Source of the DNA: an uncultured Pelagibacteraceae bacterium
Lineage (GTDB): Bacteria; Pseudomonadota; Alphaproteobacteria; Pelagibacterales; Pelagibacteraceae
Direction: 5' to 3'
Length of the DNA stretch: 64,000 nucleotides
Assembly: GCA_902599625.1 (NCBI GenBank)
Contig: CACKGF010000001.1
Location: 1 to 64,000, forward strand
The notes beneath the pieces are model-generated. The model was not told where the DNA came from and did no database searches. It saw only the letters and a list, made by a program, of their open reading frames with translations. The translations under genes were made by a program, and so were the position numbers. Shown here in pieces: positions 1-64,000 of the stretch. Every line of letters begins with the position of its first letter. Positions within the stretch are counted from its first letter, which is position 1.

Positions 1-47
1 CATTTATTTTTTATCTTTTTTAATTATAAGTAATCTTAAGTTAATTT

Positions 48-170
48 ATGTCTAAGAGATACAGTGGAAAATCTTTTAAAGACTCTAGTGTAAAGAAAAA
101 AGCTAAATTAACTTTTAAAGAGAAAAGGAACCTTAAGCGGGAGAAGAAAAAAATAAACAAAAGTACTTGA
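48..170 (+). CDS. Small highly basic protein (40 aa), hypothetical
   Basis: This ATG-to-TGA frame is too short for the ORF track. It encodes a 40-residue protein that is nearly half Lys/Arg, beginning MSKRYSGKSFKD and ending in a run of KR/KK pairs, with no membrane segment. It ends 9 nt before the stop of the convergent SGNH-like gene. I do not recognise a family. The even, non-homopolymeric basic composition and good fit to the gap favour a real small nucleic-acid- or ribosome-associated protein, but an AT-rich genome yields Lys-rich frames by chance, so this is a moderate call. No clear Shine-Dalgarno site is visible. Confidence 0.45.
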   Translation: MSKRYSGKSFKDSSVKKKAKLTFKEKRNLKREKKKINKST

Positions 171-178
171 ACTCATTT

Positions 179-1444
179 TTATGGTTTATTTGAAACCACA
201 TTTATAATTTTATCAGCAATTAACTCGTAACCTCTCTTTGTGTAATGTCCATAAATTCCAAATATAAATATGTCCAAATTATTAACATTATTATTTTTAA
301 AATGTTCATCAATATCAACAAATTTAATATTCATATTTTCTACGATTTTTTTTATCTTTGATTTTTGGAGATAATTTGCAATAGAATATTTGTTATTGTA
401 TCTAGTCCAAGATGGCAAATAAACAAAGTAAAAATCACCATTCCACTTTTTGATTTCCATATTCATTTTAAGCAGTATTTCATCTAAGTAGTTGTAATCT
501 ACATTATGTTTTTTTTTATAAAAAACAGAGGAAGTAAGCAAAAGTTCTTTTAAAGTGTTAAGTTCTAAAAAATCTTTGATTTTTTCTTTAACTGATATTT
601 TTTTTACATTCAGATTTGTGTTGTTGATTTTTTCACTTTCTATTTTATACGGAAGAATTTCATAAAAAATATTTTCATATTCTAATAAAAATTCGTTCAC
701 ATTTTCAGTTGAGTCAAATAAATTTTGGGAAAAATTATCATTGAGATATTCTTTAAGAAATGTTTTCTCTTCGAACATCATATCTCTTAAATCATTACCT
801 TCAAAAAAAAGGTAAAAAACATTTTTTGGTTTAAATTTTGAAGCGTACTCTTTTGTAATAGCTAAACTCATAAAGGGGCCAGTCCCATTTACACCAAAAT
901 TTCCTACATTATAATCTGATTTCAACATTATTTTCCCGGCAATATCGTCGTTATTATTGAAGGGCACTCCCTCAGTAAAAGAGTCTCCTAAAATCATTAT
1001 GTCAATATTTTTTTCGTAAATTTCATTCTTATTTTTAAAACCGTATTTATCATTAATTATGATTTCTCTTTTTCCAGCCTCATTAAGACCTAAAGACAGA
1101 CTATTTATTGGACCCCTAAAGGGTATTTTTTGATTAGAATTAATCTTGTTATCAATAAATTTTTTTATCCTGCCCTCAAAGTCAGAGAGAAAAAATACCT
1201 CAGTTGAGAATTTAAAAGATGGAGAAATTTGATTATTGTTTTTCTTTTCTTCGTAAAATGCAAAAAAGTCCTTTCTTTTGTCAAAATTTTTAATCGATAT
1301 TATTTTTTGATTCCTAATTTCATCAAGTGAAATTTCGTTTAGATTAATTTTTTTTTTTAAGAAGATGAGAGATAAAAGTTCTAATAAATAAATTATCGCA
1401 ATAAAATATATTAAGCAAATTATGAAAGTTTTCTTTAATGACAT
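179..1444 (-). CDS. SGNH/GDSL-hydrolase-like membrane-anchored protein
   Basis: This 421-aa protein has an N-terminal hydrophobic segment at about residues 7-28, giving a single anchor with a periplasmic body. Block I of the SGNH fold is visible as LGDSFTEG (Ser about 155), followed by a GVNGTGP segment and a block III-like EGND. The C-terminal block reads GIYGHYTKRGYELIA, with the catalytic-type His near 400. The usual Asp three residues before that His is Ile here, so activity is uncertain. Proteins of this shape act on acylated glycans or lipids at the envelope; the substrate is unknown. It is monocistronic and faces away from the next gene. A TATAAT sequence (minus strand, 1492-1497) could be its -10 element. 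Confidence 0.7.
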   Translation of the reverse strand: MSLKKTFIICLIYFIAIIYLLELLSLIFLKKKINLNEISLDEIRNQKIISIKNFDKRKDFFAFYEEKKNNNQISPSFKFSTEVFFLSDFEGRIKKFIDNKINSNQKIPFRGPINSLSLGLNEAGKREIIINDKYGFKNKNEIYEKNIDIMILGDSFTEGVPFNNNDDIAGKIMLKSDYNVGNFGVNGTGPFMSLAITKEYASKFKPKNVFYLFFEGNDLRDMMFEEKTFLKEYLNDNFSQNLFDSTENVNEFLLEYENIFYEILPYKIESEKINNTNLNVKKISVKEKIKDFLELNTLKELLLTSSVFYKKKHNVDYNYLDEILLKMNMEIKKWNGDFYFVYLPSWTRYNNKYSIANYLQKSKIKKIVENMNIKFVDIDEHFKNNNVNNLDIFIFGIYGHYTKRGYELIADKIINVVSNKP

Positions 1445-1533
1445 AACTTAAAAAAAGCCGTTCTGTTAACGAGTTTCGCAATCTTTGTAACATTATATGC
1501 AGTCTATTTGAATTAAAATTAATAATTCAAACT

Positions 1534-1555
1534 GGGGTGTTTTAAAAAACACCCC
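1534..1555 (-). terminator. Rho-independent-type hairpin after the small exported protein gene
   Basis: A perfect 10-bp stem, GGGGTGTTTT pairing with AAAACACCCC around a 2-nt AA spacer, lies 10 nt beyond the stop of the minus-strand 68-aa gene. The effective loop is formed by the inner A/T pairs. The sequence that follows on the minus strand is T-rich but not a pure U-tract. It stands out against about 30% GC and is the natural terminator for that gene. Confidence 0.75.
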
Positions 1556-1565
1556 TTTATTGAAA

Positions 1566-1772
1566 TTATCCTTTAAACATTCCTAATGCTTTACCAAGTA
1601 ATTCCTCAGACTTAGCGTGATCACCACTGTCATGGGCTTTCATACCAGCATCTCTTAGTTTTTGAGCTTCTGCAATTTTAGCATCAATTCCTTTTGCCAT
1701 CATCGGACAAGAACCTGCAAATGCTGAACTTGTGAACAGTATAATAGATAAAATTAAAATTAACTTTTTCAT
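1566..1772 (-). CDS. Small exported alpha-helical protein (68 aa)
   Basis: A classical signal peptide (MKKLILILSIILFTSSAFA, cleavage after AFA at about residue 19) is followed by a 49-residue mature part. The mature part starts GSCPMM and continues as Ala/Glu/Lys/His-rich helix with a TPR-like spacing (AEAQKLRDAGMKAHDSGDHA). It holds one Cys in the mature N-terminus, which is not in a lipobox. An AGGA Shine-Dalgarno site lies just before the ATG, and a strong hairpin terminator follows, so it is an independently expressed gene. I do not recognise a characterised family; a small periplasmic helical protein is the safe description. Confidence 0.75.
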   Translation of the reverse strand: MKKLILILSIILFTSSAFAGSCPMMAKGIDAKIAEAQKLRDAGMKAHDSGDHAKSEELLGKALGMFKG

Positions 1773-1881
1773 AATTATCCTTTTGTTATTTTATATATAC
1801 GCTCTTTAATCTTTAATTTAAGCATCAGAGTGTCACACCATTTTAACTTTTAAACTTCAAATAGAATTAATATATTGAATT

Positions 1882-2184
1882 ATGTTTATAGCGATGAATC
1901 GTTTTAAGATTGTTCTTGGAAAAGAAAAAGAATTTGAGGAAGTTTGGAAAAATAGAGATACGCACTTAAATAATGTGCCTGGATTTAAAGAATTTCATTT
2001 AGTTAAAGGTGAAACAAATGATGAGCATACTTTATATGCATCACACAGTATTTGGAACTCAAAAAATGATTTTATTAATTGGACAAAATCTGAGGCATTT
2101 AGGCTAGCTCATAAAAATTCTGGTCAACATAAGGGATTGTACTTGGGTCACCCAAATTTTGAAGGTTTTGAAGTAGTTCTTTAG
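1882..2184 (+). CDS. Antibiotic biosynthesis monooxygenase (ABM) / IsdG-HmoA-like protein
   Basis: This 100-aa protein has the dimeric ferredoxin-like ABM fold signature: an N-terminal strand (MFIAMNRFKI), an Asn near residue 6, a central W, and the block PGFKEFHLVKG followed by HTLYASHSIW and SEAFRLAHKN. The arrangement of Asn, Trp and the helix His matches heme-degrading IsdG/HmoA relatives, which open heme to release iron. ABM proteins of this size can also oxidise small quinols, so heme as substrate is inferred, not shown. It is cytoplasmic and monocistronic, and divergent from the small exported protein across a 109-nt gap. Confidence 0.7.
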   Translation: MFIAMNRFKIVLGKEKEFEEVWKNRDTHLNNVPGFKEFHLVKGETNDEHTLYASHSIWNSKNDFINWTKSEAFRLAHKNSGQHKGLYLGHPNFEGFEVVL

Positions 2185-2187
2185 ATT

Positions 2188-2322
2188 TTATAGTTTTCCA
2201 AAACCCAACCAAGCTAGAGCAATAATTATTAACCAAATTATTCCCTTAATTAAAAAGAAAAAAAAACTTCCTGCGATTAAGTATTTTCCAATTTTACTGT
2301 TCTTTAAAACTTTTTTGATCAC
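2188..2322 (-). CDS. Small single-span membrane protein (44 aa), GTG start
   Basis: This frame is missing from the ORF track because of its length. Starting at GTG it encodes a short basic head (V/M-IKKVLKNSKIGKY) followed by a long hydrophobic segment (about residues 15-40) containing FFFF and two Trp, ending FGKL. It starts 6 nt after the stop of the hydratase-family gene and lies in the same direction, so it is the last gene of that minus-strand run. The basic-then-hydrophobic pattern predicts one transmembrane helix with the N-terminus inside. I know of no function; its reading frame exactly fills the gap before the convergent ABM gene. Confidence 0.6.
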   Translation of the reverse strand: MIKKVLKNSKIGKYLIAGSFFFFLIKGIIWLIIIALAWLGFGKL

Positions 2323-2328
2323 CGCTAA

Positions 2329-3102
2329 TTAATGAATTGCAGATTTTACTGTTCCTATTTTTTCAATATTAGCTATGTAATTGCCTCTATTTTTTAGAGG
2401 AACAACACCTACCGTTGATCCTGTAAATACAAAAAAGTTAGTATCTAATTTTACTTTATCTTTTCTCATTTTATTAAGAACAAATCGAAGAGAGTTAAGT
2501 GGGTTTATATAAACAGAATTAGTATTTCCAATTACTACATTACCAGTTTTAACATTTTTTATATTACATTTTAGATTTCCTATATTAACCTTTCTAAACT
2601 TTTTTTTTGCACCAATTAAGAATTTTATGTTGGCACCGAAATCACTTGCTAAATCACCTAAAAATTTTATTCCTTGTTTTTTTTGTCTGTATCCAACAAT
2701 TTCGATACAAGGCATCATATGAGTAATGAATTTACTCACATTTTTCATTGTAACTATTTGTTTACTATCAAAAAATTTTTTACTAATTAAATATCCAACC
2801 TCAACCTCTATTCCTAAAGTCGAACGATTAATTTTTACACCTTTACCACTTTTTAAAACATTATTTTTAAATATTGCAGAATAAAAAGGTTCTTTTTCTT
2901 TTAGTTTTTTTAATACTGGTAAGGCAGTGCCACCAGCTTTAAAACCCACCACTTTTGTATTTATTTTAGACTCACAGAGCTTTCTAAGTTTTGTGGCATT
3001 TTCAATATTTTTTGTAAACTTAATTGGTATTGGATTTATAAGTTTGTTTTTTTTGTAAGCATAAACTAGCTTGTCTGCAATTTTTTCAATTTCTTTTTTC
3101 AT
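2329..3102 (-). CDS. 2-keto-4-pentenoate hydratase / 4-oxalocrotonate decarboxylase family protein
   Basis: This 257-aa protein has the fumarylacetoacetase-like fold of the MhpD/DmpE/DmpH group. The family's phosphate/keto-acid loop appears as VGFKAGGT (about residues 51-58), and the metal-binding acidic set appears as GIEVEVGYLI and PCIEIV. Family members hydrate 2-hydroxypenta-2,4-dienoate or decarboxylate oxalocrotonate in meta-cleavage pathways. No partner aromatic-ring cleavage enzymes are nearby, so the real substrate here is probably another 2-keto acid. Its start abuts the M23 gene (1-nt overlap), placing it in the run led by the GMC oxidoreductase. Confidence 0.72.
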   Translation of the reverse strand: MKKEIEKIADKLVYAYKKNKLINPIPIKFTKNIENATKLRKLCESKINTKVVGFKAGGTALPVLKKLKEKEPFYSAIFKNNVLKSGKGVKINRSTLGIEVEVGYLISKKFFDSKQIVTMKNVSKFITHMMPCIEIVGYRQKKQGIKFLGDLASDFGANIKFLIGAKKKFRKVNIGNLKCNIKNVKTGNVVIGNTNSVYINPLNSLRFVLNKMRKDKVKLDTNFFVFTGSTVGVVPLKNRGNYIANIEKIGTVKSAIH

Positions 3103-3902
3103 TAATTTAATACGCTTCCAGGATCTAGTTTAACATCAAACCAATTTAATCTAACATCTAAATGAGGTCCTGTAGCGCGACCTGATTTCCCAACGGTGCC
3201 AATTATATCTCCTTTTTTGACCTCTTGCCCCATTTCTACAAAAATCTCATTCATATGCATATATAAAGTTGAAATTCCATGACCATGATCAAAAATTAAT
3301 GTAGCTCCGGTATAATAGAGATCTTTTTCAGCAAGAGTAACCACTCCACTCAACATTGCTTTTATCGGAGTTCCAGTTTTTTGAGCGTAATCTAAACCGT
3401 AGTGTGGCCACCTTGGTTTTCCATTTAAAATTCTTTGACTACCATAAACCCCAGTTATAATTGCGTCATCAACTGGAGTTATAAATTTATCTTTAAAATA
3501 TATTAGATCGGTATCAACAGCTCTTGCTTTTCCAATAAGTTTATTTTCTCTTCTAATTCTATCATAAACCTCTTTGGGTGGTGTTACTTTTTTTTCAGGT
3601 AAACCATCTATTCTTTGTATTTTATATTCTCTTTTTAAAACCTTCTTAACAAATTGTTTTTTAATTCCATTAAGAGTTTCTGTTATAATAACATCGTTTT
3701 TCCTATCTCTTCCAAGACCAAATGCAAAAAAACCATCTTTTGAAACTCTAACACCTTTTTTATCTATTTGTATTTTAGCTCCGGGATCTGTTTTACCTAA
3801 TATAAAGTGTCCTTGAATGAACTTTCCCTCGAATTCAATTGCTTGGCTATTAAATTGAATAAGTAAAAAAATTATTAGATATCTTATTATTTTGAAGTCC
3901 AT
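3102..3902 (-). CDS. M23 (LytM-type) peptidase family protein, exported, with altered zinc motif
   Basis: A hydrophobic leader (about residues 5-20) precedes a beta-rich domain and a C-terminal LytM/M23 domain (about 150-258). The first motif is intact as HYGLD (H167, D171), and the YMH histidine (about 216) is present. The last motif reads GPHLDVRLNW where family members normally have GPHLH, so the final zinc-ligand His is Asp (D249). Active members cut peptidoglycan cross-links and the degenerate ones often activate amidases. It overlaps the SDR gene by 16 nt and touches the hydratase gene. Whether it is an enzyme or a scaffold is open. Confidence 0.82.
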   Translation of the reverse strand: MDFKIIRYLIIFLLIQFNSQAIEFEGKFIQGHFILGKTDPGAKIQIDKKGVRVSKDGFFAFGLGRDRKNDVIITETLNGIKKQFVKKVLKREYKIQRIDGLPEKKVTPPKEVYDRIRRENKLIGKARAVDTDLIYFKDKFITPVDDAIITGVYGSQRILNGKPRWPHYGLDYAQKTGTPIKAMLSGVVTLAEKDLYYTGATLIFDHGHGISTLYMHMNEIFVEMGQEVKKGDIIGTVGKSGRATGPHLDVRLNWFDVKLDPGSVLN

Positions 3903-4654
3903 CCACCATCAACCAATAAAGAGGTACCAGTAATCATTGATGCCTGATCAGAGGCAAGAAATACCACAGCACTCGCAACATCAGAGAGCTCAGCAAATCT
4001 TCCTAGTGGAATATTTCCCAGAACCTCCCTCATAAATTTTTTGTCTTTTAAAAACTTACTTGTCATTGGAGTAACAACAAAAGTAGGGCATACTGTGTTT
4101 ACTCTTATATTGTATTTAGCAAGATCTATGGACATTCCTTTTGTAAGCCCCTCAAAACCAAACTTGGTCATATTATAAACACTTCTTATAGGTCCGCCTA
4201 CATGACCCATTTGTGAGGACATATTAATAATTACACCTCCAACTTTTCTTCTATTTTTCAATTCGATCATTTTTAAAGAGCACAATTGAGCAATATTAAA
4301 TGTAGCCATTGTATTAATCTTAACTACGTACTCCATATCTTTTCTTTTTACTTTTGTAAAATGTTCTGGAATATTTGTGCCAGCATTATTTACTAAAATG
4401 TCAATTCTTTTTTGAGAGTCTATTACTGATTTAATCTCAGAATATTTCGTTACATCGCAAACATATGATTTACACTTAGATCTAAATTTTTTAATAATTT
4501 TTGAGACCTGATCTAAATCTTTTTTTGTTCTACTAACAATAATTAAACTTGCCCCAGCTTCAGCAAGAGCAATGGCGCAAGCTTTTCCAATACCTTTTCC
4601 AGCTCCAGTTACAAGAGCAATTTTATTTTTTAAGTTTTGTTTTTTAAGAAACAT
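3887..4654 (-). CDS. Short-chain dehydrogenase/reductase (SDR)
   Basis: This is a classical SDR of 255 aa: the nucleotide loop TGAGKGIG at residues 16-23, NNAG at 89-92, and catalytic Ser146/147 with Tyr160 and Lys164 (YNMTK). After the second strand comes SRTKK, where Ser-Arg rather than Asp suggests NADP(H). It ends with DGGWTSK. Such proteins reversibly oxidise secondary alcohols or reduce keto groups; gluconate 5-dehydrogenase and 3-oxoacyl-ACP reductase are typical relatives. It sits 2 nt downstream of the TerC gene and overlaps the M23 gene. The neighbouring GMC dehydrogenase and keto-acid hydratase suggest a role in catabolism of the same compound. Confidence 0.88.
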   Translation of the reverse strand: MFLKKQNLKNKIALVTGAGKGIGKACAIALAEAGASLIIVSRTKKDLDQVSKIIKKFRSKCKSYVCDVTKYSEIKSVIDSQKRIDILVNNAGTNIPEHFTKVKRKDMEYVVKINTMATFNIAQLCSLKMIELKNRRKVGGVIINMSSQMGHVGGPIRSVYNMTKFGFEGLTKGMSIDLAKYNIRVNTVCPTFVVTPMTSKFLKDKKFMREVLGNIPLGRFAELSDVASAVVFLASDQASMITGTSLLVDGGWTSK

Positions 4655-4656
4655 TT

Positions 4657-5235
4657 TTAAAATAATAGTACTTTTATATCAGTATAAATCAATTCTATTG
4701 CAACTATTAGTACTGCTAACAAACCTACCCAAGCAATCCATTTATATTTTTTAATCCACCCAGAAATTAATGTTGCAGCCGTTGCCATTAATACAATTGA
4801 AAGGGCAAGTCCAAAAACTAATAAGTAGTAGTGATCTCTTGCAGCCCCAGCAACTCCTAAAACATTGTCTAAACTCATAGTTATATCTGCAAGGATGACT
4901 GTCGTAATAGCCTTTAGAAAAGATGAATTATCTATTTTGAAGTTGTCCTTTTTTTCGCTTTGTTTAACAACATCAACATAAAGTTTATAACAAATGTATA
5001 GTAACAAAATTCCACCAATTAATCTTAATCCTGAAATTTGTAATAGATAAGCCGTAATAAGCGTAAAAAGTATTCTCAAAATTACAGCTGCACCAATCCC
5101 CCAAAAAATTATTTTTCTTCTTTGTTCAGCTGGAAATTGTGAAGCAACCATTCCAATAATAATTGCATTATCTCCAGCAAGAACTAAATCAATGAAAATG
5201 ATTTGAAAAAAAATTAAGATTTGTTCTGATAACAT
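4657..5235 (-). CDS. TerC/YjbE family integral membrane protein
   Basis: This 192-aa protein has about six or seven hydrophobic segments. Both hallmark acidic membrane motifs of the TerC family are present: DLVLAGDNAI near residue 16 and DITMSLDNVLGVAG near 116. It has the short YjbE-like form without the C-terminal extension. Bacterial relatives have been linked to manganese efflux and tellurite resistance. A role in metal homeostasis is therefore family-based. Its start overlaps the stop of the GMC gene by 1 nt, so translation is probably coupled. No yybP-ykoY-type leader is visible, since it sits inside the operon. Confidence 0.88.
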   Translation of the reverse strand: MLSEQILIFFQIIFIDLVLAGDNAIIIGMVASQFPAEQRRKIIFWGIGAAVILRILFTLITAYLLQISGLRLIGGILLLYICYKLYVDVVKQSEKKDNFKIDNSSFLKAITTVILADITMSLDNVLGVAGAARDHYYLLVFGLALSIVLMATAATLISGWIKKYKWIAWVGLLAVLIVAIELIYTDIKVLLF

Positions 5236-6830
5236 TATGGGCTCAATATCATATCTGCACCCTTTTCAGCAATCATAATAGTAGGTGCATTAGTGTTCCC
5301 AGACGTTATATTTGGCATAATAGATGCATCAATAACTCTTAGTTTGTTAATTCCATGAACTTTAAGTTTATCTGAAACTACTGCTGACTCATCATTTCCC
5401 ATTTTGCAAGTACCAACAGGATGAAAAATAGTTTGGGCATAATGACTACAAGCTTTAACTATTTCTTCTTTATCATTCAAATGTGAGCCAGGCCTAAATT
5501 CTTCGGGCTCATATTTTTTAAACTCATTTGTTTCCATTACAATTTTTCTTATTAATTTAATACCATCAGCAGCAACTTTTCTATCCTCATCGGTAGATAA
5601 ATAGTTCATTTTAATCTTTGGGTTCACTTTTGTGTCACTACTACTAATCGATATTTCACCTCTACTCGTAGGTCTTATGTTTGCAACAGTTGGAGTAAAA
5701 GCATGGAAATCATGAAGGTTTGCACCTCCCAATTTGTCAGTACTAATTGGTTGAATATGAAATTGTAAATTTGGTGTATCTCTACTTGGATCGCTTTTAG
5801 CAAAACCACAAAGTTGGCTTGCTCCCATAGTCATTGGGCCTCTTCTTTTAAAGACATACTCAAGTCCAATTAACAGCTTACCAAACACACTATTAATTTT
5901 CTTGTTTAAAGTTTTTATATTTTTAACTTTATAAACTGGCCTGAACATCAGGTGGTCTTGAAGGTTTTTACCAACACCCTTAAGATCTTTGATAATATTA
6001 ATTCCCAAATCTTTTATTTTTGAAGCTTCTCCAACACCTGAAGTTTGAAGTATATGAGGACTTCCAATTGACCCCGCGCATAGTAAAATTTCCTTCTCAG
6101 CTCTAACAGTAAAAGTTCTATTCCCTTTTGAATAAGTAACGCTCTCTGCGTTATTTCCATCGAAATTAATTTTTTTAACATGACAGTTGGTTTCGATTTT
6201 TAAGTTTTTATTTTTTTTGATAGGATTTAGATACCCAACTGCAGTGCTGCATCTTAATCCATTCCTCTCCGTAACCTGAAAATAACCACATCCAAAGTTA
6301 TCCCCTTTATTAAAGTCATTTACTTTTGGAATACCAACTTCCTCAGCTGCATTCATGAAAACATCTAAAATATCTAATTTAATTCTTTGATCTGATACAG
6401 CTAACGGCCCTCCGACACCATGGAACTGGTCTTTACCTCTTTCTTGGTCTTCAGCTTTGATAAAATAAGGTAGGACATCTTTCCAAGCCCAACCAACATT
6501 TCCGAGTTGTCTCCATAAATCATAATCTTGCTCTTGACCCCTTATGTATAAAAGTCCATTGATTGAAGAGCTTCCACCTAATGTTTTTCCTCTCGGATAT
6601 GGTATCGAAACATTTTCCATAGTCTCATCAGGCTCAGTTTTAAAACACCAATCCGTTTTAGGATTATGCATAGTTTTGTAATAACCTACTGGTATATGTA
6701 TCCAAGGATAATTATCTTTACCCCCTGCTTCAATTAACAAAACTTTATACTTTCCTGTTTTAATTATTCGATTTGCTAAGACACATCCTGCAGAACCAGC
6801 ACCAATTATAATAAAATCAAATTTTTCCAT
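5235..6830 (-). CDS. GMC family FAD-dependent oxidoreductase (choline dehydrogenase-like)
   Basis: This 531-aa GMC enzyme has the N-terminal FAD loop GAGSAGC (residues 10-16) and the signature PRGKTLGGSSSINGL near 80-95. The C-terminal catalytic pair is His470 (FHPVGTCKMG) and an Asn near 512-514 (GNTNAP). It oxidises an alcohol to an aldehyde, passing electrons to a quinone or another acceptor. Length and motifs match BetA and alkan-1-ol dehydrogenase relatives; choline is possible but there is no betB next door. It is first in the minus-strand run and divergent from the TRAP transporter genes across about 140 nt, which suggests shared control and a shared substrate. Confidence 0.92.
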   Translation of the reverse strand: MEKFDFIIIGAGSAGCVLANRIIKTGKYKVLLIEAGGKDNYPWIHIPVGYYKTMHNPKTDWCFKTEPDETMENVSIPYPRGKTLGGSSSINGLLYIRGQEQDYDLWRQLGNVGWAWKDVLPYFIKAEDQERGKDQFHGVGGPLAVSDQRIKLDILDVFMNAAEEVGIPKVNDFNKGDNFGCGYFQVTERNGLRCSTAVGYLNPIKKNKNLKIETNCHVKKINFDGNNAESVTYSKGNRTFTVRAEKEILLCAGSIGSPHILQTSGVGEASKIKDLGINIIKDLKGVGKNLQDHLMFRPVYKVKNIKTLNKKINSVFGKLLIGLEYVFKRRGPMTMGASQLCGFAKSDPSRDTPNLQFHIQPISTDKLGGANLHDFHAFTPTVANIRPTSRGEISISSSDTKVNPKIKMNYLSTDEDRKVAADGIKLIRKIVMETNEFKKYEPEEFRPGSHLNDKEEIVKACSHYAQTIFHPVGTCKMGNDESAVVSDKLKVHGINKLRVIDASIMPNITSGNTNAPTIMIAEKGADMILSP

Positions 6831-6972
6831 TTTGAGTTTTATAACAAAATTTTTCAGTATTTATCACCTAATTAAAGCTTTTTTTATTACCGATAAAGTC
6901 AAATGCAACTTGTATAACCTCATTTTTTTTGATTGGATACGGCTTATTAAATTTAACTTAAGAGAGGAAATA

Positions 6973-8064
6973 ATGAAAAAAATCATTTCATTAATGTTTG
7001 CAGCATTCTTAGTTTTTGGTTTTATATCAAACGCTAATGCTAAAACATTGAAATGTCAGACTGTTCTTAACACTAAGGCTGATGAAGTTAAAATGTTAAA
7101 AGACTTTACTGACACTGTAACAGCTCTTACTGATGGCTCATTAAAATTTGAAATTTTGCCAGCAGGTGCAGTTGTTGGAGTAAAAGAAACATTAGATGCA
7201 GTTGACAAAGGTTTAATTGACTGCGGATTTGCTTGGACACACTATTGGTCAGGTGATCACCCTGCAGCTATGTTATTTGGTTCACCAGTAGCAGGTGGTG
7301 GAGTAGGTATCGATAACTTAGCGTTTTTATCATGGTTCCAATATGGAGGTGGTAAAGAGTTGTATGATCAATTGTGGAAAGAAATGGGAAGAGACATCAA
7401 AGGATTTATGCTTCAACCAGTTGGCCCAGAAGCTTTAGGTTGGTTTCCAAAACCAATTAAAGATATGGCTGACTTTAGAAAATATAAATTCAGAACTCCT
7501 CCAGGAATTCCAGGACAAACTTACAAAGATATTGGTATAGCATCTGTTGCAATGGGTGGTGGAGATATTCTTCCAGCCTTAGAGGCAGGTACAATCGATG
7601 CAGCTGAGTGGTGTTGTCCAAAACCGGATTTAACATTTGGTTTTCAAAAAGTTTTAAAACATTATTACCTACAAGGATTACACCAAGTAGTAGTTAATGC
7701 TGACTTTTATATCACTGGAAAAACTTACGAAGCAATGACAGCTCATGAGAAAAAATCTCTTGAAGTTGCTGCTAATGCTTCATTAGCTAAATCTTTAAGC
7801 TACAGAATCTATGAAAATGGAAAAGCTTTACAAGAATTAACTACAAAGCATGGAGTTATTTTAGAAGATACACCTTCAGATTACTTTAAAGAGTACATGG
7901 CAGCTGCAAAAGCTACATTGAATAAAAATGCGGAACAAAACAAGTTCTTCAAAAAAGTATACGATTCAATGAAAGACTTTGCTGATGTTGCTGTTCCATT
8001 CTGGAGCGGTGCTCAAATGTCAAATGCTAAGCTAGGAATGGCTCACGCAGCGACATTGAAGTAA
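6973..8064 (+). CDS. dctP: TRAP transporter solute-binding protein, DctP family
   Basis: The track ORF begins at 6832, but the real start is the ATG at 6973, which has a GAGAGGAAA ribosome site 5-10 nt upstream and opens a textbook signal peptide (MKKIISLMFAAFLVFG, cleavage after NANA). The mature protein of about 340 aa binds the solute in the periplasm and delivers it to DctQM. Segments resembling TakP/keto-acid-type DctP proteins are seen: KFRTPPGIPGQ, with the Arg used for carboxylate binding, and DAAEWCCPKPD. A carboxylate ligand is therefore likely; its identity is unknown. It is separated from dctQ by a terminator hairpin, giving excess binding protein. Confidence 0.93.
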   Translation: MKKIISLMFAAFLVFGFISNANAKTLKCQTVLNTKADEVKMLKDFTDTVTALTDGSLKFEILPAGAVVGVKETLDAVDKGLIDCGFAWTHYWSGDHPAAMLFGSPVAGGGVGIDNLAFLSWFQYGGGKELYDQLWKEMGRDIKGFMLQPVGPEALGWFPKPIKDMADFRKYKFRTPPGIPGQTYKDIGIASVAMGGGDILPALEAGTIDAAEWCCPKPDLTFGFQKVLKHYYLQGLHQVVVNADFYITGKTYEAMTAHEKKSLEVAANASLAKSLSYRIYENGKALQELTTKHGVILEDTPSDYFKEYMAAAKATLNKNAEQNKFFKKVYDSMKDFADVAVPFWSGAQMSNAKLGMAHAATLK

Positions 8065-8086
8065 AAATATAAACTTTAAATTTATT

Positions 8087-8115
8087 AAGAGCGGGCTTTA
8101 CAGTCCGCTCTTTTT
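8087..8115 (+). terminator. Hairpin with U-tract between dctP and dctQ (partial terminator)
   Basis: An 8-bp GC-rich stem, AAGAGCGG pairing with CCGCTCTT around a 10-nt loop, is followed by TTTTTG. It lies 23 nt after the dctP stop and 16 nt before the dctQ start. In TRAP and ABC operons such intercistronic hairpins keep binding-protein mRNA abundant and let only part of transcription reach the permease genes. Confidence 0.82.
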
Positions 8116-8130
8116 GTTTAGAATCTATAT

Positions 8131-8745
8131 ATGAATGATCAACCTTCAAAAATAGATATTTCAGATGAAATGATCGCTGAAAGGCGAGGGGGTTTAGATA
8201 AGATGCCCGATGATATGCCATCATGGATGGCAAATTCTATCGTCAAGATAGATAAGTTTAGCAAGTTAATAGGAAGTATTGTTTGTTGGATATTGATGCC
8301 TTTAATATTTGCTATGACTTATGAGGTACTTGCGAGAAAATTATTTTTAGCACCAACAATTTGGGCTTATGACATTAGTAGGTTTCTTTATGGAGCCTTG
8401 TTTATGTTGGGAGCAGGTTATGCTCTATCAAAAGGAGTTCACATAAGAGCAGATTTTTTATACAGAAACTTTAAAACTAAAACGCAAGGTTTAATTGATT
8501 TTTGGTTATATATTTTATTTTATTTTCCAGGTTTAATCGTATTTCTTTATATGACAATTGGTTTTGTTGAAGAGTCTATTAGAAGAGGTGAAAGAGGTAT
8601 GGATACTACATGGATGCCATATATGTGGCCGATCAAGACGTGTTTGTTAGTTGGAATTATCTTTTTATTAGTTCAAGGTTTTTCAGAATTATTAAAGAGT
8701 TATTGGGCTGCTAAAAAAGGGGAGTGGCCTGGAGCGAAAAAATGA
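8131..8745 (+). CDS. dctQ: TRAP transporter small permease subunit, DctQ family
   Basis: This 204-aa protein has a hydrophilic N-terminus of about 45 residues and then four membrane helices (about 48-70, 85-105, 125-147, 168-190), as in the DctQ/TakQ fold. The segment ISRFLYGALFMLGAGYALSKGVHIRADFLY is characteristic of the family. It pairs with DctM to form the sodium-driven inner-membrane permease. Its stop overlaps the dctM start in an ATGA junction. The N-terminal extension is longer than in minimal DctQ proteins. Confidence 0.9.
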   Translation: MNDQPSKIDISDEMIAERRGGLDKMPDDMPSWMANSIVKIDKFSKLIGSIVCWILMPLIFAMTYEVLARKLFLAPTIWAYDISRFLYGALFMLGAGYALSKGVHIRADFLYRNFKTKTQGLIDFWLYILFYFPGLIVFLYMTIGFVEESIRRGERGMDTTWMPYMWPIKTCLLVGIIFLLVQGFSELLKSYWAAKKGEWPGAKK

Positions 8746-10076
8746 TTGCTGAGCTAATAGACCCAGCAGTACTTGGTTTTATATTAGTTGGAGTAATGCT
8801 TTTTGCAATATTTGTTGGTTTTCCAATTTCATTCACACTTATATTTTTAGGATTTGTTTTTGGTTATTTAGGTTTTGGAAAATTAGTATTTTATTTAATG
8901 ACCCTCCAATTCTCCATGGTAATGACCGAACAAACTCTCGCCGCCGTTCCGCTCTTTGTGTTTATGGGAATAATGATGGAACAAGCTGGCTTAATGGAAA
9001 GATTATTTTCAGCTTTCCAATTAATGCTATCAAAAGTTAGAGGTGCTTTGTATTATGCTGTTTTATTTGTTTCAGTAATTTTTGCAGCTGCAACTGGAAT
9101 AGTTGGTGCTTCAGTAACAATTTTAGGAATAATGGCTGCTAAATCAATGAACAGATCTGGATACGATGTAAAACTTGCTGCGGGTACAATAACAGCTGGT
9201 GGTACTTTGGGCATTTTAATTCCACCAAGTATTATGTTGGTGGTAATGGGCCCAATAATGGAAATACCAGTTATTGATTTATTTGCGGCTGCAATTTTAC
9301 CCGGAATATTACTTGCGTCTTTATATGCGGCTTACACAACAATCAGATGTATGATAAATCCAAAATTAGGACCTGTTTTACCTGAGGATATGAGAGCGAT
9401 CAGTATGCGAGAAGTGTGGATTGAATTTTTCCTAGGTCTCGTACCACCTGCTGCATTAGTTTTTGCAGCTTTAGGAAGTATTTTATTTGGATTTGCTACA
9501 CCAACAGAAGCTGCCGGATGTGGTGCAATGGGTGCACTACTATTGTCACTATCTTATAAAAAATTAACTTTACCAAAATTACAAGAAGCTCTTGTAAAAA
9601 CATTAGAAATTACAGCTTTAATAATGGTTTTAGTTGCTGCATCAAATTTCTTTGGCGCAGTGTTCGCAAGACTGGGTACTCCAACATTACTTACTGAATT
9701 TTTATTAGGTTTAGAAATGAATAAATACCTAATACTTGCAATGATAATGGTAATGATTTTTTTATTAGGTTGGCCTTTGGAATGGGTCCCAATAGTCATG
9801 ATAATAATTCCAATTATCCTACCATTAGTTGAAGCTTTAGGATTTAATTTAACCTGGTTTGCGATTCTCGTGGCAGTAAATTTACAGACCGCCTGGCTAT
9901 CTCCACCTGTAGCTCTGTCTGCTTATTTCTTAAAAGGAGTCGTTCCTGAGTGGGACTTAAAGGATATTTATCTTGGAATGATGCAGTTTATGGTCCTTCA
10001 GATAATTGGACTAATCATTATTATAATATTTCCTAAAATTGTCCTATGGTTACCTACTGTCTTGTATGGACAGTAA
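8742..10076 (+). CDS. dctM: TRAP transporter large permease subunit, DctM family
   Basis: The track starts at a GTG (8724), but the ATG at 8742 overlaps the dctQ stop as ATGA and has GGAG at 8731-8734, so I use it (444 aa). The protein has about 12 hydrophobic helices and family motifs such as PLFVFMGIMMEQAG, GGTLGILIPPSIMLV and FGFATPTEAAGCGA. DctM carries the sodium-coupled transport path. It is followed after 24 nt by the NCS1 permease gene on the same strand. Confidence 0.93.
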   Translation: MIAELIDPAVLGFILVGVMLFAIFVGFPISFTLIFLGFVFGYLGFGKLVFYLMTLQFSMVMTEQTLAAVPLFVFMGIMMEQAGLMERLFSAFQLMLSKVRGALYYAVLFVSVIFAAATGIVGASVTILGIMAAKSMNRSGYDVKLAAGTITAGGTLGILIPPSIMLVVMGPIMEIPVIDLFAAAILPGILLASLYAAYTTIRCMINPKLGPVLPEDMRAISMREVWIEFFLGLVPPAALVFAALGSILFGFATPTEAAGCGAMGALLLSLSYKKLTLPKLQEALVKTLEITALIMVLVAASNFFGAVFARLGTPTLLTEFLLGLEMNKYLILAMIMVMIFLLGWPLEWVPIVMIIIPIILPLVEALGFNLTWFAILVAVNLQTAWLSPPVALSAYFLKGVVPEWDLKDIYLGMMQFMVLQIIGLIIIIIFPKIVLWLPTVLYGQ

Positions 10077-10097
10077 TACATATTTGTTTAATATGTA
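10077..10097 (+). repeat. AT-rich inverted repeat between dctM and the NCS1 gene
   Basis: TACATATT, a 5-nt loop (TGTTT), then AATATGTA form a perfect 8-bp stem immediately after the dctM stop and 4 nt before the GTG start of the NCS1 gene. It contains no GC-rich core or U-tract, so it is not a convincing terminator. It could limit ribosome access to the GTG start or be an mRNA processing site. Confidence 0.45.
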
Positions 10098-10100
10098 ATA

Positions 10101-11558
10101 GTGAACTCAGAAAAAGAAAAATTTAATCTTACTAACTGGGAAATTGTTTCAGTAAATCCTATTGATAAAAATTGGGACTGGAAAGATATGTTTTGTTTTT
10201 GGTCTGTTGGACTTCAAAGCATAATGTCTTTTGCCTTAATAGCTTCTTTGTATTTTGTTTATAATTTAAACTTTTATGAAGTATTATTTGGAAGCTTGCT
10301 AGCTTCTTTGTTGGTGAGCTACTTGTCTTATATAATTGGAAAACCCTCTCAAAAGCATGGCATTCCTTTTCCAGTTTTTTTAAGAGTATCGACTGGATAT
10401 CAAGGAGCAAAATTTATAAGTTTAATAAGAGGTATAGTTGGTATATTCTTTTTTGGTGTTCAAACATACTTTATTTCAAAATCTATCGGATATTTAATTA
10501 GAATTTCTTTATTTCAATTTGATAGTGAGCTATTAAATAACGATATTTTCTTAAATTATTTCATGACCATGAATCTAATAGATTGGGTCAGTTTTGTTTT
10601 TACGATTTTAATTCAATATTTTTTATTTAGTAGAGGACAAAAATTTATAAGAATTTTCATAAATTTTTCAGCTTTATTTGTTTATACAGGTTTATTACTT
10701 TTTTTTGTAGTCCTAATAGCCGATCCAGAATTATTCGTCATGGACTCTTTTATAAGTAAAATAAATCTTGAGAGTGGGTTCACTGACTTTCAATTAAAAA
10801 ATATGATTGGTATCACAGGAACTTTATTCGCGTACTTTTCTATTTTGATTATGAATTTTGGAGACTACTCAAGATACGTAAAAAGCTCCCAAGAACTTAT
10901 CAAAGGAAACTTAAGTTTAGTTGTAAGCACAATAATTTACTCATTTTTGTTACTGGTTATTGTGATAGGAGCTGACATTTTTTTTAAAAGTAGCCTTATA
11001 TCAACTCAAAATTTGCTTACAAATCCAACAGATATTGTAGGAAAAATTAATAACACTTATATAACTGTAACAGTTTTAATCTTTATTTTTTTTGCTTCAT
11101 CATCAACTAATTTAATTGCAAACTATTTCCCTTCACAAAATATATTGCTAAATTTAATTCCAAATAGTTTGTCTTTAAGGAGTTCTGGATTTTTAATAAT
11201 ATTATTTGGTTTTTTAGTTGGAATTTTTTGGACACCATTCTTCAGTCAAAACGGATCCATGTCAATAATTGATACACTTTCAGCTTTTTTTGGACCAATT
11301 TTTGGTGTGATGATTTTTGATTATTATATAGTGAAAAGTAAAGTGGTCATAAATAAAGATTTATTTTCGGCAAGAAACGATAGTGCATACCTATATTCTG
11401 CGGGGTGGCATATAAAAGCGTGTTATTCTTTTTTTATAGGATTTATATTTTCATCTACACCAATATGGAACTCAAAATTCATGTTTTTAGATACATTTTC
11501 TTTTATAATAGGTTTTATAATTGCGGGTTCTACTTATTACCTATTAGCAAGTGATTAA
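10101..11558 (+). CDS. NCS1 family nucleobase/allantoin-type permease
   Basis: This 485-aa protein has about 12 transmembrane helices. The N-terminal NCS1 pattern is present: an NP-x-D-KNWDWKDMFCFWSVGLQS stretch, then GIPFPVFLRVSTGYQGAKF around residues 95-115. The middle segment FGDYSRYVKS matches the conserved NFGDYARY region of cytosine/purine/allantoin permeases. It imports a heterocyclic nitrogen compound using a cation gradient; specificity cannot be read here. It starts at GTG, with no good Shine-Dalgarno. Position between the TRAP genes and an SDR suggests co-transcription. No purine-catabolic genes are present in the window. Confidence 0.85.
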   Translation: MNSEKEKFNLTNWEIVSVNPIDKNWDWKDMFCFWSVGLQSIMSFALIASLYFVYNLNFYEVLFGSLLASLLVSYLSYIIGKPSQKHGIPFPVFLRVSTGYQGAKFISLIRGIVGIFFFGVQTYFISKSIGYLIRISLFQFDSELLNNDIFLNYFMTMNLIDWVSFVFTILIQYFLFSRGQKFIRIFINFSALFVYTGLLLFFVVLIADPELFVMDSFISKINLESGFTDFQLKNMIGITGTLFAYFSILIMNFGDYSRYVKSSQELIKGNLSLVVSTIIYSFLLLVIVIGADIFFKSSLISTQNLLTNPTDIVGKINNTYITVTVLIFIFFASSSTNLIANYFPSQNILLNLIPNSLSLRSSGFLIILFGFLVGIFWTPFFSQNGSMSIIDTLSAFFGPIFGVMIFDYYIVKSKVVINKDLFSARNDSAYLYSAGWHIKACYSFFIGFIFSSTPIWNSKFMFLDTFSFIIGFIIAGSTYYLLASD

Positions 11559-12304
11559 TGAATAAATTTGATTTAAATAATAAAAATGCAATTATAACCG
11601 GTGGTGCACAAGGTTTTGGACTTAATATTGCAAAAAGATTTCTTCAGTCAGGAGCGAAAGTCGTCATTTGGGATTTTGATGACAAAGAACTCAAAAAAGC
11701 TTCAAAATTAATTAATGATCAAAATCTTTCATGCGATGTTGTGGACGTATCGGATTCTAAAAACGTTGATGATGCTGTTAACAAAATTACTTCCAAAACA
11801 AAAATTGATATTCTAATAAATAATGCAGGGATTACAGGCTCTACTGCGGAATTATGGAATTATGATTACGAAGAATGGAAAAAAATCATTAATATTAATT
11901 TACATGGAACTTTTAATTGTTGTAAGTCAGTTGTACCACACATGATTAAGAATAATTATGGTAGAATTGTTAATATAGCATCTGTATCTGGCAAAGACGG
12001 GAACGCGAAAGCTAGTGCATATAGCTCATCTAAAGCAGGGGTAATAGCGCTAACAAAATCTCTGGGTAAAGAACTTGCAGATAAGAACATAGCAGTTAAT
12101 GCAGTAACTCCAGCAGGAGCTAAAACAAGAATTCTTGACCAAATGTCAAAGGAGCATGTTCAAAGGATGCTTTCAAAAGTACCAAGGGCAAGATTTCTTG
12201 AACTAGAGGAACTTACCTCGATGGTTTGCTGGTTATCTTCAGCAGAAAATTCTTTTTCAACCGCCGCTGTATTTGACATTAGCGGCGGAAGATCTACTTA
12301 TTAG
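11558..12304 (+). CDS. Short-chain dehydrogenase/reductase (3-oxoacyl-ACP-reductase-like)
   Basis: This 248-aa classical SDR has TGGAQGFG at residues 14-21, Asp39 after the second strand (IWDFDD, predicting NAD rather than NADP), NNAG at 88-91, and the catalytic set Ser142/144, Tyr155 and Lys159. It starts on the last base of the NCS1 stop (TAATG), so it is translationally coupled. It probably oxidises a hydroxyl group of a compound imported or produced by this cluster. Its 3' end contains a strong hairpin that may serve the convergent mini-gene as terminator. Confidence 0.88.
   Translation: MNKFDLNNKNAIITGGAQGFGLNIAKRFLQSGAKVVIWDFDDKELKKASKLINDQNLSCDVVDVSDSKNVDDAVNKITSKTKIDILINNAGITGSTAELWNYDYEEWKKIININLHGTFNCCKSVVPHMIKNNYGRIVNIASVSGKDGNAKASAYSSSKAGVIALTKSLGKELADKNIAVNAVTPAGAKTRILDQMSKEHVQRMLSKVPRARFLELEELTSMVCWLSSAENSFSTAAVFDISGGRSTY
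12261..12288 (-). terminator. GC-rich hairpin inside the SDR 3' end, just past the minus-strand mini-gene
   Basis: CCGCCGCT and AGCGGCGG form a perfect 8-bp, nearly all-GC stem with a 12-nt loop. On the minus strand it starts 5 nt after the stop of the 43-aa gene. On the plus strand it encodes the Ala-Ala...Ser-Gly-Gly part of the SDR. The downstream minus-strand sequence is only moderately T-rich, so termination is inferred from stem strength and position. Confidence 0.5.
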
Positions 12305-12425
12305 GCTTTTCTTTGGGGATTATAATATTTGTTTCAAAATACTTACTTTTTTCATTAGCTATAACTGGAGCTAAGATTATAACAGACCAATAAATTAAGA
12401 GCATAAAAATGGATAAAGTTTTCAA
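12294..12425 (-). CDS. Small exported or membrane mini-protein (43 aa), TTG start
   Basis: Not in the ORF track. A TTG start overlaps the TGA stop of the lipoprotein gene (TTGA junction). It opens a 22-residue hydrophobic signal-like segment (LKTLSIFMLLIYWSVIILAPVIA) followed by a short polar tail ending PKEKPNK. Another start, ATG at codon 8, would shorten the basic head. Its stop lies 11 nt inside the convergent SDR gene and a strong hairpin follows. Translational coupling plus a signal-peptide-like shape favour a real gene. Function unknown. Confidence 0.5.
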   Translation of the reverse strand: MKTLSIFMLLIYWSVIILAPVIANEKSKYFETNIIIPKEKPNK

Positions 12426-12628
12426 AGCTTCTCTCCGTTATTGGCACAATTTTCTTTATTTATTTTGTCATCAAATGTCTCAAGATTACCTTTATTTATG
12501 ATCCATACGTATGACTTCTCATAGGTATTATCTGAAGCTAATTTTGTACATTTCTTACCCAATTTTACTGTATGAGTTGAACAGTTTGTTAACATAATCA
12601 ACAAGATTAAGGAGATATATTTTTTCAT
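12422..12628 (-). CDS. Small lipoprotein (68 aa)
   Basis: The track start is an upstream TTG; I use the ATG at 12628, which begins a proper lipoprotein signal: MKKYISLILLIMLTNC with Cys16 in a lipobox. A GGAG-like ribosome site is not evident upstream. The mature part of about 52 residues contains two further Cys (GKKCTKLA and KENCAN), which could form a disulfide. No family is recognised. It is followed by the overlapping 43-aa mini-gene. Probably anchored in the inner or outer membrane facing the periplasm. Confidence 0.7.
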   Translation of the reverse strand: MKKYISLILLIMLTNCSTHTVKLGKKCTKLASDNTYEKSYVWIINKGNLETFDDKINKENCANNGEKL

Positions 12629-12725
12629 ATTATACTTATATGCCTTAAAAATGTATTTTGAATGACTGAAAATTGTCAAAAGTAAGATTTTAAAAAAAAT
12701 TTGAAAATTTTTTTTTTTAGTTTAT

Positions 12726-13385
12726 ATGAACTTCATGCCTAAAATATTTATTGCTATTCTAATCTTTTTATCCTCCATTTCTTTTAGCTACTCTCAAAAT
12801 GTTGAAGTGTTTAAATTTACTGATGAGGAGTTAAGCAATCTTAAAGTCAGAAAAGTTCGAGGAGCCAAAAATATGACTGAATACAGCATTTTAGTTGAAG
12901 ATGGTTCAAATATACTAAAAGCTGAGGTAGAAAATGGCGGTTCAGGACTAGGTAAAGAGGCACCTATAGATCTAAATCAAACTCCATTTTTAAATATCAC
13001 TTGGAAGGTTGAAAAGGGGTTACCTGGTTTAGATGAAAAATCAAAAAAAGGTCATGATTTCGCAGCAAGATTTTTTGTTGTTAAGAAAACAGGTATGACA
13101 CCATTATCTAACAAAGCAATAAATTATGTATTCTCAAGTAACTCATCCATAGGAGAAAATTGGCCAAGTCCATATACCAAAAGTTCGATTGATTATGTTT
13201 TATCTAGTATTGATAAAAATAAAAATGAGTGGGTTACAGTCAAAACAAACGTAAAGGAAGACTACAAAAGATTCCACAATTTAAAAGTTGATATTTTAGA
13301 TGGTGTCGCAATCATGGTTGATACCGATCAATCAAAATCTCAGGCTATTTCTTACTATAAAAATATATATTTTTCTTCAGAATAA
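12726..13385 (+). CDS. DUF3047 family exported protein
   Basis: A signal peptide (about residues 1-23, ending SFSYS) precedes a single 195-residue domain. Characteristic DUF3047 pieces are present: LNITWKVEKGLPG, KKGHDFAARFFVV, INYVFSSN with ENWPSPYT, and IDGVAIMVDTDQS-like DGVAIMVDTDQSKSQA near the C-terminus. The family has a jelly-roll-like predicted fold and no firm biochemical role. It is periplasmic. It precedes a thioesterase gene by 17 nt on the same strand. It is divergent from the lipoprotein gene, with about 97 nt of AT-rich sequence between their starts. Confidence 0.8.
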   Translation: MNFMPKIFIAILIFLSSISFSYSQNVEVFKFTDEELSNLKVRKVRGAKNMTEYSILVEDGSNILKAEVENGGSGLGKEAPIDLNQTPFLNITWKVEKGLPGLDEKSKKGHDFAARFFVVKKTGMTPLSNKAINYVFSSNSSIGENWPSPYTKSSIDYVLSSIDKNKNEWVTVKTNVKEDYKRFHNLKVDILDGVAIMVDTDQSKSQAISYYKNIYFSSE

Positions 13386-13402
13386 GTTACCTTAAAGAAC
13401 TA

Positions 13403-13804
13403 ATGAAAACTTTTACTTTTAAATTAAAAGTTTACTACGAAGATACTGATGCTGGTGGTGTCGTATACTATGCTAATTACCTTAAGTTCATGGAAAGAGC
13501 TAGAAGTGACGCTTTAGAATCTTTAGGCTTTACTAACAAAAAACTAATCGATGAAAACGGAACTTATATAATAGTTAAATCGTGTAATATAAGTTATATG
13601 AAATCTGCCTTACTTGAAGATAATTTAGAGATAAAATCGAATATAAAAGAAATCACAAAAACTTCTTTTTTTATGTCTCAAAAAGTATTTAAAGGCAATG
13701 ATCAAATTACAGAGGCGGAAATTCATTTAGTAACAGTTGATAAAAAGGGTAAGCCTGTCAAAATTCCTGGATCATTAAAAGCAGAACTGGAAAAACTAAT
13801 TTAA
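13403..13804 (+). CDS. ybgC: YbgC/Tol-Pal-type acyl-CoA thioesterase (hotdog fold)
   Basis: This 133-aa single hotdog domain has the 4HBT-type catalytic region YYEDTDAGGVVYYANYLKFMERAR at residues 11-34. The Asp of DTDAGG is the catalytic acid. YbgC proteins hydrolyse acyl-CoA or acyl-ACP and are often encoded beside tolQRAB. No tol genes are present here, so the Tol link is only by family. It ends convergently with the uracil-DNA glycosylase gene, overlapping it by 9 nt. Confidence 0.88.
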   Translation: MKTFTFKLKVYYEDTDAGGVVYYANYLKFMERARSDALESLGFTNKKLIDENGTYIIVKSCNISYMKSALLEDNLEIKSNIKEITKTSFFMSQKVFKGNDQITEAEIHLVTVDKKGKPVKIPGSLKAELEKLI

Positions 13805-14470
13805 TTTTAATACTCTTTTAAAAAGATTTTTCATTTTTTTTTCATTTATTCGACCAGTATTAACATTTCTCGGACTTGGATGATAACAGGCAACTAACTT
13901 GATATTTTTTGGTAGTAAATAAATTTTTCCATGAGAAAAGTAAATTTTTTCTTTAAAACTATAATTTTGTTTGAAAAAAAGAACACAGCTATCAAAAGCA
14001 ATTTTTCCTAAAGCAACAATTGTCCTCAGATTGTTTAAGTTGTCTATTTCATTATTAAAAAATTGAAAACAATTAACCAACTCATCTCGATTAGGTTTAT
14101 CACCAGGTGGAACGCACTTTAATGCAGTAGTTATATATGCATCTTTTAGTTTTAACCCATCATTTATGTTGTCTGAATTCGACTGATTTGAGATTTTAAC
14201 ACCGTGTAAGCATTTATATAAAAAATCTGATGATTTATCTCCAGTAAACACCCTTCCAGTTCTTGTTCCTCCGTGGGCCGCAGGCGCCAATCCTACAAAA
14301 AGAATTTTTCCTTTTGTATCTCCAAAACCTGTGATCGGTTTACCCCAATAAGTTTCATTTTCATATTGTTTTCTTTTTTCAACAGAAATTTTTTTTCTAA
14401 ATTTTACTAATCTTGGACATTTGTTACATTTGATAATAGATTGATTTAATTTTTGAAAATTTAAATTCAT
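13796..14470 (-). CDS. Uracil-DNA glycosylase, family 5 (UdgB-like)
   Basis: I use the ATG at 14470 (224 aa); the track extends upstream into the divergent gene. Four Cys fit the iron-sulfur cluster of family 4/5 enzymes: C15 and C18 (CNKC), C119 and C134. Motif 1 reads GLAPAAHGGTRTGRVFTGD (60-78), where the Ala-rich loop replaces the catalytic Asp of other UDG families, as in family 5. Motif 2 is HPSPRNVNTGR near 197. It removes uracil and hypoxanthine-type damage from DNA. It starts 1 nt from the start of the phosphatase gene in opposite orientation. Confidence 0.88.
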   Translation of the reverse strand: MNLNFQKLNQSIIKCNKCPRLVKFRKKISVEKRKQYENETYWGKPITGFGDTKGKILFVGLAPAAHGGTRTGRVFTGDKSSDFLYKCLHGVKISNQSNSDNINDGLKLKDAYITTALKCVPPGDKPNRDELVNCFQFFNNEIDNLNNLRTIVALGKIAFDSCVLFFKQNYSFKEKIYFSHGKIYLLPKNIKLVACYHPSPRNVNTGRINEKKMKNLFKRVLKLN

Positions 14471-14471
14471 A

Positions 14472-15023
14472 ATGAAATATTTTAAGATAATATTAATCTT
14501 TTTTCTATTTTTATTAAACAAGACTATTTTTGCTAATGAAAATATTGTGGAAATCTTGAAAAAAGAGAACAACATAATATTCATTCGTCACGCTATTGCT
14601 CCAGGAAATGGTGATCCCCCAAATTTTGACATTTTAGATTGTTCTACTCAAAGAAATCTTAGCAAAGAAGGTGAATTACAAGCATTGAAAATTGGTAAGT
14701 TTTTTAAAGAAAACGACATAAAGTTTACAAAAGTACTTTCGAGCGAATGGTGTAGATGTAAAGATACAGCTAAAATAGCTTTTGGGAATTATGAGACAAA
14801 AAATTTTTTAAACTCTTTCTATGACGAACGATTTTTAGAAAACAAAAACAAACAAATTTTAGACTTTCAAAAATTTATTAAAAATTGGAATTACTCTGGA
14901 AATTTAGCATTAGTTACTCATTATGTTGTTATTTCTGAAATCCTAAATAAAACTACAAGCTCTGGTGAGATTGTAATTACTGATAATAACTTAAAATTTC
15001 TTGGATCATTAGAAATTAATTAA
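14472..15023 (+). CDS. Exported histidine phosphatase superfamily protein
   Basis: A hydrophobic N-terminal signal (about 1-21) precedes a short phosphoglycerate-mutase-like domain. The catalytic RHA motif is at residues 39-41 and reads FIRHAIAPGNGDPP. The Arg of the SSEWCRCKDTA segment and the second His (LVTHYVVISE, near 158) complete the phosphate pocket. The long loop with DCSTQRNLSKEGE is as in periplasmic Ais/LpxT-like members. It dephosphorylates an unknown periplasmic substrate. The stop overlaps that of the convergent 56-aa membrane protein by 4 nt. Confidence 0.83.
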   Translation: MKYFKIILIFFLFLLNKTIFANENIVEILKKENNIIFIRHAIAPGNGDPPNFDILDCSTQRNLSKEGELQALKIGKFFKENDIKFTKVLSSEWCRCKDTAKIAFGNYETKNFLNSFYDERFLENKNKQILDFQKFIKNWNYSGNLALVTHYVVISEILNKTTSSGEIVITDNNLKFLGSLEIN

Positions 15024-15190
15024 TCTTCTTTTTTTTCAGCAAGAAAAAGAAAAATTAAAAATAATGCAGTCCATCCAATTCCAATAAGACCTTTTTTAAT
15101 ACTAGTTTCAGCGCCCCATAAATCAAAAAATAATGCACCAATTACAAGACCTAGTACATAGATAATAATAACTGTTGTTGATTTACTCAT
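15020..15190 (-). CDS. Small two-span membrane protein (56 aa)
   Basis: Missing from the ORF track because it is under 60 aa. ATG at 15190 overlaps the TGA of the DUF1289 gene (ATGA), a classic coupled junction. The product, starting MSKSTTVIIIYVLG, has two hydrophobic segments (about 6-24 and 34-51) separated by DLWGAETSIKKG, and ends AEKKED. The tight coupling, clean membrane topology and lack of any other gene in this 165-nt stretch support it. Function unknown. Confidence 0.72.
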   Translation of the reverse strand: MSKSTTVIIIYVLGLVIGALFFDLWGAETSIKKGLIGIGWTALFLIFLFLAEKKED

Positions 15191-15432
15191 TTCAAACTCT
15201 TTTTAAATAAAGATACTCCCTCTTTAATCTTATTATCATAAGATTTTAAAAATGCATCTAATTGCCAACCTGACATTCTACTTTTTAATTCTTCTAAATT
15301 TTTCTTTTTCCACTCATCAGTAGTTTCTGGGTTTTTCCAGACAATTTTTTCTTCAGTTTTTCTAGCACAACCATAGCAATAGCCTGAGACAGGGTCTGTT
15401 TTACAAATACTTATACAAGGTGAAACAATCAT
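15187..15432 (-). CDS. DUF1289 family cysteine-motif protein
   Basis: This 81-aa protein has the DUF1289 signature SPCISIC-x8-C-x2-C with Cys at 6, 10, 19 and 22 and the trailing GCARKTEE element followed by W. The Cys set probably binds zinc or an Fe-S cluster. The C-terminal 30 residues (KSRMSGWQLDAFLKSYDNK) extend beyond the minimal domain. It is divergent from tRNA-Leu across an 80-nt promoter region and is followed by the overlapping membrane-protein gene. Biochemical role unknown. Confidence 0.85.
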   Translation of the reverse strand: MIVSPCISICKTDPVSGYCYGCARKTEEKIVWKNPETTDEWKKKNLEELKSRMSGWQLDAFLKSYDNKIKEGVSLFKKSLK

Positions 15433-15472
15433 AATTTTTTAATTTTTTCATATAATTACACAATTATTCTAA

Positions 15473-15501
15473 TTGGACAAATTCATTCTATAAGATATAA
15501 A
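15473..15501 (+). promoter_or_regulatory. Sigma-70-type promoter for tRNA-Leu and tig
   Basis: TTGGAC (15473-15478) and TATAAA (15496-15501) are spaced by exactly 17 nt, ending 11 nt before the tRNA 5' end. With start-site choice about 6-8 nt downstream, transcription would begin just before the tRNA. As there is no terminator before tig, it may also drive tig. Confidence 0.68.
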
Positions 15502-15512
15502 CCTTTTAAATT

Positions 15513-15597
15513 GGGCGAGTGGCGGAATTGGTAGACGCGTTGGTCTTAGGAACCAATATGGCAACATGTGAAGGTTCGAGTCCTTTCTCGCCTACCA
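15513..15597 (+). tRNA. tRNA-Leu (anticodon TAG), CCA encoded
   Basis: The gene folds as a type II tRNA with a long variable arm. The acceptor stem GGGCGAG pairs with CTCGCCT (G-T at the end pair), and the anticodon stem TTGGT/ACCAA encloses CTTAGGA with anticodon TAG. The T-arm AAGGTTCGAGTCCTT and an encoded CCA are present. It ends 7 nt before the tig start codon, so it is probably released by processing from a shared transcript. Confidence 0.96.
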
Positions 15598-15604
15598 TAA
15601 TTTT

Positions 15605-17011
15605 ATGAAAGTTACAGTAGAAACAAAAAAAGGTCTTGAGAAAAACTTAAAAGTTTTTGTTGATAAAAATACTATTAATAAAGAACTTGATGTGAAGTAT
15701 GACCAATTAAAAAATGATGTAGTTTTAAAAGGATTTAGACCAGGAAAGGTTCCGAAAGATTTAATTAAAAGACAATTTGGTAAGGCAATTTATGGTGAGG
15801 TTATAGATAAAATTTTAAAAGAAACTACTACTAAAGCTTTAGATGAAAAGAAAATTAAACCTGCTCTCCAACCTAAAATTGATTTAAAACAATTTGGAGA
15901 AGGGAAAGATCTCGAATATGTAATTAGTGTAACAGAGATGCCTAAAGTAAAATTAAATACATTAGATGGTATTAAGTATAAAGAGTATAAAGTAAATTTA
16001 TCTAAAGAGGAAACAGATAAAAGAATAAAGGAGATTGCATCAAATCAAAAAAATTTTGTTGAAGTTGATCCATCAAAAGTCGCAAACGAAGGTGATTTGA
16101 TTACATTTGACTATAAAGCAACAGTAGATGGAAAAGAATTTAAAGGAAGTGAAGGAAAGAATACACAATTAGAATTAGGAAAAGATTTATTCATAAAAGG
16201 TTTTGATAAACAATTATTAAAAGCAAAAAAAGATGAAGAAATAAAAGTTGAGGCTGTTTTGCCAGAAATCTTTCCAGAAAAAGAGTTAGTTGGAAAAAAA
16301 GCAGTATTCATGTGCAAGATTATTTCGGTAAAAAAACATAAACCTTTACCTATTGATGATGAATTAGCAAAAAAACTTGGAGCAAAAGATTTAGCCGATC
16401 TTAAAAATTTGGTTTCAAAACAATTAAATGATCAATATAAAAATTCTCTCGATCAAATTTCAAAAAATCAAATTTTAGAAGAAATTGAAAATTTTAAAAT
16501 TGACGAGATTCCAAGCACGTTAATTGATCAGGAATTAAATATTCTTAATCAAGGTCTTGATAAAGAAACAATAGAAAAAAACAAAAACACTAATCTAAAA
16601 AATGCGAAAAAAAGAATTAAACTCGGTATAATTTTAAACCAAATTGGTGAAGAAAATAATATTAAAGTAGAAAATTTAGAGATTCAATCTGAAATTCAGA
16701 AACAAATAGGTATGATGCCAGGACAAGAGAAACTTGTTATGGACTATTATCAAAAAAATCCTGAAGCTGCAGCATCATTACGAGGAAACATTTATGAACA
16801 AAAGATAATTGATTTTATCAAATCAAAAGCTAAAAAAACTGTTAAAGAAATTGATAAATTAGAGGCAGAAAAAATTTTAAAGGAAGAAAATGAAAAAAAC
16901 ATAAAAGCCCAATCACCAGTCGATGATACAGAAAAAAAGCCAAAGACATCTGAAAAGAAACTAAAAAAAGCCCCAATTAAAAAAAAAGCAAAAAAAGTTA
17001 GCAAAAAGTAA
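15605..17011 (+). CDS. tig: Trigger factor, ribosome-associated chaperone
   Basis: This 468-aa protein has the N-terminal ribosome-binding domain, including the GFRPGKVPKDLI signature (residues 43-54), the FKBP-type prolyl isomerase domain (about 155-240, GDLITFDYKATVDGKEF) and the helical C-terminal chaperone domain. It binds the L23 region of the ribosome and shields nascent chains. The last 40 or so residues are a Lys-rich tail absent from E. coli trigger factor. It starts 7 nt after tRNA-Leu, with no room for a conventional promoter, and leads the clpP, clpX, lon set. Confidence 0.96.
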   Translation: MKVTVETKKGLEKNLKVFVDKNTINKELDVKYDQLKNDVVLKGFRPGKVPKDLIKRQFGKAIYGEVIDKILKETTTKALDEKKIKPALQPKIDLKQFGEGKDLEYVISVTEMPKVKLNTLDGIKYKEYKVNLSKEETDKRIKEIASNQKNFVEVDPSKVANEGDLITFDYKATVDGKEFKGSEGKNTQLELGKDLFIKGFDKQLLKAKKDEEIKVEAVLPEIFPEKELVGKKAVFMCKIISVKKHKPLPIDDELAKKLGAKDLADLKNLVSKQLNDQYKNSLDQISKNQILEEIENFKIDEIPSTLIDQELNILNQGLDKETIEKNKNTNLKNAKKRIKLGIILNQIGEENNIKVENLEIQSEIQKQIGMMPGQEKLVMDYYQKNPEAAASLRGNIYEQKIIDFIKSKAKKTVKEIDKLEAEKILKEENEKNIKAQSPVDDTEKKPKTSEKKLKKAPIKKKAKKVSKK

Positions 17012-17043
17012 TCTCAAGTTGTATAAGTGATTGATTCGAAATT

Positions 17044-17655
17044 ATGAGTGAAAAAATCTTAGAACAAATGAATACCTTAATACCAATGGTTGTTGAGCAA
17101 TCAAGTAGAGGTGAAAGGGCTTATGATATTTACTCAAGATTATTAAAAGAGAGAATTGTTTTTTTAGTCGGTCCAATTAATGATAATGTTGCGTCATTAG
17201 TAACTGCACAACTTTTGTTTTTAGAGTCTGAAAACCCTAAAAAAGAAATTTCTTTATACATAAACAGTCCTGGTGGTTTAGTGACGGCTGGTTTAGGAAT
17301 TTACGATACAATGCAATACATTAAACCTGATGTTTCAACATTATGTATTGGCCAAGCTGCTTCAATGGGATCTTTTCTATTGGCTGCAGGTCAAAAAGGA
17401 AAAAGATTTTCTCTTCCTAATTCAAGAATAATGGTCCATCAACCATCTGCAGGTTTTCAAGGTCAAGCAACAGACATAGAGATACATGCTAATGAAGTTC
17501 TTTCTCTTAAAAAAAGATTGAATCAAATATACTCCAAACATACTGGAAAGAGTGAGAATGAAATTAAGATTGCTCTTGAAAGAGATAATTTTATGACGTC
17601 GGAAAACGCTAAAGAATTTGGTTTGATAGATCAAGTTGTAGAAAAAAGATCTTAG
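17044..17655 (+). CDS. clpP: ATP-dependent Clp protease proteolytic subunit
   Basis: At 203 aa it is the usual length. The serine protease triad is Ser107 (GQAASMGS), His132 (MVHQPSAG) and Asp181 (ERDNFM). It forms a two-ring barrel that degrades proteins fed by ClpX, encoded next. It lies 32 nt downstream of tig. The N-terminal segment before [19 protein letters not shown] is a short propeptide. Confidence 0.97.
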
Positions 17656-17755
17656 TATTCCACAAGATATAGCTCAATCTAAACAGTACACTTGCCTCTT
17701 AAACACATTTTATAATAAAGTATTTTTAGTGATTCGTTTTAAAATTTAAAAAAAT

Positions 17756-19036
17756 ATGTCTAGTAGTAAAAACATTTTATATTGTTCTTTTTGTGGAAAA
17801 AGCCAACACGAAGTAAGAAAATTAATTGCAGGGCCAACAGTTTTCATTTGTGACGAATGTGTTGAGTTATGTATGGACATAATTAAAGAGGAAAACAAAG
17901 ATACGTTTGTAAAACATCAAGATGGTTTACCCTCTCCAAAACAAATTTGTTCAGTTTTAGACGATTATGTAATTGGACAGCAACTTGCAAAAAAAGTTTT
18001 ATCTGTAGCTGTTCACAATCATTACAAAAGATTAAATTATGAAAGTAAAACTAGTAAAAATGTCGAACTTGCTAAATCTAACATTTTATTGATTGGTCCA
18101 ACTGGATGTGGAAAAACTTTACTAGCACAAACATTAGCTAGAATATTAGATGTTCCTTTTACAATGGCAGATGCAACAACTTTAACCGAAGCCGGATATG
18201 TTGGAGAAGATGTTGAAAATATAATTTTAAAACTTTTACAGGCTGCTGATTACAATGTTGAAAAAGCTCAGCGTGGAATAGTTTATATTGATGAAGTTGA
18301 TAAAATAAGTCGAAAATCTGAAAACCCCTCTATAACAAGAGATGTATCAGGAGAGGGTGTTCAACAAGCATTGTTAAAAATAATGGAGGGTACAATTGCT
18401 AGTGTGCCACCTCAAGGGGGAAGAAAACATCCGCAACAAGAATTTTTACAGGTTGATACAACAAATATTTTATTTATTTGCGGTGGAGCTTTTGCTGGTT
18501 TAGATAAAATAATTTCTCAAAGAGATAAAGGATCATCAATTGGATTTGGGGCAGAGGTAAAAAATACAGAAGATAAGAAGACCGGTGAATGGATGAAAAG
18601 TTTAGAACCGGAGGACTTACTAAAATATGGATTGATACCAGAGTTTATAGGAAGACTTCCAATAATAGCTACTTTAGAGGATCTGGATGAAAAATCTCTG
18701 ATCAAAATTTTACAAGAACCTAAAAACTCTCTAATTAAACAATATCAGGAATTGTTTAAGTTAGAAGGAGCTAAACTCGTATTTAAAGATGCAGCAATAA
18801 AAGAGATAGCTCAAAAAGCAATTAATAAAAAAACAGGGGCAAGGGGATTAAGGTCTATTTTAGAAAGTGTTCTTTTAAAAACAATGTTTGACCTACCAAG
18901 CATGGAAAATGTGAACGAAGTAATAGTTGACTCAGGTGCGGCCAAAGGTCAAAGTCAACCAATTATTGTCCACTCTAAAAATAGTCAAAAAGATAAAGAT
19001 AAAGATAAAGATAAGTCTAAAACTTCCGCAGCATAA
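17756..19036 (+). CDS. clpX: Clp protease ATP-binding subunit ClpX
   Basis: This 426-aa AAA+ unfoldase has a zinc-binding domain (Cys 10, 13, 32, 35) that recruits adaptors. The Walker A motif GPTGCGKT and Walker B YIDEVDKI follow, then sensor and C-terminal regions ([12 protein letters not shown]). It unfolds substrates for ClpP. The last 20 residues form a KDKDKDKDK tail encoded by a hexanucleotide repeat. The 100-nt gap after clpP contains a TATAAT (17711-17716), so clpX may have its own promoter. Confidence 0.97.
18989..19012 (+). repeat. Tandem hexanucleotide repeat (AAAGAT)4 in clpX
   Basis: Four perfect copies of AAAGAT encode Lys-Asp pairs at the ClpX C-terminus. The unit is a multiple of three, so copy-number change would lengthen or shorten the charged tail without a frameshift. 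Confidence 0.9.
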
Positions 19037-19097
19037 ATATAGTTAACAAATGATAAAAAAGTATTGCAAATTTTGATTTAATATCCATATTTAGATT

Positions 19098-21485
19098 ATG
19101 GAAATTAAATTTAACTTACCGTTGTTGCCTCTTAGAGATATAGTAGTTTTTCCAAACATGGTCATTCCTCTATTCGTAGGTAGAGATAAATCAATTAATG
19201 CTCTTAATGAGGTAATGAAAAAAGAAAAAAAAATAATTTTAGTAACTCAAAAAAATTCAGAAGTTGACGATCCAACTAAAAATGATGTATTTACTTATGG
19301 ATGTGAGAGCAACATCCTCCAACTTTTAAAATTACCAGACGGTACAGTTAAAGTTCTTGTTGAAGGAATTAATCGAGTAAAAATAAATGATTATAACGAT
19401 AACAAAGATTTTATAACTTGCTCTTACGAAAAAGTAAGCGATCAGATTAGTAAAGAAGAAGATTTGATGCCAACAGCTATTTCAGCTGTAAAAAAACTTG
19501 AAAAGTTGACTTCAATCAACAAAAAAATTTCAAGTGAAACAATTAATAATATTAAAGTTTTGAAAGATCCTTCAAAAATTGCAGATAACATTGCGTCTCA
19601 TTTGAATGCTTCTATATCAGAAAAACAACAAATTTTTGAAACCCAAGATGTTAAAAAGAGATTAAATCTTATTATTAAAATAATGGAAAATGAAACAAGT
19701 ATAATTGGTGTTGAAAAAAGAATAAGAGGTCGTGTTAAAACACAAATGGAAAAAACTCAGCGAGAGTATTACTTGAATGAGCAATTAAAAGCGATACAGA
19801 AAGAGCTGGGTGAAATTGAAGATGGAAAAGATGAAACATCGAATTTAAATAAAGCAATTCTAAAGGCAAAAATGCCTAAAGATGTTGAGAAAAAATGTTT
19901 ATCCGAATTGAAAAAATTAAAAAATATGAGTCCAATGTCCGCTGAAGCTACAGTTGTTAGAAATTATTTAGATTGGATGATTGATTTACCATGGTTTAAA
20001 AAGGATAAAATTGAAATAGATTTAAACAAAGCCCAAAAAGTTTTAGATGAAGATCATTTTGGTCTAGAAAAAGTAAAAGAGAGAATAATTGAATTTTTAG
20101 CAGTTCAAAAAAGAATGAATAAACTGAAAGGTCCAATTTTATGTTTGGTTGGTCCTCCTGGAGTTGGAAAAACATCTTTAGGTAAATCGATAGCAAAAGC
20201 AACAAATAGACAATTTGTAAGAATGTCATTAGGTGGAGTGCGGGATGAAGCGGAAGTCCGTGGTCACCGAAGAACCTACATTGGTTCTTTACCTGGAAAA
20301 ATTATTCAAATGATGAAAAAAGCTGGAACAAAAAACCCTTTATTTCTACTTGATGAAATTGACAAAGTTGGAAATGATTACAGAGGTGATCCGTCTTCGG
20401 CTTTATTGGAGGCTCTTGATCCAGAACAAAACACTACTTTTAATGATCACTACTTAGAGGTAGATTACGATTTATCAGATGTTTTATTCGTAACCACTGC
20501 AAATACATTAAATATATTACCTCCTTTATTGGACAGAATGGAAGTAATAAGAATACCAGGTTACACTGAAGATGAAAAAATTAATATTGCTAATAAATAT
20601 TTATTACCAAAACAAATCAAAGATAATGGCGTGAAAGATGGAGAGATGAATTTATCAGATGGTACTATAAAAGATATTATAAGATATTACACAAGAGAGT
20701 CGGGTGTAAGAAATCTTGAGAGAGAAATTTCGAAAATTACTCGTAAGGTTGTCAAAAAAGTGGTTAATAATGAGAGCAAAGATGTGACTGTTAATGATAA
20801 AAATTTAGGAGATTTTCTTGGTGTTAAAAAATTTAAATTTGGTGAGTTAGAAGATCAAAATAAAATTGGAATCGTTACAGGCTTAGCTTGGACAGAATTT
20901 GGTGGTGAGATTTTAAAAATTGAAACTGTGAATATGCCTGGGAAGGGTAGAATGCAAATTACAGGAAAATTAGGTGATGTAATGCAAGAGTCAGTTAAGG
21001 CAGCAAAATCTTTTGTGAGATCAAAATGTTTAGAGTTTGGAATTATTCCTCCAACATTTGAGAAAAAAGATTTTCATATTCATGTTCCAGAGGGAGCTAC
21101 ACCAAAAGATGGTCCGTCTGCTGGAATAGCTATGGTAACATCAATTGTTTCATCAATTACTAAAATTCCAGTTAAAAGAGAAATTGCAATGACTGGTGAA
21201 GTTACAATCACAGGTCAAGTTTTACCAATTGGTGGATTAAAGGAGAAACTTTTAGCAGCACACAGAGCTGGTATTAAGCAAGTATTAATTCCGAAAGATA
21301 ACGAAAAAAATTTAGTTGATATCCCTAAAAAAGTTATTGATGATATAAAGATAACCCCCGTAAATACAGCTGATGAAGTTTTAAAAATTGCACTTACTAA
21401 AGAACTTAAACCAACAGATTGGGTTGAGGTAGATAAAATTTCAGAAAATAAAAAATCTGAAAAAACTCAAGCAAGTATACAATAG
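19098..21485 (+). CDS. lon: ATP-dependent protease Lon (LonA)
   Basis: This 795-aa LonA has the N-terminal substrate-binding domain (LPLLPLRDIVVFPNMVIPLFVGR), an AAA+ domain with GPPGVGKT and LLDEIDK, and a C-terminal serine/lysine-dyad protease domain. The Ser is in PKDGPSAGIAM (about 680) and the Lys in GGLKEKLLAAHRAG (about 720). It degrades misfolded and regulatory proteins. It lies 61 nt after clpX. The C-terminal 30 residues form a charged extension (SENKKSEKTQAS). Confidence 0.97.
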   Translation: MEIKFNLPLLPLRDIVVFPNMVIPLFVGRDKSINALNEVMKKEKKIILVTQKNSEVDDPTKNDVFTYGCESNILQLLKLPDGTVKVLVEGINRVKINDYNDNKDFITCSYEKVSDQISKEEDLMPTAISAVKKLEKLTSINKKISSETINNIKVLKDPSKIADNIASHLNASISEKQQIFETQDVKKRLNLIIKIMENETSIIGVEKRIRGRVKTQMEKTQREYYLNEQLKAIQKELGEIEDGKDETSNLNKAILKAKMPKDVEKKCLSELKKLKNMSPMSAEATVVRNYLDWMIDLPWFKKDKIEIDLNKAQKVLDEDHFGLEKVKERIIEFLAVQKRMNKLKGPILCLVGPPGVGKTSLGKSIAKATNRQFVRMSLGGVRDEAEVRGHRRTYIGSLPGKIIQMMKKAGTKNPLFLLDEIDKVGNDYRGDPSSALLEALDPEQNTTFNDHYLEVDYDLSDVLFVTTANTLNILPPLLDRMEVIRIPGYTEDEKINIANKYLLPKQIKDNGVKDGEMNLSDGTIKDIIRYYTRESGVRNLEREISKITRKVVKKVVNNESKDVTVNDKNLGDFLGVKKFKFGELEDQNKIGIVTGLAWTEFGGEILKIETVNMPGKGRMQITGKLGDVMQESVKAAKSFVRSKCLEFGIIPPTFEKKDFHIHVPEGATPKDGPSAGIAMVTSIVSSITKIPVKREIAMTGEVTITGQVLPIGGLKEKLLAAHRAGIKQVLIPKDNEKNLVDIPKKVIDDIKITPVNTADEVLKIALTKELKPTDWVEVDKISENKKSEKTQASIQ

Positions 21486-21539
21486 TTTTCACAATTATTA
21501 ATTAGTAAATTAATTAATTCTGATTATTATCATATTGAG

Positions 21540-22997
21540 ATGGATGATTATAATAAGCTAGCATTAAAAGCAGTTAGTCTTCAAAAACAAAATAAATCTC
21601 ACGAAGCCAAAAAAATTTACACAGATTTACTGAAAATTGATAGAAATCCTCAAATATTAAGGCTTCTTGGTTCAATTGAATTAGATGAGAAGAATTATGA
21701 AGAGTCTTTAAAATTATTGAATGAATCTTTACAAATTAATCCAAATGACTCCGAATGTTATTCAAACAAAGGTATTGTTAATTTTAAATTAAAAAATACT
21801 GAAGAGGCTATTTCCGATTATAAAAAGGCGATTTCACTTGATAAAAACAACTATAACGCTTTTTTTAATCTTGGAAATTTATATAAAGAAATAAATAGGC
21901 TAGATGAATCAATTGAAAATTTTAATAAAGCTATTTCAATTAATAAAAATCATTATACCGCATACCACAATAGAGCTGTAGTAAAGAAACTTCTCTTAAA
22001 ATTTGATGATGCGATTAAAGATTTTGATGAAGCACTTAGGATAAATCCCAAATATTCAAATTCTCTTTTTTTTAAGGCTATTACACAATTAAAAATTGGA
22101 GATTATGAAAATGGATGGAAAAATTATGAACAACGTTGGGAAACAACGAATTTTCCATCCCCAAAAAGAGAATTCAAACAACCATGTTGGAATGGAAACG
22201 ATGATTTAAATAATAAGATTATATTAATTCACGGAGAGCAAGGACTAGGCGACAACATACACTTTGTAAGATATTTTAATTTGATAAAATCAAAAGCAAA
22301 AAAAGCAATATTGCAAGTTGATAAAAAATTAGTTCAATTATTGAAAGAATGTAATTTTGATAATTATATTTTTTCAAATGATGAAAAACTACCTGAATTT
22401 GATATTCATTGTCCTTTACTTTCTTTACCATTTAAATTTTCCACTACACTCCAAAACATTCCGTTTAATAACAAATATCTTTTTCCTAATAAAGATCGAA
22501 TTTTTAAATGGAAAAAAACTTTTGATAATCAATACTTAAATATCGGAATTAATTGGCAAGCCAGTCCAAATCCTGATTTAGATAAAGGAAGATCTTTTAA
22601 ACTGAAATATTTTAATGAAATCTCTATAATGGATAAAATAAAGCTACATAGCTTACAAAAAATTTATGGTTTAAATCAAATAAAAGAAATTAGTAAACAA
22701 TTTCAATTAAATATTATTGATAATTTTGATGAAGAGGCGCCTTTTGTTGATACAGCAGCTATTATCGAAAATTTAGATTTAATTATTACTTGTGATACCT
22801 CAATTGCTCATTTATCGGGTGCTATAGGTAAAAAAACTTTTTTGCTTCTACAAAAAAATTGTGAATGGAGATGGTTACAAGATATTGATTACTCACCATG
22901 GTATAACTCTATAAAAATATATAGACAAAAAACACAAGACGACTGGTCTACTGTTTTTGATGAAGTAAAGAAAGATATAAAAAGAATGGTAAATTAA
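21540..22997 (+). CDS. TPR protein with C-terminal glycosyltransferase-like domain
   Basis: The first 190 residues contain about five or six TPR units with regular N-P-N/K-Y spacing (for example INPNDSECYSNKGIVNFKLKN). The C-terminal half resembles the GT9/GT41-like fold found behind TPRs: an ILIHGEQGLGDNIHFVRYF loop near 225 and an SIAHLSGAIGKKTFLLL donor-site-like segment near 420, then CEWRWL and SPWY. Such proteins may glycosylate protein or cell-surface targets, but no activity can be inferred. It lies 54 nt after lon and before a tRNA pair. Predicted cytoplasmic. Confidence 0.82.
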   Translation: MDDYNKLALKAVSLQKQNKSHEAKKIYTDLLKIDRNPQILRLLGSIELDEKNYEESLKLLNESLQINPNDSECYSNKGIVNFKLKNTEEAISDYKKAISLDKNNYNAFFNLGNLYKEINRLDESIENFNKAISINKNHYTAYHNRAVVKKLLLKFDDAIKDFDEALRINPKYSNSLFFKAITQLKIGDYENGWKNYEQRWETTNFPSPKREFKQPCWNGNDDLNNKIILIHGEQGLGDNIHFVRYFNLIKSKAKKAILQVDKKLVQLLKECNFDNYIFSNDEKLPEFDIHCPLLSLPFKFSTTLQNIPFNNKYLFPNKDRIFKWKKTFDNQYLNIGINWQASPNPDLDKGRSFKLKYFNEISIMDKIKLHSLQKIYGLNQIKEISKQFQLNIIDNFDEEAPFVDTAAIIENLDLIITCDTSIAHLSGAIGKKTFLLLQKNCEWRWLQDIDYSPWYNSIKIYRQKTQDDWSTVFDEVKKDIKRMVN

Positions 22998-23008
22998 GTT
23001 AATATAAC

Positions 23009-23036
23009 TTGACGTATTGGTACTAAAAGATATAAA
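23009..23036 (+). promoter_or_regulatory. Sigma-70-type promoter for the tRNA-Val/tRNA-Asp pair
   Basis: TTGACG (23009-23014) and TATAAA (23031-23036) are separated by 16 nt and end 19 nt before the tRNA-Val 5' end. The -35 box matches the consensus in five of six positions and is the best match I saw in the window. Confidence 0.72.
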
Positions 23037-23055
23037 AAAACATTATTCTTGGTAA

Positions 23056-23131
23056 GGGCGGTTAGCTCAGTTGGTAGAGCATCTCGTTTACACCGAGGGG
23101 GTCAAAGGTTCGAGTCCTTTACCGCCCACCA
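23056..23131 (+). tRNA. tRNA-Val (anticodon TAC)
   Basis: A complete cloverleaf is seen: acceptor GGGCGGT with ACCGCCC, D-arm AGCTCAGTTGGTAGAGC, anticodon stem CTCG/CGAG around the loop with TAC, T-arm AAAGGTTCGAGTCCTTT, and encoded ACCA. It shares a transcript with tRNA-Asp, which starts 6 nt later. Confidence 0.97.
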
Positions 23132-23137
23132 AAAATT

Positions 23138-23214
23138 GGGGGTGTAGCTCAGTTGGTTAGAGCGATCGCCTGTCACGCGATAGGTCGCGGGTTCGAGTCC
23201 CGTCACTCCCGCCA
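23138..23214 (+). tRNA. tRNA-Asp (anticodon GTC)
   Basis: Acceptor GGGGGTG pairs with CACTCCC (one G-T), discriminator G and encoded CCA are present. The anticodon stem ATCGC/GCGAT surrounds CTGTCAC with anticodon GTC, and the T-arm is GCGGGTTCGAGTCCCGT. The 77-nt length is standard. Confidence 0.97.
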
Positions 23215-23218
23215 GTTT

Positions 23219-23235
23219 TTGATAATAATTATCAA
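23219..23235. promoter_or_regulatory. Perfect palindrome matching a 7-1-7 Fur box, upstream of nuoA
   Basis: TTGATAATAATTATCAA is a 17-nt perfect palindrome with 8-nt arms. Its core TGATAATAATTATCA fits the classical TGATAAT-N-ATTATCA Fur operator exactly. It sits 5 nt after tRNA-Asp and 81 nt before nuoA, in the only large gap upstream of the complex I operon. AT-rich palindromes can arise by chance, and it could act as a weak terminator for the tRNAs instead. Confidence 0.45.
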
Positions 23236-23315
23236 TAACACAAATCATTCAACAAATTAGCCCCCAATAACGTGACTTAACTGCACTTTCAATTAATCAA
23301 AAAGATTATATATAA

Positions 23316-23690
23316 ATGTATATGTACGGAGATTTTTTAAATAACTATCTAACAATCATAATATTTTTTGGAGTTGCACTTCTTCTGAGTATTGGGTTTA
23401 TTTTTCTAAATTTTGTGTTTGCGCCTAAAAACCCTGATCCAGAAAAATTATCTGCTTATGAGTGTGGTTTTGAACCTTTTAACGACTCTAGAATGGAGTT
23501 TGACGTTAGATTTTATTTAGTGGCAATTTTATTTATAATATTCGATTTAGAAATAGCCTTCCTTTTTCCATGGGCAATATCTTTAGGAAAAATAGGTATT
23601 TTTGGATTTGTCTCAATGATGATATTTTTATTTATTTTAACTGTAGGATTTGTTTATGAGTGGAAGAAAGGGGCTTTAGACTGGGAATGA
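23316..23690 (+). CDS. nuoA: NADH-quinone oxidoreductase subunit A
   Basis: This 124-aa membrane subunit has three helices and the conserved loop [47 protein letters not shown]. The Cys and the acidic residues border the quinone-entry region of complex I. A second in-frame ATG lies two codons later, so the start could be 23322. It heads the 14-gene nuo operon. A TATATA lies just upstream of the start. Confidence 0.96.
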
Positions 23691-24208
23691 ACTTAAAAGA
23701 AAAAGAAGATCAAATTCCGAAAGAATTTAAACAGCTTGCTAAAGATTTTGCGGACAAAGGTTTTATAACAACTTCATTAGACAATTTAGTGAATTGGGCT
23801 AGAACAGGTTCATTGCACTGGATGACTTTTGGACTTGCATGTTGCGCAGTTGAGATGATGCAAACATCTATGCCAAGGTATGACTTAGAGAGGTTTGGAG
23901 CCGCCCCGAGAGCTTCACCAAGACAATCAGATGTTATGATTGTCGCCGGGACCTTAACAAATAAAATGGCTCCTGCGTTAAGAAAAGTTTATGATCAAAT
24001 GCCTGAACCAAGATATGTGATATCAATGGGAAGCTGTGCAAATGGTGGTGGTTATTATCATTATTCATATTCAGTTGTTAGAGGATGCGATAGAGTTGTT
24101 CCAGTTGATGTTTACGTACCAGGATGCCCACCTTCAGCTGAGGCTTTATTATACGGGATAATGCAATTACAAAAAAAGATAAGGGACCAGGGTTCAATAA
24201 GTAGATAA
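23687..24208 (+). CDS. nuoB: NADH-quinone oxidoreductase subunit B
   Basis: I start at the ATG at 23687, which overlaps the nuoA stop (ATGA); the track uses a GTG 27 nt earlier. The 173-aa protein carries the N2 cluster ligands: the tandem CC in LACCAVEMM, the Cys of [10 protein letters not shown] and that of [10 protein letters not shown]2 is the last Fe-S cluster before quinone. It works with NuoC and NuoD in the peripheral arm. Confidence 0.96.
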
Positions 24209-24804
24209 TGTTAAATAATTTAGATTTAGAAAAAAAAATAAATTCAGAACTTAATACTAAAGTGAGTTCGTCAAAAATTGTCCACGAAACATTAAATGTT
24301 TCAATAGAAAAAGATGATTTGAAAGAAGTTCTTTTATTTTTAAAATCTAATCATGAAATGAAATTCAAGCAATTGATAGACATCACCGCAGTAGATTACC
24401 CAAATAAAAAAAATAGATTTAGGATGATCTATTTGTTACTCAGTCATGAATTCAATAAAAGAATAATAATCGATTTTCCCTTAAACGAAAATGAAAAAGT
24501 TTTTTCAATAACGGGTATTTTTCCATCTGCTAATTGGATGGAACGAGAAGTTTTTGATATGTATGGAATTGATTTTCAAGATCATCCAGACTTAAGAAGA
24601 ATTTTAACAGACTATGAATTTGAGGGATATCCATTGAGAAAAGATTTTCCAATCACTGGGCATAAAGAGGTTAGATATAGCGAAGAGAAAAAAAAAGTAA
24701 TTTATGAACCAGTAAAGTTAGAGCAGGACTATAGAAACTTTGATTATAATAGCCCTTGGCAAGGCACTGAATACATTAAGGAAATAAAAAAAAATAATGA
24801 GTAA
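24208..24804 (+). CDS. nuoC: NADH-quinone oxidoreductase subunit C
   Basis: This 198-aa 30-kDa subunit contains the family signature [37 protein letters not shown] (about residues 110-148). It scaffolds NuoB and NuoD near the quinone site. Encoded separately from nuoD, unlike the fused nuoCD of enterobacteria. It overlaps nuoB by 1 nt and nuoD by 8. Confidence 0.96.
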
Positions 24805-25972
24805 ACAAACAAAAACACTAAATCTTAACTTTGGACCACAACACCCAGCTGCGCATGGAGTTTTAAGATTGATATTGGAGTTGGATGGAGAAGTCGTAGA
24901 AAAAGCTGATCCCCATATTGGTTTACTTCATAGAGGAACAGAAAAATTAATTGAAAACAAAACGTATTCCCAAGCAATACCTTATTTTGATAGACTCGAT
25001 TATGTAGCTCCAATGAATCAAGAACATGCTTTCGCCTTAGCTATCGAAAAAATTTTAGACATTGAAGTTCCAATTAGGGGACAATACATAAGAGTAATTT
25101 TTTGTGAGATTGGAAGAATTCTAAGCCACATACTTAATATTACTACACAGGCATTAGACGTTGGTGCCTTAACTCCTTCATTATGGGGTTTTGAGGAGCG
25201 AGAAAAACTTATGGAATTTTATGAAAGAGTTTCAGGATCGAGATTGCACGCGAATTATTTTAGACCAGGAGGTGTACACCAAGACTTACCAAGAGGACTC
25301 GATGCTGATATTTTAAAATTTTGTAATGAGTTTCCAAAAATTATAGATGATTTAGAGACTTTACTAACTGATAATAGAATTTTTAAACAAAGAAATGTTG
25401 ATATTGGAATTGTTTCAAAAGATGATGCGTTAGACTATTCATTCTCAGGTGTGATGATGAGAGGCTCAGGTGTGCCTTGGGATTTAAGAAAATCTCAACC
25501 TTATGATTGTTATGAACAATTATCATTTAAGGTGCCTATTGGTAAAAATGGAGATTGTTATGATAGATATCTTTGTAGAGTAGAAGAAATGAGAGAAAGT
25601 ATAAAAATAATTAAACAATGTTTAGAACAGTTACCAAAAGGACCTGTAAAATCTCAAGATAATAAGATTACCCCTCCACCTAAAAAAGAAATTAAAGAGT
25701 CGATGGAGGCATTAATCCACCATTTTAAATTATTTACAGAAGGCTATAGAGTTAAGAAAGATGAGATATACACTGCAGTAGAGGCGCCTAAGGGTGAATT
25801 TGGTGTTTACTTAATTTCTGATGGTTCAAGCAAACCATATAAATGTAAAATCAGAGCTCCTGGATTTTCTCATCTTCAAGCAATGGATTATTTAATCAAA
25901 GGACATATGTTAGCTGATGTACCAGCTGTATTAGGCTCATTAGATATTGTGTTCGGGGAAATAGACAGATGA
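24797..25972 (+). CDS. nuoD: NADH-quinone oxidoreductase subunit D
   Basis: This 391-aa 49-kDa subunit has the N-terminal [15 protein letters not shown] loop with the quinone-facing His and an N-terminal [12 protein letters not shown] helix. Near the C-terminus [36 protein letters not shown] matches the family end. It forms the quinone reduction pocket with NuoB. Confidence 0.97.
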
Positions 25973-26577
25973 GTTTAAAAAAAGTTTCAAAAGATCAACC
26001 TGAAAAGTTTGAATTAAATCAACAAAGCTTAGAAGCTGCAAAAAAAATTTTATCAAATTATCCGAAGGGAAAAGAGAAAAGTGCTGTTATGGCTTTACTT
26101 TATATTGCACAAAGGCAAAACAATAACTGGATACCTTTATCAGCAATTAAATATATTGCTAAGTTTTTAAATATGCCTTACATCAAAGTCTATGAAGTAG
26201 CCACTTTCTACTCAATGTATAATCTTTCACCTGTGGGAAATTATCATGTCCAAATTTGTACAACAACTCCTTGTATGATCAGAGGAGCATATAAGATTGT
26301 AGATGTATGTAAAAAGAAAATATCTGAAAAAGAAAATGTATTATCTGAAAATGGTAATTGTTCTTGGACAGAGGTAGAATGTCTTGGTGCCTGTATAAAC
26401 GCACCAATGATGCAAATAAACAATGATTACTATGAAGATTTAGATATTAAACAAAGCGAAAAAATTATCGATGAAGTGCTTATGGGTAAAAAACCAAAAC
26501 CAGGATCATATAGAGGAAGAATTAACTCGGAGCCTGAAAACAACAGAAAAACATTATTGGATTTAAAAAATGCTTAA
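25969..26577 (+). CDS. nuoE: NADH-quinone oxidoreductase subunit E
   Basis: This 202-aa thioredoxin-like 24-kDa subunit holds cluster N1a. The ligands are the two Cys of CTTTPCM and the later [10 protein letters not shown] pair. The helical N-terminal region includes [16 protein letters not shown]. It sits on NuoF at the tip of the peripheral arm. It overlaps both neighbours (4 and 8 nt). Confidence 0.96.
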
Positions 26578-27913
26578 AGACGAAGATAGAATATTTAAAA
26601 ACTTGTATAACGATTTAGGAGCTGATTTGAACTCCTCAAAAAATAGAGGTGATTGGACAAATACTAAAGATTTATGTGAAAAAGGTAGAGAATGGATAAT
26701 TGATGAAATTAAAAAATCTGAATTAAGAGGGAGAGGTGGTGCTGGTTTTCCAACGGGTTTAAAATGGTCATTTGCGCCTAAAGAAGTTGGATCGAGGCCC
26801 CACTACCTTGTGATTAATGCAGATGAGTCTGAACCTGGAACTTGCAAGGATAGGGATATTTTAAGATTTGAACCTCACAAACTTTTAGAAGGTTGTTTAA
26901 TTGCAGCTTATGCAATCAATTCACATAAATGCTATATTTATTTAAGAGGCGAGTATTACAATGAAGGTTTAGAATTACAAAAAGCAATTGATGAGGCTTA
27001 TAAAGATAATTTAATTGGTAAAAATGCTTCTGGAACTGGTTGGGATTTAGATATTTATATTCATTACGGAGCTGGAGCGTATATATGCGGTGAGGAAACA
27101 GCTTTACTTGAAAGTATTGAGGGCAACAAAGGCCAACCAAGATTGAAACCGCCTTTTCCTGCATTAGTTGGATTATATGGTTGTCCAACTATAGTCAATA
27201 ATGTTGAAACTATTTCAGTTGTTCCTACAATTTTAAGAAAAGGTTCTAAATGGTTTGCATCATTAGGCAAACCAAAAAATACTGGTACTAAGATTTTTTG
27301 TATTTCTGGAAACGTTAATAAACCTTGTAATGTTGAAGAAGAAATGGGTATTCCTTTAAAAGATTTAATTGATACTCATGCTGGTGGGGTAGTAGGTGGA
27401 TGGGAAAATTTACAAGCAGTCATACCTGGTGGTTCTTCCATGCCCTTGTTAAATAAAGAAATTTCAGAAAAGATAACTATGGACTTTGATTCATTAGTGG
27501 AGAATAAAAGTGGGTTAGGGACTGCAGGAATAGTCGTTATCAATAAAGATCAAGATATTATTAAATGTTTTGCAAGAATAGCCCGATTTTATAAACATGA
27601 AAGTTGTGGTCAATGCACTCCTTGTAGAGAAGGTTCAGGTTGGATGTGGAGAATTTTAGAAAGAATGGCTAAAGGCGAAGCATCGAGAGAGGAAGTTGAA
27701 ATGTTGTTTGATGTTACGAAACAAATAGAAGGTCATACTATTTGTGCTTTTGGCGAAGGATCAGCTTGGCCAGTGCAAGGTCTTTTGAGAAATTTCAAAA
27801 AAGAAATAATTAAAAGAAATAATTTTGATCCATTAATTAAATCAAACAAAGATATCCCATACCTAGTAGATCAACATTTATTAGAAAAAGATAATGCCCA
27901 AAATAAAAGTTAA
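26570..27913 (+). CDS. nuoF: NADH-quinone oxidoreductase subunit F (NADH-binding)
   Basis: This 447-aa 51-kDa subunit has the FMN/NADH loops [14 protein letters not shown] (about 50-65) and [19 protein letters not shown] (about 165-185). The cluster N3 motif is [12 protein letters not shown] with a distal Cys in [13 protein letters not shown] oxidation and FMN reduction happen here. It overlaps nuoG by 20 nt, the longest overlap within the nuo set. Confidence 0.97.
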
Positions 27914-29906
27914 TAATAACGAACTAGAAGTAGAAGATGGCTTAACGGTTTTGCAGGCATGTGAACAAGCTGGAGCTGAAATACCAAGATTTTGTTATCA
28001 TGAAAAACTTTCAATAGCAGGAAACTGTAGAATGTGCCTAGTTGAGATTGAAAAATCTCCAAAACCGGTTGCATCTTGTGCAATGCCTGTAGCGGATGGA
28101 ATGAATATTAAAACAAATACTGAATTTGTTGAAAAAGCAAGAAAAGGCGTTATGGAATTTTTATTAGCAAACCACCCACTCGATTGTCCAGTTTGTGATC
28201 AAGGAGGTGAATGCGATTTACAAGATCAATCAATGTTTTATGGAATTGATAAATCAAGATTTAAAGAAAATAAAAGATTTGTTCCTGAAAAATATATGGG
28301 TCCTCTTATCAAAACTCAAATGACTAGATGCATTCACTGTACAAGGTGTATAAGATTTGCAACTGAGGTTGCTGGTGTTTCTGAAATTGGAGCAATTGGT
28401 AGAGGCGAAGATACTCAAATAACTACATATTTAGAAAAATCTATGGAGTCAGAGCTATCAGGCAATGTAATTGATTTGTGTCCAGTTGGCGCATTAACAT
28501 CGAAGCCATATGTCTTTGAAGCTAGACCATGGGAATTAAAAAAAACAGAGTCGATCGATGTTATGGATGCAGTTGGTTCAAATATAAGAATTGATACATA
28601 TGGTTGGGAAGTAAAGCGTATACTTCCAAAAATTAATGAAAGCATTAATGAGGAGTGGATATCAGATAAAACTCGTTATGCATGCGATGGCTTAAAATAT
28701 CAAAGACTTGATACTCCTTATACAAGATCTAATGATGGATTTAAAAAAATTTCATGGGAGGAGGCTTATGGGATCTTAACTGATAAAATTAAAAGCACAA
28801 ATCCTGATAAAATTGGATGTATAACTGGCGATCTTACGAATATGGAAACTCTATTTTCTGTTAAAGAGCTTTTTAATAAAATTTTGAACTGTAAAAACTT
28901 GGACTCAAGACCTGTAAAAACTTATGTAAATAATAGTTCACGAACCAATTATATTTTTAATACCCAAATTTCAAATATAGAGAAATCAGATTTTATTCTT
29001 TTGGTTGGGACTAATCCACGTCATGAAGCAACAATTTTGAATTCAAGAATACGAAAAAGTTATTTAAAGAATAATATGGAAGTTTATTCTTTGAATGATG
29101 TTGGGGATTTAACATATCCATATAAAGTAATATCAAGCAACACGGATGAGTTAAAAAAAATAATTTTAAATGAACACGAAGTTTCAAAAAAAATAATTTC
29201 TGCAAAAAATCCTATTGTTATTTTTGGACAATCAGCTCTTAAACTTAACTCCTCAGGGTACTTATTTGAAGGAATGAAAAAATTTTTATCAGAAAATAAT
29301 AAAATAAACGATGACTGGAATGCTTTAAACATCCTTTCTAATAATGCATCAACAGTTGGTGCATATGATTTGGATATTTTAGACAACGAAACTATAGATA
29401 ATGTGTTATCAAATCAATTTGAATTAGTCTTCTTATTTGGTCAGGATAATTTGAATATCAAAAAGAAAAATGAATTTATTGTTTATATAGGAACTCATGG
29501 TGACAGAGGAGCTGAAATGGCAGATCTAATATTGCCTAGCGCGGCATATACAGAACAAGATGGATATTTCACTAACCTTGAAGGTAACTTACAATTAGCT
29601 TTTAAGGCTTCCTATCCACCTGGTGAAGCAAAAGAAGATTGGGAAATTGTTAATGAATTGTCAAAGAAACTTAAGGGCAAAAGTCTTTATACAAATAAAC
29701 AAGAACTTATTGATAACCTTTTAAATTATCTTAATCAAAAAACAAAAAAAACCGCTGAAATAGTAAAAAATGATTTTACGAACGAAGAAATTTTCGTCGA
29801 TAAAATTGATTATTATTTTACTAACGTCATAGCAAGATCTTCAAAGACAATGGCAGAATGCAGAAATTTAAAACTTGTTTCTTTGAAAACTGGAACTGAT
29901 GGTTAA
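27894..29906 (+). CDS. nuoG: NADH-quinone oxidoreductase subunit G
   Basis: This 670-aa 75-kDa subunit, typical of alphaproteobacteria, begins with a ferredoxin fold holding [2Fe-2S] ligands ([15 protein letters not shown] and the later ASC). A His/Cys motif for N5 ([14 protein letters not shown]) and a four-Cys motif for N4 (CIHCTRC with LCPVGAL) follow. The remainder is a degenerate molybdopterin oxidoreductase domain. No extra N7 cluster motif is evident. Confidence 0.96.
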
Positions 29907-30905
29907 ATGGAATACATAAATTTATTATTTTCTGAAATCTACAAAATACTTTATGTTTTAATTCCTGTTCTTGTATCAGTAGCAATGATTGTGTGGCTTG
30001 ATAGAAGGATTTGGGCTTTTGTTCAAAAAAGAAGAGGGCCAAATGTAGTAGGTCCTTTCGGCTTATTTCAAACTTTGGCAGATGCGCTTAAATATATCTT
30101 TAAAGAAATTATAATACCTGCAAGTTCGAATAAAATCATATTTATTTTAGCCCCAATAGTTACAATGACTTTAGCCCTTATTGCATGGGCAGTAATTCCT
30201 TTTAGTGAAGATTATGTTTTGGCTGACATTAATGTTGGTATCCTTTACATATTTGCAATTTCTTCTTTGGGTGTTTATGGAATAATAATGGGCGGCTGGG
30301 CCTCAAATTCAAAGTATCCATTTTTAGGCTCAATAAGATCTGCTGCACAAATGGTCTCTTATGAAGTTTCTATCGGAGTGATTATCATCAATGTTTTATT
30401 GTGCGTTGGTTCGTTAAACTTAAGTGATATAGTTCTAGCTCAAGAGAAAATTTGGTTTGTAATTCCTTTATTCCCAATGTTTGTGATTTTCTTTATTTCA
30501 TCGCTTGCAGAGACAAATAGACCACCATTTGATTTACCTGAAGCAGAGGCTGAATTAGTTGCGGGTTATCAAACAGAATATAGCGGTATGATGTATGCAA
30601 TGTTTTGGTTGGGCGAATATGCAAATATTTTGCTTATGTGTGCACTTGGGTCAATTCTTTTTCTGGGAGGTTGGTTAGCACCAATGGATACCCCATTGTT
30701 TGAAATGGTACCTCCACCGGCATGGCTAATATTAAAAATTTTATTTTTGTTTGTTTTGTTTGCACTAATTAAAGCTATTGTGCCAAGATATCGATATGAC
30801 CAACTTATGAGGCTTGGATGGAAGGTTTTTCTACCTTTCTCGTTAATTTGGGTGGTATTAACTTCTGGTTATTTATTATATTTTGACTTATTACCTGTAT
30901 ATTAA
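29907..30905 (+). CDS. nuoH: NADH-quinone oxidoreductase subunit H
   Basis: This 332-aa subunit has eight or nine membrane helices. The [26 protein letters not shown] loop and [31 protein letters not shown] segment are the hallmarks lining the quinone channel. It links the peripheral arm to the proton-pumping arm. The start is the base right after the nuoG stop. Confidence 0.97.
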
Positions 30906-30908
30906 ACT

Positions 30909-31394
30909 ATGAATATAATTCGAATATTTAAAACAGTATTTTTAATAGATTTTTTGACAGGTTTGTTGATAGCGATAAAGGAGTCATTTAAACCAAAAAA
31001 AACGCTTAACTATCCTTTTGAAAAAGGTAAGATTTCACCACGATATAGGGGAGAGCACGCCTTAAGAAGATACCCAAACGGCGAGGAAAGATGTATAGCA
31101 TGTAAACTTTGTGAAGCTGTTTGTCCAGCTCAGGCAATAACAATAGAGTCTACAGAAAGAGAAGACGGAAGTAGAAAAACAACTAGATACGATATTGATA
31201 TGCTAAAATGTATCTATTGTGGTTTGTGTGAAGAGTCGTGTCCGGTTGATGCTATAGTGCAAGGTCCTAACTTTGAATTTGCAACACATACTAGGGAAGA
31301 ACTTTACTACAATAAAGAAAAGCTTTTAGAAAATGGAGATAGATGGGAGAATGTTTTAGCTGCAAATATAAAAGCTGATAACCCTTATAGATAA
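30909..31394 (+). CDS. nuoI: NADH-quinone oxidoreductase subunit I
   Basis: This 161-aa ferredoxin-like subunit carries two four-Cys motifs for clusters N6a and N6b: [12 protein letters not shown] near residue 61 and [12 protein letters not shown] near 100. It passes electrons to NuoB. An N-terminal amphipathic helix anchors it at the membrane surface. Confidence 0.97.
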
Positions 31395-31400
31395 TAGCAA

Positions 31401-32033
31401 ATGTTAGCACACGCTATATTTTTTTACTTTTTTTCATTTGTTGCAATAATTTCTGCAATAATGGTAACTGTGTCTAAGAATACAGTTCATTCTGTTTTTT
31501 TTTTAATATTGGATTTTATATCGATATCGTGCCTTTTTATTATGATAGGTGCGGAATTTTTAGGAATGATAATGTTAATTGTTTATGTTGGGGCTGTTGC
31601 AGTTTTATTTCTATTTGTCGTAATGATGCTGAACGTTGCTCAGCAAAAAAATCAATGGTTTAAATCAAGTGATACAAGTACTCACATACCTATAGGATTA
31701 ATTGTAAGTTTGATAATTTTTTTTGAATTGATTATTGTAATTGGAGGATGGAAGTACAAACCTGACATTATCGAAAACTTTTCTAATAATCTGATTTCTA
31801 ATTCTACGAATACTCATACCATTGGAAGTGTTTTATATACAGAATATATACATCTATTTCAAATTTCAGGGATGATATTACTCGTAGCTATGATTGGAGC
31901 AATCGTTCTCACATTTAGAAAAAGAGAAGGGGTTAAAAGACAAAATTATTTTAGCCAAATATCTAGAGAAAAAAATCAAGGTGTTGAGTTAGTAGAAGTT
32001 AAATCAAATGAGGGAGTTAAAATAGATGTTTGA
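31401..32033 (+). CDS. nuoJ: NADH-quinone oxidoreductase subunit J
   Basis: This 210-aa protein has five membrane helices. The third helix segment [26 protein letters not shown] is the conserved part, in which the pi-bulge helix lies. It is one of the small subunits at the base of the membrane arm. It overlaps nuoK by 8 nt. Confidence 0.95.
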
Positions 32034-32337
32034 AGTTTCACTTGGACATTATCTTACATTAGGGGCAATCATTTTTACTATTGGTGTAATTGGAATATTT
32101 TTAAATAGAAAAAATGTAATTGTTATTTTAATGAGTATAGAATTAATATTACTAGCAGTAAATATTAATCTAGTATCTTTCTCAATATTTCTTCAAGACT
32201 TATCTGGCCAGATATTTACTTTATTTATTTTGACTGTTGCAGCAGCAGAGGCAGCTATCGGTTTGGCAATAATCGTAGTCTATTATCGTAACGCAGGAAC
32301 AATAAGAGTAGAAGAAATTGAAAATCTAAAGGGTTAA
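32026..32337 (+). CDS. nuoK: NADH-quinone oxidoreductase subunit K
   Basis: This 103-aa antiporter-like subunit has three helices, with the two conserved Glu in [14 protein letters not shown] and [13 protein letters not shown]. These acidic residues take part in the proton route. Confidence 0.96.
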
Positions 32338-32338
32338 T

Positions 32339-34252
32339 ATGGAATATCTCATAATTTTTTTACCATTGCTAGGTGCATTTATTGCTGGTTTTTTTGGTAA
32401 TAAATTTGACCAAAAATATTCTCAATTTATAACAAGTCTTTTTGTAAGTATTTCTTCTATCCTTTCAATAATAGTTTTTTTTAAAGTATTAAATTATGGA
32501 TACTCAAATAATTTATTAATCTCTAGTTGGATAAACTCAGGTACTTTAAATGTAAATTGGTCCATAAAAGTAGATGCATTATCCTCACTCATGATGGTTG
32601 TGGTAACGCTTGTTTCAGCGTTGGTTCATATTTACTCAATTGGTTATATGTCTCACGATCCTCACAAACCGAGGTTCATGTCTTATTTATCTTTGTTTAC
32701 ATTTGCAATGTTAGTGCTGGTTACCTCAGACAATTTTTTACAATTATTCTTTGGATGGGAAGGAGTAGGTCTTTGTTCGTATTTTTTAATTGGTTTTTGG
32801 TTTAAAAAAAAAGCTGCGAATGCGGCCGCTATTAAAGCTTTCGTAGTAAATAGAGTTGGAGATTTTGGTTTTGCTCTTGGTATTTTTTTAATTTTTTATT
32901 ATTTTGGAACAGTTAATTACAATGAGGTATTCAATCAAATTCAAACTTTGAATGCAAAAAATATAAATTTTCTTGGTTTTGAATTTAAATCAATAGATTT
33001 AATTTGTATATTGTTATTTATAGGTGCAATGGGAAAATCAGCCCAGATTTTTTTACATACTTGGTTACCCGATGCAATGGAAGGACCAACACCTGTATCT
33101 GCATTAATCCACGCTGCAACAATGGTTACTGCAGGTGTTTTTCTAGTTGTAAGATGTTCTCCTATTTATGAATATTCAGAATTAGCACTCAATATAATTA
33201 CTGTTATTGGAATGAGTACAGCTTTTTTTGCTGCTACAATTGCATTAGTCCAAACCGATATAAAAAAGATAATTGCTTATTCAACATGTAGCCAGCTTGG
33301 ATATATGTTCTTTGCAACTGGTGTAGGCGCATATAACGTTGCAATGTTTCATTTATTTACTCATGCTTTTTTTAAGGCTTTACTTTTTTTAGGAGCTGGT
33401 TCTGTAATACACTCTTTTAAAGATGAACAGAATATCGAAAAAATGGGCGGGGTTTACAAAAAGATCCCTTACACTTACGCCTTAATGCTGGTGGGCACAT
33501 TAGCTTTAACTGGCTTCCCTTTTTTATCTGGTTTTTATTCTAAAGATGCAATTATTGAATTTGCTTATTTAAGGGGAAATGTAACTGGTATTTATGCTGC
33601 TGGTATTGGAATTGTTACGGCTATGTTAACAGCAATTTACTCTTGGAGATTATTTTTTAAAACTTTTCATGGAAATTATAACAATCAAGAGGTCAAATAC
33701 GAAAAAGTTCATGAGTCACCAGCGGTAATGGTTTTGCCACTTATAATTCTTGCTTTAGGCTCAATTTTTGCAGGTTTCTTTTTTAAAGAGCTATTAATAG
33801 GCAATCAAAGTAGTGTTAATTTTTGGGGAGAGTCTATTAAATTTTTAGAGCCATTGAGTGAAGATCATCCTCCACTGTGGTTTATTTTATTGACCCCAAC
33901 TATAGTAACTTTAAGCATACCGGTTTCTTACTACTTATTTTTGAAGGACAAAAGTGTATTAGAAAATTTTACAAAAACTAATTATCCATTAATAAATTTT
34001 TTAAAAAAGAAATGGTATTTTGATGAGCTTTATTCTTATATTTTTGTAGAACCTTGTAAAAAATTAGGTCTATTTTTTTGGAAAAAGATTGATGGTTTAA
34101 CAATAGATAGATTTGGACCAGATGGTATTTCAAATCTTATTAAAGGCTTGTCGATAAAAGCAGTAAAATTTCAGAATGGTTTTATTTATCAATATGCATT
34201 TATAATGTTGATTGGATTTTCTTTAATACTGACTTACTTGATTATTAAATGA
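32339..34252 (+). CDS. nuoL: NADH-quinone oxidoreductase subunit L
   Basis: This 637-aa antiporter-like subunit has about 16 helices. Conserved motifs include GWEGVGLCSYFLIGFW and HTWLPDAMEGPTPVSALIHAATMVTAGVFLV, with the pump Lys and His. The long lateral helix at the C-terminal end is present. It is the most distal proton-pumping subunit. Confidence 0.97.
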   Translation: MEYLIIFLPLLGAFIAGFFGNKFDQKYSQFITSLFVSISSILSIIVFFKVLNYGYSNNLLISSWINSGTLNVNWSIKVDALSSLMMVVVTLVSALVHIYSIGYMSHDPHKPRFMSYLSLFTFAMLVLVTSDNFLQLFFGWEGVGLCSYFLIGFWFKKKAANAAAIKAFVVNRVGDFGFALGIFLIFYYFGTVNYNEVFNQIQTLNAKNINFLGFEFKSIDLICILLFIGAMGKSAQIFLHTWLPDAMEGPTPVSALIHAATMVTAGVFLVVRCSPIYEYSELALNIITVIGMSTAFFAATIALVQTDIKKIIAYSTCSQLGYMFFATGVGAYNVAMFHLFTHAFFKALLFLGAGSVIHSFKDEQNIEKMGGVYKKIPYTYALMLVGTLALTGFPFLSGFYSKDAIIEFAYLRGNVTGIYAAGIGIVTAMLTAIYSWRLFFKTFHGNYNNQEVKYEKVHESPAVMVLPLIILALGSIFAGFFFKELLIGNQSSVNFWGESIKFLEPLSEDHPPLWFILLTPTIVTLSIPVSYYLFLKDKSVLENFTKTNYPLINFLKKKWYFDELYSYIFVEPCKKLGLFFWKKIDGLTIDRFGPDGISNLIKGLSIKAVKFQNGFIYQYAFIMLIGFSLILTYLIIK

Positions 34253-35742
34253 TGAATTTCCCAATTATTTCTTCACTAATCCTTTTGCCTTCAATTGGCG
34301 CACTGTTTCTTTTTTTCATTAATTCAAAAAATGTTACCGGCATCAAGTATGTTTCTTTATTTGTATCAATCATTAATTTTTTAATATCTATTTACTTATG
34401 GTTAATTTTTGATCAATCTAGTTATGAATTTCAGTTTGTAGAAAGTAGAGTCTGGATAAAAGATTTTATCAATTACAAAGTCGGAGTAGATGGAATCTCA
34501 ATATTATTTATCATTTTAACTACTTTCATAACCCCACTTTGTATTTTGTCAGTTAACTCATCAATAAAGAATAGACTTAAAGAGTTTTTAATAGCAATCT
34601 TATTAATGGAAACTCTAATGATTGGAGTTTTTTGCTCTTTAGATTTGGTAATTTTCTACTTATTTTTTGAAGGAGGTTTAATACCGATGTTTTTAATCAT
34701 TGGTATTTGGGGTGGAGAAAGACGTGTGTATTCTGCATTCAAGTTTTTTTTATTTACTCTTCTTGGCTCAGTTTTAATGTTAATAGCGGTAATATCTATT
34801 TATTGGATAGCAGGCACGACCGATGTAGAAGAACTTTATAAGTTGGGCATTGATCCAAAATACCAAAACTTACTTTGGTTAGCATTCTTTTCATCTTTTG
34901 CAGTAAAAACACCAATGTGGCCAGTACATACATGGTTGCCCGACGCCCATGTTGAAGCACCAACAGCAGGTTCAGTTTTATTAGCAGCTATCCTACTTAA
35001 AATGGCAGGATATGGATTTATAAGATTTTCAATTGGACTATTTCCTGTTGCGTCAGAATATTTTGTTCCGTTTATTTTTGTTATTAGTTTAATTGCAATT
35101 ATTTATACTTCGTTAGTTGCCTTAATGCAGGACGACATGAAAAAACTAATTGCGTACTCATCTGTAGCTCATATGGGTTTTGTAACATTAGGTTTGTTTA
35201 CTTTCACTCAACAAGGTGTTGAAGGAGGAATATTTCAAATGATTAGTCATGGTATTGTATCTGCTGCACTCTTTTTCTCAGTAGGTGTTGTTTATGACAG
35301 AACTCATTCGAGACGTATCAATGATTATGGGGGTTTGGTAAATGTAATGCCAAAATATTCTATTTTATTAATGGTATTTACTTTAGGGTCTTTGGGCTTA
35401 CCAGGAACAACTGGTTTTATTGGTGAATTTTTGATTTTAATGGGAACATTTAAAAAAAGTTTCTTAGTGGCAGCAATAGCAAGTTTGGGTGTAATTTTAG
35501 GTGCAGCATATATGTTGTGGCTTTACAAAAGAGTTATATTTGGAGAGTTAACAAATCAAAAATTATTAAAAATAATTGATTTAAACAAAGTTGAGTTATC
35601 TATTCTTACTTTATTAGCACTGGGTATAATTTTTTTTGGGTTCTATCCTGATCCATTTTCTAATACATATTCTGTATCAGTCGAGAACTTTTTAAATGAA
35701 TATAATGATAAACTAAATAATTATAATTTACAAAATCAATGA
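34249..35742 (+). CDS. nuoM: NADH-quinone oxidoreductase subunit M
   Basis: This 497-aa antiporter-like subunit has 14 helices, with FEGGLIPMFLIIGIWGG and HTWLPDAHVEAPTAGSVLLAAILLKMAGYG as family signatures. It overlaps nuoL by 4 nt; a second ATG one codon later (34252) is also possible. It pumps protons with NuoL and NuoN. Confidence 0.97.
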   Translation: MMNFPIISSLILLPSIGALFLFFINSKNVTGIKYVSLFVSIINFLISIYLWLIFDQSSYEFQFVESRVWIKDFINYKVGVDGISILFIILTTFITPLCILSVNSSIKNRLKEFLIAILLMETLMIGVFCSLDLVIFYLFFEGGLIPMFLIIGIWGGERRVYSAFKFFLFTLLGSVLMLIAVISIYWIAGTTDVEELYKLGIDPKYQNLLWLAFFSSFAVKTPMWPVHTWLPDAHVEAPTAGSVLLAAILLKMAGYGFIRFSIGLFPVASEYFVPFIFVISLIAIIYTSLVALMQDDMKKLIAYSSVAHMGFVTLGLFTFTQQGVEGGIFQMISHGIVSAALFFSVGVVYDRTHSRRINDYGGLVNVMPKYSILLMVFTLGSLGLPGTTGFIGEFLILMGTFKKSFLVAAIASLGVILGAAYMLWLYKRVIFGELTNQKLLKIIDLNKVELSILTLLALGIIFFGFYPDPFSNTYSVSVENFLNEYNDKLNNYNLQNQ

Positions 35743-37154
35743 TTAATCTCTTTTATATATCTACGGAAATATTCTTATCATTATCTATTCTAATTTTGTT
35801 ACTAATTGGTGTATTTAAAAAAAAAAGTGAATCATTTATTTACAATTTCACTTGTATAATTTTACTGGTCGGACTTGCAATAAATATCAATTTAAATCCT
35901 CAATTCCCGATAGATTTATTTAATAACAGTTATAAAATTGATTATTTCACAACTTTAATTAAGTCAGTAATATTGATCTCAGCATTTCTTGTAATGCTAT
36001 GTTCATTAAATTATGTCAAACAAAATGATATTTTAAAAATTGAGTATCCAATTTTAATTTTATCTTCAATTCTTGGTATGCTCGTAATGGTAAGTTCTAA
36101 CGATCTAATAGTTTTTTATGTTGGTCTAGAATTACAATCTTTAGCTTTATATGTTCTTGCTGCCTTTAAAAGAGATAATATACTTTCATCTGAGTCAGGT
36201 TTAAAATATTTTATATTAAGCGCATTATCATCAGGATTATTACTATATGGATGTTCTTTAATATATGGTTTTTCTAGCTCAACAAACTTTGATTTAATTT
36301 ATCAAAATAGTAAGTCAATCGAATATGGTATTATTTTTGGAATAGTATTTATTTTAGTTGGATTAGCATTTAAGATTACTGCAGTACCTTTTCATATGTG
36401 GGCCCCAGATGTTTATGATGGATCACCTACATCTGTGACTGTGATATTTGCAATTCTTCCAAAGATTGCTGCATTAACAGTATTTATTAATTTTTTATAT
36501 GGTCCTTTCCTTGAAATGTTTGACCAATGGCAAGCAGTTATAATTTTTTTATCAATTGGTTCAATGGTATTTGGGGCCGTAGCTGCGATTGGACAAAAAA
36601 AATTAAAAAGACTTATTGCTTATAGTTCAATAAGCCACATGGGGTTTGCGCTCGCTGGTTTAAGTGTTGGGACAAACGAAGGTATTCAAAATTCAATAAT
36701 ATACTTAATGATTTATTTAATAATGAATATAGCATTTTTCTGTTGTCTATTTATGCTCAAAAGAGAAAATCAATATTTCGATAAAGTTGAAGATCTCTCA
36801 GGTTTATCAAAAAATCATCCTTTATTATCGCTCTCTTTGATGATTATTTTATTCTCGTTAGCAGGAATACCTCCATTGGCTGGTTTTTTTGCAAAGTTTT
36901 ATATTTTTACGGCCGTAATTGAACAGTCAATGTATTTTTTAGCAATTGTAGGTTTGCTCTCAACAGTAATTGCAGCTTTTTACTATATAAGATTAATAAA
37001 GGTAATGTATTTTGATGAGCAGAAAGAAAAATATGACTTAAATCATAGCATTGGTCTTAAAATGATACTTGTAATTTCATCAACAATTATTCTTATTTAT
37101 TTCATAAACCCGAATATAATTAATAACTTTGTCTTAGATATAACTTTAATTTAA
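35739..37154 (+). CDS. nuoN: NADH-quinone oxidoreductase subunit N
   Basis: This 471-aa antiporter-like subunit has 13 or 14 helices. The segments VGLELQSLALYVLAAF and PFHMWAPDVYDGSPTSVTVIFAILPKIAAL are typical. It ends the nuo set and overlaps birA by 1 nt, so complex I genes are coupled to the following housekeeping genes. Confidence 0.97.
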   Translation: MINLFYISTEIFLSLSILILLLIGVFKKKSESFIYNFTCIILLVGLAININLNPQFPIDLFNNSYKIDYFTTLIKSVILISAFLVMLCSLNYVKQNDILKIEYPILILSSILGMLVMVSSNDLIVFYVGLELQSLALYVLAAFKRDNILSSESGLKYFILSALSSGLLLYGCSLIYGFSSSTNFDLIYQNSKSIEYGIIFGIVFILVGLAFKITAVPFHMWAPDVYDGSPTSVTVIFAILPKIAALTVFINFLYGPFLEMFDQWQAVIIFLSIGSMVFGAVAAIGQKKLKRLIAYSSISHMGFALAGLSVGTNEGIQNSIIYLMIYLIMNIAFFCCLFMLKRENQYFDKVEDLSGLSKNHPLLSLSLMIILFSLAGIPPLAGFFAKFYIFTAVIEQSMYFLAIVGLLSTVIAAFYYIRLIKVMYFDEQKEKYDLNHSIGLKMILVISSTIILIYFINPNIINNFVLDITLI

Positions 37155-37660
37155 TGAAGTTAAAAATTTTTAAATACAAAAAAGTAAAAAGCACTAATGA
37201 TATTGCTATTAGGAAAATTAGGTCAGGAATTAAAAATGGAATAGTTACTAGTGATGTACAAAGCTCCGGCAGAGGCAGGCATGGAAATAAATGGGTTTCT
37301 TATAAGGGCAATCTTTTTTTAACTATTTTTTTTTCAATTTCAAATAATCTGAATCTAAATAAGTTTAATTATAAAAATTGCCTGATAATAAAAAAAGTTT
37401 TATCAAAATATATAAAACACGATCTAAAAATTAAAAGACCAAACGATATTTTATTTAAACAGTATAAAATTTGTGGAATTTTACAGGAAACAATTTTTTA
37501 CAAGAATTTTAAATACTTGTTAGTTGGTGTAGGTCTAAACTTACTAAAGAGTCCAAAATTCAAGGATTACAAAACTACTAGCGTGTATGAAATTACTAAA
37601 AAAAAAGTTAATAAAATTAGAATCTTAAATGAAATTAAATTAAACTATGAATCGATCTAA
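37154..37660 (+). CDS. birA: Biotin--protein ligase, short form lacking the C-terminal domain
   Basis: This 168-aa protein holds only the catalytic core: the N-terminal STND loop, the biotinyl-AMP loop SSGRGRHGNKW (about 39-49), RPNDILF where most enzymes have KWPNDIL, and GVGLNL near 125. It lacks a DNA-binding domain and the small SH3-like C-terminal domain, so it stops about 60 residues short of E. coli BirA. It attaches biotin to BCCP of acetyl-CoA carboxylase or related carriers. It overlaps coaX by 14 nt, and no downstream continuation exists, so the short form looks natural. Confidence 0.88.
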   Translation: MKLKIFKYKKVKSTNDIAIRKIRSGIKNGIVTSDVQSSGRGRHGNKWVSYKGNLFLTIFFSISNNLNLNKFNYKNCLIIKKVLSKYIKHDLKIKRPNDILFKQYKICGILQETIFYKNFKYLLVGVGLNLLKSPKFKDYKTTSVYEITKKKVNKIRILNEIKLNYESI

Positions 37661-38408
37661 GAAAAAACACATTTTGGTTGGTGATATTGGTAATACTGAG
37701 TCTAAAATATTTTTTAGAAATAACAAAATCGAAAAAAAAATTATTATAAGAAGTAACGAAATGATTTATGGCAAGATTAAATCAAAAGTTTTATTTTTAA
37801 AAAAATTTAATATTAAGAATAAAGCTGTTTTTTGTAGTGTAGTTCCGTCTAATTTAAGAATCATTAAGAAGGTATTTGAACGAGAGTTAAAAATAAAAAT
37901 AGTTGAATTGAAGAATATTTATAAAAACAAAATAATTAAATTGAAAGTTAATAAAAAACAAATCGGATCAGATAGATTGGCAAATGCAATCAGTGTTTTT
38001 AATAAAAAAAATAATTTTATAGTTGTGGATTTTGGAACAGCTACTACCTTCGATGTCATCATAAAAGATGTTTACTGGGGTGGTATAATTGCTCCAGGAG
38101 TTAATCTTTCACTAAAAAATTTGATATCAAAAGCAGAATTGATTCCAAAAATTAATTTAAGCCAAACCAAAATAGTTATTGGAAAAAACACAAAGCAGGC
38201 AGTAGTATCAGGTTTTTATTGGGGATATAGTGGTCTTATCGAAAAAATTATTTCTAAGATTTCAAAAATTACCAAAAAAAATTTTAAAATTATTTTAACA
38301 GGAGGTCTTGCGCATTTATTTAAAACAAATATAAGATTAAATGTTTTAATCGACAAAAATCTTACAATAAAAGGATTAATAAAAGCTCATAAAATATTAA
38401 ACAAATGA
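37647..38408 (+). CDS. coaX: Type III pantothenate kinase
   Basis: This 253-aa ASKHA-fold kinase has the phosphate loops GDIGNTESKIF (12-22) and FVVDFGTATTFDVI (about 125-138), and the pantothenate-site GGIIAPGVNLSLKNL. It does the first step of coenzyme A synthesis; this type usually needs a monovalent cation and is insensitive to CoA. The birA-coaX pairing is common in bacteria. Confidence 0.95.
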   Translation: MNRSKKKHILVGDIGNTESKIFFRNNKIEKKIIIRSNEMIYGKIKSKVLFLKKFNIKNKAVFCSVVPSNLRIIKKVFERELKIKIVELKNIYKNKIIKLKVNKKQIGSDRLANAISVFNKKNNFIVVDFGTATTFDVIIKDVYWGGIIAPGVNLSLKNLISKAELIPKINLSQTKIVIGKNTKQAVVSGFYWGYSGLIEKIISKISKITKKNFKIILTGGLAHLFKTNIRLNVLIDKNLTIKGLIKAHKILNK

Positions 38409-40063
38409 AAGATGAATTATTATTTTGTCCACTAGGTGGATCAGGTGAAATTGGCATGAACTTTAATCTTTTTGCCTACGGTAAACCAGAAAATCATAAG
38501 TGGATTATTGTAGATATTGGCGTCACCTTTGCTGATGATACAGTTCCAGGAATAGATCTAATATATCCTGATCCTGGTTTCATAGTTGATAAAAAAGACT
38601 CATTACTTGGTATAGTGCTAACACATGCTCATGAAGATCACATTGGCGCAATTTCACATATCTGGCCAGAACTTAAATGTAATATATATGCTACTCCATT
38701 TACTGCAGCTTTAGTGACTGAAAAGTTTAAGGAAAAGAAAATAGACATTCACCCTTTTTTAAAGATTGTAAATTTAAGAGGTAACATAAAACTCGGACCA
38801 TTTGATATTGAACTAATAACTATGACTCACTCCATTCTAGAACCCAACGGACTAAAAATAAAAACTCCACTTGGCTGCGTGTTACATACTGGTGATTGGA
38901 AGTGTGATCCAAACCCATTAATTGGAGATGTAATAGACTCTAAAAAACTTAAATCAATTGGCGATGATGGAGTTTTGGCGATGATATGTGACTCAACAAA
39001 TATATTTAGTATTGGTAGATCAGGCTCAGAAATAGATGTAAGAAAAAATTTACTAAAGATATTTGAAAGATTAAAAAAAAAAATAATAGTCACCTGTTTT
39101 GCATCAAATGTTGCTAGAATGGAAACTATCTTCTTTTGTGCGCAGAAAACAGGAAGACAGATTTCTTTAGTAGGAAGGTCTATGCATAGAATTTTTAAAG
39201 CAGCTAGACAATGTGGGTATCTCAAAGATGTAATAGAACCTATTGATCCAAGAGATGCCAAAAAAATTTCAAGGGACAAAATAGTTTATTTATGTACTGG
39301 AACTCAAGGAGAGCCTATGGGAGCAATGAGCAGAATATCGAATTTTACCCATCCAGATGTAATGATGGAAAATGGCGACACTGCAATTTTTTCATCTAAA
39401 ATAATACCTGGAAATGAAAAAAAACTTTCTAAATTACACAATAAATTAGTTATTGAAGGTATCGAAGTGATTACAGAAGAAGATGAATTTATACATGTAT
39501 CCGGTCACCCTAATAGGGAAGAGTTAAAGGATATGTACACTTGGATAAGACCAAAATCAGTAATACCAGTTCATGGAGAATACAGACATATGCAGGAGCA
39601 CATTAATTTTGCTAAGGAAATGAAAATACCCTATCCAGTTAAAGTTATGAATGGTGATATTGTTAAATTAGCTCCAGCTGAAAAACCTTTTATTTATGAT
39701 AAAGCACCCGCAGGAAAAGTATATTTGGATGGAAACATTAGTGTTGAAGAGGACTCAAATTCTATTAAAGAACGTAAAAATCTTTCCATAAACGGAATGA
39801 TGGAAGTTACAATTCTTGTTACACCCAAAGGTAACATTCATGACAGACCAATTGTGACAGTAAAGGGGCTCCCAATAAATGATTATGAAGATTTTAGATT
39901 TGGATTAGAAAATGAAATTGAAAAAACAGCTAGAACATTTTCTTTAACGAATAGCAGACAGCAAGAAAATGCTATCGATGCTTTTAAAAGTGTTTGTAAA
40001 AAATATACAAAAAATAAAGTAGGCAAAAGACCTTTTACAAATATTAATATAGTTCAAATTTGA
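38405..40063 (+). CDS. rnj: Ribonuclease J
   Basis: This 552-aa protein has the metallo-beta-lactamase/beta-CASP fold. The zinc motif is HAHEDHIG near residue 75, with later ligands in TGDWK and the beta-CASP region CTGTQGEPMGAMSRI. The SGHPNREELKDMYTWIRPKSVIPVHGEYRHMQEH segment is also typical. It degrades and matures RNA, with 5'-to-3' exonuclease and endonuclease activity. Alphaproteobacteria commonly have it in addition to RNase E. It overlaps coaX by 4 nt. Confidence 0.95.
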   Translation: MKDELLFCPLGGSGEIGMNFNLFAYGKPENHKWIIVDIGVTFADDTVPGIDLIYPDPGFIVDKKDSLLGIVLTHAHEDHIGAISHIWPELKCNIYATPFTAALVTEKFKEKKIDIHPFLKIVNLRGNIKLGPFDIELITMTHSILEPNGLKIKTPLGCVLHTGDWKCDPNPLIGDVIDSKKLKSIGDDGVLAMICDSTNIFSIGRSGSEIDVRKNLLKIFERLKKKIIVTCFASNVARMETIFFCAQKTGRQISLVGRSMHRIFKAARQCGYLKDVIEPIDPRDAKKISRDKIVYLCTGTQGEPMGAMSRISNFTHPDVMMENGDTAIFSSKIIPGNEKKLSKLHNKLVIEGIEVITEEDEFIHVSGHPNREELKDMYTWIRPKSVIPVHGEYRHMQEHINFAKEMKIPYPVKVMNGDIVKLAPAEKPFIYDKAPAGKVYLDGNISVEEDSNSIKERKNLSINGMMEVTILVTPKGNIHDRPIVTVKGLPINDYEDFRFGLENEIEKTARTFSLTNSRQQENAIDAFKSVCKKYTKNKVGKRPFTNINIVQI

Positions 40064-40308
40064 TGAATTTAACTGGTTCGATTATTATATATGTTCTTAT
40101 ATGGTGGATAGTTTTCTTTTCGTTGCTGCCAGTAGATGTAGATCGAAATCAAAAAAATTTTGTGGAGGGTGTTGATCCCGGAGCTCCCGAAAACCCTAAA
40201 TTAATAAAAAAACTATTATATACAACTTTGATTACATCAATAATTTTTATAGGTATATTTCTATTAGTAAAGTATGATTATCTTAATTTAAGGAATCTAA
40301 TTACATAA
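40060..40308 (+). CDS. DUF1467 family small membrane protein
   Basis: This 82-aa protein has two membrane helices (about 5-23 and 54-73). Between them is the family motif LPVDVDRNQKNFVEGVDPGAPENPKLIKKL. The family is alphaproteobacterial and usually sits beside proS, as here (1-nt overlap). No function is established. Confidence 0.9.
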   Translation: MMNLTGSIIIYVLIWWIVFFSLLPVDVDRNQKNFVEGVDPGAPENPKLIKKLLYTTLITSIIFIGIFLLVKYDYLNLRNLIT

Positions 40309-41636
40309 TGTTTTTATCAAAATCATTTATTCCATTATTAAAAAACTATCCTTCTGAGGCAAAAATTAAATCACACAAACTAATGTTGAGGCTAGGAATG
40401 ATTAAACAATCATCAGCAGGTATTTACTCATGGCTTCCCCTTGGCTTCAAAGTGATGAAAAAAATTGAACAAATAGTCAGGGAGGAGCAAAATAAAATAG
40501 GTGCTCAAGAGATATTGATGCCGACAATACAGTCCTCCGAAATTTGGAAAGAAAGTGGAAGATACGAAGATTATGGAGAGGAGATGCTCAGAATTAAAGA
40601 TAGACAGAACAGAGAAATTTTATATGGTCCTACTAATGAAGAGCTAGTTACAGATATTTTTAGAAACAGTATAAAATCATATAAATCCCTTCCTCAATTA
40701 CTTTATCATATTCAATGGAAATTTAGAGATGAACTAAGACCAAGATTTGGGATAATGAGATGTAGAGAATTTTTTATGAAAGATGCGTATTCGTTTGATC
40801 TTAGTGATGGTGATGCAGAATTTTCATATAATAAATTTTTTCTATCATATTTAAAAACTTTTAAGAGATTAGAATTATCAGCAATACCGATGACAGCTGA
40901 AACGGGACCAATTGGTGGGAGCTTGTCACATGAATTTATTATCTTAGCTGAAACTGGTGAAAGTAAAATTTATACTGACAAAAGAATTTTTGAGGTTAAT
41001 CACGATAATTATAAATTAGAAAAAGAGTCTCTAAAAAAACTTAGACTTGAATATGACCAATTTTACGCTGTCACAGATGAGAAAATTGACAACAAAGAGT
41101 TCAATAACAAGGTTGATAAAAAAAATCAGTTAGAGACCAAAGGTATTGAAGTTGGTCATATTTTTTACTTTGGTGATAAGTATTCAAAACCAATGAATGC
41201 TGCTGTTGATAAAGATGGTAAAAAAATTTTTGTAAAAATGGGTTCTTATGGAATTGGAGTTTCAAGATTGGTTGGTGCCTTAATTGAGGCAAATTTTGAT
41301 GAGAAAAATGAAGTTATGAAATGGCCAGTATCAGTTTCTCCCTTCGAATGTGCAATTATTTGTTTTGCATCTAAAAATGATACTACAAGTATCGAAATGG
41401 GCATTAAAGTAAAAAACTTTTTAGATCAAAATAATATTGAAACAGTTTTAGACGATTCAGACGAAAATTTTTCAGGAAAATTAAAAAAATTTAATTTAAT
41501 TGGAATACCATTTCAAATTCTAATTGGAAAAAATCCTGATAAAAATAAAGTTGAGTTTAAAGAAGTGGGGAACGATAGCAAGATGATAAGCCTTGAAGAA
41601 GCCCTTAATTTCATTAAATCCAAAAAAATAAATTGA
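40308..41636 (+). CDS. proS: Prolyl-tRNA synthetase, short alphaproteobacterial type
   Basis: This 442-aa class II synthetase has motif 2-like HIQWKFRDELRPRFGIMRCREFFMKDAYSF (about 130-160) and motif 3 in SYGIGVSRLVGALIEAN. The INS editing insertion of E. coli ProRS is absent, which fits the short alphaproteobacterial type. Such cells usually need a free-standing Ala-tRNAPro deacylase elsewhere. The anticodon-binding domain covers about 345-440. Confidence 0.95.
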   Translation: MFLSKSFIPLLKNYPSEAKIKSHKLMLRLGMIKQSSAGIYSWLPLGFKVMKKIEQIVREEQNKIGAQEILMPTIQSSEIWKESGRYEDYGEEMLRIKDRQNREILYGPTNEELVTDIFRNSIKSYKSLPQLLYHIQWKFRDELRPRFGIMRCREFFMKDAYSFDLSDGDAEFSYNKFFLSYLKTFKRLELSAIPMTAETGPIGGSLSHEFIILAETGESKIYTDKRIFEVNHDNYKLEKESLKKLRLEYDQFYAVTDEKIDNKEFNNKVDKKNQLETKGIEVGHIFYFGDKYSKPMNAAVDKDGKKIFVKMGSYGIGVSRLVGALIEANFDEKNEVMKWPVSVSPFECAIICFASKNDTTSIEMGIKVKNFLDQNNIETVLDDSDENFSGKLKKFNLIGIPFQILIGKNPDKNKVEFKEVGNDSKMISLEEALNFIKSKKIN

Positions 41637-42862
41637 TTTCAACTTTAGAAAAAAAAATAATTTTTAGATATCTTAAAACTAGAAAAAAAGATGGTTTTTT
41701 AAATATCATTACTTTATTTTCCTTTTTAGGCATAAGTTTAGGTGTGGCAGTTTTAATTATAGTTATGTCTGTAATGAATGGATTTAGATCAGAGTTGATA
41801 AATAAGATTACAAATTTCAATGCGCACGTAATTGTAAAACCTTACGATAAAAAAATAGAACAAATAAAAATAAGTGACGAATTTTTAAAAAATATATCTT
41901 CAAATTTGATATTAAGTAATAATGGAGAGGGAATACTTTTAAATGATGAAATTACTAAAGGTATTTTAGTTAGAGGCTATTCTGAAAATGATTTTCAAAA
42001 ACTAAATATTGTAAATAATAAATATTTTAGGGGCGGTAAAAAGATCTTAGAAGACAATATATCAATAGGAAGCGATTTAAGTTATGACCTAGAATTAAAA
42101 ATTGGTGACCAGATTTCAATAATCTCACCTTCTGGAGAAAATACCCTCATTGGATCCATACCTCGACAAAAAACTTTTAAAATAAGTTCTATATTTGATA
42201 GTAGGTTTGCTGAGTTTAATAGTTCTGTTGTTTTTATTAACCTTAAAGATCTACAAGGTTTATTTAATTTAGAAAAAAAAAACAATTTTTTAGAAGTTTA
42301 TTTAAACAAACCTGACAAAGTTGAGATTTATCGTGAAAAACTAATGTCCATTTTTACTGACGAATATATCTTTACTTGGTCAGATCTAAATAAACCATTA
42401 TTTTCTGCTTTAAAAGTAGAAAGAAATGTTATGTTCATAATATTATCTTTAATAATTATAGTCGCTGCTTTTAACATTATTTCAGGTCTTACTATTTTAG
42501 TAAAAAATAAAACTAGGGAAATTGCTATATTAAAATCAATAGGTGTTTCTAACTTTTCAATTCGAAAAATATTTTTTTTTATAGGATTTTTTATAGGATT
42601 TTTAGCAACAATCATGGGCGTTCTCTTAGGAGTAACTTTCTCTCTTTATATTGAGGAAATAAGAATGCTAATTAGTAATGTCTTTAATATAAGTTTATTT
42701 CCAGAAGAAATATATTTTTTAAGCACTATTCCATATCAAATAGATTTTTGGTCAATATCTTTAATATCAAGTTGTTCAATTATAATGACTTGTTTAGTCT
42801 CAATATACCCTGCAAATAAAGCAGCAAATTTAGATACTATTAAATCCTTAAAATATGAATAA
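41633..42862 (+). CDS. Lipoprotein-releasing system permease (LolC/LolE family), TTG start
   Basis: This 409-aa membrane protein has one N-terminal helix (about 22-45), a periplasmic MacB-like domain and three C-terminal helices (about 265-290, 310-340, 370-395). The FtsX-type segment is NKTREIAILKSIGVSNFSIRKIFFFIGFFIGFLA. It extracts lipoproteins from the inner membrane for LolA. The TTG start overlaps the proS TGA (TTGA). Only one permease gene is present, so it may form a LolF-type homodimer. Confidence 0.9.
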   Translation: MISTLEKKIIFRYLKTRKKDGFLNIITLFSFLGISLGVAVLIIVMSVMNGFRSELINKITNFNAHVIVKPYDKKIEQIKISDEFLKNISSNLILSNNGEGILLNDEITKGILVRGYSENDFQKLNIVNNKYFRGGKKILEDNISIGSDLSYDLELKIGDQISIISPSGENTLIGSIPRQKTFKISSIFDSRFAEFNSSVVFINLKDLQGLFNLEKKNNFLEVYLNKPDKVEIYREKLMSIFTDEYIFTWSDLNKPLFSALKVERNVMFIILSLIIIVAAFNIISGLTILVKNKTREIAILKSIGVSNFSIRKIFFFIGFFIGFLATIMGVLLGVTFSLYIEEIRMLISNVFNISLFPEEIYFLSTIPYQIDFWSISLISSCSIIMTCLVSIYPANKAANLDTIKSLKYE

Positions 42863-43538
42863 TATTATAGAATTAAACAATATTTCAAAGATATTTGATA
42901 ATAAAAAAAAAATCACTGTCCTTAAAAATTTAAATTTCAAATTTAAAAAAGGGAAAATTTATTCATTATCTGGACCTTCTGGATCCGGAAAATCAACCTT
43001 ACTAAATTTATTATCATTAATAGATAGGCCATCATCAGGAAATATTAAAATTGATAATCAAAATATAAATCACAACGAAATTGAGATTAACGATAAAATC
43101 AGATCGAATAATATTGGAATTGTTTATCAAGAGAAAAATCTATTGCCTGATTTTACGGCTATCGAAAATGTTTGTATAGCTAGCTTAGCAGCTAATAATA
43201 ATCACAAAATGGCAGAGCAAGAATCATTAAAGATTATTCAAAAAGTTGGCTTAAAAGATAGGACTAATCATTATCCATCAGAATTATCAGGGGGGGAGTT
43301 ACAAAGAGTTGCTATATCAAGAGCAATAGTAAATAAACCCAGAATAATATTAGCTGATGAACCAACAGGCAGTTTAGATCATGAAAACGCAAATCAAATA
43401 TTTAACTTACTCTTTAAACTAAAAAATAAAGATCGTGTAATAATATTTGCAACTCATAATAGATTTTTTGCTAATAAAGCGGACTATAAAATTTCCTTAA
43501 GTAATGGTAAAATCAAGACCATTAATGGAAAAATCTAA
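42855..43538 (+). CDS. lolD: Lipoprotein-releasing system ATP-binding protein
   Basis: This 227-aa ABC ATPase has Walker A GPSGSGKS (about 39-46), the signature SGGELQRVAISRA (about 142-154) and Walker B IILADEPTGSLD. It powers the adjacent permease, with which it overlaps by 8 nt. Confidence 0.95.
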   Translation: MNNIIELNNISKIFDNKKKITVLKNLNFKFKKGKIYSLSGPSGSGKSTLLNLLSLIDRPSSGNIKIDNQNINHNEIEINDKIRSNNIGIVYQEKNLLPDFTAIENVCIASLAANNNHKMAEQESLKIIQKVGLKDRTNHYPSELSGGELQRVAISRAIVNKPRIILADEPTGSLDHENANQIFNLLFKLKNKDRVIIFATHNRFFANKADYKISLSNGKIKTINGKI

Positions 43539-46500
43539 AAAAACATTTAATCACTTAAAAATTCATACACAATATTCTATTTGTGAAGGAGCAATAAAAA
43601 TTGATGAGCTTAGTAAATACTGCAAAGAAAATAAAATTAAAGCGATTGGTATGTCCGATACCTCAAATTTGTGTGGATCTCTAGAATTCTCAGAACAAAT
43701 TTCTAAATCTAAAACTCAACCCATAATAGGATCACAGATAAAGTTTAAATTAAATGATATTATTGGATCGTTGCCTATTATAGCAAAAAATAGTGATGGT
43801 TATAAAGAACTGATAAACTTGTCGTCTAGATCTTTTCTTGAAAATTCAAATATAGATGAACCACATTGTAAAATTGAATTATTATTAAATTGCTCAAAAA
43901 ATCTAATAATTCTATCAGGAGGTATAAATAATTTATCAGGGACTCTTTTTCAAAAAGGAAGGCTTGATGAGTTAGAAAGACTCTATTTTTCTTTAAATAA
44001 AAATTCAGGTGATAACTTCTATATTGAAATTCAAAGACATGGTGATTTGCATGAAAAAAATTTCGAAAATTTCAATTTATCTATTTCGAATAAAATTAAC
44101 ATTCCAATAATAGCAACTAACGAGGTTTATTATCTATATAAGGATATGAGTGAAGCACACGATGCGTTACTTTGCATTGGTTCAAAAAATTACATTAACG
44201 ATAAACAAAGACTTAAATTAACAGACAACCACTATCTTAAAAATGACAATGAAATGAAAAAAATATTTCACGATCTTCCTGAAGCTTTGGAGAACAATTA
44301 TAATTTACCACTAAGGTGTTCTTTTAGACCTGAATATTCTAAACCATTATTGCCTGATATTAACTCAAATAGCGACATATCATCTAATGATCAATTAAAA
44401 AAAGATGCAAATGAAGGACTAATTAAAAAGTTTAAAGAAAGATTTGAGGGTGAAAATTTTGAAGGTGAAAAATTTTTTAAATATAAGAAAAGATTAGATC
44501 ATGAAATTAACATCATATGTGAGATGAATTACTCAAGTTATTTTTTAATTGTGTCTGATTATATTATATGGGCAAAAAAGAATAATATTCCAGTCGGACC
44601 AGGTAGAGGATCTGGGGCTGGTTCATTAGTAGCATGGTGTCTGCAAATTACTGACGTTGATCCTATACATTTTAATTTAATTTTTGAAAGATTTTTAAAT
44701 CCAGATCGTATTTCTATGCCTGATTTCGATATTGATTTTTGTGAAGAAAAACGCGATTTAGTTTTTGAGTATCTTGACAAAAAATACAAAGACTCAGTGG
44801 CTCATATTATTACATTTGGAAAATTAAAGGCTAGAATGGTAATAAGAGACGTTGGTAGAGTAATGGGTCTTCCATATGGTTTTGTCGATAGTATATGCAA
44901 AATGATTCCTTTTGATCCCTCAAGACCAATGAGTTTAACCGAATGTATAAACTCAGAGCCAAGATTACAAAAAATTATAAACGAGGATAAAAGGGTCGAT
45001 AAGCTTATAAAACTCTCTCTTAAGCTTGAGGGTTTAAATAGAAATTTTGCTACACATGCAGCTGGAGTAGTAATCGCTGACAAAAAATTAATTGACTCAG
45101 TTCCATTATATAAAGATACATCATCAAATTTACTTTTACCTTCTACTCAGTTTGATATGTATTCAGCTGAAAATTCTGGTCTTATTAAATTTGATTTTCT
45201 TGGTTTAAAAACTCTGACTGTAATAAACAACACTATAAAACTTCTGAACAAAAAAAAAATTGATTTTAACATTGAAAAAATTAATTATGAGGACCAAACA
45301 GTTTTTAATTTACTATCCTCAGGTAAAACTGTTGGTCTATTTCAGCTTGAAAGTGCTGGTATGAGAGAAGCTCTTATTCAGATGAAACCAAACAGATTAG
45401 AAGATATTATAGCTTTAGTTGCTCTATATAGACCTGGTCCAATGAGTAATATTCCGATTTATAATGATTGTAAACATGGTAATAGAGAACCAGATTATTT
45501 GCATCCTAAATTGGAAAATATTTTAAAGTCAACTTACGGTGTGATTATTTACCAAGAGCAAGTAATGCAGATTGCTCAGACACTATCGGGCTTTACAGCA
45601 GGTGAAGCAGATATCCTTAGACGTGCAATGGGAAAAAAGAAAAGGGCTGAGTTAGAAAAACAGAAGGCAAGATTTATTGATGGTGCTTATCAAAATGGTA
45701 TTCCAAAAGACGTTGCAGCAAGTATCTTTTTGAAGATAGAACCATTTGCAGAATATGGTTTTAATAAAAGTCATGCCGCAGCGTATGCTATCATTGCCTA
45801 TCAAACAGCGTATTTAAAAACGCATTTTACTAATGAATTTTTTTCCGCATCCATGTCTATGGAAATGTCCAATCAAAAAAAACTAGGGGAGTTCTATGAG
45901 GAACTTAAAAGACTTAATATAAATATAATATCGCCTGATATAAATTTATGTAATGCAGATTTTTATTCTGATTCCAAAAATTTTTATTATGCATTAGGAG
46001 CATTAAAAAATGTTGGATATGAAGCAATCTCAAATATAATCAAGGAAAGAGACAAAAATGGTAAATTTAAATCTTTAAATGATTTTATAAATAGGGTAAA
46101 TCCTAAAGATATAAATAAACTTCAAATGGAAGCTCTTACAAAAGCTGGCGCGTTTGATAGTATTTTCAAAGAGAGAAAATCAATCTTCGAATCAATACCT
46201 AATTTAATATCAAAATCAAAGAATATTTTTGATAATAAGTCCTTAAATCAAATCGACCTATTTGGTAATAAAGAAGTCTTTAACGATCTAAATTTTATAA
46301 ACAATATTGGTGAGTGGGATTTTCAAGAAAAGATGGGAAAAGAATTTGAAACAATTGGTTTTTTTATTTCAGACCACCCACTGAACCAATATCAGGATAT
46401 ATTTAAAGAATTTAATATACTTTCATATAAAAGTGTTAATGAAGATAAAGATATTAGTGAGGGATCCGTAGCAGCCACAATATTAAAAAAACAAGAGAAG

Positions 46501-46932
46501 AAAACTCAAAAAGGAACCTCGTATGCTATAGTCAAATTTTCCGATCAATCTAGTATATTTGAATTATTTATTTTTTCTGACACCCTTGAGCTTAATAGAA
46601 GTAAAATTAAGGAAGGAAATTCGGTAATTTTAACTATACAAAAAATTTCTAAACAAAATGAACCTCAATCCACAAGGTTGAATGTTAAAAAAATAATTTC
46701 TTTAGATGACCTTATCAATAAACCAATTAACTCAATAATTTTTAAAGTAAAAAATCTTGATGATGTTGGTATATTATCAAAAATGCTTAAAAAGGGTGGA
46801 GATGTTGAAGTAAATATTAATGTTATATCAAACGACAAAGCCTTTAAAGTTAAGCTTAAAGATAAGCGTTTTATTGATAGAAAAACTGTAAATCTTATTA
46901 AGAATCAGGGTATTTTAGCTTCAATTCAATGA
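43525..46932 (+). CDS. dnaE: DNA polymerase III alpha subunit
   Basis: I start at the ATG at 43525 (1135 aa), where the conserved N-terminus FNHLKIHTQYSICEGAIKI follows; the track ATG at 43504 would add seven residues. The PHP domain spans about 1-270. The polymerase catalytic Asp pair is in PDFDIDF near 400, and PGRGSGAGSLVAW and YQEQVMQIAQTLSGFTAGEADILRRAMGKK follow. An OB fold lies near the C-terminus. It is the main replicative polymerase and ends the 23.6-kb array. Confidence 0.95.
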   Translation: MEKSKKTFNHLKIHTQYSICEGAIKIDELSKYCKENKIKAIGMSDTSNLCGSLEFSEQISKSKTQPIIGSQIKFKLNDIIGSLPIIAKNSDGYKELINLSSRSFLENSNIDEPHCKIELLLNCSKNLIILSGGINNLSGTLFQKGRLDELERLYFSLNKNSGDNFYIEIQRHGDLHEKNFENFNLSISNKINIPIIATNEVYYLYKDMSEAHDALLCIGSKNYINDKQRLKLTDNHYLKNDNEMKKIFHDLPEALENNYNLPLRCSFRPEYSKPLLPDINSNSDISSNDQLKKDANEGLIKKFKERFEGENFEGEKFFKYKKRLDHEINIICEMNYSSYFLIVSDYIIWAKKNNIPVGPGRGSGAGSLVAWCLQITDVDPIHFNLIFERFLNPDRISMPDFDIDFCEEKRDLVFEYLDKKYKDSVAHIITFGKLKARMVIRDVGRVMGLPYGFVDSICKMIPFDPSRPMSLTECINSEPRLQKIINEDKRVDKLIKLSLKLEGLNRNFATHAAGVVIADKKLIDSVPLYKDTSSNLLLPSTQFDMYSAENSGLIKFDFLGLKTLTVINNTIKLLNKKKIDFNIEKINYEDQTVFNLLSSGKTVGLFQLESAGMREALIQMKPNRLEDIIALVALYRPGPMSNIPIYNDCKHGNREPDYLHPKLENILKSTYGVIIYQEQVMQIAQTLSGFTAGEADILRRAMGKKKRAELEKQKARFIDGAYQNGIPKDVAASIFLKIEPFAEYGFNKSHAAAYAIIAYQTAYLKTHFTNEFFSASMSMEMSNQKKLGEFYEELKRLNINIISPDINLCNADFYSDSKNFYYALGALKNVGYEAISNIIKERDKNGKFKSLNDFINRVNPKDINKLQMEALTKAGAFDSIFKERKSIFESIPNLISKSKNIFDNKSLNQIDLFGNKEVFNDLNFINNIGEWDFQEKMGKEFETIGFFISDHPLNQYQDIFKEFNILSYKSVNEDKDISEGSVAATILKKQEKKTQKGTSYAIVKFSDQSSIFELFIFSDTLELNRSKIKEGNSVILTIQKISKQNEPQSTRLNVKKIISLDDLINKPINSIIFKVKNLDDVGILSKMLKKGGDVEVNINVISNDKAFKVKLKDKRFIDRKTVNLIKNQGILASIQ

Positions 46933-46982
46933 TTTAATTCTTGCCTTTGCTTGAATAAATTTATAAAACCTTTAAAAAAACG

Positions 46983-47053
46983 CACAAAGCTTTCGGTTAA
47001 TAACCTCCGGTCCTTAAATGGAAATAGCTTTGGTGGTACAACCGGGAAAAATT
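46983..47053 (+). promoter_or_regulatory. Structured rpsB leader RNA with possible pseudoknot over the ribosome site
   Basis: A long stem pairs CAC-AAAGCT (46983-46991) with AGCTTT-g-GTG (47026-47035, one bulged G). Inside it lies GGTT-AAT-AACC (46995-47005). The loop segment CCGGT (47007-47011) can pair with ACCGG (47041-47045), directly overlapping the GGGA ribosome site 7 nt before the rpsB ATG. This is the shape expected for autogenous control by protein S2, known in E. coli by mechanism though not by this structure. The pairing is read by eye only. Confidence 0.55.
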
Positions 47054-47824
47054 ATGAAGATACCTAACTTATCTATACAACAACTCTTAGAAGCAGGAGT
47101 ACATCTTGGTCATAAAACACTTAGATGGAATCCTAAAATGAAGAAATATATTTTTGGAAAAAGGGACTCAGTTCATATAATTGATCTTACTCAAACTCTT
47201 GAACTTACTAATAAAGCTTTAGAAAAAATTTATGAAACCATCTCAAATAACGGAAAAATTTTATTTATATCAACAAAAAAACAAGCATCAGAGGCAATTG
47301 CAGACTTAGCTAAATCAACTGATCAATATTTCGTAAATTATAGATGGTTAGGAGGTATGTTAACTAATTGGGGAACTATATCTAACTCTATTAAAAAACT
47401 TCAAAAAATTAATATTGATCTTAAATCAGAAAATAGAGGATTTACAAAAAAAGAGCTTCTTAAAATGAGCATCTTAAGAGACAAACTTCAAAGATCTTTG
47501 GGAGGTATATCTGATATGAAAAAGGTTCCTGATTTAGTTTTTATAATTGACACAAATTATGAATCTTTAGCCATTAAAGAGTCAATAAAACTGAATATTC
47601 CTATAATAGCTATCCTTGATACAAACTCAGATCCAGAAGGTATCGACTATCCGATTCCAGGAAATGATGATGCTAGAAGATCGATCGATCTTTATTGTTC
47701 TCTTGTAAAAGAAACTATTATTAATGCTAAGAAGAATATTCCCAATGACATTAAAAAAAATGGGGAGCAAAAAGAAATAATATCAAAAACTTCCACTTCC
47801 TCATTAAAAAAAAAGATTAATTAA
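47054..47824 (+). CDS. rpsB: 30S ribosomal protein S2
   Basis: The track ORF starts at 47018, but that ATG lies in the leader structure. The ATG at 47054 gives the usual N-terminus MKIPNLSIQQLLEAGVHLGH (256 aa). The sequence IDLTQTLELTNKAL, YRWLGGMLTNWGTI and IPIIAILDTNSDPEGIDYPIPGNDDARRSI match the family. It begins the rpsB-tsf-frr translation cluster. Confidence 0.96.
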   Translation: MKIPNLSIQQLLEAGVHLGHKTLRWNPKMKKYIFGKRDSVHIIDLTQTLELTNKALEKIYETISNNGKILFISTKKQASEAIADLAKSTDQYFVNYRWLGGMLTNWGTISNSIKKLQKINIDLKSENRGFTKKELLKMSILRDKLQRSLGGISDMKKVPDLVFIIDTNYESLAIKESIKLNIPIIAILDTNSDPEGIDYPIPGNDDARRSIDLYCSLVKETIINAKKNIPNDIKKNGEQKEIISKTSTSSLKKKIN

Positions 47825-47828
47825 TTAA

Positions 47829-48680
47829 ATGAGCGACCTTGAAAGTGTAAAAAAGTTAAGAAGTACAACAGGCGCTGGTTTTAAGGATTGTAACAGTGCT
47901 TTAAAAGAGGCATCAGGAAATTTAGATAAAGCTATTGAAATTTTACGAATTAAAGGAGTTTCAAAAGCCTCAAAAAAAATGTCTAGAGAGGCCAACGAGG
48001 GTCTTATATCTATTTTTGGTGATGAAAAAAAAACTTCTATAATTGAAATTAATTGTGAGACAGATTTTGTTGCTAAAAATGATGACTTTCTAAATTTCTC
48101 TAAAGAAATTGGTGAGATTAATAATTATGTAAACTCTGATCTTGATAAACTTAAAAACAGTAAAATGAAAAATGGTTCAACTGTTGCACAAAATTTAATA
48201 GATCTTATATCTAAAATTGGTGAAAAAATTACAATAGGTAGGTCAAAAACTTTAGTAAACTCAAATTCAAAAATTTTTACTTATAATCACTCAATAGTTA
48301 AAAATAATTTATCTAAACTTGGTGTTGTTGTAAGTTTAGATTTTGATAACAACTCAAAAGATATCGAACAGTTTGGCAAGCAAATTTCAATGCATATCGC
48401 TGCTTCAAATCCGATGGTAATCGATAAAAAAGATATTCAGGACGATATTATTGAAAGAGAAAAAAATATAATTCAAGAAGAACTAAAAAATCTCGGAAAA
48501 CCCCAAGAGATAGCTAATAAAATAAGCCAAGGCAAAATAAATAAATTTAAGGAAGATAACAGCTTACTTACACAAGACTGGGTGATGGATCCTAAATTAA
48601 AAGTCAATGAAGTTTTAAATAAAATAGATTCAAAGGGTTTAAAAATTAAAGATTTTATTAGAATTAAAATTGGCGAATAA
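47829..48680 (+). CDS. tsf: Elongation factor Ts
   Basis: This 283-aa protein begins with the UBA-like [34 protein letters not shown] motif and contains [15 protein letters not shown] (about 73-87) and the MHIAASNPM block. It exchanges GDP for GTP on EF-Tu. It is 4 nt after rpsB and overlaps frr by 1 nt, with no pyrH between. Confidence 0.96.
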
Positions 48681-49231
48681 TGTTCGAGGAAAAAACATAT
48701 AATCAAAAGATGACAAAAACATTTGATGTTTTTGTTAAAGAATTATCATCTTTAAGAACAGGTCGTGCAAATGCAAGTATGCTTGATTTAATTAAAGTAG
48801 ATGTTTACGGACAAAAAATGCCAATTAATCAATTGGCGACAATCACAACCCCGGAGCCAAGAGTGATAAACATTCAAGTATGGGACTCAAATAATGTACC
48901 ATTGTTAGACTCAGCGATTAAAAAGTCAGATTTAGGTTTAAATCCACAAATAGATGGACAACTTGTAAGATTACCAATTCCGGACTTAAGCGAAGAAAGA
49001 AGAATTGAAATAAAAAAAGTTATCAAAACAATGGGTGAAAAATGCAAAGTTTCTGTGAGAAACATTAGGCGTGAAGCTAACGATGAACTTAAGAAAAAAC
49101 TTAAGTCTAAGGATATTAGCGAAGATGATGAAAAAAAATTTGAAAAAATTATTCAGACATACACAGACAATTTTGTTAATAAAGTTGATGAAAAAGTTGC
49201 GATTAAAGAAAAAGAAATAATGACTATATGA
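48680..49231 (+). CDS. frr: Ribosome recycling factor
   Basis: This 183-aa protein has SLRTGRANASMLDLIKVDVYG (about 26-46), PEPRVINIQVWD and LPIPDLSEERRIEIKKVIKTMGEKCKVSVRNIRREA. With EF-G it splits post-termination ribosomes. It usually follows pyrH but here directly follows tsf. Confidence 0.97.
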   Translation: MFEEKTYNQKMTKTFDVFVKELSSLRTGRANASMLDLIKVDVYGQKMPINQLATITTPEPRVINIQVWDSNNVPLLDSAIKKSDLGLNPQIDGQLVRLPIPDLSEERRIEIKKVIKTMGEKCKVSVRNIRREANDELKKKLKSKDISEDDEKKFEKIIQTYTDNFVNKVDEKVAIKEKEIMTI

Positions 49232-49899
49232 ACCCTTTAAAACATATGGCCATAATAATGGATGGTAATGGCCGCTGGGGGTTACAACATAAAAACTCTA
49301 GAAATTTAGGGCACAAAGAGGGTTTGAAAACCGTTGAGATGGTCATGAAATATTGTATAAAAAAAAAGATTAAATTTCTTACTTTGTATGCATTTTCAAC
49401 TGAGAATTGGAAAAGACCACTAAAAGAACGGAACTATCTTTTCAATCTTTTAGAAATTTATTTAAAAGAAAAATTAGAAAAGATAAACAATGAAAAAATT
49501 AGAATTAAAATTTTAGGTGAAAAGAACTTTTCAAAAAATCTTAATAATTTATTAGATTTCGCAGAAAAAAAGACTAAGAAAAATACAAAACTTCAAATTA
49601 ATTTAGCCTTAAATTATGGATCTAAAAAGGAAATAGTATATGCTTTTAACAAATTGAAGAAAAAAAAAAGAATTAACGAAAATGATATAAAAAATAATTT
49701 ATTTACAAAAAACATGCCTGACCCTGAAATACTAATACGTACAGGAAATACTCAAAGACTAAGTAACTTTCTTTTATGGCAAGCCGCATATACAGAAATA
49801 TTTTTTGAAAAAAAACTATGGCCGGATTTTAAAAATATAGATTTAAATAGAATTATTAAAAAATTTAGCAGTATTAAAAGAAATTTTGGTAAAATCTAA
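49228..49899 (+). CDS. uppS: Undecaprenyl diphosphate synthase
   Basis: This 223-aa cis-prenyltransferase begins HMAIIMDGNGRWG, with the catalytic Asp, and has LYAFSTENWKRP and the RTGNTQRLSNFLLWQAAYTEIFF region. It makes the lipid carrier for peptidoglycan and O-antigen. It overlaps frr by 4 nt. Confidence 0.96.
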   Translation: MNPLKHMAIIMDGNGRWGLQHKNSRNLGHKEGLKTVEMVMKYCIKKKIKFLTLYAFSTENWKRPLKERNYLFNLLEIYLKEKLEKINNEKIRIKILGEKNFSKNLNNLLDFAEKKTKKNTKLQINLALNYGSKKEIVYAFNKLKKKKRINENDIKNNLFTKNMPDPEILIRTGNTQRLSNFLLWQAAYTEIFFEKKLWPDFKNIDLNRIIKKFSSIKRNFGKI

Positions 49900-50555
49900 T
49901 GAAGTCAGAATTATTTAAAAGAATTATTTCGTCACTTATTTTAATTTTTTTAGTTTTTTTTAGTGCTTTAATTAATGATTATATTTTTTTAAGTATACTA
50001 TTCATTGTTATCATTTTCAGTTGGATCGAATGGATAAGAATGATTGAAAGAATAAATTTTAAAAAAACTCAACACTTTTTTCATATTCTATTTTTTTTGA
50101 TATATCTTTTTATCGCATTTATTATTTGTTTTAATATTTTTGTTATAGATAAATATTTCTTTTTAATAATCCTTATGATTTGTGTCTTTTCTGATATTGG
50201 TGGCTACGTGTTTGGCAAGACATTCGGTGGAAAAAAACTAACCAAGATTAGTCCTAAAAAAACTATATCTGGATCAATTGGATCATTTATTTTATCCTAT
50301 TTCATTTTTTTTTTAATATATAATTATTTCAATGATCTTTTATTTGTGAAATTAGATTTTAAGACTTTATTACTTATTCCTTTTATTATTTCTTTAATTT
50401 GTCAACTTGGTGATTTGTCGATATCTTTTTATAAAAGAAAAGCTAAAATTAAAAACACTGGAAATTTAATTCCTGGCCATGGAGGATTATTAGATAGAAT
50501 TGATGGATTAATATTCGCATTACCATTAGGTTTTATTATAATATCGCTTTTATAA
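49899..50555 (+). CDS. cdsA: Phosphatidate cytidylyltransferase
   Basis: This 218-aa membrane protein has about six helices and the CdsA signature GHGGLLDRIDGLIFALPL near the C-terminus. The DIGGYVFGKTFGGKKLTKISPKKTISGSIG segment also matches. It forms CDP-diacylglycerol. It is shorter than E. coli CdsA (285 aa), as the N-terminal helices are fewer. Confidence 0.95.
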   Translation: MKSELFKRIISSLILIFLVFFSALINDYIFLSILFIVIIFSWIEWIRMIERINFKKTQHFFHILFFLIYLFIAFIICFNIFVIDKYFFLIILMICVFSDIGGYVFGKTFGGKKLTKISPKKTISGSIGSFILSYFIFFLIYNYFNDLLFVKLDFKTLLLIPFIISLICQLGDLSISFYKRKAKIKNTGNLIPGHGGLLDRIDGLIFALPLGFIIISLL

Positions 50556-50558
50556 ATA

Positions 50559-51728
50559 ATGAAAAAAATCATAATATTAGGATCTACTGGATCAATAGGC
50601 AAACAGACATTAGAAATTCTAAAAAAAGATAAAAAAAATTTTAAAGTTATCTTGCTATCGACTGATAAGAATATCAAACTTATAAAAAAACAAATTAAAA
50701 TATTCAAAGCTAAAAACATTGTTGTAACAAATAAAGAAAAATACAAAATACTAAAAAAAAAGTTAAAAAAGGTTAATATATTTCCAGATTTTACTAATTT
50801 AGATAAAATGATAAAAGGGAAGGCAGACTATGCTATATCTGCGATTTCAGGTGTTAAGGGTTTAAGACCAACAATTAATATTATCAAAAAAACAAAAAGA
50901 ATTGCTATAGCGAATAAAGAGTCGATAATTTGTGGCTGGGAGCTCATACAAAAGGAATTAAAAAAACATAAGACAGAGTTTATACCTGTTGACTCAGAAC
51001 ATTTTTCAATTTGGTCAGTTATTCACAATTATGATAAATCAGAAATAGAAAAAATATTTTTAACTGCATCTGGAGGGCCTTTTTTAAATAAGAAGATTAA
51101 AAAAAAAACTAAACCTAAAGATGCAATCAATCATCCTAATTGGGAAATGGGAAAAAAAATTTCAATTGACTCTGCGACCCTCATGAACAAAATTTTTGAA
51201 ATTATTGAGGCAAAAAAAATATTCGACATTGAATTAAATAAATTTGATATTCTAGTGCATCCAAAGTCTTATATACATGCGATTGTAAAATTTAAAAACG
51301 GATTGATTAAAATAATTGCTCATGATACCGATATGAAAATCCCAATTTCAAATTCAATTTATTTAGGAGATAGTAATAAAAATTATGTTAGAACAAAAAA
51401 GATTGATTTAAAGATACTTAACTCATTAAGACTACAAAAAGTTAATTACAAAAAATTTCCAGTTATTGGACTTTTAAAAAAAATATCAAACAATAACAGT
51501 TTATTTGATACTGTTTTAGTGTCGGTAAATGATGAACTTGTAAGTCAATTTTTAGAAAATAAAATAAATTTTTTAGATATTTCATCTAAAATTTCTCTTT
51601 TATTGGATTTGCCGCTTTTTTCAAAATTTAAGCATCAAAAACCAAAAAATTTAGCTCAAATTGAAAAATTAAACGAGTTTGTAAGATTGAAAACGAGATC
51701 TTTAAGTGTAATATCCCAAAAAAAATGA
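50559..51728 (+). CDS. dxr: 1-deoxy-D-xylulose 5-phosphate reductoisomerase
   Basis: This 389-aa protein has the NADPH loop GSTGSIGKQT (8-17), ANKESIICGW, and the metal-site PVDSEHFSIW. The LTASGGPFLNK and HPNWEMGKKISIDSATLMNK segments are typical. It makes 2-C-methylerythritol 4-phosphate in isoprenoid synthesis, giving precursors to UppS. It overlaps bamA by 4 nt. Confidence 0.96.
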   Translation: MKKIIILGSTGSIGKQTLEILKKDKKNFKVILLSTDKNIKLIKKQIKIFKAKNIVVTNKEKYKILKKKLKKVNIFPDFTNLDKMIKGKADYAISAISGVKGLRPTINIIKKTKRIAIANKESIICGWELIQKELKKHKTEFIPVDSEHFSIWSVIHNYDKSEIEKIFLTASGGPFLNKKIKKKTKPKDAINHPNWEMGKKISIDSATLMNKIFEIIEAKKIFDIELNKFDILVHPKSYIHAIVKFKNGLIKIIAHDTDMKIPISNSIYLGDSNKNYVRTKKIDLKILNSLRLQKVNYKKFPVIGLLKKISNNNSLFDTVLVSVNDELVSQFLENKINFLDISSKISLLLDLPLFSKFKHQKPKNLAQIEKLNEFVRLKTRSLSVISQKK

Positions 51729-53953
51729 AGTACTTATTTTTAGTTTTATTAATTCTGAAATTCGCATTTACAAATGCGTTTAGTGATATAATTAAAGATA
51801 TTGAAATTAAAAATAACAAGCGAATTACCAAAGAAACAATAATTACTTTTGGTGGAATTGAAATTGGCAAAGATTATTCTCAAGAAGAACTAAACACAAT
51901 TCTATTAGATCTTTATAACACAAATTTTTTCTCAGATATTAAATTTGAGGTAAAAGATAATGTTTTAATTGTTAAAGTTGAGGAAAGGAAAATTATCCAA
52001 CAAATTGTATTAAATGGAGTGAAAGCTGAAAAGACAAAAAATTCAATTATGAAAAATTTAAGTCTTAGAGAAAAAAGTCCTTATGTCAACTTTTTAGCTA
52101 AGCAAGACATTAAAAAAATTCAAAATTCTTTAAACAATAATGGTTATTATTTTAATAAAGTTGATGTAAAAATAAAAACAAATAATAATGAAACAGTAGA
52201 CTTGATTTATAACATAGATTTAGGTGAGAAAGCCCTAATTAACAAAATAATTTTTACAGGTGAAAAATACTATAAAGATAAAAAATTAAAGAATGTAATT
52301 GTAAGTGAGGAAAGCAAATTTTGGAAAGTTATCTCAAATAAAAAATATTTAAATCCAAATCAAATTAATCTTGATTTAAGATTGTTGGAAAAATTTTATT
52401 TAAATAAAGGTTTTTATAATGTACAAATCAAAAATTCATCTGCAATTTTCAATGATAATCATTTTAATTTAATTTACAATATCGACTCTGGGAATATTTA
52501 TACAATCAGGAATACAAAACTTATTTTACCAGATGATTTTGACGAAAAAGATTTTGACGAAGTCAAAAATATTTTGAAAGATTTAAAAGATAAACGATAC
52601 TCATTAAATAAATTAAATAAAGTTGTTAAGCAAATTGACAAAATTTCAGTTTCGAGACTATATGATTTTATAGATGCAACTATTGAAACTGAAATAATAG
52701 GTAACGATAAATTAGATATAAAATTTGTCGTTAAGGAAAGTGAAAAGTTTTATGTTAAGAAAATAAATATAATTGGGAATAATATAACTGAGGAAAGAGT
52801 ACTTAGAGATATGCTTGAGGTTGATGAAGGAGATCCATTTAATAAATTGCTACACGCTAAATCTATTAATAGCATGAAGGCTAGAAATATATTTCAAGAT
52901 GTAAAAAGTGAAATTATTGATACAAAAGACAAAAACCTGAAAAATATAAACATAACAGTTGAAGAAAAAGCAACAGGTGAGATACTTGTAGGAGCTGGAG
53001 TAGGCTCAGAGGGTGGTACAGCTCAATTCTCTGTTTCAGAAAACAATTTTCTAGGGAAAGGTGTAAAATTATCTACTGGTTTAAGGGTCAGTGAAGAACG
53101 TGTGAGGGGAAATTTTACAATTACAAATCCAAATTTTAATTATACAGAGAAAGCGTTATTCACAGATATTTTTGTTACAGATATTGATAAATTAAATGAC
53201 TCTGGTTATGAATCTACAAACGCAGGTTTTAGTCTTGGTACAGCGTTTGAACAATATGATGATTTTTTCTTTAGACCTACTTTTAGAACAGTCTATGAGG
53301 AGCTTACAACAAATACATTAGCTAGTGCAAACTTAAGGAAACAGGAAGGGTCATATTTTACGACCGAAGTTGGGTACACTCTTGATCTTGATAAAAGAAA
53401 CCAAAGATTTCAGACATCAGATGGATTTCAATCTAAATTCCTTCAAAACATTCCATTGATATCTGAGAGCGATACACTTTTAAATGGTTATCAATTCGAT
53501 ACATATCATTCCTATAATGATGTTACCGCAAGTTTAGGATTATATTTAAGAGCTGTTACAGGACTATCGGATGATGTAAGAATATCTGAAAGATTGAATT
53601 TACCAAGAAAAAGATTAAGAGGTTTTGAATCGGGTAAAATTGGACCAGTTGATGCCAATGACCATGTCGGTGGTAACTATGCTGCTGCACTTAATTTTCA
53701 AACTAATTTACCATTTTTATTTTCAAGTTTTCAAAGTGTAGATTTTAATTATTTTATTGATGCAGGTAATGTTTGGGGAGTAGATTATTCTAATACTGTT
53801 GGAGACTCGAGCCAAATAAGGAGCTCTACCGGAGTAGGACTTGAATGGTTTTCACCTATAGGCCCTTTTACTTTTACCTTAGCTCAGCCAATTTCAAAAA
53901 TTGATACTGATCAAACACAGAGTTTTCAATTTAATATTGGAACAACTTTTTAA
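51725..53953 (+). CDS. bamA: Outer-membrane protein assembly factor BamA
   Basis: A signal peptide of about 20 residues precedes five POTRA repeats (about 20-400) and a C-terminal 16-strand barrel. The protein ends with Phe (FQFNIGTTF), the expected outer-membrane signature. RLNLPRKRLRGFESGKIGP holds the conserved RGF motif of loop 6. It folds outer-membrane proteins. The usual rseP gene before it is absent. Confidence 0.95.
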   Translation: MKYLFLVLLILKFAFTNAFSDIIKDIEIKNNKRITKETIITFGGIEIGKDYSQEELNTILLDLYNTNFFSDIKFEVKDNVLIVKVEERKIIQQIVLNGVKAEKTKNSIMKNLSLREKSPYVNFLAKQDIKKIQNSLNNNGYYFNKVDVKIKTNNNETVDLIYNIDLGEKALINKIIFTGEKYYKDKKLKNVIVSEESKFWKVISNKKYLNPNQINLDLRLLEKFYLNKGFYNVQIKNSSAIFNDNHFNLIYNIDSGNIYTIRNTKLILPDDFDEKDFDEVKNILKDLKDKRYSLNKLNKVVKQIDKISVSRLYDFIDATIETEIIGNDKLDIKFVVKESEKFYVKKINIIGNNITEERVLRDMLEVDEGDPFNKLLHAKSINSMKARNIFQDVKSEIIDTKDKNLKNINITVEEKATGEILVGAGVGSEGGTAQFSVSENNFLGKGVKLSTGLRVSEERVRGNFTITNPNFNYTEKALFTDIFVTDIDKLNDSGYESTNAGFSLGTAFEQYDDFFFRPTFRTVYEELTTNTLASANLRKQEGSYFTTEVGYTLDLDKRNQRFQTSDGFQSKFLQNIPLISESDTLLNGYQFDTYHSYNDVTASLGLYLRAVTGLSDDVRISERLNLPRKRLRGFESGKIGPVDANDHVGGNYAAALNFQTNLPFLFSSFQSVDFNYFIDAGNVWGVDYSNTVGDSSQIRSSTGVGLEWFSPIGPFTFTLAQPISKIDTDQTQSFQFNIGTTF

Positions 53954-53959
53954 GCTCAG

Positions 53960-54478
53960 ATGAAAAAAAAAATAATTCTTATTGTTATATTTCTTTTGGT
54001 GTCGATACCTTCATTTTCTAATGAAAAAATCGTTTATCTTGATGTAGAAAAAATAATGCAAGAGTCAATTGCTGGAAAGTCAATAATTGCTCAATTAAAA
54101 AAAAAGCGAGATAAATCAATATCCGAGTTCAAAAAAAGAGAAAAAGATATTGTTGAAAAAGAAAAAAAATTGATTTCCCAAAAAAATCTTCTTAATGATG
54201 AGGAATTTAAAAAAAAATTAAAGGACTTGAGAAGTGATGTTTCAAACTATCAAAAAGATAGAAATAAAGTTTCTAACGAAATAACACAAAAAAGAATTAA
54301 AGCTTCTACAAGTTTAATCAAGAAACTTACTCCAATATTAGAGGCCTATTCTAAAGAAAAATCTATAAAGATAATCATCCAAAAAAAGCATATTGTGATG
54401 GGTAGTAAAGAGGATGATATAACTAAAGATATACTTGATCTAGTAAATCAAAAAGTTAAAAATATTAAAATAGATTAA
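53960..54478 (+). CDS. OmpH/Skp family periplasmic chaperone
   Basis: This 172-aa protein has a signal peptide (1-20) and a long Lys/Glu coiled coil (about 45-120), which forms the Skp tentacles. The LDVEKIMQESIAGKSI segment opens the body domain. It carries unfolded outer-membrane proteins to the Bam complex, matching its place 6 nt after bamA. Confidence 0.9.
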   Translation: MKKKIILIVIFLLVSIPSFSNEKIVYLDVEKIMQESIAGKSIIAQLKKKRDKSISEFKKREKDIVEKEKKLISQKNLLNDEEFKKKLKDLRSDVSNYQKDRNKVSNEITQKRIKASTSLIKKLTPILEAYSKEKSIKIIIQKKHIVMGSKEDDITKDILDLVNQKVKNIKID

Positions 54479-54482
54479 TTAA

Positions 54483-54932
54483 ATGTCTAACAGTTTAACA
54501 AAAGATCAAATAAAAGAATTATTACCACACAGAGAACCAATGCTTTTATTAGATGGTCTGGTTGATATAAAAACACTAAGTTCTGCAACAGCAATTGTCA
54601 ATGTCACAAAAGAAAGTTTTTTTGTTCAAGGTCACTTTCCAGGCCAACCTGTTATGCCAGGTGTATTAATCGTAGAAGCATTTGGACAAGCTGCAGCAGC
54701 TTTAACAGCTCATGGCTTAGATAAGTCAACCTATGAAAATAAATTAGTTTTTTTAATGAATATAGAAAAAGCAAGGTTTAGAAATCCAGTTATACCAAAT
54801 TGCAAGCTTGAGCTTAAGATTCAAGCTATCAGATCTCACGGAAGAGTTTGGAAATACAAAGGGGACGCTTTTGTTAATGAGTTAAAAATGGCTGATGCTA
54901 TATGGTCTGCTACAATTGTGGACAGGAAATAA
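54483..54932 (+). CDS. fabZ: 3-hydroxyacyl-ACP dehydratase FabZ
   Basis: This 149-aa hotdog enzyme has LLPHREPMLLLDG and the catalytic GHFPGQPVMPGVLIVEA, with His58 and Glu72 as the dyad. It dehydrates 3-hydroxyacyl-ACP in fatty acid synthesis. It lies before rather than after lpxD. Confidence 0.96.
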   Translation: MSNSLTKDQIKELLPHREPMLLLDGLVDIKTLSSATAIVNVTKESFFVQGHFPGQPVMPGVLIVEAFGQAAAALTAHGLDKSTYENKLVFLMNIEKARFRNPVIPNCKLELKIQAIRSHGRVWKYKGDAFVNELKMADAIWSATIVDRK

Positions 54933-54986
54933 TTAGCAATAAAACTTGATAAGTAAAGGTTACAAGTATTTGTTATTAATTCTTAG

Positions 54987-55967
54987 ATGCCAAATCCTTT
55001 TTTTAAAAATCACGGACCTTTGAATCTGGAAAGTATTAATAAAGTTTTAGATATTAAAGACAAAATTAACATTAAAAATACTAAAATTTTTGACATAACT
55101 GACTTAAAATCAGCCTCCACAAAAGATATTACTTTTCTTCATTCAAACAAATACAAATTAGAGGCATCAACTACAAAAGCAGCAGCTTGTATAACTAGCG
55201 AAAATTTACAGCATATATTACCAAAAAAATGTGAAAAAATTATTGTTGAAAACGTTTTAGTGAGCACCGCAAAAATAACAGAAATTTTATACCCCGACTC
55301 TGTTAATGATGATTTTGACAATTCAGTAAAAGAAATATCAAAAACTAAATTTAAAAATAAAGTAAATTTTGGAAAAAATGTTCTCATTGGTTCTAACGTA
55401 AAAATTGGCAAAAACTGTTCGATTGGTCACAATACTATAATTGAAAAGAATGTTGTAATTGGTGATAATTGCTCAATTGGATCAAACACGATTATAAGAA
55501 ATACAATTTTAAAAAATTATGTTAAAGTTTTAGATGGTTGCGTTATAGGTAAAAAGGGTTTTGGTTTTTTTCCTATAAATGGAAATAATTATAGATTTCC
55601 ACAAATAGGAACAGTTCTTATTAATGATTATTCGGAGATTGGTTGTGGATCAACAATAGATAGAGGCTCTATTTCAAACACAATCATTGGTAAAAACACT
55701 TATCTTGATAATCAAATACATATTGCGCACAATGTTAAGATTGGAGACAATTGTATAATTGCAGGTCAAGTTGGCTTTGCTGGATCGTCAACTTTAGGTA
55801 ATAATGTTATGATAGGCGGTCAAGCCGGTATCTCAGGACATCTTAAAATTGGAAATTATATTAAAATTGGTGGAGGAAGTGGTGTTTTAAAAGATATCCC
55901 AGATAATAGTAGAGTTATGGGGTATCCAGCAAAGAATTTAAAAGAATTTATTAAAGAGAACAAATAA
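54987..55967 (+). CDS. lpxD: UDP-3-O-acylglucosamine N-acyltransferase
   Basis: This 326-aa protein has the N-terminal uridine-binding domain (about 1-110) and a left-handed beta-helix of hexapeptide repeats (110-300). The catalytic His is in IHIAHNVKIG (about residue 248), followed by GGQAGISGHLKIG. It adds the N-linked acyl chain in lipid A synthesis. The 54-nt gap upstream is the largest within this operon. Confidence 0.95.
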   Translation: MPNPFFKNHGPLNLESINKVLDIKDKINIKNTKIFDITDLKSASTKDITFLHSNKYKLEASTTKAAACITSENLQHILPKKCEKIIVENVLVSTAKITEILYPDSVNDDFDNSVKEISKTKFKNKVNFGKNVLIGSNVKIGKNCSIGHNTIIEKNVVIGDNCSIGSNTIIRNTILKNYVKVLDGCVIGKKGFGFFPINGNNYRFPQIGTVLINDYSEIGCGSTIDRGSISNTIIGKNTYLDNQIHIAHNVKIGDNCIIAGQVGFAGSSTLGNNVMIGGQAGISGHLKIGNYIKIGGGSGVLKDIPDNSRVMGYPAKNLKEFIKENK

Positions 55968-55976
55968 AAAAAATTT

Positions 55977-56759
55977 ATGATTCATAAAACAGCAATTGTA
56001 GATAAAAAAGCAAAAATTTCATCAAAAGCTATTATAGGACCTTATAGTATCGTAGGTCCGAATGTTGAAATAGGCGAAGGCACAGAAATTCAATCTCATG
56101 TTAATATTACAGGAAATACAATTATTGGTAATAATACAAAAATTTTTCCATTTGCGTCAGTTGGCACAAATCCGCAAGATTTAAAATATAAAGGGGAGGA
56201 AACGAAATTAGAAATAGGAAGTGATAACGTGATAAGAGAACATGTAACAATAAACAAAGGTACAGATGGAGGGGGTGGAATAACAAAAATAGGCAATAAT
56301 AATTTAATAATGATAGGCGCTCACATTGCACACGATTGCATGATTGGTAATAATGTGGTTATTGCAAACAGCGCAGCTATTGCCGGCCATGCAAAAATTT
56401 CAGATGACGTAATCATTGGGGGTAATTGTGGTATTCATCAATTTACAAGAATAGGTAAAATGGCAATGATAGGTGGCATGTCTGGAGTTTCCAGAGATGT
56501 AATTCCATACGGATTATCATTCGGTAATAGAAACTACCTTGAAGGAATTAATCTCATTGGTCTTAGAAGAAAAAAAGTTTCAAATAAAGAAATTTTAGTT
56601 CTTTCAGAAGCTTATAAAGAAATATTTAAGACAAAATCTTTGCATGAAAATTTAGCAAAACTAAGCGAAAATCTTAAGGTAAACTCTTATGTAAGGGAAG
56701 TGATAGACTTTATTAACCATGATAAAAAAAGGCCAATTTGTACGCCTCTAAATAGATAA
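55977..56759 (+). CDS. lpxA: UDP-N-acetylglucosamine O-acyltransferase
   Basis: This 260-aa hexapeptide-repeat protein has the catalytic His in GAHIAHDCMIGNN (near 122), the GNRNYLEGINLIGLRRKKVS stretch and a helical C-terminus. It does the first acylation of lipid A. It lies 9 nt after lpxD and 1 nt before lpxI. Confidence 0.96.
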   Translation: MIHKTAIVDKKAKISSKAIIGPYSIVGPNVEIGEGTEIQSHVNITGNTIIGNNTKIFPFASVGTNPQDLKYKGEETKLEIGSDNVIREHVTINKGTDGGGGITKIGNNNLIMIGAHIAHDCMIGNNVVIANSAAIAGHAKISDDVIIGGNCGIHQFTRIGKMAMIGGMSGVSRDVIPYGLSFGNRNYLEGINLIGLRRKKVSNKEILVLSEAYKEIFKTKSLHENLAKLSENLKVNSYVREVIDFINHDKKRPICTPLNR

Positions 56760-56760
56760 A

Positions 56761-57549
56761 ATGATTGGTTTATTCTTTGGCGATACCGATTTTCCAAAAT
56801 TAATTTTGAAAAAACTAAAAAAAACTAAAAAAAAATATCTTATCTTAGATTTATCAAGAAAAAATATTTTCAAGAAGAATTCAAAATCGTTCAGAATAAA
56901 CATAGGACGTTTTGGATCAATTTTGAAATTATTGAGAGAGAATAAATGCAAAAAAGTAATATTTGCAGGTAAAATAGATAAACCAAATTTGTCAAAATTA
57001 AAACTTGATATGACTGGAATTTACTATCTTCCGAGAATTATCAAAGCTTATAAAAAAGGGGATGCTGCTATATTAAAAGAATTAATTAATATTTTATCTC
57101 TAGAAAACATAAAAGTAATAAAATCTACGTTTTTTACTCCAGAACTATCATTAAAGAAAGGTACCTATACAAAAAATAAACCAACTAAAGATGACTTAAA
57201 TGATATTAAAAAAGGTGAAAATATTCTTAAAAAAACAAATGCCTTTGACCATATTCAAGCAATTATTATAAGGGAAAATTCGATTTTTAAAGAAACCTCA
57301 AGGGGTACTAAAAGTTTAATTAAAAAAATGAATAAAACAAAAATCAAAAGAGGTGTATTAATTAAATATCCAAAGAAAAAACAAGATATGAGAGTTGATT
57401 TACCTACAATAGGTTTGGATACTTTAAAGGATTGTAAAAATGCAGGTCTTAAAGGGGTTGTACTCAAAGATAAACAAAATATTTTTTTAGAAAAAAAAAA
57501 ATGCATTAATTTTGCCACTAAAAATAAGATGTTTATATTAGTAAAATGA
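56761..57549 (+). CDS. lpxI: UDP-2,3-diacylglucosamine pyrophosphatase LpxI
   Basis: This 262-aa protein belongs to the LpxI (DUF1009) family: GRFGSILKLLRENKCKKVIFAGKI near residues 49-72, the FDHIQAIIIREN strand, GTKSLIKKMN, and DLPTIGLDTLKDCKNAGLKGVVL. It hydrolyses UDP-diacylglucosamine to lipid X. Alphaproteobacteria use LpxI in place of LpxH. It overlaps lpxB by 4 nt. Confidence 0.93.
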   Translation: MIGLFFGDTDFPKLILKKLKKTKKKYLILDLSRKNIFKKNSKSFRINIGRFGSILKLLRENKCKKVIFAGKIDKPNLSKLKLDMTGIYYLPRIIKAYKKGDAAILKELINILSLENIKVIKSTFFTPELSLKKGTYTKNKPTKDDLNDIKKGENILKKTNAFDHIQAIIIRENSIFKETSRGTKSLIKKMNKTKIKRGVLIKYPKKKQDMRVDLPTIGLDTLKDCKNAGLKGVVLKDKQNIFLEKKKCINFATKNKMFILVK

Positions 57550-58676
57550 AAAAAATCTTTATATTAACAGGGGAATCTTCAGGAGATAAATTGGCATCAA
57601 CAGTAATTGAAAAAATTCAAAAACAAAATAAAGATGTGAAGTTTTTGTCAGTCGGTGGATCAAATTTAACAAGTTTAGGCATAAATTCAATTTTCAATAT
57701 TGAACAAATTACTTATATGGGTTTTACAAGCGTCTTATTTAATATTTTTAAAATTAAAAAAAAAATTGATTTCACTGTAAAAGAAATTATTAAATTTGAC
57801 CCTGATATATTATTTAGTGTAGATAGTCCTGATTTTACCTTACGCGTTGCCGAACGAGTAAAAAAAATTAATGCTAATATTAAGACTATTCATTATGTTG
57901 CGCCTCAAGTATGGATTTGGAGAGAAGGAAGAGTAAAAAAATTCAAAAAATTTATTGATCATTTTTTATTATTGTTTGATTTTGAAAGAAAATATTTTGA
58001 TAAAGAAAATATCCCAAACACATTTGTAGGGCATCCTTTATTAGAAAAAAATAAATCTAAAGTTGATATATCTCATATTTCTAGAGGAAAGAAAATAATT
58101 TCTATATTCCCAGGAAGTAGAATGTCAGAGCTAAAAGTACTTTTACCAATTTTAATCGAATTCATAAAGCTAATGAACAAAAAATATAAAGATTTTGTTT
58201 TCGTGTTTCATTCAACATTAGAAAATATAAATTTTATTACTGAAAAATTAGAAAAATCAAATTTAGATAATTGTGATATTGTAGTAGATAAAGATATCAA
58301 GTCTGAGGTACTACTCAATTCAATTTTTGCTGTATCAAAATCAGGCACTGTTTCTTTGGAAATTTGTAATGCAAAAGTACCTTCAATTATTATTTATAAG
58401 ATAAATTATGTTAATTACCTAATAATGAAGTCTCTCGTAAAAGTTAAGTTCGCTAATATTATAAATATAATAAATAAAAGAGAAGTTATTCCAGAACTCT
58501 TACAAAATGAGTGTAATGCTAAAGAAATTTATAAATCAACTGTATACTTCTTAAAAAATCCAAAATTTGCACAAAATCAAGTTGAAGAATGCTCAAAAAC
58601 TCTTGATCAGATAAGACCTCTTAGTTCCTCTAACGAGGAGGCCGCAAAAGTCTTAAATAAATATCTTATTTCCTAA
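57546..58676 (+). CDS. lpxB: Lipid-A-disaccharide synthase
   Basis: This 376-aa GT19 enzyme has GESSGDKLAS near the start, the YVAPQVWIWREGRVKKFKK stretch, GHPLLEKNK, and the donor site SKSGTVSLEICNAKVPSIIIYK. It condenses two monosaccharide units into the lipid A disaccharide. Its last 24 nt overlap the convergent gltX gene. Confidence 0.96.
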   Translation: MKKIFILTGESSGDKLASTVIEKIQKQNKDVKFLSVGGSNLTSLGINSIFNIEQITYMGFTSVLFNIFKIKKKIDFTVKEIIKFDPDILFSVDSPDFTLRVAERVKKINANIKTIHYVAPQVWIWREGRVKKFKKFIDHFLLLFDFERKYFDKENIPNTFVGHPLLEKNKSKVDISHISRGKKIISIFPGSRMSELKVLLPILIEFIKLMNKKYKDFVFVFHSTLENINFITEKLEKSNLDNCDIVVDKDIKSEVLLNSIFAVSKSGTVSLEICNAKVPSIIIYKINYVNYLIMKSLVKVKFANIINIINKREVIPELLQNECNAKEIYKSTVYFLKNPKFAQNQVEECSKTLDQIRPLSSSNEEAAKVLNKYLIS

Positions 58677-60053
58677 TCTTTTTAGAACTTCATCTTTACC
58701 TAAAGAAATGATAATATCATAAATACCTGGTCCATATTTTGATCCTGTTAATGCAATTCTTAATGGTTGGCCAACACCTTTAAAATTTGTATTATTAGAC
58801 TTAATCAATTCATTTACCAATGGTTCTAAATTCTCTCGGTCAAATTTAGATAGATTTTTTATTCTATTAGTAAATTCAGCTATTATTTTTTTTGATCTAT
58901 CATCTATTAATTTTAAATCATCATTATTGAACTGAACTTTTTCAGAAAGTAAGTATTTTGAATTATTAAAAATATCTTCTAATGTTTTCGCTTTATTTTT
59001 GAGAAATATAAGAGATTTTTTTATTTGATCTTCTTTTTCAGGAAGTATTTTTTCTTTATAATTTTCACAAAATTCTTTTAATTGATCAAATAAATTATCC
59101 TCTTTCATATTCTTAATATAATACTCATTCATAGATAAAATACGGTTTAAATCTAATTTAGAGGGAGATTTTCCAACACCTTCTAAATTAAAGTGTTTGA
59201 TACTTTCTTCTAAATTAAAAATTTCTTTATCTTTAAAAGACCACCCTAATCTTAACAAATAATTTCTTAAAGCTTCAGGCATTATTCCAATTTTTGAATA
59301 ATCATCTAGTGTAGAATCTTTATCCCTTTTTGATAATTTTTTACCCTCTTTTGTATGAATTAAAGGTATGTGGGCAAATTCAGGGAGATCCCAATTCATA
59401 GCCTCGTATATCTGTATTTGTTTAAAAGTATTTATTTTATGATCATCTCCCCTGATGATATGTGTCACTTTCATATCATGGTCGTCTACGGTTACTGATA
59501 AATTATATGTCGGGGTACCATCATTTCTCAAAATTACAAAATCTTCAATTGTATTATTATCTATCTCAACATCACCTTGCACTAAATCTTTTAATTTAGA
59601 TTTACCATCTATCTTACTTTTAAATCTAATTACTGGTTTTATGTTTTTTGGAGCCTCGCTTTCATTCTTATCTCTCCATTTTCTGTCGTAAATATATGGA
59701 ATTTTTTTTTGTTTAGCTCTTTTCTTTTGTTCTTCAATTTCCTCATTTGAGCAATAACATTTATAAGCGTTTCCTTTTTTTAATAGATCCTCTGCAATTT
59801 TAACATGGCTACTTATTTTGGTTGATTGTATGTACTCATCGCTATCGTGATTTATACCAATCCATTTTAAGGACTGAATAATTTGATTTTGGTATTCTTT
59901 TTTTGATCTTTCTTTATCTGTATCTTCTATTCTTAGAAGAAAATTTCCACCCTTATTTTTTGCAAATAACCAATTGAATAGAGCGGTTCTCACACCACCT
60001 ATATGAAGCGGCCCCGTAGGTGATGGAGCAAATCTTGTTGCTACTTTTGACAT
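58653..60053 (-). CDS. gltX: Glutamyl-tRNA synthetase
   Basis: This 466-aa class I synthetase has the HIGH-type motif PSPTGPLHIGGVRTALFNW (11-29) and the KMSKS-type motif GKKLSKRDKD near 245. A Cys-rich zinc segment is partly visible (CYCSNEEIE). The C-terminal anticodon-binding domain is present. Alphaproteobacteria often have two GluRS and use them for Gln-tRNA via GatCAB; this copy alone cannot be assigned. It follows lexA by 22 nt. Confidence 0.95.
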   Translation of the reverse strand: MSKVATRFAPSPTGPLHIGGVRTALFNWLFAKNKGGNFLLRIEDTDKERSKKEYQNQIIQSLKWIGINHDSDEYIQSTKISSHVKIAEDLLKKGNAYKCYCSNEEIEEQKKRAKQKKIPYIYDRKWRDKNESEAPKNIKPVIRFKSKIDGKSKLKDLVQGDVEIDNNTIEDFVILRNDGTPTYNLSVTVDDHDMKVTHIIRGDDHKINTFKQIQIYEAMNWDLPEFAHIPLIHTKEGKKLSKRDKDSTLDDYSKIGIMPEALRNYLLRLGWSFKDKEIFNLEESIKHFNLEGVGKSPSKLDLNRILSMNEYYIKNMKEDNLFDQLKEFCENYKEKILPEKEDQIKKSLIFLKNKAKTLEDIFNNSKYLLSEKVQFNNDDLKLIDDRSKKIIAEFTNRIKNLSKFDRENLEPLVNELIKSNNTNFKGVGQPLRIALTGSKYGPGIYDIIISLGKDEVLKRLGNKIFI

Positions 60054-60075
60054 TAATATTGTTTAGACTATTTTT

Positions 60076-60747
60076 TTAGAAGTTTCTATATAAAGATACT
60101 AGAACACCTTGAACTTTTACTCTATCAGGACCAAAAATTTTAGTTTCGTAATTTCTATTTGCACTCTCAAGCGCTATAGTTTTACCTTTTCTTCTAATCC
60201 TTTTAAGCATGGCTTCATGGTCATCAATTAATGCAACCACAATTTTTCCATTTTCAGCAGTATCAGCTTTTTTTACAATAACTGTATCACCATTATTTAT
60301 TCCAGCTTCTATCATAGAGTCACCTTGAACTTTAAGGCCAAAAAATTCTCCATTTTTCTCAATATTTGCTGGAAGGGGAATTCTGCTCACTTCATTTTGA
60401 ATAGCTTCAACTGGTGTACCGGCTGCAATTTTTCCTAAAACTGGAATTTCGTTTTCATTGTCTGTGGTTTCATCAAGTCCTCCCTTTATTACACTTGGCG
60501 AAAATGAATTATAAATATCATTTGCAGAAGCTGTTTCAGGTAATTTTACAACCTCTAATGCTCTTGCTTTATGCGCCAATCTTTTAATAAAACCTCTCTC
60601 TTCTAACGCACTTATTAATCTATGTATTCCTGACTTAGATTTAAGATTTAAAGAGCTTTTCATTTCTTCATAAGATGGAGAAACACCACTGCTTCTTAGC
60701 TTCTTATTGATGAACATTAATAAATTTTTTTGTTTTTTAGTAAGCAT
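60076..60747 (-). CDS. lexA: LexA repressor
   Basis: I use the ATG at 60747 (223 aa; [17 protein letters not shown]), since the track adds six non-conserved residues. The winged helix covers about 1-70. The self-cleavage site is A109-G110 (KIAAGTPVE), and the Ser/Lys dyad is S144 (GDSMIEAGI) and K182 (AMLKRI). It represses the SOS regulon and is cut when RecA is active. Its own promoter contains a matching operator. The hinge of about 30 residues is longer than in E. coli. Confidence 0.95.
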
Positions 60748-60762
60748 AGAACAAATTACGTA

Positions 60763-60791
60763 CATCTATGTTCTACAAAAGTTCTTATCAA
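60763..60791 (-). promoter_or_regulatory. lexA promoter with SOS operator GTTC-N7-GTTC in the spacer
   Basis: On the minus strand TTGATA (60786-60791) and TAGATG (60763-60768) are spaced by exactly 17 nt. Inside the spacer, on the plus strand, GTTC TACAAAA GTTC (60770-60784) is a perfect alphaproteobacterial LexA box. Repressor binding would block RNA polymerase, giving autoregulation. Confidence 0.85.
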
Positions 60792-60827
60792 TTAACAATA
60801 GAAAAAAATAGAGGAAATATGGGGTTT

Positions 60828-61625
60828 TTATCCCTTTAATACTGAAAAAATAGAATTATTGTCCAAATCTTTTAATAGTGATTCACCAATAAGAAAAGTT
60901 TTGATAGAGGTTTTGTTTGAGATTTCTAATAGTTCGTCTTTTGTTTTTATTCCACTTTCAGAAATTAAAGGCCCGGGATGAGCAACCAAAACGTCATGAA
61001 TATCGTAAGTTGTATTTATTTCAGTTTTGAGAGTTTTAAGATTTCTATTGTTTATTCCAATCAAACAATCTTTAAATTTTAATGCACGTCTGGCTTCTTC
61101 AACAGTATGAACTTCAACAATAATTGACATGTTTAATCTCAGCGCCTCTTCATACAATTCATTTGCTACTCTATCAGAAACCCCAGCTAATATAATTAAT
61201 ATTGCGTCTGCACCATAACTTTTGGCTAAAGATACCTGAAATTTATCGATAAAAAAATCTTTACAAAGAATTGGTAATTTTATTTTCTGCTTGATTTTGC
61301 TTATGTGAACTAAATTTCCATAAAAAAAATCTTCTTCAGTTAAAACTGATAAGCATGTTGCTTTATTTTTATTGTATGTAGATGCTATTTCCACAGGGTC
61401 ATAGTTTTTGATTATTATACCTGCTGACGGACTAGCCTTTTTGATTTCAGCTATAATAGAAAATTTATTATTTTTGATATTTTCTTCAATTTTTTCTTTA
61501 AAATCTACAAAAGTGTTATTTGCTTTGATTAAATCATTTAAGGATTCTGATGAAATAGTTTTTTTGATTTTTTCTATTTTTTCAGTTTTTTTTGTAATTA
61601 TTTTTTTGAGAGTGTTACTGGACAT
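60828..61625 (-). CDS. trpC: Indole-3-glycerol-phosphate synthase
   Basis: This 265-aa TIM-barrel enzyme has FSIIAEIKKASPSAGIIIKNYDP near 55-75, ILCKDFFIDKFQV, IIVEVHTVEEA and LIGINNRNLKTL. It closes the indole ring in tryptophan synthesis. TrpF is not fused to it. It overlaps trpD by 11 nt. Confidence 0.96.
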   Translation of the reverse strand: MSSNTLKKIITKKTEKIEKIKKTISSESLNDLIKANNTFVDFKEKIEENIKNNKFSIIAEIKKASPSAGIIIKNYDPVEIASTYNKNKATCLSVLTEEDFFYGNLVHISKIKQKIKLPILCKDFFIDKFQVSLAKSYGADAILIILAGVSDRVANELYEEALRLNMSIIVEVHTVEEARRALKFKDCLIGINNRNLKTLKTEINTTYDIHDVLVAHPGPLISESGIKTKDELLEISNKTSIKTFLIGESLLKDLDNNSIFSVLKG

Positions 61626-62610
61626 TTTGTATTTTTAGTAGGTGTTTATAAGGAGCTCCAGTTTTAATGAAATCCCTTGCGTAATTATAAGCTAACTCAA
61701 AATTTTCATATTTTTCAGATACAACTAATCCTGCGGCAGCATTCAAGCATACTGCCTTCGAAAAATCATTATCTTCTCCCTTAAAGATATTCAACATTTT
61801 TTCAGCATTAAATTTTGCATCTTGACCTACAAGATTATCAAATTTATCTGCATTTACTTTTAATTTTTTTGGATCAATTATAATTTCTGTAATCTCATTA
61901 TTTTTCAATTGCATAACCTTAGTCTTTGCATATGGTGATATTTCATCTAATCCGTCATCACTATTTACGATCCAGGCAAACTTGATATTTAAACTTTTTA
62001 AAGCATTTGCGAATATTTTTAAAAGTTTTTTGTCAAATACACCAATAACTTGTTTTTTAACTAATGCAGGGCTACTTAAAGGTCCAATCATATTGAAAAT
62101 TGTTCTTTTTCCAATTTTTTTTCTAGTTGGTCCAACAAATTTCATTGCACTATGGTAATTAGGCGCAAACATGAAACCAAAATTATTTTTATAAATTTGT
62201 TGTTCAATTTCATTTGGCTCTAAATTAATATTTATATTTAGAGCTTCCAAAACATCCCCAGATCCACATTTTGATGAAACAGCTTTGTTACCGTGTTTCG
62301 CTACTTTAATATCCATACTAGCTAATAATAAAGCTGATGCGGTAGAAATGTTTAAAGTGTTCATACCGTCTCCACCTGTACCACATGTATCGATACAATT
62401 ATCTACATTTACCCGTTTGGATTTCTCTCTCAAAATATAAACACCTCCAGCTATTTCATCTGAGGACTCGCCCTTTTCTGATAATAGAGTTAAAAAGTCA
62501 AATATCTCTTGATCATTAGCTTTTCCTTCCATCAATTTTTTAAACGCCTCTTTACTTTCTAAGAAAGTTAAATCTTGTTTTGCTCCAATTTTATCTATGA
62601 ATTGTTTCAT
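61615..62610 (-). CDS. trpD: Anthranilate phosphoribosyltransferase
   Basis: This 331-aa protein has the PRPP loop CGTGGDGMNTLNIST (about 74-88), KHGNKAVSSKCGSGDVLEAL, and RTIFNMIGPLSSPA. It transfers phosphoribose to anthranilate. It overlaps trpG by 4 nt. Confidence 0.96.
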   Translation of the reverse strand: MKQFIDKIGAKQDLTFLESKEAFKKLMEGKANDQEIFDFLTLLSEKGESSDEIAGGVYILREKSKRVNVDNCIDTCGTGGDGMNTLNISTASALLLASMDIKVAKHGNKAVSSKCGSGDVLEALNININLEPNEIEQQIYKNNFGFMFAPNYHSAMKFVGPTRKKIGKRTIFNMIGPLSSPALVKKQVIGVFDKKLLKIFANALKSLNIKFAWIVNSDDGLDEISPYAKTKVMQLKNNEITEIIIDPKKLKVNADKFDNLVGQDAKFNAEKMLNIFKGEDNDFSKAVCLNAAAGLVVSEKYENFELAYNYARDFIKTGAPYKHLLKIQNVQ

Positions 62611-63182
62611 TTATTTTTAAATCTGATAAAGTTTTTTAAAATTTTTATACCAAGTTTTGTTTTAATACTTTCAGGATGGAATTGTACTCCATGTACGTTA
62701 TATTTTTTATGCTTGATACCCATTATTAGGCCTTCTTTTGTTTCCGCAGTGATTTCGAGGTCTTTTGATAGTGTTTTTTTATCAATTATCAAACTATGAT
62801 ATCTAGTTGCCTCGAAATTTTTAGGTAAATTTTTCAAAATTCCAATCTTTTTAGATATTATTCTGCTAGTTTTTCCGTGCATCAATTTTTTGGCTTGAAT
62901 TATTTTAGATCCAAAAACTTGACCTATTATTTGATGTCCGAGGCAAACCCCAAGAATGGGTATTTTGTTATGAATTTCTCTTACAATTTTCAAACAATTT
63001 CCAGACTGATTTGGATTACCAGGTCCTGGCGAAATAACAATTCTATCAAATCCCTTTTTAATAATATCCGGGGTATTAATTTTATCATTTCTATAAACTT
63101 GAACTTTAGTTTTTAGAGAAGACAAATAGTGAAATAAATTGTATGTAAAACTATCGTAGTTATCAATAAGAAGTATTTTCAT
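62607..63182 (-). CDS. trpG: Anthranilate synthase glutamine amidotransferase component
   Basis: This 191-aa class I amidotransferase has nucleophile Cys80 (GVCLGHQIIG) with His169 and Glu171 (VQFHPES). It also has ISPGPGNPNQSG. It supplies ammonia to TrpE and could also serve PabB. It overlaps trpE by 4 nt. Confidence 0.95.
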   Translation of the reverse strand: MKILLIDNYDSFTYNLFHYLSSLKTKVQVYRNDKINTPDIIKKGFDRIVISPGPGNPNQSGNCLKIVREIHNKIPILGVCLGHQIIGQVFGSKIIQAKKLMHGKTSRIISKKIGILKNLPKNFEATRYHSLIIDKKTLSKDLEITAETKEGLIMGIKHKKYNVHGVQFHPESIKTKLGIKILKNFIRFKNK

Positions 63183-64000
63183 TTTTCTAGTGACTTTATC
63201 AAAGCTTTCGCTTTATTTATGGTTTCATTATATTCATTTATTGGTTTGCTATCAGCAACAATTCCAGCTCCTGCCTGAACATAAAATTTATTATTTTTTG
63301 TAACTGCTGTTCTAAGGGCTATACAGGTATCAAAATCTCCATTCGCAGAAAAGTATCCAATGCCACCTGCATAGATTTTTCTACTATTTTTTTCAAGTTC
63401 ATCAATTATTTCCATTGCTCTAATTTTAGGTGCTCCTGAGACTGTACCTGCTGGAAACCCAGCCATTAAGGCTTCAAATTTAGAGAATCTTTTATCGTAG
63501 ACACCTGTCACATTGGACACAATATGCATAACGTGTGAATACTTTTCGATTTTAAATCTTTCTGTAACTTTTACAGTATTAATCTTTGAAACTTTTCCGG
63601 CATCATTTCTGCCTAAGTCGAGAAGCATAAGATGTTCAGATAATTCTTTTTTATCATTAATCAAATCTTTTTTTAATAAGTTGTCTTCTTTATTGTTTCT
63701 ACCCCTAGGTCTTGTTCCAGCAATTGGTCTTACAGTTATTACATTGTTCCTTAATCTAACCAAGATTTCTGGACTTGCCCCAATAATTTGAAAATCATTA
63801 AAATTAAAAAAAAACATAAACGGTGAAGGATTAGTTACTCTTAATTTTTTGTAAATCTCAATTGGTTTTTTTGTAAGTTTTGTCTCAAATCTTTGGCTTA
63901 AGACAACCTGGAATATGTCACCTTTTTTAATATATTGTTTTGCTTTGTTTACAATTTGGAAAAATCTTTTTTTAGATATGTTCGATTTTACACTAAACTT
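63179..64000 (-). CDS. trpE: Anthranilate synthase component I, C-terminal part (cut by the window)
   Basis: The track lists only from an internal Met, but the frame is open to the window end. Upstream it reads YIKKGDIFQVVLSQRFE and RVTNPSPFMFF, the conserved chorismate-enzyme core. VRPIAGTRPRG, LLDLGRNDAGKVS, HIVSNVTG, GAPKIRAMEIIDELE and YAGGIGYFSANGDFDTCIALRT follow. About 273 C-terminal residues are present; the start and any trp leader lie outside. It makes anthranilate from chorismate with TrpG. Confidence 0.94.
   Translation of the reverse strand, partial: KFSVKSNISKKRFFQIVNKAKQYIKKGDIFQVVLSQRFETKLTKKPIEIYKKLRVTNPSPFMFFFNFNDFQIIGASPEILVRLRNNVITVRPIAGTRPRGRNNKEDNLLKKDLINDKKELSEHLMLLDLGRNDAGKVSKINTVKVTERFKIEKYSHVMHIVSNVTGVYDKRFSKFEALMAGFPAGTVSGAPKIRAMEIIDELEKNSRKIYAGGIGYFSANGDFDTCIALRTAVTKNNKFYVQAGAGIVADSKPINEYNETINKAKALIKSLEK

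Follow-up and report, generated by a model that had tools for sequence, protein, structure and literature searches.

The short leader that precedes rpsB in this stretch of Pelagibacteraceae DNA (the first 64,000 nucleotides of contig CACKGF010000001.1, hereafter the window) is the already known rpsB RNA (Rfam family RF01815), found here in the lineage in which the family was discovered. The reading that we favor, with a probability of roughly 0.7, is that it is the SAR11 version of an autogenous translational operator, whose fold, stabilized by ribosomal protein S2, would block the docking of the 30S subunit. The leader lies in the 121 nt that separate the end of dnaE (46932) from the ATG of rpsB in the window sequence and is compact: a three-stem junction and a five-pair pseudoknot fit within 46981-47045, the 3' strand of the pseudoknot ending only 8 nt upstream of the start codon (Table 1). 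An earlier note, made from the letters of the sequence, had pointed to a stem, a small hairpin and a CCGGT/ACCGG complementarity at 46983-47053. All three were found in the sequence and the locus was right, although the element starts 2 nt earlier and the pairing ends at 47045. The leader is also GC-richer than its surroundings, as the note had remarked, with 46% GC against 29% for the whole window, a value reached by only 1.9% of the 67-nt segments of equal length.

Table 1. Features of the rpsB leader and its neighborhood (positions in the window).
Feature	Position	Strand	Remarks
Promoter-like pair	46940..46967	+	Putative; -35-like CTTGCC (46940-46945), 16 nt, -10-like TATAAA (46962-46967)
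P1, 5' strand	46981..46991	+	A46984 bulged; 7 of 10 P1 pairs change on both sides and 96.0% of cells are paired in 60 distinct SAR11 sequences
P2 hairpin	46995..47005	+	GGUU (46995-46998) with AACC (47002-47005); three conserved pairs, all changing on both sides; 97.7% of cells paired
J2-3, pseudoknot 5' strand (CCGGU)	47007..47011	+	100% of cells paired with 47041-47045; U-A for G-C in L046 and L056
P3 mini-hairpin	47012..47021	+	CC (47012-47013) with GG (47020-47021); two pairs; 93.3% of cells paired in alignment A2
P1, 3' strand	47026..47035	+	From the comparative alignment
Pseudoknot 3' strand (ACCGG)	47041..47045	+	Final GG opens the only SD-like sequence, GGGA (47044-47047)
rpsB (ribosomal protein S2)	47054..47824	+	Start codon ATG at 47054
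tsf (EF-Ts)	47829..48680	+	4 nt past the rpsB stop

When searched against Rfam with cmscan, the leader matched RF01815 over the full model (positions 1-132) with 32.9 bits and an E-value of 4.3e-5. This is below the gathering cut-off of the family (40 bits), so that the element goes undetected at the default gathering thresholds. The motif was discovered in the gap between dnaE and rpsB (873155-873283) of 'Ca. Pelagibacter ubique' HTCC1062, where a P1 stem, P2 and P3 helices of three and two bp, and a pseudoknot of five bp were described and autoregulation by S2 was proposed (Meyer et al., 2009; PMC2704228). The SAR11 leaders share with RF01815 the three helices (P1, P2 and P3 with 96.0, 97.7 and 93.3% of their cells paired and with changes on both sides), the five-pair J2-3 pseudoknot and the place directly upstream of rpsB. 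To read the element as an S2-responsive leader with a pseudoknot, as the earlier note had proposed, is correct and well established for the family, from RF01815, from Meyer et al. (2009) and from the repression exerted by S2 in Escherichia coli (PMC10931766), while the novelty that the note implied is unsupported.

The low score is a trait of the SAR11 copies in general. None of the 297 sampled genomes of the order reached 40 bits (one of them, G120, passes with 40.4 bits when permissive filters are applied), and in genome G011, which to judge from the coordinates is probably that of HTCC1062, the match, located at 873211-873292, scored 33.3 bits, so that the cut-off would probably exclude even the founding genome. 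In a sample from the class, 92 out of 142 genomes had a match to RF01815, 36 of them above the cut-off. The value of 40 bits is a curation threshold and no biological feature, and in practice the standard Rfam threshold conceals the rpsB RNA in almost every member of this highly abundant group of marine bacteria. With the SAR11 covariance model described below (R1), the scores of such sites range from about 30 to 104 bits.

We gathered the regions upstream of rpsB from SAR11 genomes and aligned 42 of them, from which the covariance model R1 was built. The alignment analyzed here (A2) consists of 61 R1 matches (60 distinct rows) and includes other genera and a second family of the order. Standard pairs occupied 97.0% of the pair cells over the distinct rows, and 12 of the 20 pairs changed on both sides. 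Cells with changes on both sides numbered 94 compared to 23.7 in shuffled alignments, none of the 500 shuffles being as high, and the covariation signal was lost (far lower values) when the 3' partners were slid along the sequence. P1 was the most variable helix, with exchanges such as G-C for A-U and U-A for C-G. The earlier note had described this stem as carrying one bulge; the lower register that it drew (C46983-G47035, A46984-U47034 and C46985-G47033, with G47032 bulged) fits the relatives slightly worse than that of Rfam (C46981-G47035, G46982-U47034, C46983-G47033 and C46985-G47032, with A46984 bulged), with 94.1 versus 96.0% of P1 cells paired and five versus seven P1 pairs varying on both sides.

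The pseudoknot was paired in every one of the 60 distinct sequences of A2 and broken in none. Four of its five pairs are invariant and hence uninformative on covariation; the middle one changes from G-C to U-A in two loci (L046 and L056), where CCUGU faces ACAGG, a compensatory swap. A pattern search over the 297 genomes, with a gap range that fits the typical members, found no case in which the tested C of the 3' strand was broken on one side with the 5' strand intact. The corresponding search for variants of the 5' strand was empty, and it is uninformative since its minimum gap was 18 nt and the typical one is 16. Matches to R1 were found in 246 of the 297 sampled genomes of the order, with a single copy in each among the matches listed, and the element sits before rpsB wherever we inspected it. 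As for the genomes lacking a match, 20 were checked by a protein search and no rpsB was detectable in their assemblies. The same search was positive in 12 out of 12 control genomes, so that the missing elements in these 20 look like assembly gaps. The earlier note had staked its reading on compensatory base changes in relatives and on pairings that persist; we looked for both, the changes are present, and no pairing was lost in any close relative examined. Altogether, the comparison indicates that the leader is a real folded RNA, evolutionarily conserved across SAR11, and covariation in dozens of genomes confirms a regulatory RNA that was first proposed from one.

Upstream of the fold, the promoter-like pair (CTTGnn, 16 nt, TNTAAA) appears to be conserved as well in most SAR11 relatives. 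A stricter scan with the sigma-70 consensus found no promoter, and the looser motif [CG]TTGNN-N15..18-TNTAAN was present in 43 of 71 distinct relatives, mostly with a spacing of 16, versus 0.38 expected from a Markov control. This suggests that rpsB-tsf is transcribed from a promoter of its own, located past dnaE, and also that the transcript begins just before P1. Given the spacing between the two genes, tsf is presumably co-transcribed with rpsB.

The way in which such an operator could work is as follows. Transcription would start a few nucleotides before P1. As the comparison shows, P1 closes a three-way junction from which the short P2 and P3 extend, and the strand that joins P2 to P3 is paired with the segment immediately past P1. 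Once S2 exceeds the 30S subunits being assembled, free S2 (together with S1 in E. coli) would bind and stabilize this fold. With the pseudoknot strand reaching to within 8 nt of the ATG and carrying the sole SD-like GG, the stabilized fold would then exclude the 30S subunit from the start site, and the synthesis of S2 would drop, that of EF-Ts dropping too by coupling. The involvement of S2 is carried over to SAR11 by analogy with E. coli, where, as summarized in a review, S2 represses the translation of rpsB-tsf with the help of S1 (PMC10931766, citing Aseev et al., 2008, 2009). The likeness consists of a structured and conserved leader of rpsB-tsf, through which in E. coli S2 acts as a repressor of its own translation and reduces tsf as well (PMC10931766). 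The difference lies in the ribosome binding site, which in E. coli is reported to be outside the operator, the mechanism being described as unclear (PMC10931766), whereas in SAR11, judging from comparative structure, the pseudoknot overlaps it.

This overlap is well illustrated by the geometry of the SAR11 loci. The pseudoknot lay 8 nt from the ATG in 108 of 135 loci (several of which represent the same genome more than once), and in 128 of the 135 (again with some repeats) the best SD-like match was merely GGA, begun by the GG of the pseudoknot itself. In 26 other alphaproteobacteria, by contrast, the spacing was mostly 14-19 nt with an AAGGA or AAGGAG between the pseudoknot and the start, a separate AAGGAG site downstream of the pseudoknot that was absent in the SAR11 loci compared. 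Besides their scores under 40 bits, it is in these two features, the lack of a separate SD past the pseudoknot and a knot that ends ca. 8 nt before the ATG, that the SAR11 copies depart from the rest of RF01815. That GGGA is the only ribosome-site-like sequence, as the earlier note had stated, holds for this leader, although its third G is not conserved: the two bases after CCGG were GA in 35, AA in 21 and AG in 5 of 61 sequences. The predicted SD pairing amounts to -3.8 kcal/mol here versus -8.0 in one typical alphaproteobacterium from outside the group. The tail of the SAR11 16S rRNA reads GGATTACC, not GGATCACC, and keeps CCTCC in those genomes of relatives where the tail was found. Genome-wide, the SD is weakly enriched, with GGAG at 4.3% of 322 gene starts compared to 0.9% in a control region (384 kb of contig, with some uncertainty in the assignment of start codons).

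Since a separate SD is absent in SAR11 and the GG of the knot is the sole SD-like piece, it is plausible from the geometry that the pseudoknot masks the ribosome site and blocks the ribosome directly. The weak use of SDs in the genome means that the blocking may be steric rather than a masking of the SD. Direct occlusion, probably steric more than pure SD masking, is the simplest reading, the pseudoknot being located where the ribosome must land. The SAR11-specific overlap of pseudoknot and ribosome site may be the sole new point here. We put forward only tentatively, as somewhat doubtful, the further idea that the SAR11 leader has been compacted, losing its separate SD so that the pseudoknot strand became the landing site of the ribosome, and that the indirect control of the E. 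coli type was thereby replaced by direct occlusion. If true, the mechanism would have changed in one lineage while the RNA family stayed the same. With the E. coli ribosome site reportedly lying outside the operator, the geometry of SAR11 lends itself to a clean test of how S2 represses translation.

The alternative to be weighed most carefully is that SAR11 behaves like E. coli. In that case, S2 (with S1) would read the junction and the bulge and arrest translation with the ribosome site left uncovered by the pseudoknot. The pseudoknot would serve for recognition only, and its proximity to the ATG in SAR11 would be a by-product of the shortening of the leader. According to the review, the E. 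coli operator includes neither the SD nor the start codon, and deletion of a conserved bulge located far upstream may abolish control (PMC10931766). The location of the SD 3' of the pseudoknot in most other alphaproteobacteria and the weak SD use in this genome point in the same direction. However, a knot that in most SAR11 loci stops 8 nt short of the ATG falls within the footprint of any initiating ribosome and would hardly be neutral for initiation, and we consider this alternative unlikely, though still deserving of some weight.

A different possibility was raised by the folding of the leader taken alone. The folding energy of the single sequence gave no signal (z = -0.16), and its minimum-energy fold (-16.2 kcal/mol) is another structure, containing an alternative hairpin UUUCGGUU/AACCGGGA (46991-46998 with 47040-47047), compared to -13.0 kcal/mol for P1, P2 and P3 without the pseudoknot. 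One could imagine a two-state switch in which this hairpin is a real second state. We find this very improbable, as several of its pairs are lost in many relatives (three of them, for instance, form in 32, 37 and 45 of 61 sequences) and the pseudoknot duplex would contribute as much as ca. -6.6 kcal/mol, loop costs not deducted, so that the energies leave the two folds unseparated. The minimum-energy fold is not conserved and was rejected. With single-sequence thermodynamics unsupportive, the case for the junction and pseudoknot rests on the comparison.

That the leader could be a riboswitch for a metabolite, or some unrelated structured 5' UTR standing before rpsB by chance, is hardly conceivable: a pseudoknot near the start codon is a general design also seen in the SAM-II and SAM-V riboswitches, but this leader fits the rpsB family over its whole length, has no metabolic gene context, and occurs in one copy per listed genome, preceding rpsB wherever inspected. 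The SAM-V riboswitch of SAR11 (upstream of metY) resembles the rpsB leader, in the accounts given in PMC6061858 and PMC2704228, in having a pseudoknot near the start codon and in controlling translation, whereas sequence, fold and ligand all differ, and the two are unrelated.

Two smaller observations concern the start region. An in-frame ATG upstream (47018) was considered as the start of rpsB and rejected, as it sits in the variable, non-conserved loop of P3. In the second family of the order (L128:1499-1578, L131:1505-1584 on the minus strand, L132:1499-1580 and L134:1499-1583), P1 ends in GGATG in place of the conserved GGTGG, and the 3' strand of the pseudoknot reads AACCGGAG (CCGGAG), with a better SD, GGAG, that directly overlaps the knot.
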